DNA of 32,432 nucleotides from the IMG/VR virus record IMGVR_UViG_3300042566_000223, positions 1 through 32,432 of that record; one strand, given 5' to 3'. Positions within the stretch are counted from its first letter, which is position 1. Each line of letters opens with the position of its first letter. The notes beneath the pieces are model-generated. The model made no database searches. It worked only from the letters and a program-made list of their open reading frames with translations, and was not told where the DNA came from. This DNA comes from a virus. Of the stretch, positions 1-32,432 are shown piece after piece. The position numbers and the translations under genes were made by a program.

Positions 1-117
1 CTTTTGGTCAACATATAAGTAACCAATCGCAATCAATGTAATGAACAGAAAACCTTTAACGGGGTCTTTGCTGAACTGCTCAAATGAAATCGGTAATGCA
101 CTAATTTTTTTATCCAT
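1..117 (-). CDS. Small membrane protein, N-terminal part, cut by the window edge
   Basis: The ATG is at 117 and 39 codons stay open to base 1, so the C-terminus is missing. The start overlaps the end of the upstream 43-residue gene in an ATG-GATAA arrangement. A polar N-terminus is followed by one hydrophobic segment (about residues 22-36, GFLFITLIAIGYLYV), consistent with a single membrane anchor. No family is recognised. The gene is probably the N-terminal half of the protein whose C-terminal half starts at the other edge (32164-32424). That is an inference from the open frames and the matching composition; the two edges do not join in frame as given. Confidence 0.6.
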   Translation of the reverse strand, partial: MDKKISALPISFEQFSKDPVKGFLFITLIAIGYLYVDQK

Positions 118-241
118 TTTCGTTTTTCTCTTTTTGGAGTTCTTCTGCAATCTTTTGATTAACCTCTTGGAGTTGCTTTTGCAAATACTCAAGATTACTC
201 AAAATGTCATAGGCTGCTGCCTTCAGTTCAATAAGTGTCAT
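110..241 (-). CDS. 43-residue coiled-coil protein
   Basis: This short frame reads from ATG at 241 to TAA at 110-112. It encodes 43 residues, rich in Leu, Gln, Glu and Lys with heptad-like spacing (LEYLQKQLQEVNQK), so one amphipathic or coiled-coil helix is likely. It begins 11 bases after the stop of the 99-residue gene upstream and overlaps the next ATG by 8 bases, which fits tight late-operon packing. No function can be assigned; tail-fibre or lysis-adjacent small proteins of this sort are common in phages. Confidence 0.6.
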   Translation of the reverse strand: MTLIELKAAAYDILSNLEYLQKQLQEVNQKIAEELQKEKNENG

Positions 242-251
242 AGTTTAAAAT

Positions 252-551
252 TTAAGGTAAAATTACTAAATTTAATTTATCAGCAGACCAATTATAAATC
301 CAAGCATTTATACTCATTGCGGGGACATCTCCCCACTCAACGTATTCCGCCCCCTGAATCGTGAGATTACCTTGAGCAACTTGCTCACCTTGAGATTCAA
401 CACCTTCAGCATCTACAACCTTAGTGAATAGTTGCCAATAATTCGTAGCACTTGATTCGTAGTTGTCATTGATGCAGGTTACTGAAAAGAACTCTGCTGT
501 CTTGCTTTCGCCATTTACCCATATTGTAACGGGTGAGATTTGTTTTGCCAT
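252..551 (-). CDS. Tail-fibre-region accessory protein, 99 aa
   Basis: This 99-residue protein starts with MAKQISPVTIWVNGE and ends in an aromatic, beta-prone segment (AWIYNWSADKLNLVIL). I recognise the pattern from uncharacterised proteins downstream of tail fibre genes in Bacteroidota phages, where the start and the QGNLTI segment recur. No catalytic motif is visible. Its position two genes below the fibre-like protein at 786-1622 suggests a virion or fibre-assembly role, but that is context only. Its base composition matches the AT-rich fibre cassette. Confidence 0.75.
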   Translation of the reverse strand: MAKQISPVTIWVNGESKTAEFFSVTCINDNYESSATNYWQLFTKVVDAEGVESQGEQVAQGNLTIQGAEYVEWGDVPAMSINAWIYNWSADKLNLVILP

Positions 552-561
552 TTTTATTTAT

Positions 562-789
562 TTAAAGATTTGGAGGAAAAGGAGGTGAGGGTTTTGGAAC
601 ATATTCACCTTGCGGACAAGATAGCAACCACTCATATTGTGTACCAATCAATGCACGTTTATCATCATCAGTTAAAAATGTATACCATACATCATTAATG
701 TCTTGAACACAATTAAATATTTCAAATGGTGCGTATTCCTTTCCTTGAATGTCTTGCTTCTGTTCTATTGTTAAAATATATCCTATCAT
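562..789 (-). CDS. 75-residue tail-region protein with proline-rich C-terminus
   Basis: The protein begins MIGYILTIEQKQDIQGK, contains FNCVQDINDVWYTFL, and ends in a proline-rich tail (PKPSPPFPPNL). Similar short proteins occur beside tail fibres in Bacteroidota phages, but I know of no assigned function. Its ATG overlaps the stop of the 278-residue protein upstream by four bases (ATGA, 786-789), suggesting translational coupling. The proline tail might dock onto a virion partner; that is a guess. Confidence 0.75.
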   Translation of the reverse strand: MIGYILTIEQKQDIQGKEYAPFEIFNCVQDINDVWYTFLTDDDKRALIGTQYEWLLSCPQGEYVPKPSPPFPPNL

Positions 790-1622
790 CTGCTTAACGA
801 TGTATTAAATGTTTGTAATATAGAGTAATATGTATCTACTTGTGCTTGAGTTAAGCCATCTCCAAGAAAACAAAAATTATACCGTTTGTTTGAAAAACTT
901 TGTGCTTGATTAGTTGCTGAATCATTTCCTGCACCTAAGTAAATATTTGAATTTGGATTACTTCCAACATTATCTGTTGTTGTTAAATTAATGGTAGAAC
1001 TTCCTCTTTTATATATATTATATGCAGATGTTGTTAATCTTGATGTAACAAAAAAACCTATGCTGCTTGTATTTGCTGACCCAGGGGTTACAACAGTACA
1101 ATTCATACCTCCATAAAAGTTACCACTAAAATTTGCGTAAATGGTTGTTGAATTTCCTCCAGTTGAAATAATACCACTACCCATATCACAAAAAGCACCA
1201 GATTGATTAGTTGCAGAAATTAATCCCATTGAACCATTTGATGTTGAAGTCCAATTACTTTGATTATTAAAGTTAGTATTAAAAAAAGCACTTGTACCAT
1301 TTGGAGTTACTCCTGCTGATGCAAAAGTCCAACCACTTGTAAATGTTCCAGTAAAACTTGAACTTTTTAAGTTTTGAGCACAAGCAGCAGCAGAAGCACC
1401 TACCATTGGGTAAATTACTTTCATTAAAGTCCAAAGTGAATTTGTTTTTAGACTCAATACCAATACATTAACCGCATCTTTTTCTGTTGTTGTTAATGTA
1501 CCTCCAGCAGCAGTTACTCTGTCAAAAAATGCCTGTGCATCAACATCAGTAGTTGTACCAACAATACCTTCAATAAAAGAAGATATAACACCATTTCTTG
1601 TCCTAAATCCAAACCTACTCAT
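786..1622 (-). CDS. Putative tail fibre or receptor-binding protein, 278 aa
   Basis: The first 75 or so residues form a helical region (DVDAQAFFDRVTAAGG and the following segment). The remaining 200 are rich in Ser, Thr, Asn and Gly, with alternating beta-strand character like lectin-type or fibre-tip domains. This two-part layout is common in receptor-binding proteins of Bacteroidota phages. The gene overlaps its upstream neighbour by one base pair of stop and start (TAATG) and its downstream neighbour by ATGA, so it belongs to the fibre operon. A carbohydrate-binding role is an inference. The gene lies within the composition island. Confidence 0.7.
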   Translation of the reverse strand: MSRFGFRTRNGVISSFIEGIVGTTTDVDAQAFFDRVTAAGGTLTTTEKDAVNVLVLSLKTNSLWTLMKVIYPMVGASAAACAQNLKSSSFTGTFTSGWTFASAGVTPNGTSAFFNTNFNNQSNWTSTSNGSMGLISATNQSGAFCDMGSGIISTGGNSTTIYANFSGNFYGGMNCTVVTPGSANTSSIGFFVTSRLTTSAYNIYKRGSSTINLTTTDNVGSNPNSNIYLGAGNDSATNQAQSFSNKRYNFCFLGDGLTQAQVDTYYSILQTFNTSLSR

Positions 1623-1981
1623 TATGAAATCCTATTTATATATCCCACAATGTTTATAACATTAGCAGTTGATGCAAATGCAGTTATAGTCCTTGATGCT
1701 GAACCCGTACCAACCAATGTTAAACCTGCAACACAAATACTTAAACCACTTTTTGAAGGAATACCAACAATGATATTTTGGTCTGGTGCAGTTGTTGAAC
1801 CAAATTCAATTGTTAATGCTACTGTTGCTGCTGATGTATTCGTCGCATACAACCAAACCTCATCAATGATTGTTGCACTTGTTCCTGTTGCGTGTATCGT
1901 TGTTCCCGTTGTTGCGGTTGCTACAACCTTGATGGGCATCCCACCCGTTGAACCGCTTAATAATGTTTTTGCTATTGGCAT
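1622..1981 (-). CDS. Small beta-rich virion protein, 119 aa
   Basis: The 119 residues are almost entirely Ala, Thr, Gly, Val, Ile and Ser with no charged clusters, and they read like a beta-sandwich (TIIDEVWLYATN, VALTIEFGS, TITAFAS). Such proteins next to fibre genes are usually virion decoration or fibre-associated proteins. The start is 15 bases beyond the fibre stop. No enzymatic motif is seen. Function is inferred from neighbours and composition only. Confidence 0.7.
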   Translation of the reverse strand: MPIAKTLLSGSTGGMPIKVVATATTGTTIHATGTSATIIDEVWLYATNTSAATVALTIEFGSTTAPDQNIIVGIPSKSGLSICVAGLTLVGTGSASRTITAFASTANVINIVGYINRIS

Positions 1982-1996
1982 ATTATATTTTTTATT

Positions 1997-4573
1997 TTAT
2001 CCGAATACTTGTGAAATTAATGCAACCTGTAATTCATCAACAGAACCACCGCCACCACCGCCATTTATGATTCTCCAACCACTTGAAATATATTCGTAAG
2101 TACCTTCTGTCGCATCTGTTTGGTAAACCAATAATCCTACCGCAGGACTGCTAATTGCCGTTCTCTGTGCATTTGTCATCCGAGGTGGCAGGAATCCACG
2201 AGTAGTAGAATCAACTTGCAATTGTGCAGTAGCGTTAACACTTGAACCATTAATAGTAACCTGTGCGTTTGCGTTTGCTCTAAAAATTCTTGTTGAACTG
2301 CTATCAATTGCAAATATAGAAGCACCTACAATAGTCCATAAATTACTACCGCCATCATCAAAATATAAATATTGCCCATTACCAACGCCCCCTTTAAGAT
2401 ACAATTGTGCTGAAGCACTTGAACCACCAACCCTCGCAGTGCCGTTGATATCAAGATTAAAAGTTCCAACTGTCGTGGTATTTATCAATAATTTCCCAGC
2501 AAGATAGTTATCAGCAGTACCATCCATGTAGAGATTCCAACGACCTGTAGCATTTGCAATTTGACCTCTAAATCCAAAGTTATTGGTTGCTGATGTCATT
2601 GCACCACTTGCAAAAAATCCTACTTGATTTGTCAATGTAGCACCTGCACCAAATGATGACTGGTCTGTTGAATAGTGATAATAATTTCCTAATGTTGTAC
2701 TTGCTGCTAAAATTGCTGTATTATTAAAACCAAATGCGAATGATGTTACACCACTCTGAACAGTACCTGATTGATAAATACCCGTTGATATTGTTGAACC
2801 ACTAATTGCTTTTACTACATACAAATTAACTCCCGTCAAAATCGTAGTTCCAATTCCTAAACTTCCTGCTAAAAAGTTATTCGCAGTCCCTGCCCCATAC
2901 AATCCCCAACCGCTATTGTTTGACCATTCAATACTACGCCAATCAGCAGCAGCGGTTAAAGTAGGGTTTACATACAATCCACGAGTGATGCCGTTTGCTC
3001 CGCCTGTTTGGTTGATAACACCTTCCAAGTTTAGCATCCTAAAAGTACCCGTTCCACTTGTAGGCATAAACGCACCTGATGATAATATCCTATCGTATGT
3101 GCCTGATGTATTTGTTACATTTGTAAACTGACCCAATATTGTTCCTGTTCCACCTGTCGCAGAACCAATGCCACCAACAACTTCTAAAAGACTGCCACTT
3201 GATGATGTTTGAACCCTTGCCGTAAGTATTCTATTTGGTACAAAAACCTGTCCTGAGTTATCAACTTTTAACAATTCAGTACCTGCACTATTCTGTACCA
3301 ACAAAGCACTTGTCGCACTCGTTGCCCCACTCCCCTTAATAAACGCATCACCCTGCACCTGCAAACGCTGACCGCCATCGGAAAATGTACCTCCGTTTTG
3401 TAGGATAAAATTACCATTTGTTGAAAACTCACCACGCTTTGATGCACCAGTAAAAAATCCAAATGGATGCGATGATAAAGTACCGACAAAACCTTGCGTT
3501 GAACCCATTGCAAGTCTAAGCGAATTAGAACCATCAATTATATCTAACTCAGCGTTTCCCGATGATTGTATTCTTGTTTTTCCTCTTATGTCTAAAGTTG
3601 TACTTGGTGCATTAGTCCCAATCCCCAACCTTGCATTCGCAGCATCCCAAAACAGATTATTACTCCCCGTCTGACTACTCGTTCCATTCCAATATGCAAC
3701 TTGTCCCGTTGCACCGCTACCGCTTATAGGTGTGTAACCTAAAACCCCTGCAATAGAATTATTTTGATACCTACTATTTGCAGTATTCCAAAATATTCCA
3801 TCATTGTTGGATGGTGTGGGTACATAAACATCATGCAACTCACCTATCTCATAACCATTATCAACCTTAACAAATATCTTTCCATTTACCGCATGAGCAT
3901 AAACAACGTACCCAAGTATAACCGAATGATTAGGTGCGGTTGGTTTGACTTTTGTAATCCTTCCCGCAACTGTTGGCGACAAATAAAGCACATCTCCATC
4001 AATCCACGTTTCACCTTGTAGGCTTCCCGTTGTGTTGATATTCCTAACAAGTCCACTTGTTGTGACAAATCCCTCTTGATTGTCATTAATCGTTTCCGTA
4101 ACAATTCCAATCGTATCGGTACTATTGGCATCGTTATTTCCCTGTGCCAACTGAACCGCCAACCTTTGACCCTGTGCATCACTTACACGAACTACTTGAT
4201 AGTTCGCTTCAAGCAAGTTGATTCCGCTTTTGTTCACTACCCTTTGCACCAACTCTTGCCCTACTTGCAATGTAACATTGCCACCCTTTAACCCTAAATC
4301 AATCGTTCCATCACTATCGTTCCACCTCATTACCCCAACTCCTGCCGTTCCCGTTGGTGTTTGGTCAAACGTTAATTGTCCGGTTAATAATCCGAACTCG
4401 CCCAGGTTCACGTTGGTTGTTGCGCCGGTGTATGGAACATTATTCAACAACGTTTTGAAATCCGTTGCGGTTAATTTAAACGATGTACCGGATGTTGGAT
4501 CGCCGATCAAAATTAAATCGGTTAACGCCGCGCCCGTCCTGGTATCTAACTGATTAATTTTTTTATTGGCCAT
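1997..4573 (-). CDS. Tail fibre / tail spike protein, 858 aa
   Basis: The largest protein in the window. The N-terminus (MANKKINQLDT, then DLILIGDP) resembles the short attachment domain of many phage fibres. It is followed by a segment with KIFVKVDNGYEIGEL (about 230-245) and a long run of fibre-type blocks such as NARLGIGTNAPSTTLDIRGK and GLYGAGTANNFLAGSLGIG. The C-terminus has a short RAFLPPRMT-like block (RGFLPPRMTNAQR) seen just before the end of many such fibres, then a glycine run. No intramolecular chaperone (Peptidase_S74) motif was seen. It overlaps the gene upstream by 11 bases. Base composition changes after roughly the first 65 codons, suggesting that the receptor-binding part was exchanged. 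Confidence 0.85.
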   Translation of the reverse strand: MANKKINQLDTRTGAALTDLILIGDPTSGTSFKLTATDFKTLLNNVPYTGATTNVNLGEFGLLTGQLTFDQTPTGTAGVGVMRWNDSDGTIDLGLKGGNVTLQVGQELVQRVVNKSGINLLEANYQVVRVSDAQGQRLAVQLAQGNNDANSTDTIGIVTETINDNQEGFVTTSGLVRNINTTGSLQGETWIDGDVLYLSPTVAGRITKVKPTAPNHSVILGYVVYAHAVNGKIFVKVDNGYEIGELHDVYVPTPSNNDGIFWNTANSRYQNNSIAGVLGYTPISGSGATGQVAYWNGTSSQTGSNNLFWDAANARLGIGTNAPSTTLDIRGKTRIQSSGNAELDIIDGSNSLRLAMGSTQGFVGTLSSHPFGFFTGASKRGEFSTNGNFILQNGGTFSDGGQRLQVQGDAFIKGSGATSATSALLVQNSAGTELLKVDNSGQVFVPNRILTARVQTSSSGSLLEVVGGIGSATGGTGTILGQFTNVTNTSGTYDRILSSGAFMPTSGTGTFRMLNLEGVINQTGGANGITRGLYVNPTLTAAADWRSIEWSNNSGWGLYGAGTANNFLAGSLGIGTTILTGVNLYVVKAISGSTISTGIYQSGTVQSGVTSFAFGFNNTAILAASTTLGNYYHYSTDQSSFGAGATLTNQVGFFASGAMTSATNNFGFRGQIANATGRWNLYMDGTADNYLAGKLLINTTTVGTFNLDINGTARVGGSSASAQLYLKGGVGNGQYLYFDDGGSNLWTIVGASIFAIDSSSTRIFRANANAQVTINGSSVNATAQLQVDSTTRGFLPPRMTNAQRTAISSPAVGLLVYQTDATEGTYEYISSGWRIINGGGGGGSVDELQVALISQVFG

Positions 4574-5567
4574 GAATAAGTTTTGATGTATTATCGATTA
4601 AAAAATATTGATTATCTGCCCACAAAAGGAATTCCTCTATTTCAACAACCGCCTGGCATTTATTCGCATCGAACCTAACGCCGATTTCAACATTGATCGA
4701 AACGCCGGCGGTTAAATCTTGCAACTGATAATCGCGGATTGTTAAATCATATTCCTCCGCAATTTCCCAACTATGTTGAAACCCGAAATAATTTAACATC
4801 GCCAAAAAATCCATTGCCACCGATAACATATCGGATTTTATTTCGAATTCATTTTGTAGCGCGTTGTTTGCAATATCCATCAAATCAAAAAAATGAAACG
4901 TGAATGAATATTTGCATAAACGATCCGTTAATGAAACAACGCCGGTTCGATCAAGTTCCGCAAAGCATGCCGGATAGGTTACATCCGGGCCATCCAGGAA
5001 TTCATCAAAATTCCCAATGAAAAAATGATTGACTTGTTTATGCGATGTTGCCAATGCGCCAATCCTTGCCACCACTTGTTTCAATGTCAACGATGAACCG
5101 GCATATTCCGCAAATGAAAACGTTGTTGGAACCTGGCAACGATTCGCATCGAACCGGATTCCAATGGTAACATCAACCGAAACGCCACATGTCAAATCTT
5201 GCAATTCATAATCGCGAATAGTCATGTTGTAATCATCGCCGATTTCCCAATCGGTATATTCCTGATCCTTCAACAATGCCAAATAATCCTGGGCAACGCT
5301 TGCCATGTCCGATGTTACATCCCATACATTTTCCAACGATCTATTGGCGGTATCCATCAAATCAAAAAAGTAAAACGTAAAATTCAAATTGGCCACGCGG
5401 TTCGCTAATGAAATCGTTGAATCGGATTTCAATTCGCAAAACAAAGCCGGATAAACAACATCTTCATCATCCAAAAATTCATCGAAACCTCCGATGAAAA
5501 AATGGTTAATTTGCCGATGGCTTTCCGCTAATTCCGTTAATCTTTGTATGACTTGTTTTAATGTCAT
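4563..5567 (-). CDS. Virion protein built of two tandem copies of one domain, 334 aa
   Basis: Residues 2-150 and 161-305 are clear repeats. TLKQVIQRL matches TLKQVVARI, NHFFIGGFDEFLD matches NHFFIGNFDEFLD, FTFYFFDLMD matches FTFHFFDLMD, and IRDYELQDLT matches IRDYQLQDLT. Each copy ends in IGIRFDANRC or IGVRFDANKC. Single-copy proteins of about 150 residues with this pattern occur in structural clusters of Bacteroidota phages. A short unique tail follows. Lying between the connector-like protein and the fibre, it is probably a head-tail or tail-tip component; the exact role is unknown. It starts at 5567 after a 70-base AT-rich gap. Confidence 0.75.
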   Translation of the reverse strand: MTLKQVIQRLTELAESHRQINHFFIGGFDEFLDDEDVVYPALFCELKSDSTISLANRVANLNFTFYFFDLMDTANRSLENVWDVTSDMASVAQDYLALLKDQEYTDWEIGDDYNMTIRDYELQDLTCGVSVDVTIGIRFDANRCQVPTTFSFAEYAGSSLTLKQVVARIGALATSHKQVNHFFIGNFDEFLDGPDVTYPACFAELDRTGVVSLTDRLCKYSFTFHFFDLMDIANNALQNEFEIKSDMLSVAMDFLAMLNYFGFQHSWEIAEEYDLTIRDYQLQDLTAGVSINVEIGVRFDANKCQAVVEIEEFLLWADNQYFLIDNTSKLIHGQ

Positions 5568-5636
5568 TTATTTTATCTTGTTGCGCTAAAAATAAACGCA
5601 ATTTTTTTTCGTTTTTTTTCGATGTGTTTTTAGGCA

Positions 5637-6236
5637 TCAAATATAGTATGGATCGTTTGAATTATACCCGGCCGGCGGACGCTTATTCAATGAATAATCA
5701 TCGCGCGGAATTTCAGTTTCATCACCCAAATAAATTGGCGATGAATACGAAACGCGTTCCGGATGTACTACATCAACCCCGGAAACAAAGTTCAAATATT
5801 CCGGGAAATAATCATCGGCGTATTCAATCAAATAATTGCGCAACATTTTCGCGTAATGCTCGGCCCTTGATTTGTATTTTGCGACAATAGAATACATTTC
5901 CGACATGCTCGGTTGCGTTGCATTGTCAACAGTTTTTTGTGAAACGCCTTTATTCCAATATTGATAATTCAACCCCTCCGGCAATTCCGCCATTACATAA
6001 TTACAACAACATTCAACAACGTAATTATCAACCAATGATTTGTAATTTCCGGCCAATGTATTCGTTGAAATGTCATTCAATATTTTATTGAACAAAGTTG
6101 ATCCCAATATCGGCATGATATATAAATCTTGAACCGCTTTGATTTCCGGATAAATCAATTTATCATCGATGTTGTCATGCAATGACATCCTTTCTTTTAT
6201 GACGGATGGTAAAATCAAATATGTTATTGTTGCCAT
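5637..6236 (-). CDS. Head-tail connector-like protein, 199 aa
   Basis: A mainly helical protein with an N-terminal region around YPEIKAVQDLYIMPILG and a central YVVECCCNYVMAELPEGLN segment, ending in a Pro/Asn/Tyr-rich tail. I associate this arrangement with an uncharacterised family (DUF6712-like) found just after portals in Bacteroidota phages and thought to act as head completion or adaptor. It starts four bases after the portal stop, so the pair is probably co-translated. The adaptor role rests on position and size. Confidence 0.65.
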   Translation of the reverse strand: MATITYLILPSVIKERMSLHDNIDDKLIYPEIKAVQDLYIMPILGSTLFNKILNDISTNTLAGNYKSLVDNYVVECCCNYVMAELPEGLNYQYWNKGVSQKTVDNATQPSMSEMYSIVAKYKSRAEHYAKMLRNYLIEYADDYFPEYLNFVSGVDVVHPERVSYSSPIYLGDETEIPRDDYSLNKRPPAGYNSNDPYYI

Positions 6237-6240
6237 TGTT

Positions 6241-8271
6241 TTATTTTTTCTTGATTACAACATGTTTCATCCACCCATGACGGCATTGGAATTCAATTGT
6301 TCCGTTGTTGTTCCAAAAACCCCCGGCGCGTTTGAATACGGAATACCCCAAACGTTCGGAAAGTTTTTGAATATCTTGTCGGCTGAACATTCTTGATTTG
6401 CTCAATCCAACCATTTTCACGCAAAACGGCCTTGATGTTTTCAATAGTTCCGGCCCGGCAACGCCATCGCGTTTTTCATAGGTGTACAAAACTTTAATTT
6501 CCGGCAATGTTTGCGCCGGTAATCTTTCCAATATCTTTCGAACGGGAATTCCGCCGACAATTTCGGCTTTGATTATTTCACGCTTCACCAGGTTTTCAAC
6601 GATATCATCAACAACGTTTGTATCATATTTCAACGCCTCGGCGATTTGCACATTCGATAAATCCGGTTGTTTCTTTAACAACTCCAATATTTTAGCCTCC
6701 CTTTCGGTAAATTCCGAAACCGCGGCGAATGACATTTTGAAATCATCATCATCCCCGGTGTAAACTTCGCTTTTCAAGATGCTAAAATTCGCCCTATCTT
6801 CCCCATATTCCGCAAACATATCCGCGATGAATTCATCGGAATCATCGTTGAATTGTTCATCGGTTGTCATTGGATCAGCATCAACGCCCAGGTATTGGTT
6901 GATTTGATCATTCGTAAACCCGTACGCGGACAATTGAATCGATGCCTGGCCTTTTGTTAACTTACCCTGGCTGAATAGCCGAACGATGCGCATGAGGTTT
7001 TGTTGTTGACGGCCGGACAATTTTATCAATGCTTCATTGCCCATTTGTTCGGGCATCACGTTATTAACGGCCGTTGGGATGCCGTATTTTGCCGGATCAA
7101 TGCCAAACTTTTCCAATATCCATTCCTTTGGTAATAACTCCTTAAATTGCACCGGATCAAGTTCCATGCCTACCGGTTCAACATCCTTTAATTTATATTC
7201 GGCATCAACACCGGCAACGCCGGAAAAATATCCGACAATTTCCTCGATTTGTTTTTGTTTGTGCGTTACATAGGTATTTTTGAAAATCTCATAGGCCGTT
7301 TTCAATTCGCTTGAATTTCCGAGCTTGCCTTCCTGTTGAATTCCAAAAAGCAGGGGATGCGTAATGTTATGGCCAGAGTAAATATTGCCCGTTATTAAAT
7401 TATCAACCGCGCCGAAATCTTCCTTTGTTAAATCCGATGCGCCCAAATCATCAATTGTCGGACGCTTTGACGGATCATTATTGAATCCAATCAAAACCTT
7501 TTTACCCTCGGCCCCGGTGGCGGCGTTTTCTAAACGCGCGGTTATCTTACGCTTTTTATCTTCATCGGGTTCACCATTGTAAAAGTTAATAAACTTCGAC
7601 GCGCTGAATCCGGTTTTTGCATTTGTCAACGTGTGCCTTGAAACCTCAATATCCGATTCAACCCAATTGCACGCGGCAACCCATGACGGCAACGCGTATG
7701 GGTTTTTTCCGCAACGATATTCTTTAAAATAAAATATTGATGTTTTATTGTTCGATGGATTGAATGCCGGGTATTCCGCCTCCGGTTGTTCCCATGTATT
7801 GTTCCATTTTTTACGATAGTAAAAACGCGTGTTATCTTCATTCGCCCGGATGCGATCATAGGACATGTGATAAATATTGAATCCCCCGGCAAGTTTTGGA
7901 ATCACCTGTAAATAAACGCCGCCGAAATTCTCAATGTCCAAACATGCCAATTTCATCAATTGATCCCATGATTGTTTTTCGTTGGCCTTTTGCAAAAACA
8001 CTTTTCCGGGTTCGGATTCGGTCATCAACCCGTTTCCCATGATGTAAACACATTTACCATTGATGATGGCGTTGTGTTTTGCCGATTTGTTGTATAGCCA
8101 CAACAAATATGTTGGATAATCGTTCCGATCACCAAACGGCACGAATTCAACGCCACGCTTTTTTTCCATTAATGGAATGCGTGAATCGGCGAATTCCATC
8201 GCGCCAACCTCAATCATTTCATCATTTGTATTTTTAACCGGCATAGCCTTTGTATATCGTTTGGGGTTCAT
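6241..8271 (-). CDS. Portal protein with extra C-terminal domains, 676 aa
   Basis: The first 430 or so residues look like a portal of the SPP1/HK97 group: an early FVPFGDRNDYPTYLLWLY segment, then NAIINGKCVYIMGNG, then HNITHPLLFGIQQEGKLGN. Portals form the dodecameric DNA channel at one capsid vertex. Beyond the portal body are a low-complexity acidic region, a winged-helix-like segment at 520-570 (EFTEREAKILELLKKQ, NVQIAEALKY), and a C-terminal domain at about 598-676 with TSRPFC and QCRHGW. That last domain resembles a module I know from minor head proteins. The gene overlaps the upstream 126-residue gene by 38 bases. The start ATG at 8271 is kept; ATG at 8244 is possible. Confidence 0.8.
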   Translation of the reverse strand: MNPKRYTKAMPVKNTNDEMIEVGAMEFADSRIPLMEKKRGVEFVPFGDRNDYPTYLLWLYNKSAKHNAIINGKCVYIMGNGLMTESEPGKVFLQKANEKQSWDQLMKLACLDIENFGGVYLQVIPKLAGGFNIYHMSYDRIRANEDNTRFYYRKKWNNTWEQPEAEYPAFNPSNNKTSIFYFKEYRCGKNPYALPSWVAACNWVESDIEVSRHTLTNAKTGFSASKFINFYNGEPDEDKKRKITARLENAATGAEGKKVLIGFNNDPSKRPTIDDLGASDLTKEDFGAVDNLITGNIYSGHNITHPLLFGIQQEGKLGNSSELKTAYEIFKNTYVTHKQKQIEEIVGYFSGVAGVDAEYKLKDVEPVGMELDPVQFKELLPKEWILEKFGIDPAKYGIPTAVNNVMPEQMGNEALIKLSGRQQQNLMRIVRLFSQGKLTKGQASIQLSAYGFTNDQINQYLGVDADPMTTDEQFNDDSDEFIADMFAEYGEDRANFSILKSEVYTGDDDDFKMSFAAVSEFTEREAKILELLKKQPDLSNVQIAEALKYDTNVVDDIVENLVKREIIKAEIVGGIPVRKILERLPAQTLPEIKVLYTYEKRDGVAGPELLKTSRPFCVKMVGLSKSRMFSRQDIQKLSERLGYSVFKRAGGFWNNNGTIEFQCRHGWMKHVVIKKK

Positions 8272-8614
8272 ATCCTTGTTGAATTAAATTCGCCGCCGGG
8301 TTCAATAGCATCTTGCCACATTCAACCAAATTCAACCCGGATGGATTGGTATTCGATGAACTCGATTGCTCATAAACCTCATAGGAATATTGCCCGGCCT
8401 GGGCGGTTGCAAATAATGTGATTGTATTAAACGTGTATATGTTGGCGCGTTCCGGATAACTTGATGTGTCGGACGCGGAATTTACAATGATCTTATATTC
8501 AACTTTCGTTGATACGTTCGTAAACACAAACAAATAATACGGATTGGAAATCGTTGTTGATTCATTCAACGTTACGATTGTGTCCGATTGCGTGCCGATT
8601 GTGTAAACGATCAT
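8234..8614 (-). CDS. Head-associated structural protein, 126 aa
   Basis: The frame is open upstream to 8665, but that part runs through a terminator hairpin (8651-8678) and would need a TTG start. ATG at 8614 (MIVYTIGTQSD) is therefore chosen. The first two-thirds are beta-rich (NPYYLFVFTNVS, YKIIVNSASD); the C-terminus (ECGKMLLNPAAN, QTIYKGYAG) resembles the end of small Bacteroidota phage proteins found before portals. It is the first gene after a terminator and directly follows a two-box element (8622-8646), so it probably heads the portal-connector-fibre transcript. Molecular role unknown. Confidence 0.7.
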   Translation of the reverse strand: MIVYTIGTQSDTIVTLNESTTISNPYYLFVFTNVSTKVEYKIIVNSASDTSSYPERANIYTFNTITLFATAQAGQYSYEVYEQSSSSNTNPSGLNLVECGKMLLNPAANLIQQGYEPQTIYKGYAG

Positions 8615-8621
8615 GATATCA

Positions 8622-8646
8622 TGTGGCAAAAAATGAACGTTTGTTG
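8622..8646 (-). promoter_or_regulatory. Candidate phage late promoter element, copy B
   Basis: On the minus strand the sequence reads CAACAAAC (8639-8646), nine bases, then TTGCCACA (8622-8629), then seven bases to the ATG at 8614. Both boxes and both spacings are identical to the copy before the tail operon. It begins five bases beyond the T-run of a terminator. An alternative reading is a conserved TTG-CCA-CA translation start, since the box is in frame with the gene. Confidence 0.5.
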
Positions 8647-8650
8647 AAAT

Positions 8651-8678
8651 AAAAAAGGCCGCCAAATTAACGGCGGCC
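8651..8678 (-). terminator. Rho-independent terminator after the tube-like gene
   Basis: On the minus strand a 7-bp GC stem (GGCCGCC with GGCGGCC, arms 8672-8678 and 8657-8663) with an 8-base loop is followed by six T residues (8651-8656). It lies 38 bases below the stop of the 170-residue gene and separates the capsid transcript from the portal transcript. Confidence 0.85.
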
Positions 8679-8715
8679 CCTCATGGAATCATGTGTATCA
8701 ACCCACAACATGAAA

Positions 8716-9228
8716 TTAGGTTGTCAAAGTACCCAGGGCGGTTGAATTAACCTCATAGGCCAAATTCTTTTCATCACCGCTGAATGCTAATTCGTATCCG
8801 TTACGATCGGCCAAAAGTTTGCCGGTCTTGTTTGCCGATGTATCCAACATTAAACCATAATCGCGACCATACATCCAACCGGTTCCGTTTTCATCAACAA
8901 AAACAAATATCAGTCGGTTTTGCGCCAACAATATCAATTCATTGCGAACGGCGGTTGTCATTTTGTTGATCGGGAATTTAATGGTTTGTTTATTGGACAA
9001 CGTTCCCATTTCGCGATTTCCTGCGTAGGCTTCATCGGCCTCCGCGGTGTGTGCGATCAAATTATATTTCTTAAATGTCTTTGTTGCTGCTTTTGTAATC
9101 GCTGAAATAACGCCGGCGGTTTCAGTTATGGCCGTAACGTTTTCGTATTCGATTACATAAATTTCCTTGATGCCCCCGAAATTGAATCGGCAGTCAAGGT
9201 TATATCCTTGGGTGAGTACGCAGGGCAT
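8716..9228 (-). CDS. Structural protein downstream of capsid, tail-tube-like, 170 aa
   Basis: It begins MPCVLTQGYNLDCRFNFGGI and contains IKFPINKMTTAVRNELILLA and FVFVDENGTGWMYGRDYGL. I recognise it as a recurrent structural family of Bacteroidota phages, with a beta-rich fold and size (170 aa) that suit a major tail tube protein. A capsid decoration role cannot be excluded because it lies directly after the major capsid gene. A stem-loop (9249-9271) precedes it and a strong terminator follows it. Confidence 0.65.
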   Translation of the reverse strand: MPCVLTQGYNLDCRFNFGGIKEIYVIEYENVTAITETAGVISAITKAATKTFKKYNLIAHTAEADEAYAGNREMGTLSNKQTIKFPINKMTTAVRNELILLAQNRLIFVFVDENGTGWMYGRDYGLMLDTSANKTGKLLADRNGYELAFSGDEKNLAYEVNSTALGTLTT

Positions 9229-9248
9229 ATTTGTAGTATTTTAAATTA

Positions 9249-9271
9249 GGGCCGGATAATATGTCCGGCCC
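9249..9271 (-). other. Intercistronic RNA hairpin between capsid and tube-like gene
   Basis: An 8-bp perfect stem (GGGCCGGA with TCCGGCCC) and a 7-base loop lie in the 56-base gap. The bases after the stem on the minus strand are TAATTTAAAA, not a proper T-run, so this is more likely a partial terminator or a 3'-end stabiliser for capsid mRNA than a full stop. Confidence 0.6.
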
Positions 9272-9284
9272 ATTATTGAATCAA

Positions 9285-10283
9285 TTATCCAAGATACAGA
9301 ACGTTGTTTGCTTGCCTTGCAACGTGCGCGGCGATGGTGAAAATGTGTTTTACAAACATATCTTCGCGGTTGTTTGCAATCTTGTTGATTTCCATGCGGT
9401 TGATATCGGCAACAAGATCAGTACACCAAATCAAGTTTGATGGCAACGCGGCAACGATACAATTTTCCGGAACGGGTACAAATTTGATTTCAACGCCATT
9501 GTAAAAATACTTATCGGCTTTGATATCAACGCTGAACAAATCGCGGTAAGTTGCGCTTACGTTGAAAATGTTGATGAATTGTTTGTGGCTATATGGAGCG
9601 TACAAATAAGGCTTTTCGCTTTGTGCCAAAACAACGGCCGGGATTGCGGCGTAAACTTTCGCATATTCGGCGGCAACATCACCGGCGTCAATTGTGGTTC
9701 CGGCAACTTTAACCCTGGTTCCCAATGCGCCGTTGTTGTAGATCATCTTTGCAACAACGCCATCAAATTGTGTGGCGGTTTGTGCGGCTGCCCATGTTTG
9801 CTCGGCGGCTCCGACCTGGTTTTGTGCGGTACCTGGTGATAATGCTGCAATTGCGGTTTTGGTTGCGGATGTGATACCACTCCACCATTTTGTTTCAGCA
9901 TCGGTTGAAATTTCTTTTCCGTATGCGGCCAATACAACGCGCTCGAATTCGGTTGACATCATTTCCCATGCGCCTGGCTTCATTGATCTTTTAAACCTTG
10001 AAGGGCGAAGGGTGTTCGGATCGAACTCTTGATAATACATTACTTTGGTTGGTGTAACCGATGTGTCATTCAAGGTGATTGTTCCCTGGCTTGTTGGTGC
10101 GCCGGATGCAAACGCTTGCAATGTTACCGCGTTAGTATTTTCGGTGAAAATACTTTCGTTCTTAACATCGCTTTCAAACGAAACCAAATTGTCTGCAATA
10201 GTTTTATTTTCGAAGAGCAGCTCCTCGAGCACGGGCTCATATGCTTTACCGCGCAGGTCTACAATACTTGCTGAAATTGCCAT
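9285..10283 (-). CDS. Major capsid protein, 332 aa
   Basis: Size, position after protease and scaffold, and sequence character all fit an HK97-fold major capsid protein. The N-terminus has EPVLEELLFENKTIADNLV; the middle has MKPGAWEMMSTEFERVVLAAYGKE-type helical text; the C-terminal part has PVPENCIVAALPSNLIWCTD and FVKHIFTIAAHVARQANNVLYLG-like sequence typical of the core domain and its last strand. It forms the icosahedral shell. The start ATG at 10283 lies one base after the stop of the 58-residue gene. No separate promoter is seen; the nearest two-box element is upstream of the scaffold. Confidence 0.85.
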   Translation of the reverse strand: MAISASIVDLRGKAYEPVLEELLFENKTIADNLVSFESDVKNESIFTENTNAVTLQAFASGAPTSQGTITLNDTSVTPTKVMYYQEFDPNTLRPSRFKRSMKPGAWEMMSTEFERVVLAAYGKEISTDAETKWWSGITSATKTAIAALSPGTAQNQVGAAEQTWAAAQTATQFDGVVAKMIYNNGALGTRVKVAGTTIDAGDVAAEYAKVYAAIPAVVLAQSEKPYLYAPYSHKQFINIFNVSATYRDLFSVDIKADKYFYNGVEIKFVPVPENCIVAALPSNLIWCTDLVADINRMEINKIANNREDMFVKHIFTIAAHVARQANNVLYLG

Positions 10284-10284
10284 T

Positions 10285-10461
10285 TTATTTTGTTTTAGAT
10301 TTTGAAATTTTCTTTTCGGTTTCTACTTCCTCGATTTGATCCGGGAACCTTTTTTGCAAATGCTCCAATTGTTCCTGGCTTAATTTCGAATCCGATGTAA
10401 ACGGGTTTGATGCCGGGCCGTATGCCCAAATTTCAACCCCATCCTTTATTTTTAATGCCAT
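10285..10461 (-). CDS. 58-residue protein between scaffold and capsid
   Basis: This ATG-to-TAA frame encodes 58 residues. It begins MALKIKDGVEIWAYGPASN, continues with a helical SQEQLEHLQKRFPDQIEE segment, and ends in a Lys/Ser tail. It fits exactly between the scaffold stop (three bases away) and the capsid start (one base away), so it is very probably real. Small proteins in this slot are often head-assembly accessories, but no motif shows what it does. Confidence 0.65.
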   Translation of the reverse strand: MALKIKDGVEIWAYGPASNPFTSDSKLSQEQLEHLQKRFPDQIEEVETEKKISKSKTK

Positions 10462-10464
10462 TGA

Positions 10465-11016
10465 TTAAAAGTTTTTTGAGGCGCGGAATTTTTCCAATGC
10501 TGACATTTCATCAAACGCTTTTACCTTTTCGGTTGGTTGTTGTACGGATGTATTCGCGATGGTTTCCACCAATGAAAACATTTGTTTCAATGTTTCCGCT
10601 TGTTTTTCAATTGTGTTTTTTTGTTCGGCAATTGTTTGCTTCAATTGTGCGATGTCGGTTTTCGCGGCCGCGAAACCTTGTTGGAAATCGCTAAACATGC
10701 CAGGGAGTTTTTTCATCGCTTCGACTTCAACCTCAACAACGGGCGCAACTTCGGGTTGCTTTACTTCGGTAATCAATCCGCCGGCGGTTACAATCTTTGC
10801 GCCATCTTCGAACTCATGTTCGCCATCCGGTGCCGGTTCGCCGTTCAATGTAACCGATCCACCAATTTCCAATTTGTCAATCGAAACAACGGATCCGCCT
10901 TTCAATTTGTATTCCATGAACTCTTGGGTTTCAGCCGGGGCGGGTGTTCCCATTTGCTTTTCTTCATCGCCAAAAATCATAGACTTTATTTTTTCTACTG
11001 CTTCTTTCGGTGTCAT
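10465..11016 (-). CDS. Scaffold-like capsid assembly protein, 183 aa
   Basis: The N-terminus (MTPKEAVEKIKSMIFGDEE) is helical. The middle carries a compact Gly/Val segment (SVVSIDKLEIGGSVTLNGE), and residues from about 105 form a long predicted coiled coil (QLKQTIAEQKNTIEKQAETL). The C-terminus is short and basic (LEKFRASKNF). This layout, placed between the prohead protease and the capsid, fits an internal scaffold. The frame is open to 11043 through a TTG codon, but ATG at 11016 is preferred. A two-box element lies 19 bases upstream of it. Confidence 0.75.
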   Translation of the reverse strand: MTPKEAVEKIKSMIFGDEEKQMGTPAPAETQEFMEYKLKGGSVVSIDKLEIGGSVTLNGEPAPDGEHEFEDGAKIVTAGGLITEVKQPEVAPVVEVEVEAMKKLPGMFSDFQQGFAAAKTDIAQLKQTIAEQKNTIEKQAETLKQMFSLVETIANTSVQQPTEKVKAFDEMSALEKFRASKNF

Positions 11017-11035
11017 GTGATAATTCTTTTTTGTT

Positions 11036-11060
11036 TGTGGCAAAATTTAAAAGGTTGTTG
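11036..11060 (-). promoter_or_regulatory. Candidate phage late promoter element, copy C
   Basis: On the minus strand CAACAACC (11053-11060), nine bases, then TTGCCACA (11036-11043) precede the scaffold gene. The boxes straddle the last codons and stop of the protease gene. The ATG is 19 bases downstream instead of 7. One base of the first box differs from copies A and B. Confidence 0.45.
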
Positions 11061-12069
11061 AATTTAAAATTTCAACTATTTTTTCAAATTGTTCATTGTA
11101 TTCATCTTTTTTCTTCATTCCAAAATTCCCCTCAACGCTGAATCCTTTGATCATTCCGTCTTTAACCATCTGCCAGGCAACATCATTTTCAACGTACATG
11201 GAACCGAACAATGATCCATCGGCCAAATCTTCAAACCCTTTCATGGGACGGATTCCGCGCGCTTTATCGGATTGGAATATTTCAAACAATGTAACCCCGG
11301 GAACCTTCATGTCGGCGTTGTGCATCAAATTAACGTTATTATGAAATCCCATTTTCGCCAATTTAATGGCAATTTTCTTGATTGTTTCCGGTGAAAAAAA
11401 CACCTCATAATCCCCCAATTCCGGATCGGTTCTGAAAATTTTTTGATTTGCAATCATTAGAGGCCCGGATATGATTCGCTTATCTTCATCCTGGATGGCA
11501 AACGTTGCCCGGTCGATTTGCTTCAATTTCCTTTCTGCCCAGGCGATACCTTCATCGCCGCCCCATGATAACCACATCAACCGGCCGCAACCTTCACCCA
11601 ATGGACGATCTGAATTCTGTTTGTGCCTTTGAAATGCCGACATTCGGGCGATTGTTTCACGCGTCAACTTTTCGCGGTTCGCGATTTGCGATGCGCGAAT
11701 TTTACCGGTTGCCTCGCCACATTCACCCCATCCATTTTCCTCAACCCAACGCAACGCCGTTTTTGCATTTTCAACGGCGGCCTCCGGATAATCATTCCAT
11801 GATTCGGCTTCGGCAAAATGTTGATCCCACATAGAATAACAAATCGCGGCGGCTTGCCCGGCTTCCTTGCCTTCACTAACAACATAGGAAATGCAACGCG
11901 GAATGAAATCATCTTTGCGTTCACCCTTTGCCGGTTCAACAAATTGATCATTGAATTTCACAAAATCTTTTTTAATCGCCGGGCGATCAACCAATGCGAT
12001 GAAATCAACCATTAAATCCGAATCCATATCTTCGGAAATCATCATTTCATAAACGGGAAGTTTTTTCAT
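11047..12069 (-). CDS. XkdF-like prohead serine protease with an inserted domain, 340 aa
   Basis: The ends match the XkdF-type prohead protease pattern: an N-terminal DFIALVDRPAIKKDFVKF and, from about residue 190, FAIQDEDKRIISGPLMIANQ. Candidate catalytic residues are His250 (NLMHNADM) and Ser311 (IKGFSVEGNF). Between residues 47 and 187 lies an extra domain with AAAICYSMWDQHF, GKIRASQIANREKLTRETIA and LMWLSWGGDEGIAWA. I know this from phage head proteins as a separate module. The enzyme would cut scaffold and capsid during head maturation. The gene starts 20 bases after the tape measure gene ends. Confidence 0.75.
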   Translation of the reverse strand: MKKLPVYEMMISEDMDSDLMVDFIALVDRPAIKKDFVKFNDQFVEPAKGERKDDFIPRCISYVVSEGKEAGQAAAICYSMWDQHFAEAESWNDYPEAAVENAKTALRWVEENGWGECGEATGKIRASQIANREKLTRETIARMSAFQRHKQNSDRPLGEGCGRLMWLSWGGDEGIAWAERKLKQIDRATFAIQDEDKRIISGPLMIANQKIFRTDPELGDYEVFFSPETIKKIAIKLAKMGFHNNVNLMHNADMKVPGVTLFEIFQSDKARGIRPMKGFEDLADGSLFGSMYVENDVAWQMVKDGMIKGFSVEGNFGMKKKDEYNEQFEKIVEILNSTTF

Positions 12070-12088
12070 TTATATTATTTTTATTGTT

Positions 12089-13825
12089 TTATCCTAAACG
12101 GGCGGCGCGTTGCAAACGTACATTGCGTTCATCGGAATTCCTAATATCCGAATCCAACACATAGGCGCGATTTACACCACCGGCCGCGGCGTTCCCAATG
12201 TTTTGAATGGTTGATGCTGATAATGATGTAGCGGTTGATTGTGGCGATACGGGCGCGGCCACGCTTGCCATCGTTGGTGTTGAACCGCCACCTCCACCAC
12301 CGGCTCCTGGAACCTGGGTTCTGCCAATATTCCGAACGGCTGAAAATCCGGACGCTAAAATTGTGGCAACCGATGCAACTTTTTGAATCGTTCCGAATGG
12401 TTCCGGGATGATTGTTTTATTTCGTAAAACTTCGGTTACACCCAAATATGTATTGATCAACGCTTGGGATATTGCCAACGCTTTACCGGCGATGGTTTGT
12501 TTTCCAACCAGGTCGCCCAATGCGCCCATTGTCTCACCGGTCATTTTTAACGTATCGCGTTTTTGTTGTTCGTACAACATAACGCCATCCGCTTGCGCTT
12601 TATCCTCCTTGCTTTTCTTTAATGCCGCTTCGGTGTTGGCATTCGAAACCGCGCCAATGGCTTGTAAATTTGCTTCCGCCGCGCCCTTGATAACCGGATC
12701 AATGCTTTTGATTGATTCCTTTCGGCGGTTGTCGATTGCTTGTTGTTCATCTTCGCCCAAACGCCCGGCGATGATTCTATCTAAATACGCATCCCTTTCC
12801 TTTTTTATCCGGGCCAATTCATCCTCATGCGCTTTCTTTTTATCCGCCTCGGCTTTATCCCTAATCGCTTTTCGGTTTGCGGCCTCCTCCCTTTCAATCG
12901 ATGTGATTTGTGATTGCGTCCGTTTGGAAATCTTCGCCATCGATGCCGCTTCATTTTCCGCGGCGATGATCATGGAATCAATTGCGGACAATTTTTCTTT
13001 GTCCACGTTTTTCATGCCTTGCAATTCCAATCGGGCCGCCTTCAATGATTCAATTGAACCCTCACGAATCTTTGCAATCAAATCGCCACGCGCTCCCAAT
13101 TCCATCGCCATCGCTTCCATCGTGAGCCTGGCCTTCATTTGGTTAATCTCAATAACCTTTTGCGATTCCTCACGTTCAATCCGGGCGGCCTCTTTTAGCG
13201 CCGCAACGCGATCACGAATTGGTAAATTCGCATCGGCGGCGATTTCGCGAGCATCTTGCAATTTACGATTGGCCTCCGCCGTTGCAATGGCCGAATTCCT
13301 TTGCGCATCTTCCAAATCATCCAACGCTTCGGTAATCTCGCCAAACCTTTGCGCCGTTTGTTCCGTTGTAACGCCTAACGCCGATAATGCGCCAATCAAT
13401 CCGCCGGTAATGTTTTCTATCAACCAAACAAACCCGTCAATCAACGGCGTTAAAAACCCGGTTATAAACGTATTGAAAACGCCGGACAATGTTCCGAATG
13501 CCTTTCCCAATGAATCGGAAACGCCCTCCATCTGTTTGAACTTTTGGAACAATGCCACAACCAACCCGGCAAGCAATGCAAAAACGCCGATGATCGGATT
13601 CGCTTTCAAAATATTGAACGCTTGGGTTAATGCCCCAACCCCCTGGGATGCCTGGCCCAATGCCGGCGATAACGCGCCCAATTCGCCTTTCAGTTTGCCG
13701 AATGAATTTCCGGCATCCTTTGTTTGCGTTGATGCGCCCTTTAATGCGTCCTGCGTTTTGCCTATCTTCTCCGCCGAATTCCCGGTGTCAACCTGTAACT
13801 GCGCTTTTATGTTTATGTCTGCCAT
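12089..13825 (-). CDS. Tail tape measure protein, 578 aa
   Basis: The N-terminal third has low-complexity helical text (QLQVDTGNSAEKIGKTQDAL) and a hydrophobic stretch near residues 75-95 (NPIIGVFALLAGLVVALF). A long charged coiled coil follows (about 150-390, REEAANRKAIRDKAEADKKK), then a Gly/Ser-rich end. This is typical of a tape measure protein that sets tail length. At about 0.15 nm per residue it would specify a tail near 85 nm, a rough family rule. It shares one base with the upstream gene (stop and start TAATG). A coding-looking plus-strand frame across it is a shadow. Confidence 0.8.
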   Translation of the reverse strand: MADINIKAQLQVDTGNSAEKIGKTQDALKGASTQTKDAGNSFGKLKGELGALSPALGQASQGVGALTQAFNILKANPIIGVFALLAGLVVALFQKFKQMEGVSDSLGKAFGTLSGVFNTFITGFLTPLIDGFVWLIENITGGLIGALSALGVTTEQTAQRFGEITEALDDLEDAQRNSAIATAEANRKLQDAREIAADANLPIRDRVAALKEAARIEREESQKVIEINQMKARLTMEAMAMELGARGDLIAKIREGSIESLKAARLELQGMKNVDKEKLSAIDSMIIAAENEAASMAKISKRTQSQITSIEREEAANRKAIRDKAEADKKKAHEDELARIKKERDAYLDRIIAGRLGEDEQQAIDNRRKESIKSIDPVIKGAAEANLQAIGAVSNANTEAALKKSKEDKAQADGVMLYEQQKRDTLKMTGETMGALGDLVGKQTIAGKALAISQALINTYLGVTEVLRNKTIIPEPFGTIQKVASVATILASGFSAVRNIGRTQVPGAGGGGGGSTPTMASVAAPVSPQSTATSLSASTIQNIGNAAAGGVNRAYVLDSDIRNSDERNVRLQRAARLG

Positions 13826-15855
13826 TAGTATATTCTATTTATGATTTTTAAAAGTTCAACATTGCAAACATCTTCGCTTGATGCGTTGAAATCTGTGATC
13901 TTGTTTAAACGATACAAAACGCCATCGATCCAAATCAACCGCGCAAAATCCAATTTATAAATGTCTTTGAATGCCAATTTCATGGTGCATGTCAATAACC
14001 GGGAATCCTTGTCGGTGATTTCGGCCATGTATGCACTCCAATAATCGTTAAATAAATTGTTAGGCGTGTAATTAGCAACTTCAAAAATCAATTCTTTTGG
14101 AGGCGAAAAACACAAATCAAATGTTGGCGTGATCGGATCGTTAATGTGGCCGGCGTATCCGTACGCGGTTTGACTACCAACGGATGATCCGGCGTTTAGA
14201 ATGTTCCAGGTTCCAAACCCCGTCATTTTCTTCGCCTGCATGATCCGAATAACCGAATCCATTTTATCCTCCGAATTATTCGAATTTGACAATTTGTAAA
14301 TTGATGGAAATATCTTATCCTTTCCGGTGAACTTTGTCAAAACCGAATTGGCGAATATCAATTCAACGGATGTTGTTTCCTTTGCGAATTCATATTCCGT
14401 ATCATAAATGAAATCGCCATACCCTTCATTGAATTTTTTACGATAATTTTCAGAATAGAAATCGTTATCTTGTTTGAACTTATAATTGTAATATCGTGAA
14501 TTCAATTCGGACATTGGTTTGATGCGCATCGGTTTTGCGCGATCAACCTTCAATGACCAATCAACCGATGTGGCATCTTCGTAAAACGTAACGAATGGTA
14601 GAACCTTTAATTTTTTATCGGTTTCGTAATCCTCGAAAACATAAAGGTTGAACATTTTACATATTGTCGAAAAGAATTCCCGTTGGAAAACGCCTTTCGG
14701 GATGGTGTCATTTACTACAATCGTATCACCATATCCAATCGAAACCTGGCCCGGTGTCAATAATTCAATTTGAAACGATGTTCCGGTATTGATTGAATAA
14801 TCACTAACATTAGCCTGTACTTCAACCGAAATTGCATCCCCCGGATTGATTGTGATATTGTTAACCGACAAATATAATAATGTTGCATATCCTGGCGTAA
14901 ATGAAACAATATCTGAATCCGTTGAAATTGTTGTTGAATTTTGTTTCAAATTTACTGTAAACGTATCCAACACCGGATCGATAGTATTAATAACGGCATC
15001 AATTTCTAATATTATGTTTGTTGTTATCGCAGATGCTCCGCCAAACGTGAATGTTGTATTTCCTAAACTTGCCGTAAAACTGCCTGCGGTTGAAACTGTA
15101 AAAGCAATTTTTTGAGCGGATGTGTATGTTGTTGTTGTTGGCGTTGCTTGAAAGGCCGTTGTATCATAGCGATACAATTCTTTTTGATTGTGTGGAATAA
15201 CTAACCGATTGAACAACGCCGATGATAACGCCGGGAAATCCCATGTGTACCCGGACGCGGTAATTGTTTTTTCCAATATTTCCCTAACATATAACGCCGG
15301 GCGGAATGTACTGAAATCAAAATCGGTTTTATTTGTGGATGCCTCGCCGTAATCAATTAGCGGAAAATAAACCCCGGCCCCGGCGATGGTGTTCCATGAT
15401 CCGGTAATATTGGTATAATTCCAGGTTGTATTGTATGCGCTAAAATCTAAATCCTCGATTTTCTTATTCGCCAACGCCGAAACAAAACCGCCCAGGGTTC
15501 CGAATACTGCGCATTCGTATTCAATGAATCCATCTTCAACAATTATTTCAAGGATACGGAAAACTCCTGTGAATACCTGCATGTTATCGGCAAAGATTAT
15601 CGCATCGGCCGAAACCGCCGGATTGAAATTCGCGCCAATGTTTGTTTGCGCCGGATTGTAATCGTTCCTGGCGTTGACGTTGAAAATATTTCCGAATATC
15701 TTATTATTGTTTTTCGTTCCCGGTAAAACAATCGTTTTGGAAAACGTTGTATTCTTTGCGCCAAAATCTTTGATGTCATCAATCGACATTGTTAGCAATG
15801 TGCTAAATGATTCGTTGATGTCAACGGCTTGTTTTTCTACGAACAATTGAATCAT
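13825..15855 (-). CDS. Large tail protein, baseplate or tail-tip component, 676 aa
   Basis: This long beta-rich protein begins MIQLFVEKQAVDINESFSTL and soon has DFGAKNTTFSKTIVLPGTK, a pattern I associate with Bacteroidota phage tail-tip proteins. Later blocks such as GVFQREFFSTICKMFNLYVF and LKVLPFVTFYEDATSVDWSL suggest hub-like domains. It sits between a second tail protein and the tape measure gene, overlapping the former by ATGA (15852-15855). No peptidoglycan hydrolase motif was seen. A baseplate hub or tail-associated role is inferred from order and size. Confidence 0.65.
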   Translation of the reverse strand: MIQLFVEKQAVDINESFSTLLTMSIDDIKDFGAKNTTFSKTIVLPGTKNNNKIFGNIFNVNARNDYNPAQTNIGANFNPAVSADAIIFADNMQVFTGVFRILEIIVEDGFIEYECAVFGTLGGFVSALANKKIEDLDFSAYNTTWNYTNITGSWNTIAGAGVYFPLIDYGEASTNKTDFDFSTFRPALYVREILEKTITASGYTWDFPALSSALFNRLVIPHNQKELYRYDTTAFQATPTTTTYTSAQKIAFTVSTAGSFTASLGNTTFTFGGASAITTNIILEIDAVINTIDPVLDTFTVNLKQNSTTISTDSDIVSFTPGYATLLYLSVNNITINPGDAISVEVQANVSDYSINTGTSFQIELLTPGQVSIGYGDTIVVNDTIPKGVFQREFFSTICKMFNLYVFEDYETDKKLKVLPFVTFYEDATSVDWSLKVDRAKPMRIKPMSELNSRYYNYKFKQDNDFYSENYRKKFNEGYGDFIYDTEYEFAKETTSVELIFANSVLTKFTGKDKIFPSIYKLSNSNNSEDKMDSVIRIMQAKKMTGFGTWNILNAGSSVGSQTAYGYAGHINDPITPTFDLCFSPPKELIFEVANYTPNNLFNDYWSAYMAEITDKDSRLLTCTMKLAFKDIYKLDFARLIWIDGVLYRLNKITDFNASSEDVCNVELLKIINRIY

Positions 15856-16997
15856 TGGAATTGTGTTTTGTATGTTGCCCCAAAATCAACCTCAATCATC
15901 AAGTTGATTAACCCATCAACAATGTGTTCTTTAAATTCGTAATTGTTGGCCGTCATGATCACCGGGTACAATTCGCCTTCATCTTCGATGTAAACCTCGG
16001 CCGATGTTGCCAATTGTGCCAACCATTGATATTCGGCATCGGAAAGCCAATCGGTATTCAAACGCAACTTTTCGCGGAACCGGCCGCCGAATTGCGTAGT
16101 TTGTTTGTACATGGTGTAATTATTCAACACCGAAACGCCCCCGGTTGAACTCACGCGGTAAGGCAATTGTTTAAATGTTTTTCGTTCAACATCGTATGTT
16201 TTCCGGGAAACTTTATTGAACATCATGGTTTCGTATCCGCCCCATTTATTGAGGAAATGCACATTGTAATTTTTGTAGAGGCCCGCACAAATAATATTAA
16301 CCCGGAAAGTTTTCGTTCCAATTGCAACGGAATACGTTGTTGTCGATGTTGTGAAATTGCCCGGATATTCATCGTTGATGGCCGATGGCGATATGTTGAT
16401 TAATTGCATTGTGTTATCGGCCGTTGGCGTAATTACCTTTGTCCTGGTTGCGGTTCCGCCCGTTATAACAACATTGAACGCGGTTCCGAACAATTTATAA
16501 AATGGGATAAAATAATTCCCGGTTGTAAATGTCAAGTCGATGTTTACCGGGCGATCGGATAAAACATCGTCATCGTAATTTGATAATGATTCAAAACCAG
16601 GATATCGGCCGTTGTAGTAATTGAAATAAACCCTTGATGAATCCGTTATCAATACGGCCGATGTTGTTGTTCCGTACTCCTCGCGTATTTTCACCACGCA
16701 TGAAACGCGCCATTCCCCTTCGCCCATTTCATCGGCAACGATCGCACCGCCAACATCCGCGCCAAATGATTGCACGCAATATTCGCGGATGACCGCGCCC
16801 AGATCAATAATGCCCCGGTTTGATGTGGGATGTGGAAAATACTTTCCTTTGAAAACCTGGGTTCCATTTATTTCAAGTTCCGCCACATATTTATAATTTG
16901 GATATGTTGTCGGGTTTGCGGCGTGCGCATCGTAAACAACGTAAACAAGCGGATCGTTTACGGATGAATATTGAACGGGTGTGAATTCGAATGTCAT
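15852..16997 (-). CDS. Tail protein, possible distal-tail component, 381 aa
   Basis: A beta-rich protein of 381 residues with YKYVAELEINGTQVFKGKYF near the start and NVHFLNKWGGYETMMFNKVS near residue 255. The latter block recurs in tail proteins of Bacteroidota phages. The C-terminus (YEFKEHIVDGLINLMIEVDF) is also typical of that group. It lies directly before the large tail-tip protein and overlaps both neighbours by four bases. A Dit-like role joining tube and baseplate is plausible but unproven. Confidence 0.65.
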   Translation of the reverse strand: MTFEFTPVQYSSVNDPLVYVVYDAHAANPTTYPNYKYVAELEINGTQVFKGKYFPHPTSNRGIIDLGAVIREYCVQSFGADVGGAIVADEMGEGEWRVSCVVKIREEYGTTTSAVLITDSSRVYFNYYNGRYPGFESLSNYDDDVLSDRPVNIDLTFTTGNYFIPFYKLFGTAFNVVITGGTATRTKVITPTADNTMQLINISPSAINDEYPGNFTTSTTTYSVAIGTKTFRVNIICAGLYKNYNVHFLNKWGGYETMMFNKVSRKTYDVERKTFKQLPYRVSSTGGVSVLNNYTMYKQTTQFGGRFREKLRLNTDWLSDAEYQWLAQLATSAEVYIEDEGELYPVIMTANNYEFKEHIVDGLINLMIEVDFGATYKTQFQ

Positions 16998-17623
16998 TTT
17001 GTTATGCAGTTTATAATGTCAATTTTTAGCGCAATGCCTAATTCATTTTCCATTTCGGTTTTGAATTCATCGGTCGCCTCACTCCAAAACCTTCGCGGCT
17101 TAATTCCGTTTCGTTTGATGAAATAAGACGCGGAAACGGCGGCCCTGGTTGATGCATCCATCATGGTTTTTCCTTTCGCTTCGCGCGCCGTTACGGCCCT
17201 GGAAACATTCCGCGCGGATGCACCTTCGCGTTGAATCCATGCCTTCACCGATTTCACCATTTCGCCATTGGGATCAACGCCACGCGTTTTGAATGAAAAC
17301 CGCGATCCGCGATCGATGGCCCATCCGTTTACCCCTTCATCCTGGTATGTTGAATATTCGGGCGCGGTTATTCCGATGCGATACGATTTCCCATCGAATT
17401 CCATCATCGTTGGTTGCATTTCATCCGCCATGCGCCCGGATGAAACAACATCCTTTTCATTGATTTTATCCGAAACGATATCAATATACCGCGCCGCCAA
17501 TTGCTCAATTGTATTGTTTACATCACTTAATTCAACCTTTTGAAAGTTCGATGTATCTTCCCCCAATAGGTCGATAAACCCATCCGCCAACGCTTCATGT
17601 TGAACTTTCGAAAACGATGCCAT
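16994..17623 (-). CDS. HK97 gp10-like tail completion protein, 209 aa
   Basis: Features of the gp10-like group are a central YRIGITAPEYSTYQDEGV segment followed by a C-terminal NGIKPRRFWSEATDEF, where the family usually has a Pro/Phe block near the end. Between them is an unusual basic helical section (REGASARNVSRAVTAREAKG). Such proteins terminate the tail tube or bind the neck. It overlaps the chaperone gene by one TAATG unit and the next gene by ATGA. Moderate confidence, since sequence in this family is weakly conserved. Confidence 0.55.
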   Translation of the reverse strand: MASFSKVQHEALADGFIDLLGEDTSNFQKVELSDVNNTIEQLAARYIDIVSDKINEKDVVSSGRMADEMQPTMMEFDGKSYRIGITAPEYSTYQDEGVNGWAIDRGSRFSFKTRGVDPNGEMVKSVKAWIQREGASARNVSRAVTAREAKGKTMMDASTRAAVSASYFIKRNGIKPRRFWSEATDEFKTEMENELGIALKIDIINCITK

Positions 17624-18288
17624 TATTTATTCAAATGTTTTTGATATGATTGAAACGCCTTCAAATATGATAGATCGTTAAACGCCTGTATGATAGGCAA
17701 ATCGAACGCTTGGGCCAATGTGATGCCTTCATATTCCGCCACTTGTTTAGCGGAAAAAAACCATCCGTATTGATCGACAAACGGATGCGGCTTTTCCGGT
17801 TTGGCTAATTCATCGGATTCATCTTCGCTTTCCTCCGCTTCAAATAGGCCTTTGTATGAATTAACCAGGTCAGCAAACGAAAGAAAAAAACGCGTAATGT
17901 CTTGAAGTACATGGCGAATATTTGTGTTTAACAATAGTTCCGATTTCAGTTTGTGGTCGCGTTTATCTTTCCATATTGACGCGCCTACCAAATGCATGGC
18001 ATCAACTTGCCCTTGTTTCATGAAATGCTGAACCTCGATGAATTGCCCCAGGGTTATTTTGGATGCATCGGTTTCGAACTTGAACCAGGAGTAAAACGGC
18101 TTTTTGTCGATGTTGCTAAATTGCTTTCCGATGCGCTTCGAATATTTCAGAAATCGTTTTGGTTCCATGTTGTTCACTTCATCGTATGTCAATGAATAAA
18201 CATCCATGATGATCCACGCCACCTGGGAAACTTGATCATCGCCATCATTCCAAAACGCCGAAAGCCGTTGATATTCGCGCAACTTCAT
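17623..18288 (-). CDS. Tail assembly chaperone-like protein, 221 aa
   Basis: A helical protein with an N-terminal MKLREYQRLSAFWND, an acidic linker near residue 155 (EAEESEDESDELA) and a C-terminal block YGWFFSAKQVAEYEGITLAQ then FDLPIIQAFNDLSYLKAF. That C-terminal block is characteristic of proteins encoded before the tape measure in Bacteroidota phages. ATG at 18288 is chosen over an in-frame TTG 15 bases upstream. It heads the late structural operon, just after a terminator and a two-box element. No slippery frameshift to the next gene was seen. Confidence 0.6.
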   Translation of the reverse strand: MKLREYQRLSAFWNDGDDQVSQVAWIIMDVYSLTYDEVNNMEPKRFLKYSKRIGKQFSNIDKKPFYSWFKFETDASKITLGQFIEVQHFMKQGQVDAMHLVGASIWKDKRDHKLKSELLLNTNIRHVLQDITRFFLSFADLVNSYKGLFEAEESEDESDELAKPEKPHPFVDQYGWFFSAKQVAEYEGITLAQAFDLPIIQAFNDLSYLKAFQSYQKHLNK

Positions 18289-18295
18289 GTTAATA

Positions 18296-18320
18296 TGTGG
18301 CAATTTCCAGCGGTTTGTTG
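18296..18320 (-). promoter_or_regulatory. Candidate phage late promoter element, copy A
   Basis: On the minus strand CAACAAAC (18313-18320), nine bases, then TTGCCACA (18296-18303), then seven bases to the ATG of the tail chaperone. It starts six bases after the T-run of the preceding terminator, so it is placed to begin the structural transcript. Boxes and spacing equal copy B. Confidence 0.5.
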
Positions 18321-18326
18321 CGGCAT

Positions 18327-18352
18327 AAAAAAACCCGGCGTTTTGCCGGGTT
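18327..18352 (-). terminator. Rho-independent terminator
   Basis: AACCCGGC and GCCGGGTT (18345-18352 and 18332-18339) form an 8-bp stem with a 5-base loop, followed on the minus strand by a seven-T run. It closes the 69-residue gene just upstream and insulates it from the tail operon. Confidence 0.85.
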
Positions 18353-18356
18353 AATG

Positions 18357-18566
18357 TTAATTCAGATTAAACATCGGAGCCATCGAGTATGTTCCGTATG
18401 GCATCACATATTCGCGGCCATCGTATGATTTGCGGATTTTGCAACGAACGATTTCGCCACGCTCAATCATAATGAACGCGGTTTTTTCGGTTCTGTTCAA
18501 CAATGTAACGGAAACGATGATGTCATAATTCGTGATCAACCTGGTTGTTAAAGTTTGCTTTGTCAT
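18357..18566 (-). CDS. Solitary 69-residue protein
   Basis: A single-gene transcription unit with a Bacteroidota-type promoter (18598-18628) and terminator (18327-18352). The protein starts MTKQTLTTRLITNYDIIVSV and contains IMIERGEIVRCKIRKSYDGR, suggesting a small beta-barrel or SH3-like fold with basic residues. No family is recognised. Because it has its own host-type promoter it may be expressed early and independently of the structural genes; a host-directed or regulatory role is possible but not shown. Confidence 0.6.
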   Translation of the reverse strand: MTKQTLTTRLITNYDIIVSVTLLNRTEKTAFIMIERGEIVRCKIRKSYDGREYVMPYGTYSMAPMFNLN

Positions 18567-18597
18567 GGTGGGTGTGTTTAATTGTGATTTGATGAAT

Positions 18598-18628
18598 CAA
18601 AGATAAAACATTATTGTTTAATACCAAA
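18598..18628 (-). promoter_or_regulatory. Bacteroidota-type promoter with near-palindromic spacer
   Basis: On the minus strand TTTG (18625-18628), 19 bases, then TATCTTTG (18598-18605), matching the TTTG / TAnnTTTG consensus. The spacer holds AAACAATAATGTTT (18606-18619), one base from a perfect palindrome and from the copy at the neighbouring promoter. It drives the 69-residue gene. Confidence 0.7.
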
Positions 18629-18651
18629 TAAAAAACAATATTTTTTTAAAA

Positions 18652-18676
18652 TAAAAAAACCCGGATGATCCGGGTT
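18652..18676 (-). terminator. Rho-independent terminator
   Basis: AACCCGGA and TCCGGGTT (18669-18676 and 18658-18665) form an 8-bp stem with a 3-base loop and a T-run on the minus strand (18653-18659). It lies six bases below the stop of the 79-residue gene. Confidence 0.85.
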
Positions 18677-18682
18677 GATGTT

Positions 18683-18922
18683 TTAATATAATCCTAATTC
18701 GATTTTTAACAATTCTGTTTTCATTTCAGCGCTTTTGTAATTTTTTATCGCTTCATCAAAGTTTGCAAAATCTTTGCCAATAGTTCCGAATGGGTTGTTG
18801 GTTACTTTTCTAACTGAAACATAATTAAATCTGCCGGTTACAATAGTAACGGCAAATACATTACCTTTTACTAAAATTTCTTTTGTTGTGTAGGTTGCGT
18901 TGTTTTCGGTAAATGTTGTCAT
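18683..18922 (-). CDS. Solitary 79-residue protein
   Basis: ATG at 18922 (MTTFTENNATYTTKEILV) is preferred because a frame extension to 18958 would run through the promoter's -7 element. The protein has two beta-like stretches (NVFAVTIVTGRFNYVSVRKV) and a helical end (FDEAIKNYKSAEMKTELLK). No family is recognised. Like its neighbour it has its own promoter and terminator, and the two promoters share an operator-like palindrome, so the two genes are probably co-regulated. Confidence 0.6.
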   Translation of the reverse strand: MTTFTENNATYTTKEILVKGNVFAVTIVTGRFNYVSVRKVTNNPFGTIGKDFANFDEAIKNYKSAEMKTELLKIELGLY

Positions 18923-18944
18923 TTGTTTGTTTTTAATTGTTTCA

Positions 18945-18977
18945 CAAAGATAAAACAATATTGTTTAATTATCCAAA
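18945..18977 (-). promoter_or_regulatory. Bacteroidota-type promoter with perfect palindrome
   Basis: On the minus strand TTTG (18974-18977), 21 bases, then TATCTTTG (18945-18952). The spacer contains the 14-bp perfect palindrome AAACAATATTGTTT (18953-18966) directly abutting the -7 element, a good operator position. It drives the 79-residue gene. Confidence 0.7.
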
Positions 18978-19005
18978 TAATTTAAAAATATTTTTTTTAC
19001 CCTAT

Positions 19006-19033
19006 AAAAAAGGCCCAGGCAAAAACCCGGGCC
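19006..19033 (-). terminator. Rho-independent terminator after terminase
   Basis: GGCCCGGG and CCTGGGCC pair over eight positions (one G-U), with a 6-base loop, followed by six T residues on the minus strand. It ends the sigma-like / terminase transcript 24 bases below the large subunit stop. Confidence 0.85.
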
Positions 19034-19057
19034 GGCCAAAACTAACTAAACACAACA

Positions 19058-20251
19058 TCAATAATCATCATCCGCGAACGAATATTCGCCGATTGCTTCA
19101 AATTGCGATAACTTATTCAAACCAACATATCGAACGGCATCAATGGCATGGTTCAAAATATCCTCGGGCGCATTCAATGAACGCCCTTCGCGATCCTTTG
19201 CCCACCGGTATTGGCGTAGTTCCTTGATCAAGTTCAATGAATTCTTTGTAACCCTTAAATCATAACCCTGGAGCCGGTCGATGGACGCTTTGATCGAATC
19301 CGGCCCTTTTCGGGCGGCCTCAACATAAAACCCGGCGTTTGTTAATTCCGCAATGGATTTCGGTTCCGCGGAATCGGCAACGATGCAACGGGATGAATTT
19401 ACGCCCAATTGTTTTAAATGGTTCACAATTTCAGAATTGGTTAATTTGGTTTGATACAACAATTCGTTGATGTAGATTTTCCCATCGTATCGGTAAACTT
19501 CGACCAACGCCGTTGGATCGTTCGTGAACCCCCAATCAAGGCCATACGATATGAATTCGGATTCCGCCGGGATTCGTTCGCATTGTTGCCAATTTTGGAA
19601 CACCACGCCATCCAATGAACCGATTTCGCCCAATCCGTAAACGCGGAACCAATTGGCCCAAAACGCGGAACCATTATCGGCCTTTTCCTTTGCTTTCAGA
19701 ATAAAGTTTAACGCCGATTCCGGGCATGCTTCATTGTCTTGATAGTTGATTATGATGAAATCAACATCCGGATCGTTGATTAATTCATCATGAAACCAAA
19801 ACGGATTGGTCGGGTTCCAATCCAAAAAAACACCTTGCTTTGTCCGGGATGCCAATTCGGTGTATGAATGAAATGTCATGTTGTTGCACTCATTCATATA
19901 CAACCAATCGCGCCGCGCCCCTCTCAACTTTGCGTCATTGTCCGCGCTGAAAAACTCGATTTGTGATCCGTTGGCAAAGTTGTATTTGAAATCCGTTGCG
20001 TTCCACCGATCATCGAACCATCGGCCCGTTTCAAACATGATCTTTTTGAAATCCTTCATTGCGCCACGTTTCAAATGTGGGATGGATTCCGCAACGATTG
20101 ATATTTCGCTGAATGGGTTTTTCGCTGCGATGTCAACCAATATGGGGATGATCGCGTATGTCTTGCCTGCCGATGTTCCGCCCTGTATCCCTCGAACGAA
20201 TCGCTTCATCTTCAGAATCTTGTTGATCGCGGTTGTTCGGATGAATGGCAT
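19058..20251 (-). CDS. terL: Terminase large subunit, 397 aa
   Basis: The packaging motor ATPase and nuclease. Walker A is GGTSAGKT (24-31); the Walker B region is WLYMNE (116-121), with Asn-Glu instead of Asp-Glu as in many members of the Terminase_3 group. The nuclease domain shows GLDWGFTNDP (Asp239), VADSAEPKSI (Asp293) and LNHAIDAVRY (Asp371), the expected three acidic sites. Length is normal. It starts four bases after the small subunit stop and is followed by a terminator. Confidence 0.92.
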   Translation of the reverse strand: MPFIRTTAINKILKMKRFVRGIQGGTSAGKTYAIIPILVDIAAKNPFSEISIVAESIPHLKRGAMKDFKKIMFETGRWFDDRWNATDFKYNFANGSQIEFFSADNDAKLRGARRDWLYMNECNNMTFHSYTELASRTKQGVFLDWNPTNPFWFHDELINDPDVDFIIINYQDNEACPESALNFILKAKEKADNGSAFWANWFRVYGLGEIGSLDGVVFQNWQQCERIPAESEFISYGLDWGFTNDPTALVEVYRYDGKIYINELLYQTKLTNSEIVNHLKQLGVNSSRCIVADSAEPKSIAELTNAGFYVEAARKGPDSIKASIDRLQGYDLRVTKNSLNLIKELRQYRWAKDREGRSLNAPEDILNHAIDAVRYVGLNKLSQFEAIGEYSFADDDY

Positions 20252-20255
20252 TCAA

Positions 20256-20711
20256 TTAGTTTTCGGGAAAAAGCGGTTGTTCTATCTTCAAATCGGTTTG
20301 CGTCTTTTCAACCAGGTTGTTCAAACGCTGCGTGATTGATGGATTGTACATCCCGGCCATGCCCCCGGCGATCTGATCTTCGCGGATTATTTTCTTTATG
20401 CGCGCACAGATAGCCGAAAATTCTTCATACGCGCCGCCCGTATTCCCAAAATAATCATCGGTATCTTTTAAGATTCCCTTTGAAAAAACATAGTTTGAAA
20501 ACCCTTCATAGGTTAGGGGTTTTTCCTTTGGGCGTTCCACTTGCATTGCCATTCCGCCAACCCAATCACGAACCATGAAAGGATTTGATTTTACTTTTGC
20601 TTGATATTCTTCAAACAATTGCCACATGATTTCGGGTGAATCAATGTATTTTTTATTCCCCCTCGTTGACTTGATCGGCTTTGGTTCCGGTTTGCTTTTT
20701 GGGTTTGCCAT
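20256..20711 (-). CDS. terS: Terminase small subunit, 151 aa
   Basis: A basic N-terminus (KSKPEPKPIKSTRGNKKY) is followed by helical text (PEIMWQLFEEYQAKVKSNP, LTYEGFSNYVFSKGIL) and a C-terminal MYNPSITQRLNNLVEKT. This arrangement is typical of small terminase / DNA-packaging proteins in Bacteroidota phages, which recognise phage DNA and deliver it to the large subunit. Position immediately before terL supports the call. The N-terminus overlaps the upstream 84-residue gene by 59 bases in another frame, though the protein text clearly continues into the overlap. Confidence 0.8.
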   Translation of the reverse strand: MANPKSKPEPKPIKSTRGNKKYIDSPEIMWQLFEEYQAKVKSNPFMVRDWVGGMAMQVERPKEKPLTYEGFSNYVFSKGILKDTDDYFGNTGGAYEEFSAICARIKKIIREDQIAGGMAGMYNPSITQRLNNLVEKTQTDLKIEQPLFPEN

Positions 20712-20907
20712 CTAATTTTGTTTTGTTTTCAAATACGAATCTGATCATTTCGTTGACGCATGGTTGACATCCGCGGAATGAAAATTCTGAATTCGGATCA
20801 ATCAGTTTCGAAAGGCGTTCGAACTCTATCAATTCCGGTTGTGATGGATGAACATCCACGCCGGCTAAAATGCGATCATAAAGGAAAGTTTGTGATAATA
20901 CGTCCAT
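20653..20907 (-). CDS. 84-residue protein before the terminase
   Basis: The protein contains FRGCQPCVNEMIRFVFENK, a block I have seen in small uncharacterised Bacteroidota phage proteins preceding terminase genes, and ends in a Lys/Gly-rich tail. Only two Cys are present, too few for a classical zinc site within one chain. It overlaps the terminase small subunit by 59 bases and lies 11 bases after the 74-residue gene. Function unknown; it may assist packaging. Confidence 0.65.
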   Translation of the reverse strand: MDVLSQTFLYDRILAGVDVHPSQPELIEFERLSKLIDPNSEFSFRGCQPCVNEMIRFVFENKTKLDGKPKKQTGTKADQVNEGE

Positions 20908-20918
20908 AATGTAAAGTT

Positions 20919-21143
20919 TTATAAAATTTCGGATGAAATATCCAATTTATTTTTGATGCCGTTTGCCGATAAAAGTTCGGACAACAACATTGATATTTTT
21001 ATCAAATCTTCGCCATTTTCCAATGTGATTTTTGATTTGATGTTTTGCCATTGGAATTGAATATAAAACGGATCTTGAATAACAAAAGTTGATCCTGGTT
21101 TCGTTTGTTCTATATTTTCAACATGTGTAATTATTTCACTCAT
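20919..21143 (-). CDS. 74-residue hypothetical protein
   Basis: It begins MSEIITHVENIEQTKPGSTF, has a beta-like FYIQFQWQNIKSKITLE segment and an end dominated by a helix (LIKISMLLSELLSANG). The ATG overlaps the stop of the sigma-like gene (ATGA at 21140-21143), so translation is probably coupled. No family is recognised. Confidence 0.6.
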   Translation of the reverse strand: MSEIITHVENIEQTKPGSTFVIQDPFYIQFQWQNIKSKITLENGEDLIKISMLLSELLSANGIKNKLDISSEIL

Positions 21144-21610
21144 ATATCCATGTGTTTTTTTATTTCGATCCTGGCTTTCTTTATCGTTTTACATATTCCC
21201 GAATATTCGATGCCGGTAATTGCCTCAACCTTTCGGTACGATCCATGCTCCGCATAAAGTTCCAACATTTTCGCATCATACCAATAAAGTTTTTGTAAAG
21301 GTACAACAATGATTTCAATCGGTTGTTCATCGGCAATATCGGAAAACGATTCTAAGGCCGTTTCCCGGCCTTGTAATTTCCGGAATGAACTTCGTTCCCA
21401 CCTAACCATATTAACGAGCATTTTAGCCACGTATGCAACGAATTTACCCCTTTGATACAAATCAAGGATGTCGGATTCCGGTTTCAACAATAATTCGGTG
21501 AACACATGTTGTTTTACATCATCGCGAATATCCGGCGGTTGAATGCGTGATAAGCATTCCCGTAGATCATCCGATCGGTATAATTCCTCGATTATTTGTT
21601 TTGCGTTCAC
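21140..21610 (-). CDS. Sigma-70-like RNA polymerase sigma factor, 156 aa
   Basis: Region 2-like text (HVFTELLLKPESDILDLYQR then GKFVAYVAKMLVNMVRWE) is followed by a linker and a region 4-like helix-turn-helix (EHGSYRKVEAITGIEYSGIC, KTIKKARIEIKK). I recognise the pattern from small sigma-like proteins of Bacteroidota phages. It would redirect host polymerase to phage promoters, most obviously the structural genes read next. The start is GTG at 21610; no ATG lies near the N-terminus. It is the first gene after the iteron-rich gap. Confidence 0.7.
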   Translation of the reverse strand: MNAKQIIEELYRSDDLRECLSRIQPPDIRDDVKQHVFTELLLKPESDILDLYQRGKFVAYVAKMLVNMVRWERSSFRKLQGRETALESFSDIADEQPIEIIVVPLQKLYWYDAKMLELYAEHGSYRKVEAITGIEYSGICKTIKKARIEIKKHMDI

Positions 21611-21642
21611 TTGATAAAATTAATTCTTTTTTTAATCCAAAT

Positions 21643-21892
21643 CCAAATACACCAAATACACCACCCAAAAATCAATATACATCGGCTGAAACATAGACCT
21701 GGCGCGGATATACACGAAAAACACCAAAAACACACACCAACTTTCTCTCTCTCTTTCTCTATCTCTTTATTTATATAGATAGATATAAATTATATATCTT
21801 ATAGAAATACAGTGTATATGGTGTATATCCTTTGTGGGCGCGGGTTTCAAATACACAAACGCGTGTATTTCGGTGTATTTGAACGTGTATTT
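21643..21892. repeat. Iteron cluster with AT-rich core, candidate replication origin
   Basis: Nine copies of the octamer AAATACAC / ATATACAC or its reverse GTGTATTT / GTGTATAT occur here: 21645, 21654, 21708, 21812, 21821, 21849, 21863, 21873 and 21885. Copies left of centre mostly point one way and those on the right the other. Two pairs are tandem with a 9-base period. A pyrimidine tract (21741-21768) and an AT-only stretch with TATATAGATAGATATAAATT (21771-21804) sit in the middle. It is directly downstream of the primase-helicase gene. The whole 296-base gap contains no convincing gene. Confidence 0.6.
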
Positions 21893-21906
21893 TCATATTA
21901 AACAAA

Positions 21907-24123
21907 TTACTTTTTACTATATTTACCATGTCCCAAACGATTGAACAATGATGCGAATTCCTTACTCCGGATTGATGTTTCGAATCTACGCGGTGGCAAG
22001 TTGATCCGCTTGCATGTTTCAACGGCATCCTTTTTTGTGAATTCATCCGGCAACGCCAGGTAAAGGTTGTTTAATTCCGTTGATAAACCGGTTTCCGCGT
22101 TTTCAAATAATTTGCTGATCAATCGGATTGTTGTTTCGGTGTAGTATTTATACAACCGGTTTGCAACGATTACGATATCTTTTGTGATCACCGGGTTTGT
22201 CGGGTTTTGTAGTATTGCCACAACCTGGGTAAGCCTGGCAACATAATTCGACATCTTGGCATGCGTACCCAAAATAAAACCATCTAAACGATTGGTAATC
22301 CGTTCGTTGGCTTCGGTTAATTGAAGTTTATGATTATGTCGGTAAAGTTCAACCGCTTCATCCGTAATGGCGATTTTTATAGGTTGAATTTCCCCGGTGT
22401 TGAACCGCCGCGCCTGGTCGAACAATTTTCCCAAAATGTTTGTCCAATCGGAATGGATTTCCCGGCGTTTACTAAATGGATCGGATTCGATGTTTAGTAA
22501 TTTATAATCCGATTCGCACATCAAAAAACGGGATGCGAATCCGGAATAGATTTTATCCTTTGAAAAAATTTTGTGTAGGCGTTCCGTTTGCGTTCCCATC
22601 AAAAGATTGATGTTCATGTTTTTTACAACACGTTCATTTTCCCGGTTGGCCCTGGATTGAACGTAACGGCCCCCGTTGAAAGCCTGCGTCATAAACGAAA
22701 TTGAATTGTTGTCATTCTTATAAGCCGCGGCGTTCATGATATCCTCGGCTTCATCAATGTATATTCCAATCCCGGATGGTTGATCCATACAAAGGGCGAT
22801 ATATCCCTCGGTTGTTCCATCCTTTAAAAATGGAATGATGCGCTTTGGTTTGGGTTCAAAAAAATGTTCTTTTGATTTCATGGCCTTTGCTTTGCGCGCC
22901 TCCCATTGTTTTACCGCTTCCTCATGGTTTGCGTCCATTTCATCCAGGATCGGTTTCATCGGGTTTTGGCACATCGTTTCATAGGCCGGTGATTTACCAA
23001 CGGACATGGGCGCAACAAGGAAACAAAACAAAATGTTTTTTGCTCCGCCGATGTCGGATGTGTACGATGAGCCGGCAAGGGATGATATTGTCCACAACCC
23101 GGCGGTTGCCAAAAATTCCGGCGACATGGAACGTTCGTTGGCAACCTCGAACAATGATTCGCGGATGTGTTCCGGGAATATTTCAAACGGAAATTTTATT
23201 TCAACATTTTGTTTTATTCCGATATAATTCAAAACGGCGTTCCAATCGCGCTTTAAATGATAGTACAAAATAAATGATGGCGGCAATGACCATATTTCAA
23301 AATCATCTTTGGTATGCCAATTTGGAAAATTTAACATGGACGCGGAAAATATCAAAACCCGTTTTGATCTTGGGTAAACCTTTGCGGATATTCCATTCGA
23401 TTCCGATCCTTTGCGCCGGTATGCGATGAACCTATCTTTTTTACTATATCGGAAATTTTTGATGGGAATCAAATCGATTGTTTCCAAAAGGATTTCGAAT
23501 GATTCATCCGATATTTCATTATCATATTTGGCCAATTCCGTTTCGAATCCTTTGGGATAATTAACGGCTTTTTGATTCGGATCAAAATCCGGTTGATATT
23601 CATTGAAATATTGCGATACACCAATCAAATAATTATATTCATTATCCGTCAAAAATTCAACATCATTCATCGATTGATGAACTTCAACATAGTTAGGCGT
23701 TGGATATGTGTATATCAACGGGCCGTTGCAATACAATGCGATTACTTCGCGTCCTTCATTGGATTGCGCCAGGTTCATTTTTTTTGGCAATTTATCATAT
23801 CTTAAAAAGACATGATATCCATTGCTCCGCGTTCGTTCAATGAATAGTTTTCCCAATAAATCCGGCGCATCGGCGTTCACCATTTGCATCCATTTATCGA
23901 AAATGGTTTTGTCCGATGTGTTTTTCAAATCAAAATCAAGGGCCGCCCATCCGTTACCGGTTACGATTTGCAACGCGTTATCCGTTGGCAACAATTCAAA
24001 CTTTGTTTCCGGATTGCTCCAACCTTCCTTTTGATATTTCGGAACATTGTTTTCAATATCCCATTGGAACGGAATCGCGCGCAATCCTAAATCCAGGTAA
24101 TCGTTGTAAATGTGTTTTAGCAT
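21907..24123 (-). CDS. Primase-helicase (PrimPol-like plus DUF3987-like ATPase), 738 aa
   Basis: The N-terminal domain has the bifunctional primase-polymerase pattern: WAALDFDLKN (Asp63, Asp65) and ERTRSNGYHVFLRY (His104). The second half has an ATPase with a Walker A-like APMSVGKSP (371-379) and Walker B GIYIDEAEDIM (453-463), resembling the DUF3987 helicase-like group. The C-terminus is a small helical, perhaps winged-helix domain (EFTKKDAVETCKRINLPPRR). It would prime and unwind phage DNA. Its ATG overlaps the stop of the 68-residue gene, and the candidate origin lies just downstream. Confidence 0.8.
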   Translation of the reverse strand: MLKHIYNDYLDLGLRAIPFQWDIENNVPKYQKEGWSNPETKFELLPTDNALQIVTGNGWAALDFDLKNTSDKTIFDKWMQMVNADAPDLLGKLFIERTRSNGYHVFLRYDKLPKKMNLAQSNEGREVIALYCNGPLIYTYPTPNYVEVHQSMNDVEFLTDNEYNYLIGVSQYFNEYQPDFDPNQKAVNYPKGFETELAKYDNEISDESFEILLETIDLIPIKNFRYSKKDRFIAYRRKGSESNGISAKVYPRSKRVLIFSASMLNFPNWHTKDDFEIWSLPPSFILYYHLKRDWNAVLNYIGIKQNVEIKFPFEIFPEHIRESLFEVANERSMSPEFLATAGLWTISSLAGSSYTSDIGGAKNILFCFLVAPMSVGKSPAYETMCQNPMKPILDEMDANHEEAVKQWEARKAKAMKSKEHFFEPKPKRIIPFLKDGTTEGYIALCMDQPSGIGIYIDEAEDIMNAAAYKNDNNSISFMTQAFNGGRYVQSRANRENERVVKNMNINLLMGTQTERLHKIFSKDKIYSGFASRFLMCESDYKLLNIESDPFSKRREIHSDWTNILGKLFDQARRFNTGEIQPIKIAITDEAVELYRHNHKLQLTEANERITNRLDGFILGTHAKMSNYVARLTQVVAILQNPTNPVITKDIVIVANRLYKYYTETTIRLISKLFENAETGLSTELNNLYLALPDEFTKKDAVETCKRINLPPRRFETSIRSKEFASLFNRLGHGKYSKK

Positions 24124-24323
24124 GGGATATTTGATTTGAATGGTTCACGTTTGCTTAATTCGTCACATAGCACATCGGCTTCATGCCAATCCGCCGCAAT
24201 ACCTACCAATCTATATTGGTGATCTTGTTTTAATCTTGTTACATGCCAATTTGATTTGATGTATTCCGTCATTGTTTCAATGTGGAATCCGCCTTGCTCG
24301 AAAGAAAATAAAATTGCAATCAT
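24117..24323 (-). CDS. 68-residue protein before the primase
   Basis: The ATG at 24323 lies only seven bases after the T-run of the small RNA terminator; an internal ATG at 24272 (MTEYIKSNWHVTRL) is an alternative. The protein is a short alpha/beta sequence (RLVGIAADWHEADVLCDELS) with no recognised family. Its end overlaps the primase start. If read-through of the upstream terminator controls it, this gene and the primase could be attenuated together. Confidence 0.55.
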   Translation of the reverse strand: MIAILFSFEQGGFHIETMTEYIKSNWHVTRLKQDHQYRLVGIAADWHEADVLCDELSKREPFKSNIPC

Positions 24324-24329
24324 AAAGAT

Positions 24330-24377
24330 AAAAAAACCTTTACGGGTTCAGGCGTGCAGGCCATCCCCCATAAAGGT
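24330..24377 (-). terminator. Terminator forming the 3' half of the small RNA
   Basis: An 11-bp stem (24367-24377 with 24336-24346, one G-U pair) is followed by seven T residues (24330-24336). It also terminates any transcript coming from the nuclease and recombination genes upstream, so reading into the primase gene needs read-through or anti-termination. Confidence 0.8.
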
Positions 24378-24412
24378 CGAAAATGTTTTTGTTAATCGTT
24401 CTGCACAACGAT
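24330..24412 (-). ncRNA. Candidate small RNA with two hairpins and complementary loops
   Basis: Read on the minus strand from about 24412: stem AUCGUU / AACGAU with hexaloop GUGCAG (24401-24406), a 17-base linker, then a large hairpin closed by ACCUUUAUGGG with CCCGUAAAGGU (one G-U). Inside are a 4x4 purine-rich internal loop (GGAU opposite UGAA) and a 3-bp stem holding the hexaloop CUGCAC (24354-24359). The two hexaloops are exact reverse complements, so a kissing interaction is possible. A seven-T run follows. A Bacteroidota-type promoter ends about seven bases before the first stem, so a transcript of about 83 nt is predicted. I do not recognise it as a known RNA class. Confidence 0.55.
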
Positions 24413-24416
24413 ATTT

Positions 24417-24887
24417 CTACAAACTTACGATTTTATCATATAACTCAAAAAATTGTTCCGGTGTTCCGATGAATTCATAAATGCCACCGGCTTTGCGTTC
24501 CCGGATTTGTTCCGCTAATTGATCCGGTCGCGGTTTGTCCCGGCCTACTTTAATTTCAATTTGAACCGCTTTTCCAAAAATTGTACAGGAAATATCGGCA
24601 CTGCCTTTCCGCGTTGTTGATGGTAGCCACTTTTTAACGCCTATTTTTGCCCCGGATGGTTGTTTCTCAACGCCATCTATCAACCGCCCCATTACGTTAA
24701 TCCTGGTGGCTCGGTGGCCTTTCCATGATAGGAAATTACAGATGTATGATGTGAGGCCGTTTGCCGTATTAAACGGCGGAACCTTTGGTTCTAAATAATA
24801 CCCGTCTTTGTATGCCGATGGATATTGAATCTTAAACCATTCCAGGTGCGCGGACATGTAACGGGGGTGATCAGTTTTTTTTGCCAT
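24417..24887 (-). CDS. VRR-NUC-like / PD-(D/E)XK nuclease, 156 aa
   Basis: The nuclease core is KGSADISCTIFGKAVQIEIK (94-113): Asp98, then Glu111-x-Lys113, with Gln123 in the following helix. This fits VRR-NUC-type phage nucleases that act on branched DNA. ATG at 24887 (MAKKTDHPRYMSAHL) is preferred over an upstream frame that would deeply overlap the previous gene; it still overlaps by 17 bases. The last codons contain a promoter (24420-24449) for the small RNA. A Holliday-junction or mismatch role would suit the recombination block. Confidence 0.7.
   Translation of the reverse strand: MAKKTDHPRYMSAHLEWFKIQYPSAYKDGYYLEPKVPPFNTANGLTSYICNFLSWKGHRATRINVMGRLIDGVEKQPSGAKIGVKKWLPSTTRKGSADISCTIFGKAVQIEIKVGRDKPRPDQLAEQIRERKAGGIYEFIGTPEQFFELYDKIVSL
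24420..24449 (-). promoter_or_regulatory. Bacteroidota-type promoter for the small RNA
   Basis: On the minus strand TTTG (24446-24449), exactly 18 bases, then TAAGTTTG (24420-24427), matching TTTG / TAnnTTTG. It overlaps the end of the nuclease gene and the expected start site falls at the base of the first RNA hairpin. Confidence 0.6.
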
Positions 24888-25083
24888 AGTATTCGTTGTA
24901 AAATTGTTCAGCCATAAATAAAGCATCTGCTTTTTCCATGTCGGTTGTGCCGTTCCAATATGCATTTTTTATCTGCTCTTTCTCCATTGCTTTTGCTTGT
25001 TTCCATAAATCACGAATTGATATATCCATATCATGTTTTTGCCATTCGCTTTGCAACCATTCAACTGCCGTTTGTTGTGCCAT
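24871..25083 (-). CDS. 70-residue hypothetical protein of the early block
   Basis: It starts MAQQTAVEWLQSEWQKHD and contains LWKQAKAMEKEQIKNAYWNG, a pattern that recurs in small, uncharacterised Bacteroidota phage proteins. It is helical and charged, ending YNEYYGKKN. No function is known to me. The stop overlaps the start of the nuclease gene; three bases separate it from the membrane protein gene upstream. Confidence 0.75.
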   Translation of the reverse strand: MAQQTAVEWLQSEWQKHDMDISIRDLWKQAKAMEKEQIKNAYWNGTTDMEKADALFMAEQFYNEYYGKKN

Positions 25084-25086
25084 AGT

Positions 25087-25290
25087 TTAATTGTTTATTG
25101 CGATTAAAAGTTTAAAAAGTACACATGTAATAATGAATGTTAAAGCAGTTCCTGCAATAAATAATCCACTTGATGCGATGGTTTCATCATGTTCCAACAT
25201 ATCAATAGACTTTCGAAATAACCAATTAAAAATATGTTGGATCAATACAATGAATAAACATAGAGAAATTGTTGCGATTGTTTGTGCCAT
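25087..25290 (-). CDS. Small two-helix membrane protein, 67 aa
   Basis: Two hydrophobic segments (about 5-24, ATISLCLFIVLIQHIFNWLF, and 41-62, SGLFIAGTALTFIITCVLFK) flank a short polar loop with charged residues (RKSIDMLEHDETI). It could be holin-like or a host membrane effector, but it sits in the early replication block, not beside the endolysin, so I do not call it a holin. Confidence 0.6.
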   Translation of the reverse strand: MAQTIATISLCLFIVLIQHIFNWLFRKSIDMLEHDETIASSGLFIAGTALTFIITCVLFKLLIAINN

Positions 25291-25315
25291 ATTATTTATT
25301 ATAGGTTAAAAATAT

Positions 25316-25339
25316 GGGCCAACGTAGAAACGCCGGCCC
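25316..25339 (-). terminator. Possible terminator hairpin
   Basis: GGGCCGGCG pairs with CGTTGGCCC over nine positions (two G-U) around a 6-base loop. The following minus-strand bases, ATATTTTTAA, form only a weak T-run. It lies between the SSB-like and membrane protein genes and may be a partial terminator. Confidence 0.55.
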
Positions 25340-25360
25340 GTTCACAATTAAAAACAAATA

Positions 25361-25633
25361 TCAGAATGGTAGCGAATCAATCTCAACTTGCGCCGGCGCA
25401 TCCGGTTGCCTCAATTCGGATTTCTTAAAATTACCGATGTAGGTTTTCTTTTCCTTTGCTTCGCGTTGTTCCTTGCTTTGTCGCACCGAAACGGAACCGA
25501 TGTTTCCGTATTGGTCAACGTTTTCATTGATCCAAATGTCGATGTTCAAATACAGTTTGCCATTTTTTGCCTGCGTTAAATTTCCTTTTGGGATGTCCGA
25601 AACGCAAATCGAACCATTGAATAATTGATTCAT
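25361..25633 (-). CDS. SSB-like protein, 90 aa
   Basis: A short beta-rich protein (NGSICVSDIPKGNLTQAKNG, KLYLNIDIWINENVDQYGN) whose C-terminus is EIDSLPF, closely resembling the acidic Asp-x-x-Pro-Phe tip by which bacterial SSB recruits partners. Length is less than a full OB-fold SSB, about one compact barrel. Similar proteins occur next to recombination genes in Bacteroidota phages. A ssDNA-binding role is inferred from the tail and from neighbouring exonuclease, annealing and primase genes. Confidence 0.55.
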   Translation of the reverse strand: MNQLFNGSICVSDIPKGNLTQAKNGKLYLNIDIWINENVDQYGNIGSVSVRQSKEQREAKEKKTYIGNFKKSELRQPDAPAQVEIDSLPF

Positions 25634-25670
25634 AAAATTGTCGGGTATAGGGAGCCGATGCCTTTAAAAT

Positions 25671-26285
25671 TTAAAACAATTTCAATTGTTGTTTGAATAA
25701 ATCAAATCGTTTACATGATGCATCAAAATACTCTTTGTCCAATTCAAAACCCACAAAATCAAATCCCATGTCATACGCTGCGATCCTGGATGATCCACTC
25801 CCCAAATGGGTATCCAAAATTTTATCCCCTGGATTTGCGTAGTTGGTTAAAATCCATTTGTAAAGTTTAACGGGTTTTTGTGTTGGATGGAATCTTTGTT
25901 CTTGATTTTGTGTTCTTATTTTACAAATTTTTGCAACTTTATCAAACGAAGTCCATGCATACTCTGCCATTGCAAACGATATACCCTCCGGCTGAATTTT
26001 ATCCCAAACAATAAAACATTTATTTGCAGGCAATAAAAAATAATTACCGCCCCAAATTATTTGATTTTTAGAAATTCTAAATAATTCATTAAAATATTCT
26101 ATTGTAGGAATTTCAATGTCCCAATTCCCGTTTTTATTGTGATATCTTTTAAACCTTCCGCCACTATTAACAACGCTTTGACCAAGTCCATACGGCGGAT
26201 CAACAATCGCCAATTCAAAATATTTATCCGGATATTGTTTCATACCTTCCATGCAATCGATATTGAAAACGTTTGATGTGATCAT
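25671..26285 (-). CDS. DNA methyltransferase, beta-class amino-MTase, 204 aa
   Basis: Motif IV DPPY (29-32) comes before motif I DTHLGSGSS (158-166), with HPTQKPVKL (133-141) between them. This is the beta-class order of N6-adenine or N4-cytosine methyltransferases. ATG at 26285 overlaps the exonuclease stop by ATGA and is preferred to an extended frame. It modifies DNA using S-adenosylmethionine; the target sequence cannot be read from the protein. As a solitary enzyme in the replication block it most likely protects phage DNA from host restriction. Confidence 0.85.
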   Translation of the reverse strand: MITSNVFNIDCMEGMKQYPDKYFELAIVDPPYGLGQSVVNSGGRFKRYHNKNGNWDIEIPTIEYFNELFRISKNQIIWGGNYFLLPANKCFIVWDKIQPEGISFAMAEYAWTSFDKVAKICKIRTQNQEQRFHPTQKPVKLYKWILTNYANPGDKILDTHLGSGSSRIAAYDMGFDFVGFELDKEYFDASCKRFDLFKQQLKLF

Positions 26286-26845
26286 ATCGCAATATTTTCC
26301 GGAATTCCGTATTTCAAAATTTGCCGTTCCCAAAATTCGGGTGATTGTCTTATCAACGCCTTTTCGGTGTTTAGGGTTTTAGGACATACCCGAATGATGA
26401 TCCCGGTGGGCGTATTGGTTGCCAAACAATACCCGGTTAATTGATTGCCATATCCGAAATGATCAATCGACTTGCCCAATGGCATTTCCGAAACCTTCAG
26501 ATCAACAATCAACCTACCTGGGCGGATCAAATCAATCCGCCCTTTGTATTGCATCGACAACCCGGCGTGTTCCATGTTGCATGTTACCGATACTTCGGAT
26601 TGCATGTGCTTTACCAATTCGCCGATTTGAAACAATAAAACCCGGGCAATGGGAACAACCAATTCCCGATTTGCCCCGTTGTATTTTTCGGGTTCCAGGA
26701 TGTAATTGTGAACGGCGGTTCCCAACATCATTTTTTTTGTTGGAACGAAATCGCCGTTTTTGATTCCGGAATACGAAAGGCCGGGCAATGCGCGGTATTG
26801 ATCAAAATTCAAACCGGGGTGAACTTTCAGTTTTGTTACTTGCAT
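26282..26845 (-). CDS. PD-(D/E)XK exonuclease of the recombination module, 187 aa
   Basis: Motifs: LSYSGIKN near the N-terminus, GTAVHNYIL (42-50), KGRIDLI (101-107, Asp105), IVDLKVS (Asp115 and Lys117) and GYGNQLTGYC (131-140, Gln135 and Tyr139). These are the conserved elements of RecE-, Cas4- and YqaJ-like exonucleases. It would resect DNA ends to give ssDNA for the RecT-like protein encoded two genes upstream. It overlaps the 347-residue gene by 10 bases. It is shorter than most RecE-type enzymes but all core sites are visible. Confidence 0.75.
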   Translation of the reverse strand: MQVTKLKVHPGLNFDQYRALPGLSYSGIKNGDFVPTKKMMLGTAVHNYILEPEKYNGANRELVVPIARVLLFQIGELVKHMQSEVSVTCNMEHAGLSMQYKGRIDLIRPGRLIVDLKVSEMPLGKSIDHFGYGNQLTGYCLATNTPTGIIIRVCPKTLNTEKALIRQSPEFWERQILKYGIPENIAI

Positions 26846-27879
26846 AATTCAATCGTTTCAATGCCTGGAATGATGTTTCCCGTTTCGTTGATGTGCTTTG
26901 CCAACGCATCCGCCATTTGTCCAATGGTTAATTTTGTCCATGACTTTACGCGCACATATTGGTTAACGTATGGCCACAACCGAATGAAATTCGAAACGAT
27001 TGTTTTTGCCCATTGTTCCGATTCATCAACTTTGATCTTGATTTCTTTTTTTACTTTCGGCGTTTCAACGATCATGGTTTCGGCCTCGGCAATCAATGCG
27101 TTTGTTGCGGTTTCAAATTCCAAATCCATTTCAAACGCCATTTCGGCTATTTGTTTATGTTTTTCAATGGATTCGATGGCAACATCAACATTCGCCAAAT
27201 CGTTGGCATAGGTTGACCAAATTACGGAAATGTTTTTAATTGCCGTTTGTAGATCATCCGCCGGATTGTATTTTTCAATTGAATCATAGATTTCCTTTGC
27301 CAATCCATCCGAAACTAATTTCCTTTCGAACTTTTGAAATTCCGGTAAATTCCAGGCGTTCAAAATCCTTTTCATATCTTGAACCATTGCCGGTATGGAA
27401 TGCGTTGGATGTTTTTCTTTTAGGCAATTGGAATAGGATTCCAATGTAATGCGTTCAAGTTCATGGCGATATTGCGCCGCGATCCGGAACCATTCGTTGA
27501 CAATGTGCGCTTTCAACGCCGCCGTTTCATTGGCGATGGCTTGTTGTTTACCGGCGTTTTCCGCGGCTTGTTTGCGCATTTCCAATTCAATGGCGGTGGC
27601 TTGCTCGATCTGTTCCGCCATGCGTTTTTCAAATGCCGTTGCCGGCGTGATCAACTTTTCATCAATCATGCGCGTAAATTCCAGGCGCTTTGATTTCGCA
27701 TCCGACATAACTTGCTTTGCCGATTTGATATTGTGTTGAACAACATCAAGGGGGTTGCCCTCAATGCCATTCATGTAATCTTGAACGGCCAATTCGGCCC
27801 GTTGTAATTCATCGAACAACGCGGTTTTAATATCCGCTAACTTAATCCATCCGGATTGAATAGGTGTTAATTGATTCAT
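26836..27879 (-). CDS. Coiled-coil protein between annealing protein and exonuclease, 347 aa
   Basis: Almost wholly helical. The first 130 residues form a coiled coil with an Ala/Gln/Glu-rich section (AEQIEQATAIELEMRKQAAE). A central segment has KRILNAWNLPEFQKFERKL, and the C-terminal 60 residues (WAKTIVSNFIRLWPYVNQYV) look like a small folded domain. I do not recognise an enzyme. It overlaps the RecT-like gene by ATGA and the exonuclease by 10 bases, so the three are probably translated together and it may be a recombination partner. Confidence 0.65.
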   Translation of the reverse strand: MNQLTPIQSGWIKLADIKTALFDELQRAELAVQDYMNGIEGNPLDVVQHNIKSAKQVMSDAKSKRLEFTRMIDEKLITPATAFEKRMAEQIEQATAIELEMRKQAAENAGKQQAIANETAALKAHIVNEWFRIAAQYRHELERITLESYSNCLKEKHPTHSIPAMVQDMKRILNAWNLPEFQKFERKLVSDGLAKEIYDSIEKYNPADDLQTAIKNISVIWSTYANDLANVDVAIESIEKHKQIAEMAFEMDLEFETATNALIAEAETMIVETPKVKKEIKIKVDESEQWAKTIVSNFIRLWPYVNQYVRVKSWTKLTIGQMADALAKHINETGNIIPGIETIELCK

Positions 27880-28583
27880 AGTACAAAGTTTTCTTTTGGT
27901 GAATGTGCAACATCAAGTTGAAGGCGTTGGCCATCGGTCAATTCAACGTTTTCAACCGCCCATTCATACAATGTCAATTCGGAGCCGGTTGCCATTTGCC
28001 CGGCCTCGATCCCGGCGCAAAGTTTTTCGAATTGCTCCGGTGTCAATACGCGTTTAACCGATGGCGTTTCAACAACCTGGGCCGTTGTATCCTCGGTTAC
28101 TTGTTCCATTTCTTCCGGAACATAAACCGGGTTTTCGTAAATGTCGGGCGTGTACCATTTAACGCCGTTTGACATGGCGCGGGCGAATAGCATGTTTTTC
28201 GGGAATCGATCAATGTTTTTGGTTCCGGCTTTCTTTGCATCCTCGATGGTGAATGTTGAAATTCCCAGGGATTTGATATCCGATCCTGGAACCTTTGTTC
28301 CGAATTCAATCGAACAAACTTTATCGGTATGTTCCAAAACCCGGTAATCATATTTTCCGAATCCCTTAACCCTGGCGGCCATTAATCCGGCCCCAATGGT
28401 TGGTTTTCCTTGAATGATATGGATTCCGGACATTGCTGCGAATGGTGAAATTCCCATTTCCGCGCCTGCCATGATTTTCACAACGGCTTGTTGTGCCGAT
28501 TTGATGTCGGAAAACATTCCCGACTTAAAAAACGTTTCGCCGATTGTTAGCGCATCGGCCGCGCTTTTTACGATTTGATTCAT
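27876..28583 (-). CDS. RecT-like single-strand annealing protein, 235 aa
   Basis: The block KIMAGAEMGISPFAAMSGIH followed by IIQGKPTIGAGLMAARVKG, then YRVLEHTDKVCSIEF and FPKNMLFARAMSNGVKWYTP, matches phage proteins of the RecT-like annealing group that I know from Bacteroidota and Firmicutes phages. The C-terminal 70 residues are acidic and less conserved. It would anneal complementary single strands made by the exonuclease encoded downstream. The family call is from memory of the pattern; confidence is moderate. Confidence 0.65.
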   Translation of the reverse strand: MNQIVKSAADALTIGETFFKSGMFSDIKSAQQAVVKIMAGAEMGISPFAAMSGIHIIQGKPTIGAGLMAARVKGFGKYDYRVLEHTDKVCSIEFGTKVPGSDIKSLGISTFTIEDAKKAGTKNIDRFPKNMLFARAMSNGVKWYTPDIYENPVYVPEEMEQVTEDTTAQVVETPSVKRVLTPEQFEKLCAGIEAGQMATGSELTLYEWAVENVELTDGQRLQLDVAHSPKENFVL

Positions 28584-28597
28584 GTTGTGGGTTTTTT

Positions 28598-28759
28598 TTA
28601 TGATTCCAATGATGGGATGATCAACGCCTTTACGGCCTTTGTTAATGATCCATATTTTTTAACGATTGCTTTCTTATCGGCATCCTTTAAATAAGCCGAT
28701 ACCAATTTCGCGTGTTGATCGGCCGGGATTTTCTTTCGGCCTGGTTTCATTTTTTCCAT
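28598..28759 (-). CDS. 53-residue basic protein, first gene of the early operon
   Basis: The ATG at 28759 starts a 53-residue frame ending in TAA at 28598-28600. The sequence (MEKMKPGRKKIPADQHAKLV, then KKAIVKKYGSLTKAVKALI) is highly basic and helical and resembles short ribbon-helix-helix or helix-turn-helix proteins, so it may bind DNA. It lies directly below a TATATTTG -7 element, 14 bases before the RecT-like gene, and could regulate the divergent promoters. Confidence 0.6.
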   Translation of the reverse strand: MEKMKPGRKKIPADQHAKLVSAYLKDADKKAIVKKYGSLTKAVKALIIPSLES

Positions 28760-28781
28760 GTGTGTATTTTTTGATTTGATG

Positions 28782-28789
28782 CAAATATA
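28782..28789 (-). promoter_or_regulatory. Candidate promoter (-7 element) for the early leftward operon
   Basis: TATATTTG on the minus strand matches TAnnTTTG and lies 22 bases before the ATG at 28759. The region 18-21 bases upstream is T-rich but has no clear TTTG, so this is a weaker match than the other promoters. Confidence 0.5.
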
Positions 28790-28837
28790 GGGAATATTTG
28801 ATATAAAAAATAAAATAAAAAATATTTTTAAAAATGT

Positions 28838-28867
28838 TTTGTAATATGGTTTTTTAGTTTATCTTTG
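28838..28867 (+). promoter_or_regulatory. Bacteroidota-type promoter for the plus-strand gene run
   Basis: TTTG (28838-28841), exactly 18 bases, then TATCTTTG (28860-28867). The ATG of the first plus-strand gene is 25 bases further on. The -7 element is identical to those at 18598 and 18945, but the palindromic spacer is absent. Confidence 0.75.
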
Positions 28868-28892
28868 AATTCACAATCAAAAACAAAAACAA

Positions 28893-29075
28893 ATGAAAAA
28901 TTTTAATTTTAGTAAAAACGAATGGGAAAGGTTCTACTCACTTTGTAGGCGTTTCGGATTAAAGGTAGAAGTTGATGCAACCTATACCTATTCAAATTTA
29001 TGTGAAACAGAACATTGTTATTTGCGTATAATAAAAAACGGCAATGTTGTTGCAATCGCCAATTTAATTGATTAA
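28893..29075 (+). CDS. First gene of the plus-strand run, 60 aa
   Basis: A 60-residue protein beginning MKNFNFSKNEWERFYSLCRR with a beta-like C-terminal half (CYLRIIKNGNVVAIANLID). No family is recognised. It is placed immediately after a good host-type promoter and before a GAAA-capped hairpin, so it may be the most strongly expressed gene of this strand. A small anti-host protein would fit the position, but nothing in the sequence proves it. Confidence 0.65.
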   Translation: MKNFNFSKNEWERFYSLCRRFGLKVEVDATYTYSNLCETEHCYLRIIKNGNVVAIANLID

Positions 29076-29083
29076 TCAATCCA

Positions 29084-29107
29084 GGGCCGGGAAACCGGCC
29101 CCTCTTT
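29084..29107 (+). terminator. GAAA-tetraloop hairpin, possible partial terminator
   Basis: GGGCCGG and CCGGCCC pair perfectly around a GAAA tetraloop (29091-29094), followed by CTCTTT. The T-run is weak, so polymerase probably reads through in part into the following genes, which have no other visible promoter. Confidence 0.6.
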
Positions 29108-29120
29108 AAACCTTCACAAC

Positions 29121-29207
29121 ATGAAACCAAAAACAATTTTAACATGGATGTTTATTTTAACCCTTTTATGGATAGTCGGTCAACTCCAGGATCAGTTTTG
29201 CCGGTAA
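29121..29207 (+). CDS. Possible 28-residue single-helix membrane peptide
   Basis: An ATG 20 bases after the hairpin opens a 28-codon frame, TILTWMFILTLLWIVGQLQD, with one transmembrane-like helix, ending at TAA. It overlaps the next candidate gene in another frame by 64 bases, and one of the two may be a shadow. Its position at the first ATG after the hairpin is in its favour. Confidence 0.35.
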   Translation: MKPKTILTWMFILTLLWIVGQLQDQFCR

Positions 29208-29344
29208 CGCCTTACGAAATTTGGCAATCGGAACGATATGGAAATTTTATTTCCGAATCGAATCCCATCCCCCAGGAACCAGGAAAAACATTTTTTGAAT
29301 ATCAAATTGAAATCTTCGAACATGATGAAATACATTATCAATAA
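29144..29344 (+). CDS. 66-residue hypothetical protein
   Basis: The second half (TPYEIWQSERYGNFISESNP, FFEYQIEIFEHDEIHYQ) reads as a normal soluble protein. The first 20 residues lie over the membrane-peptide frame and are less convincing; ATG at 29168 is an alternative start. Its end overlaps the next gene by 20 bases. No family is recognised. Confidence 0.5.
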   Translation: MDVYFNPFMDSRSTPGSVLPVTPYEIWQSERYGNFISESNPIPQEPGKTFFEYQIEIFEHDEIHYQ

Positions 29345-29543
29345 AAACGGCCCAATCTTATTTCCGGCGGATGTTCCACATGAAACATTCGCGCCGGGGG
29401 TGGGTGAAATTTTCAGCCAGGGTTATTGCGTATTTTGGTTCGGTTCCGAATCACAACGCTTTGAATGTTTCACATTGCCGGAAATAACCGCAACGCCCAA
29501 TGATTATTTTATCATTGAAAACTTTTTAAACGATAAAAAATGA
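29325..29543 (+). CDS. 72-residue hypothetical protein
   Basis: ATG at 29325 (MKYIINKNGPILFPADVPH) is chosen over an upstream frame extension that would lie across the previous gene. The protein has several beta-strand-like segments (QGYCVFWFGSESQRFECFTL) and an acidic end. I have seen a similar beginning in small Bacteroidota phage proteins but know of no function. The stop overlaps the next ATG by four bases. Confidence 0.6.
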   Translation: MKYIINKNGPILFPADVPHETFAPGVGEIFSQGYCVFWFGSESQRFECFTLPEITATPNDYFIIENFLNDKK

Positions 29544-29734
29544 ATAGGTTAATTCTATCAATCGAACCGGATTCGACATCCGATGATCAAATCAAAAAGG
29601 TTTGCCTGGTTGCCGATTCCATATCCGGCGCAATTGTTTTCGCGGACAATGAATTCAATTCTATTGCATCCGTTGAATTGTCCATCCAGGACGCTAAAAA
29701 ATTAGCCAAAACAATCCTGGAATATTATGGCTAA
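29540..29734 (+). CDS. 64-residue hypothetical protein
   Basis: It begins MNRLILSIEPDSTSDDQIKK, followed by beta-like VCLVADSISGAIVFADNE and a final amphipathic helix (SIQDAKKLAKTILEYYG). The ATGA overlap with the gene before and the 8-base overlap with the zinc-ribbon gene after argue that it is translated. No family is recognised. Confidence 0.6.
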   Translation: MNRLILSIEPDSTSDDQIKKVCLVADSISGAIVFADNEFNSIASVELSIQDAKKLAKTILEYYG

Positions 29735-29843
29735 ACTTGTCGCAATATGGATTCGGTGCCGTTTGTGCCGTTCCATTTATACTATCATAAAATTAAACCC
29801 CTCAACATGCCCGAAATGTCATGCCTTAAATGGCCCGAAATGA
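29727..29843 (+). CDS. 38-residue zinc-ribbon-like protein
   Basis: An ATG inside the end of the previous gene opens a 38-codon frame with two CxxC pairs: WIRCRLCRSI (Cys11, Cys14) and CPKCHALNG (Cys28, Cys31). The 13-residue gap between the pairs suits a four-Cys zinc knuckle. It ends in an exact ATGA overlap with the next gene, which strongly supports it over the longer frame at 29747 in the same region. Confidence 0.6.
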   Translation: MAKLVAIWIRCRLCRSIYTIIKLNPSTCPKCHALNGPK

Positions 29844-30007
29844 ACACGATTGAACGCCATAAATTGATTGGCGAATTAATCGATGCGATGATCTATTCCG
29901 AAAACGCCGTTGCAATTCTCAAAGATTGCGTTGAAGGTTTCCGCGCCGCCGGTTACATAAAATCCATAATTTTACCGGACAATCAAACGCTTGAAAATGG
30001 TATCTAA
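29840..30007 (+). CDS. 55-residue helical protein
   Basis: ATG at 29840 overlaps the zinc-ribbon stop by four bases. The protein (MNTIERHKLIGELIDAMIYS, AVAILKDCVEGFRAAGYIKS) is mostly helical with a beta-like end. The same frame is open further upstream to 29747, but the ATGA-linked start is preferred. No family is recognised. Confidence 0.55.
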   Translation: MNTIERHKLIGELIDAMIYSENAVAILKDCVEGFRAAGYIKSIILPDNQTLENGI

Positions 30008-30335
30008 TTTCATAACCTCGATTCATCATTTGCGCATTGCCACCGAATACATGGATGATATTGTCCGGCAATACCCCGGTTCCCGTTCATGTGTTTTGTT
30101 CGATAACTATTCCAAAAAATGCAAATGGATATTGCGCGACATCGCCACATACCCCCATTTCACCGATGAAATCCGGGATGGCATCCAAGCGGAAATTAAT
30201 TCCGATCCGCTAACCTATCGCGCCATCATGGAACGCATTTCATTGCTCACGCCGGATCAACGCAATTTGATGGAATTCGTTATTGATGATCTTTTGAATG
30301 GTAAACAAATTAAAATCCAAGTCGATGAAAAATAA
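29997..30335 (+). CDS. 112-residue helical protein
   Basis: ATG at 29997 is used instead of an in-frame TTG six bases upstream. It is the longest protein of this run: MVSNFITSIHHLRIATEYMD, a Cys-containing SRSCVLFDNYSKKCKW block, then a helical C-terminus (LTPDQRNLMEFVIDDLLNGK). No family is recognised. It overlaps its upstream neighbour by 11 bases and its downstream neighbour by 11. Confidence 0.6.
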   Translation: MVSNFITSIHHLRIATEYMDDIVRQYPGSRSCVLFDNYSKKCKWILRDIATYPHFTDEIRDGIQAEINSDPLTYRAIMERISLLTPDQRNLMEFVIDDLLNGKQIKIQVDEK

Positions 30336-30447
30336 TATTAAACTAATTGTGCAGGTTATTTTCTTTTTTGTCATCGCGATTCCAACGGCCATTTGTTTCT
30401 ACATTGCCAATGAAATATTTTACATGTTAAAAAAAATCATCAAATGA
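30325..30447 (+). CDS. 40-residue single-span membrane peptide
   Basis: An ATG inside the end of the previous gene opens a 40-codon frame: a hydrophobic helix (LIVQVIFFFVIAIPTAICFY) flanked by Lys at both ends (MKNNIK and LKKIIK). It ends in an ATGA overlap with the next gene. The overlaps on both sides and the clean membrane helix make it likely real. Function unknown; a host-membrane effector is possible. Confidence 0.55.
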   Translation: MKNNIKLIVQVIFFFVIAIPTAICFYIANEIFYMLKKIIK

Positions 30448-30653
30448 AAATAACGCATTCAATCCAGGAATACATCGATAAAAACGAAATCCGGAAAAAT
30501 GTCCGTTGGCGGATTCATGGCGGCAAATGGTTCTTTGAATTATTCCCCGGCTTTTGGCAACATGAACATTCATTCGACCGGTTTTTCCCAAAATATGATT
30601 TTAGCCGTTTCAATGATAAGGGATCAAACCCGGACAAAACTAAAATCGTATGA
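30444..30653 (+). CDS. 69-residue aromatic-rich protein
   Basis: The centre is very rich in aromatics and His (WRIHGGKWFFELFPGFWQHE, FDRFFPKYDFSRF). Both ends are joined to neighbours by ATGA overlaps. No family is recognised. The Lys/Asp-rich tail (KGSNPDKTKIV) suggests a soluble protein. Confidence 0.6.
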   Translation: MKITHSIQEYIDKNEIRKNVRWRIHGGKWFFELFPGFWQHEHSFDRFFPKYDFSRFNDKGSNPDKTKIV

Positions 30654-30862
30654 AAAAATATGCGTTAAAATGTCGCACAATGTCCGGAAATACTTTGTTT
30701 TTTTGCCATCAATACGTTGCCGGTTCCAAACAAAACGTGTTTGTTTCTAATATAAACCAGGCGTTGTTTTACTATGAACACCAAATCGGAACCGCCGAAA
30801 TTGAATTAATCAAAATAATGTCAAATTATGGAATCAAATCCTATACAATTGAAATATTGTAA
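30650..30862 (+). CDS. 70-residue hypothetical protein
   Basis: It begins MKKYALKCRTMSGNTLFFCH and ends SNYGIKSYTIEIL, an alpha/beta mix with two Cys and His near the start that could bind a metal. It overlaps the previous gene by ATGA and the next by 35 bases. No family is recognised. Confidence 0.55.
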   Translation: MKKYALKCRTMSGNTLFFCHQYVAGSKQNVFVSNINQALFYYEHQIGTAEIELIKIMSNYGIKSYTIEIL

Positions 30863-31013
30863 ATATTGCAAACAAAACAAATCACGCGATTTGTTCCCGG
30901 TTAATATCATGATGAATGATCTCCGGGAAAACAAATGTAAAAAATGCCGATCGGAATATGACAAAATGAAACGCGCCAAACGTAACGCCGGCAACGTTAT
31001 TTCACATTTTTAG
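30828..31013 (+). CDS. 61-residue zinc-binding protein
   Basis: Two Cys pairs, YCKYCKQNKSRDLFPVN and NKCKKCRSEYDK, give the CxxC...CxxC arrangement with the RDLFP element seen in treble-clef proteins that resemble the zinc part of HNH endonucleases. No HNH catalytic residues follow, so it is a metal-binding stub and not a nuclease. A basic tail (MKRAKRNAG) suggests nucleic-acid binding. Its stop overlaps the stop of the convergent endopeptidase gene by four bases. Confidence 0.65.
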   Translation: MESNPIQLKYCKYCKQNKSRDLFPVNIMMNDLRENKCKKCRSEYDKMKRAKRNAGNVISHF

Positions 31014-31477
31014 TATTTGGAATAAATCGTTTTACCGTTTACCCTTGATGCGCGCAATATTTGTTTGCGCTGATTACCGGTTGTTTCATACGATACATGA
31101 ACCCAATCCGGATTTTGTGCATCGCCGAATTCGTAGATCAATTGATCAAAAACAAGGTTATCCTTGATGTAATCAAAAACCATGCGATTGGTAACGCCAT
31201 GTGGCGTTCCGTCCATGTCCAGGTCTATCGCTTCGCCCGTACAATGCTGCGATGTCGCGGATGCCCCCGGAATCGATGAATTCAATTCTTTTGATCTATA
31301 TGCGGATGATATAATGATCGGACATCGGAAATGATTCCGGATCGGTTCAAATATCATTTCCGCCAATATCTTGAAATTTGCGATGTGTTCGGCCGTTGGC
31401 ATGTTTGAAATCCCTTTCCGCTTTGCTGATTCCGACCTGGTTACTTCCGACAAATCGAGGTGTTCCGACAATTTCAT
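31010..31477 (-). CDS. M15-type peptidoglycan endopeptidase (endolysin), 155 aa
   Basis: A Peptidase_M15_3-like enzyme. The zinc ligands are His78 and Asp85 (QHCTGEAIDLD) and His127 (DWVHVSY), with Glu116 as the likely base; SSAYRSKELN (57-66) is the conserved substrate-side loop. It would cut cell-wall peptide cross-links at the end of infection. It has no signal peptide, so it needs a holin. Its ATG overlaps the spanin stop by four bases. Its composition matches the main genome, while the two lysis genes upstream do not. Confidence 0.88.
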   Translation of the reverse strand: MKLSEHLDLSEVTRSESAKRKGISNMPTAEHIANFKILAEMIFEPIRNHFRCPIIISSAYRSKELNSSIPGASATSQHCTGEAIDLDMDGTPHGVTNRMVFDYIKDNLVFDQLIYEFGDAQNPDWVHVSYETTGNQRKQILRASRVNGKTIYSKY

Positions 31478-31965
31478 TTTCTAAGTTTTAAATATATAAA
31501 AAGTGCAATAAGAACCAAAAGTGATATTAACCAATTTAAGCGACTATCTGCTTTTGACTTGTAATCATTTGCCAAGTTAATTAAACGAGTGCTATCAGCT
31601 TGCAATAACCTCACACGAGCATTATCTACTATGTATGACTTGATGGTATCGTGAATAGTGATAGACTTGGTTATTTCTCTTGTTTTCCACTTGGTGATGT
31701 AGGTTGTATCATTAAGTACATAAGTGTCAGTAAGTGTATCAATCCTCACCAATGTATCAACCTCAACCAAGGTATCAGACTTAACAATAAAGGTAGTGTC
31801 TGAAGCACACCATCCACCCTTAACCACAACCTTTGCGACTTCTTCAAGTTTATCTTGGTCACGCAAAACCTGCTTAACTGGATTGCAAGATGTTACCCAA
31901 AGAAATAACAAAAGCAATCCCATTGCAATAAGGAGCAATGTTGGTGCATTAATCTTTGGTTTCAT
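31474..31965 (-). CDS. Candidate unimolecular spanin (u-spanin), 163 aa
   Basis: The N-terminus is a lipoprotein signal: Lys-rich start, hydrophobic core (LLLIAMGLLLLFLW) and lipobox Val-Thr-Ser-Cys at 24-27. The middle is beta-rich with repeated Asp-Thr-Leu/Tyr units (VEVDTLVRIDTLTDTYVL). The C-terminus is a membrane helix (about 143-160, WLISLLVLIALFIYLKL). An outer-membrane lipoprotein tethered to the inner membrane by one chain is the u-spanin design known from phage T1 gp11. It sits between holin-like and endolysin genes. No sequence homology is claimed. Confidence 0.6.
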   Translation of the reverse strand: MKPKINAPTLLLIAMGLLLLFLWVTSCNPVKQVLRDQDKLEEVAKVVVKGGWCASDTTFIVKSDTLVEVDTLVRIDTLTDTYVLNDTTYITKWKTREITKSITIHDTIKSYIVDNARVRLLQADSTRLINLANDYKSKADSRLNWLISLLVLIALFIYLKLRK

Positions 31966-32167
31966 CTTTCTTGAATATTTTTTCAGCAGATGTCAAACCG
32001 AGGCAACCAAACGCAAGAGCAGAAACAGAATAAACCAATGCCTCTGATGGTTCTGTTTCGTAGAATGAGTTATGGTACATTGTTACGCAAATGATGACTA
32101 CGCAAGTAAAACCGCAAAGTCTTTTCATTGATAGTCTGCCGTTTTCTTCGCAAAAAAATTGTTTCAT
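31949..32167 (-). CDS. Holin-like membrane protein, 72 aa
   Basis: Two hydrophobic segments (about 17-33, RLCGFTCVVIICVTMYHN, and 43-60, ALVYSVSALAFGCLGLTS) with a short polar loop, and a charged C-terminus (KIFKKDETKD). Size, topology and position beside spanin and endolysin fit a class II holin. It overlaps both neighbours (ATGA at 32164-32167 and 17 bases at the other end). Confidence 0.65.
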   Translation of the reverse strand: MKQFFCEENGRLSMKRLCGFTCVVIICVTMYHNSFYETEPSEALVYSVSALAFGCLGLTSAEKIFKKDETKD

Positions 32168-32424
32168 TGATTTTCTGTTGAATCTATTGATGAAATGGAA
32201 TCGGTAGAGGTTTTCTTTCTACCCCAAAAATTAGTCTTTTCCTTGATGATGATAGTATCTCTAATGGTAATAGTCTTGACTATTTTTGCATCCTCTTTGA
32301 GTTTAGCATTTTGCAATTTTATGCTTAATACGTTTAGCAATACTTGCTTCTCTGCTTTCTCAATCTGCTTGTCAACTTTTGGGAGGAACTTTACAATAGT
32401 GTCAATATGTTCCCTTGATTGCAT
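32164..32424 (-). CDS. Coiled-coil protein at the right edge, probably N-terminally truncated
   Basis: From ATG at 32424 the protein has 86 residues: a helical region (SREHIDTIVKFLPKVDKQIE), a beta-like KTITIRDTIIIKEK and a Ser/Asp-rich end. The frame stays open beyond the ATG to the window edge (two more codons), so the real start may lie outside. Together with the membrane-anchor fragment at 1-117 it may be one protein. It overlaps the holin-like gene by four bases, so it belongs to the lysis or fibre operon. Function unknown. Confidence 0.55.
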   Translation of the reverse strand: MQSREHIDTIVKFLPKVDKQIEKAEKQVLLNVLSIKLQNAKLKEDAKIVKTITIRDTIIIKEKTNFWGRKKTSTDSISSIDSTENQ

Positions 32425-32432
32425 AAGGATAG

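Follow-up and report, generated by a model that had tools for sequence, protein, structure and literature searches.

What purpose is served by the repeat-filled gap that separates two genes in the replication region of this viral DNA? In the window (the whole stretch analysed, 32,432 nucleotides), an intergenic element of 296 bp (21611..21906, not assigned to a strand) lies between a GTG-initiated ORF (21140-21610) and the gene for a 738-aa primase-helicase (21907..24123, minus strand), and the element is conserved in relatives. The element was considered a candidate origin in a preliminary description, which placed it between primase-helicase and sigma-like genes. Six exact copies of AAATACAC/GTGTATTT were located in the gap, starting at 21645, 21654 and 21849 on the plus strand and at 21863, 21873 and 21885 on the minus strand, and seven further copies with at most one mismatch brought the total to 13. 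By comparison, no more than 4 such sites occurred in any of 1000 dinucleotide-preserving shuffles, and a motif-free control based on the best octamer of any kind matched the array density in 0 of 300 shuffles, which confirmed that the iteron array is real and beyond chance. The nine copies counted earlier proved correct for the shared core TACAC, and the inverted pair at 21849-21870 was present against a chance expectation of 0; the 9-base tandem period held at 21645/21654 and 21812/21821 but not at 21863/21873/21885, where the spacings are 10 and 12. The whole remaining window contains a single exact iteron, a copy of GTGTATTT at 28762 in a divergent intergenic region, where it adjoins a stretch (~28783-28845) that ranks second in the window for low duplex stability; 28762-28845 may hold an operator or a promoter.

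The sites are arranged in two opposed arms. On the side far from the primase gene, an outer pair (21645..21662, plus strand) consists of two copies of AAATACACC with a 9-bp period, which read GGTGTATTT on the primase-sense strand, and is followed by inner iterons (21708..21733, plus strand) comprising ATATACAC at 21708 and AAAAACAC at 21717 and 21726, all with at most one mismatch. On the primase side, an inner pair (21812..21828, minus strand; two copies of GTGTATAT, 9-bp period) precedes a lone reversed site in the outer arm (21849..21856, plus strand), which is an exact match with a counterpart in most of the representative arrays, and the outer iterons (21863..21892, minus strand) formed by GTGTATTT at 21863, 21873 and 21885. 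Read along the primase-sense strand, the order is outer iterons (one reversed), spacer, two inner iterons and AT-rich core, and then the mirror side with inner iterons, spacer and two outer iterons, all oppositely oriented. The core itself (21759..21811, without strand), a candidate DNA unwinding element, is the least stable duplex of the 32.4-kb window, ranking 1/32392 for 40-bp and 1/32372 for 60-bp windows, the best of which start at ~21769 and ~21759, respectively. The stretch previously called pure AT is AT-rich (36 of the bases in the best 40) but not pure, and the pyrimidine tract described beside it is present in the window but not retained in relatives. Neither GC skew nor AT skew across the window gave an origin signal at the array: GC skew, which had been put forward as a check, left the array unmarked, with the detrended cumulative minimum at 13951 and nearly all genes on one strand.

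With regard to the surrounding genome, matches to a portal, to the large and small terminase subunits and to an endolysin were detected, and because of these matches the possibility that the window is itself a phage-inducible chromosomal island (PICI) was excluded. No integrase was found among the window ORFs scanned, which were a subset of all ORFs. The 156-aa product of the GTG ORF (minus strand) had no Pfam or PHROG match, leaving its earlier designation as sigma-like, and its candidacy as a sigma factor, unsupported. The replication module further includes an endonuclease-like ORF (24417..24965, minus strand; phrog_93 endonuclease, E 3.6e-7) and the ORF that the preliminary description labelled SSB-like (25361..25633, minus strand), which falls in phrog_24909, a group of unknown function. 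In the portal ORF (6241-8271), a C-terminal stretch (residues 527-568) matches a winged helix-turn-helix family, which is unusual for a portal protein. The window showed no exact terminal repeat of at least 10 bases, and ORFs continue past both record ends at positions 1 and 32432. A scan of bacterial genomes returned one 70-residue match on a contig of a Sphingobacteriales MAG, insufficient to assign a host.

Profile searches retrieved relatives with primase identities from 99% down to ~27%, which enabled an analysis of the place and plan of the array. Measured from the point where the primase match ends, the best repeated octamer fell between -100 and +1800 in 66 of 73 loci; the remaining seven comprise four ties, two loci with fewer than 300 bases downstream (L042 and L055) and one (L046) whose contig ends inside an insert ahead of the array. 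These 73 loci are what is left of 81 after setting aside eight (L068, L072, L074, L077, L078 and L080-L082) in which the match stops short of the primase C-terminus. A later search kept 80 of 139 relatives, and in all 20 of its contigs that were new to the analysis, near copies included (L113/L114, L133/L134, L145/L146 and L150-L152), the densest repeat cluster was located at -43 to +1028 from the primase end. Even in three unannotated human-gut records reached through tblastn of annotated phages (~22% identity), opposed repeats directly follow the matched gene (3/3), here without a long AT core. In a chosen set of 32 representative arrays, 89 forward and 31 reverse exact sites were counted to the left of the core, against 98 reverse and 7 forward to its right, and in 25 of the 32, the window included, an exact site of reversed orientation recurs 69-92 bases to the left (-69 to -92). 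The iteron sequence itself is specific to groups of phages, with classes (assigned by eye before counting) such as TACAC, GTACACA, TTTACACC, TTGCACC, TAGTTACT, AATTGC, ATTCGCA, ATTCTCA, TTTGCA, AAGTTCA, AGTAACA and others. Conservation holds for the place and for the layout of opposed iterons around an AT core, but not for the octamer, which switches between phages. Unrelated inserts of ~700-900 bases separate the primase from an intact array in L016 (7207-7929), L038, L051 and L052, and the ORF in the L016 insert resembles a PAPS reductase, as judged by eye.

The sequence and predicted structure of the adjoining gene product were examined next to the array. The primase-helicase matched PF13148 (E 3.3e-33) and helicase/primase entries of PHROG, and its AlphaFold model and fold matches predict a plan consisting of a primase-polymerase-like N-terminus, a DUF3987/MCM-like AAA+ helicase (~314-678) and a C-terminal winged helix. 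The model had a pLDDT of 52 when built with 9 close sequences and a mean pLDDT of 86.5 when rerun with 40 family members. For the N-terminal part, the pRN1 primase-polymerase gave the closest structural resemblance (Foldseek E 2.7e-5, 8.0e-5 and 1.5e-4), and the motifs LDFDLKN and GYH, which we take to be those of archaeo-eukaryotic primase-polymerases, were invariant or nearly so in the primase family; the predicted N-terminus thus has the archaeo-eukaryotic primase-polymerase (AEP) fold. Residues 314-678 of the model matched MCM helicases (VIA Z 17.2, rmsd 3.9, 269 aligned residues, 12% identity), so that this predicted part has the MCM AAA+ fold, a shared fold that shows no function. Since Pfam returned DUF3987 only and searches of PDB sequences no MCM chain, leaving the protein without a sequence match to a curated MCM family, we classify it as MCM-like in fold and not as an MCM family member; in the same PDB sequence searches the primase query gave nothing and the primase alignment only weak unrelated matches. 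At the C-terminus, residues 682-738 (21910..22080, minus strand) follow the order helix, strand, helix, helix, hairpin in the predicted model of the whole protein, which fits a winged helix and, together with covariation, makes this the candidate iteron-reading domain; its predicted recognition helix (codons 713-717; 21973..21987, minus strand), placed by AlphaFold and covariation, contains residues 715 and 716. The fold searches, whose queries were other than this domain by itself, listed no P4 origin-binding domain, a result without weight for or against the assignment. A 2018 survey (PMC5862659) predicted a helicase role for DUF3987 and suggested that primases of this kind may read the origin through their C-terminal winged helix.

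Which protein reads the iterons could be approached through near-identical phages that differ in iteron class. In a first switch, 17 phages with primases ~95-98% identical fall into two iteron classes, TGCGAATTTG in 6 and TGAGAATTTG in 11. After mapping all of them to L040, the polymorphic nucleotide columns that separate the classes amounted to 0/549 in the primase body, 4/48 at the primase 3' end, 0/28 in the gap and 28/85 in the array, as well as 5/449 in the upstream genes, the last at the lowest allowed coverage and partly three-allelic. At the protein level, residues 707, 716 and 718 were the only class separators, and all three lie in the predicted C-terminal winged helix. Among the 12376 splits of 17 into 6 and 11, only the true one had at least 4 separating primase nucleotide columns, and it alone had 3 separating residues. 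A second switch, between 11 TTTGCA and 3 AAGTTCA phages, exhibited the same trend, with 1/559 separating columns in codons 1-690, 23/57 in codons 691-end and 44/114 in the array (the gap offered 0 testable columns), the true split ranking first of 364. The permutation counts of both switches ignore kinship, and metagenome contigs are non-independent samples. Within the second switch, the primases of L052 and L064 share 98.3% identity across residues 1-690 but 73.9% across residues 691-736. In three near pairs with different iterons (L025/L027, L044/L066 and L040/L048), other primase windows diverge as much as the C-terminus or more.

The correspondence could be followed to single positions. 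In the TGNNNNTTTG clade, residue 716 and iteron base 3 correspond in 39/39 phages, D being paired with C and N with A; residue 716 was chosen on the 17 phages of the first switch, so the independent test consists of the other 22, all of which agree, counting L015 as coded (its array runs off the contig, T (5) is the most frequent base at position 3, ahead of C (4), and the position was coded as not-A). Phylogenetically independent pairs, the comparison that respects kinship, followed the rule in 6/6 cases (sign test p 0.031). Across 346 variable primase columns, base 3 was separated by 716 alone, base 4 by columns 399, 693, 701 and 715, base 5 by 712 and 715, and base 6 by 715. Later-fetched phages with GAACTTT iterons (L113, L115 and L122, the first two near relatives) carry K715-N716, as do GAACTTT phages of the TGNNNNTTTG clade. 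The broader pairing of K715 with ACTTT, compared on iteron strings entered by eye, has exceptions in L149 (K715 without ACTTT), L129 (ACTTT without K715) and L075 (a gap in the column). Asparagine-adenine is a familiar protein-DNA contact and aspartate-cytosine a plausible one, which makes the pairing of 716 with base 3 chemically sensible.

These patterns suggest that the C-terminal winged helix of the same primase-helicase reads the iterons. The readers proposed earlier, namely the primase N-terminal domain or the SSB-like protein, are unsupported because the variation that tracks the iterons sits in that C-terminal helix. For the window itself, which has T716, E715 and the iteron GGTGTATTT, the reader is extrapolated from relatives with ~50-54% primase identity, the residue-base code having been derived from the TGNNNNTTTG clade. 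It could be argued that the C-terminus and the array are co-inherited as mere neighbours with no functional contact, given that they lie within a few hundred bases of each other in many loci and that recombination shuffles this stretch: on a tree of residues 1-690, built without the distant loci L075, L076 and L079, 18 iteron-class changes were counted where 12 suffice, indicating that iteron class has been reshuffled among backgrounds. Plain linkage is nevertheless argued against by the DNA lying between the two, which is uncoupled from iteron class in all 28 testable columns of the first switch and in other relatives holds inserts of very different length. The recurrence of the 716-base 3 pairing in separate lineages, as in the six independent pairs, and the K715-N716 that L113, L115 and L122 share with other GAACTTT-type phages point in the same direction. 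Linkage may account for the pattern in part, but neighbourhood with no functional contact we regard as quite unlikely.

As the terminase genes lie directly beyond it, the array could alternatively be a packaging (pac/cos) site to which the small terminase binds, and terminase-like ORFs, recognised by eye, do follow shortly after the array in L016, L017 and L010. The right flank bearing the terminase genes was, however, blind to iteron class, with 0/965 separating polymorphic columns in the first switch and 0/237 in the second, so that the site did not covary with the terminase genes and is tied to the primase C-terminus instead. Moreover, the downstream neighbour gene varies among relatives that retain the array, and phages with the same iterons have different next genes; a packaging function is accordingly very improbable. 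The same variability argues against a promoter element tied to a single gene and thereby bears on another reading, in which the array would be no origin but an operator or promoter for the late genes downstream. What recommends that reading is a TAnnTTTG box, which we take to be the Bacteroidota -7 promoter element, found within 90 nt to the right of the last iteron in 29/38 arrays (~5% expected), with the TTG 21 bases upstream of the box falling inside the last iteron in many arrays (e.g., L040 and L037). The box is absent from the window itself, though, and the reader maps to the primase-helicase and not to a repressor, which leaves a purely regulatory array quite unlikely. A double role of the array, as origin and as regulatory element, is possible, and the position of the TTG inside the last iteron implies that, in some members of the family, binding at the outer arm could at the same time restrain the late genes.

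Sites resembling those of IHF, identified by match to its consensus, flank the core in one clade, where 27/48 arrays had a match and 14 had matches on both sides (0.068 expected per array). In these TGNNNNTTTG-clade arrays (e.g., L040 ~7400-7620) the sites are oppositely oriented, ~65-76 bases left and 80-85 bases right of the AT core. None is present in the window, and for that reason they were left out of its explanation.

In phage P4, the alpha protein binds repeats at the origin and unites a primase, a helicase and a C-terminal winged helix in a single chain, a plan shared by the window's initiator as predicted. The P4 primase is of the Toprim type, according to PMC4234260, whereas the primase part found here resembles that of pRN1, of archaeo-eukaryotic type. 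The same paper describes pRN1 ORF904 as likewise a primase-polymerase/helicase, whose gene is directly followed by a non-coding region that is essential; pRN1 carries a stem-loop, its authors having found no typical AT-rich iteron origin. The closest organisation is that of the PICI/SaPI origins, which, as described in PMC6092414 and PMC7581432, are likewise directly 3' of the primase/initiator gene, have two iteron sets flanking an AT-rich region and are recognised by the C-terminal domain of the initiator helicase, as proposed here; the window's array shares the first two features, lying directly 3' of the initiator gene with two iteron sets around an AT-rich region. Unlike those islands, the window genome has a portal, terminase and endolysin, and its initiator is of the primase-polymerase/DUF3987 type. 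Recognition of downstream repeats by C-terminal domains is also described for SaPI Rep and SCCmec Cch2 in PMC7581432, where Cch2 is a helicase of self-loading type whose isolated C-terminal domain binds direct repeats immediately downstream of its gene, but with three iterons only, a separate primase and a mobile cassette as its setting. That an initiator's DNA-binding domain and the origin iterons can be exchanged together is already known from the PLE satellites of Vibrio (RepA/ori), for which PMC8263062 proposes an origin-directed nuclease of phage ICP1 as a driver; there the initiator is of the RepA_N family, the iterons are ~30 bp, the carriers are satellites, and the swap, as described in that paper, is not residue-resolved.

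Taken together, the sequence comparisons support an array of conserved layout that keeps a constant position 3' of the gene and is linked through its iterons to the C-terminal helix; the array is very probably the start of phage genome copying, with origin firing and binding inferred from these sequence patterns. The earlier proposal of an origin beside the primase is hence well supported by conservation, layout and AT core, but not in its choice of readers. We consider it highly likely that the element serves a tailed phage as a two-armed iteron origin, and that the PrimPol/MCM-like AAA+/winged-helix initiator encoded by this phage opens it, binding to both arms. In this proposed scheme, the C-terminal winged helices would dock on both opposed iteron arms, and the AAA+ rings, presumably two hexamers, would assemble head to head over the AT core, melt it and depart in opposite directions, while the primase domains would lay the first primers on both strands, giving two forks and a bidirectional start.

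In the literature consulted, mostly outside subscription journals, we found no description of such origins in DUF3987 phages nor of the pairing of residue 716 with base 3. The two-armed iteron organisation was regarded as one that no other known replicon has besides PICI/SaPI, according to PMC6092414, and an arrangement called unique to satellite islands is now placed in full-phage-like genomes, with a likely reader named and a residue-level prediction, D716N with C3A. More tentatively, and as an idea we rate somewhat below even chances, DUF3987 phages may represent a large family that uses archaeo-eukaryotic-style initiators on two-armed origins, in which whole arrays of ~10 iterons would switch, along with a small number of residues in the reading helix, between near-identical phages, acting as replicon types that bar competitors, satellites or origin-cutting nucleases, and in which a residue-base code (D716/C3, N716/A3 and K715/ACTTT) could be read from nature. 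If the proposed origin and its reader hold true, the origins of many uncultured phages would be findable and typable by sequence, and the selection behind the switching of origin identity would be open to study.

Follow-up and report, generated by a model that had tools for sequence, protein, structure and literature searches.

The window analysed here is a whole virus record of 32,432 nucleotides, and between a nuclease-like gene and a pair formed by a 68-aa ORF and a primase gene (24323 down to 21907) it holds a short unit resembling a promoter, a hairpin and a terminator in close succession (Table 1). This raises the question if the unit is a small RNA gene in its own right, a control element of the genes behind it, or an ordinary terminator beside which a hairpin stands by chance. 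The phage encodes a portal protein, a terminase, a RecT-like protein and a DUF3987 helicase/primase. Its host is most likely a flavobacterium-like member of the Bacteroidota, because the terminase is 51% identical to terminases of Flavobacterium psychrophilum phages and the window has promoters of the TAnnTTTG type. The 68-aa ORF gave only a weak match, to phrog_6104; a possible counterpart of 67 aa occupies the same pre-primase position in two relatives (L033 and L035).

Table 1. Features of the element and of its neighbouring genes, in positions of the window
Feature	Position	Strand	Remarks
Nuclease-like gene	24417-24965	minus	upstream neighbour of the element; stop codon TAG at 24419-24417
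-33 element TTTG	24446..24449	minus	18 nt before the -7 box; inside nuclease coding sequence
-7 box TAAGTTTG	24420..24427	minus	Bacteroidota TAnnTTTG type; overlaps the 3' end of the nuclease gene
Transcription start (+1)	~24415	minus	predicted from a -7 box at -12 to -5
Hairpin 1	24395..24412	minus	6-bp stem, hexaloop GUGCAG (24406-24401); fold and covariation
A-rich linker	24379..24394	minus	16 nt; fold
Terminator hairpin	24335..24378	minus	12-bp outer stem, 4x4 internal loop, 3-bp inner stem, hexaloop CUGCAC (24359-24354)
Apical part of terminator	24347..24366	minus	4x4 internal loop GGAU (24366-24363) / UGAA (24350-24347)
U-tract of intrinsic terminator	24330..24336	minus	seven T; first two U paired in the outer stem
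68-aa ORF	24117..24323	minus	follows the terminator directly and opens the replication operon; ATG at 24323
DUF3987 helicase/primase gene	21907..24123	minus	presumably the controlled gene

At its upstream end the element has the two boxes of a Bacteroidota housekeeping promoter (TTTG and TAnnTTTG) at proper spacing, here TTTG-18-TAAGTTTG. In promoters of F. johnsoniae, which follow the consensus TAHHTTTG, G is avoided at position 4 (PMC6847099); the window box is atypical in having a G there. The -33 motif lies within nuclease coding sequence and therefore may be conserved for the protein's sake. At the other end, a GC-rich hairpin followed by a U-tract forms an intrinsic terminator that ends 7 nt before the next ATG, and its loop is the pairing partner of the loop of hairpin 1. 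The internal loop below it formally allows tandem G-A pairs. The element folds with an MFE of -28.3 kcal/mol (z = -3.5), and MFE and centroid folds give one and the same structure. A sequence-only reading of the locus had proposed this succession of promoter, hairpin 1 and terminator, including the GUGCAG/CUGCAC loops, the 4x4 internal loop and the seven T, and sequence and fold bear it out; its promoter stands as well, whereas the start that it placed at 24412 moves to ~24415, given that the -7 box occupies positions -12 to -5 in Flavobacterium (PMC6847099).

On the operon strand of the window, no other -7 box was found from 27317 to 24427 and on to the replication genes. On the plus strand, where boxes of the type TAnnTT[TC]G were searched, none reads across the element, the nearest being at 24642 and pointing away from it. 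By inspection, neither the linker nor hairpin 1 pairs with the 5' arm of the terminator, so that no alternative antiterminator pairing is visible. A short ORF within the terminator (ATG GGG GAT GGC CTG CAC GCC TGA) was considered as a leader peptide and dismissed, since in relatives its frame is shifted by differing loop lengths, so that it is not conserved.

Taken alone, the window does not lift this layout above chance: a permissive descriptor scored 59, against 52-65 in shuffles, so that significance rests on the relatives. Comparison loci were fetched by protein only (nuclease, primase and a downstream DUF4373 protein). The leaders used for the statistics, chosen solely by their downstream replication protein, number 88 and form 46 clusters. 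A terminator adjoins the start codon in 33 clusters; the other 13 either have directly abutting genes or escaped the parser. An automatic choice of hairpin 1 by stability picked the wrong hairpin in many leaders and was replaced by a test that chooses no hairpin, in which the length of perfect complement between the terminator interior and the upstream region is recorded. With 20,000 partner shuffles as reference, a complement of at least 6 nt was present in all 33 clusters (permutation mean 9.0, maximum 19), one of at least 7 nt in 28 of the 33 (mean 3.6, maximum 11) and one of at least 8 nt in 18 of the 33 (mean 1.6, maximum 8). Judged by this comparison, the loop complementarity is far more than chance. 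The same holds ahead of an unrelated replication gene family (KDPAVLLYTSDF, DUF1376-like), where 8 of 10 leaders have a complement of at least 7 nt; the two misses (L238 and L259) turned out to be members on inspection and were then verified, and a further leader of the KDPAVLLYTSDF family that had not been parsed (L271) is a member by eye.

Scans for the pattern itself agree with this picture. A strict descriptor that includes the -7 box returned 163 matches in 53 clusters, a few of which are evidently chance, within 2.17 Mb, against 4.3 matches expected from shuffles. A scan that fixes only the internal loop gave chance as well as true matches, and every complete match with a U-tract also had a complementary upstream loop. 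When a genome collection was scanned with the window-type core, the single match, in a Spirochaetales MAG, had no hairpin, terminator or complementarity and was discarded as chance.

Covariation was assessed in an alignment (A4) of 12 window-type elements, which have the internal loop GGAU/UGAA and six kissing pairs. As such pairs are not expressible in a covariance model, they were counted directly. All six change on both sides at least once, one-sided changes do not occur, and every cell is Watson-Crick. Covariation of the kissing pairs amounts to 0.83 against 0.18 in shuffles, with slid versions nowhere near. Manual trimming of the rows to the structure works in favour of the latter, but conserved flanks fix the loop to within one base. 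The stems of hairpin 1 and of the terminator covary, too. For example, the terminator hairpins of the window and of L005 differ by one loop base, for which the loop of hairpin 1 carries the compensating change. With covariation this strong, a functional role of the loop-loop contact is hardly in doubt. The idea of an ordinary terminator beside a chance hairpin, which the window-only descriptor score would allow, is refuted by covariation and complementarity in the relatives, and its probability is close to nil.

The sequence-only reading is thus partly supported. The unit of promoter, hairpin and terminator has conserved and covarying loop complementarity ahead of replication genes: homologues, far from keeping neither stem nor loop complementarity, show the opposite. 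The concern that the UGCA palindrome accounts for the complementarity is lifted, since the loops of most relatives are not palindromic (e.g. GTGAAACC/GGTTTCAC, GTAGGAT/ATCCTAC and GTGGTAG/CTACCAC). The GGAU/UGAA internal loop is invariant in the 12 window-type elements. Among 67 distinct terminators it is found 11 times in forward and 7 times in flipped orientation; in L262, L280, L217, L225 and L288 the flipped loop, with UGAA on the 5' side and GGAU on the 3' side, sits in otherwise different sequence. A metabolite riboswitch was considered and rejected, as no sequence is conserved outside the internal loop.

The pairs of complementary loops, which we call codes, are diverse, complementarity having survived across dozens of different sequences. 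Downstream of the nuclease we found GTGCAG/CTGCAC, GTGCCG/CGGCAC, GTGAAACC/GGTTTCAC, GGTGAAAGC/GCTTTCACC, GTAGCAT/ATGCTAC, GTGGAAG/CTTCCAC and GTACGAG/CTCGTAC; further codes are GTGGTAG/CTACCAC and CTGCCA/TGGCAG, the code ATACCAGC/GCTGGTAT precedes a primase with a different upstream gene, and some twenty more occur among the relatives. The element of L003 is 100% identical to that of the window over 92 nt, yet its flanks are only 92% and 88% identical. Conversely, L007 and L006 have flanks ~84% identical to those of the window, yet carry another element subtype in the same slot. Such comparisons with the window element (24335-24412) suggest modular exchange of elements between phages. Four genomes (L036, L045, L046 and L177) have two elements with different codes, as would be expected if each acts on itself. 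In L036 they lie at 540-690 and 2100-2195, and the genes behind the paired elements of the four genomes encode a GIY-YIG protein, a zinc-ribbon-like protein, DUF4373 and DUF3987.

Code diversity also bears on a different proposal, self-recognition in trans for copy control or superinfection immunity. Here the freed RNA would rise with genome number, kiss the nascent leaders of the same phage and cut expression of the replication genes, and the codes would act as incompatibility-like groups. A short RNA with hairpins at both ends would suit this role, and so would codes that diversify with complementarity kept, even among near relatives, and that differ between the two elements of one genome. 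Swapping of subtypes in the same slot among close neighbours could reflect selection for trans specificity, which counts against an attenuator acting in cis. On the other hand, both complementary loops lie in one RNA, on one strand; no -7 box was found antisense across the element, and the window record gave no Phage_integrase match (the phage genome being possibly incomplete there), which makes immunity of a prophage less obvious.

The geometry of the element carries the argument further. Of 37 leader clusters, 30 have a -7 box, compared with 6.5% in shuffles, and it mostly precedes hairpin 1 by 3-10 nt; with +1 placed five nt downstream of the box (PMC6847099), the predicted 5' end of the RNA coincides, or almost coincides, with the start of hairpin 1. 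In most relatives the linker measures 13-18 nt. Two architectures can be distinguished, one in which a short hairpin 1 is combined with a tall terminator and one in which these proportions are reversed, the linker of the latter usually containing a small additional hairpin. Heights of hairpin 1 and terminator are inversely correlated (Spearman -0.64, a statistic that ignores relatedness), and their sum is 23.5 +/- 3.1 layers compared with a permuted sd of 5.2, none of 20,000 permutations being as tight (relatedness again ignored). The trade-off persists within the architecture with a short hairpin 1 alone. The linker becomes shorter as the terminator grows, which in part comes from the fuzzy boundary between hairpin and linker. 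Because hairpin heights and linker length are mutually adjusted, we think of one strapped intramolecular kissing structure, and loop pairing within one molecule is thereby favoured. Pairing in trans alone would not need linker length and hairpin heights to be constrained. This constraint, together with the searches that found no antisense -7 box and no integrase match, speaks against trans self-recognition as the main function; we regard it as the main rival, though an unlikely one.

As a reading with about an even chance of being right, we propose that the element is a cis-acting kissing-loop attenuator heading the phage replication operon. Sequence comparison shows its basis: an RNA predicted to begin with hairpin 1 or a few nt ahead of it and to end in the intrinsic terminator, with loops complementary over 6-10 nt and compensatory changes between them. 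RNA polymerase from the element's promoter would mostly halt at the U-tract and free an RNA of ~85 nt (in the window) to ~120 nt. Readthrough would yield the operon mRNA and thus the replication proteins, the start codon following 9-12 nt past the terminator. With no further -7 box found from 27317 to 24427 and no room for a promoter between terminator and ATG, replication gene expression should need such readthrough, which may start from the element's promoter, from an upstream one or from a non-consensus one. The kissing complex would alter the efficiency of the terminator or access to the adjacent start codon; the loop-loop pair being the only conserved regulatory contact, it must set one of the two or both. 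We lean towards a complex that stabilises the stop, although this sign is a guess, as is relief of the stop in early infection via some factor or condition. What counts against an attenuator is that by inspection no antiterminator pairing is visible that could relieve the terminator, and that the gap to the ATG is longer in named isolates. Of the three roles suggested by the sequence-only reading (kissing regulator, copy-control RNA, attenuator), the last nevertheless fits the anatomy best, copy control in trans being less likely. The description as a free-standing gene could not be established: in most relatives only 9-12 nt separate the 3' arm of the terminator from the next start codon, and this short gap, along with the lack of another -7 box from 27317 on, makes the element equally the leader of the replication operon.

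The same short gap suits a translational switch, in which the hairpin beside the start codon would gate ribosome access to the replication gene, with hairpin 1 as its lock, much like the repZ pseudoknot, and the U-tract would be incidental. Initiation in Flavobacterium does depend on structure around the start codon (PMC6847099). However, a U-tract of 5-9 T after a GC-rich stem, found in nearly all members, is a textbook terminator, and the gap to the ATG is longer in named isolates (~50 nt in Flavobacterium and Cellulophaga phages), which leaves this proposal quite improbable. Almost as improbable is an RNA polymerase-binding leader similar to the put RNAs, i.e. a two-hairpin RNA that docks on its own polymerase and changes the response to this and later terminators. 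The model here is putL of phage HK022, a stretch of ~70 nt with two stem-loops that directly follows an early promoter and acts without protein (PMC9378689). The element resembles it in size, two-hairpin layout and promoter proximity, and its conserved internal loop GGAU/UGAA could point the same way; the likeness to put RNA is one of size and place only. The put RNA suppresses termination elsewhere and contains no terminator, whereas the second hairpin here is itself one. Moreover, almost no primary sequence is common to all subtypes, some of which polymerase contact should conserve, and neither sequence similarity nor, in Rfam, a family link to put was found.

Returning to the attenuator in cis, the system that would work most alike is the replication leader of ColIb-P9 and other I-complex plasmids, in which a leader loop finds its pairing partner beside the rep start and an interior loop is of importance (PMC10724649). 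Both there (SLI, repZ pseudoknot, Inc RNA/RNAI) and in our phage element, a loop near the 5' end of a replication leader has its complement shortly before the rep start codon, here in the terminator hairpin 9-12 nt before the ATG; loop specificity diversifies, and an interior loop lies below the kissing loop, as in RNAI. In contrast to the plasmid leaders, our element has a terminator loop as the partner and no conserved leader peptide, and as no antisense gene was found it falls outside the I-complex class. By analogy, it may be viewed as a variant among leader attenuators with RNA pseudoknots. Attenuation in pT181 also employs a terminator just ahead of the replication gene; it requires a countertranscript and pre-emptor pairing, neither of which is visible here. 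The CI RNA of phage P4, which confers superinfection immunity in trans, is a small RNA derived from a replication-operon leader; transcription stops prematurely in that leader, which also contains complementary stretches. CI RNA matures by processing and works through complementary sites at a distance, whereas in our element one predicted loop pair kisses the terminator itself. Finally, ColE1 RNAI/RNAII and TAR/TAR* share with it fully complementary loops (6-7 nt), but these kiss between two RNAs.

For the family as a whole, the comparison points to phages of Bacteroidota, mostly with Flavobacterium-like hosts, and to a position just ahead of DNA-replication genes. Pattern matches obtained blind to gene content are found mainly ahead of replication or early genes (DUF4373, DnaG-type primase/helicase, DUF6291, a DUF1376-like initiator, an HNH gene, a helicase), and the replication genes served (DUF3987, DUF4373, DUF1376-like, DnaG-type primase) are mutually unrelated. 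Named isolates carry the element ahead of a primase operon: Flavobacterium phages lillamy9-1, hattifnatt9-1 and stinky9-1 (GTGAGACG/CGTCTCAC), Cellulophaga phages phi10:1 and phi19:1 (GTACGAC/GTCGTAC) and Nekkels_1 (ATTGGAA/TTCCAAT), and Tenacibaculum phage JQ (GCATCCTAC/GTAGGATGC). Because the strict descriptor demands an ATG within ~20 nt, it had missed the elements of the Cellulophaga, Tenacibaculum and lillamy phages, which were spotted by eye and then verified. With the descriptor, no element was found in the DUF4373-bearing Porphyromonas phage005b and Flavobacterium phage 1/32, nor in Flavobacterium phages FpV9 and 6H.

Rfam 15 gave no match in the whole window at the gathering cut-off and none up to E=5 in 24200-24550, and ten diverse member loci matched tRNA only. 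The element is also unlike every named class testable here, in agreement with the sequence-only reading, and no account of it was found in the literature searched, which covers part of the field. We thus regard it as an apparently undescribed RNA control element and probably an RNA family of its own. To our knowledge, very little is known about early gene control in Bacteroidota phages, and here an apparently undescribed RNA class, built from promoter, hairpin and terminator, heads the replication operon of many of them, including culturable phages of Flavobacterium, Cellulophaga and Tenacibaculum. A programmable kissing pair that sets the strength of a terminator would also be of use as a regulatory part. 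Should the doubtful trans alternative hold, this would be a widespread phage RNA class whose coded kissing loop in the terminator lets each early operon recognise its own transcript, with the freed RNA sensing genome copy number and the codes forming compatibility groups among Bacteroidota phages; this would be an RNA-only counterpart of repressor immunity.

Complementary loops could also form rings or dimers, and the element adjoins replication genes, so that a scaffold RNA assembled by loop-loop contacts like phi29 pRNA, or a structure serving as replication primer or origin, was weighed. We consider either highly improbable: Rfam gave no match, including to the phi29 pRNA model, the element precedes replication rather than packaging genes with no terminase nearby in the window, two copies per genome stand before different genes, and a separate iteron-like cluster lies ~2.5 kb off, at 21644-21892. 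This cluster, directly downstream of the DUF3987 primase gene, consists of AAATACAC/GTGTATTT repeats in both orientations, accompanied by AT-rich and purine-rich tracts, and is a candidate replication origin. In relatives we noticed ORFs that resemble translations of the same kind of repeat.
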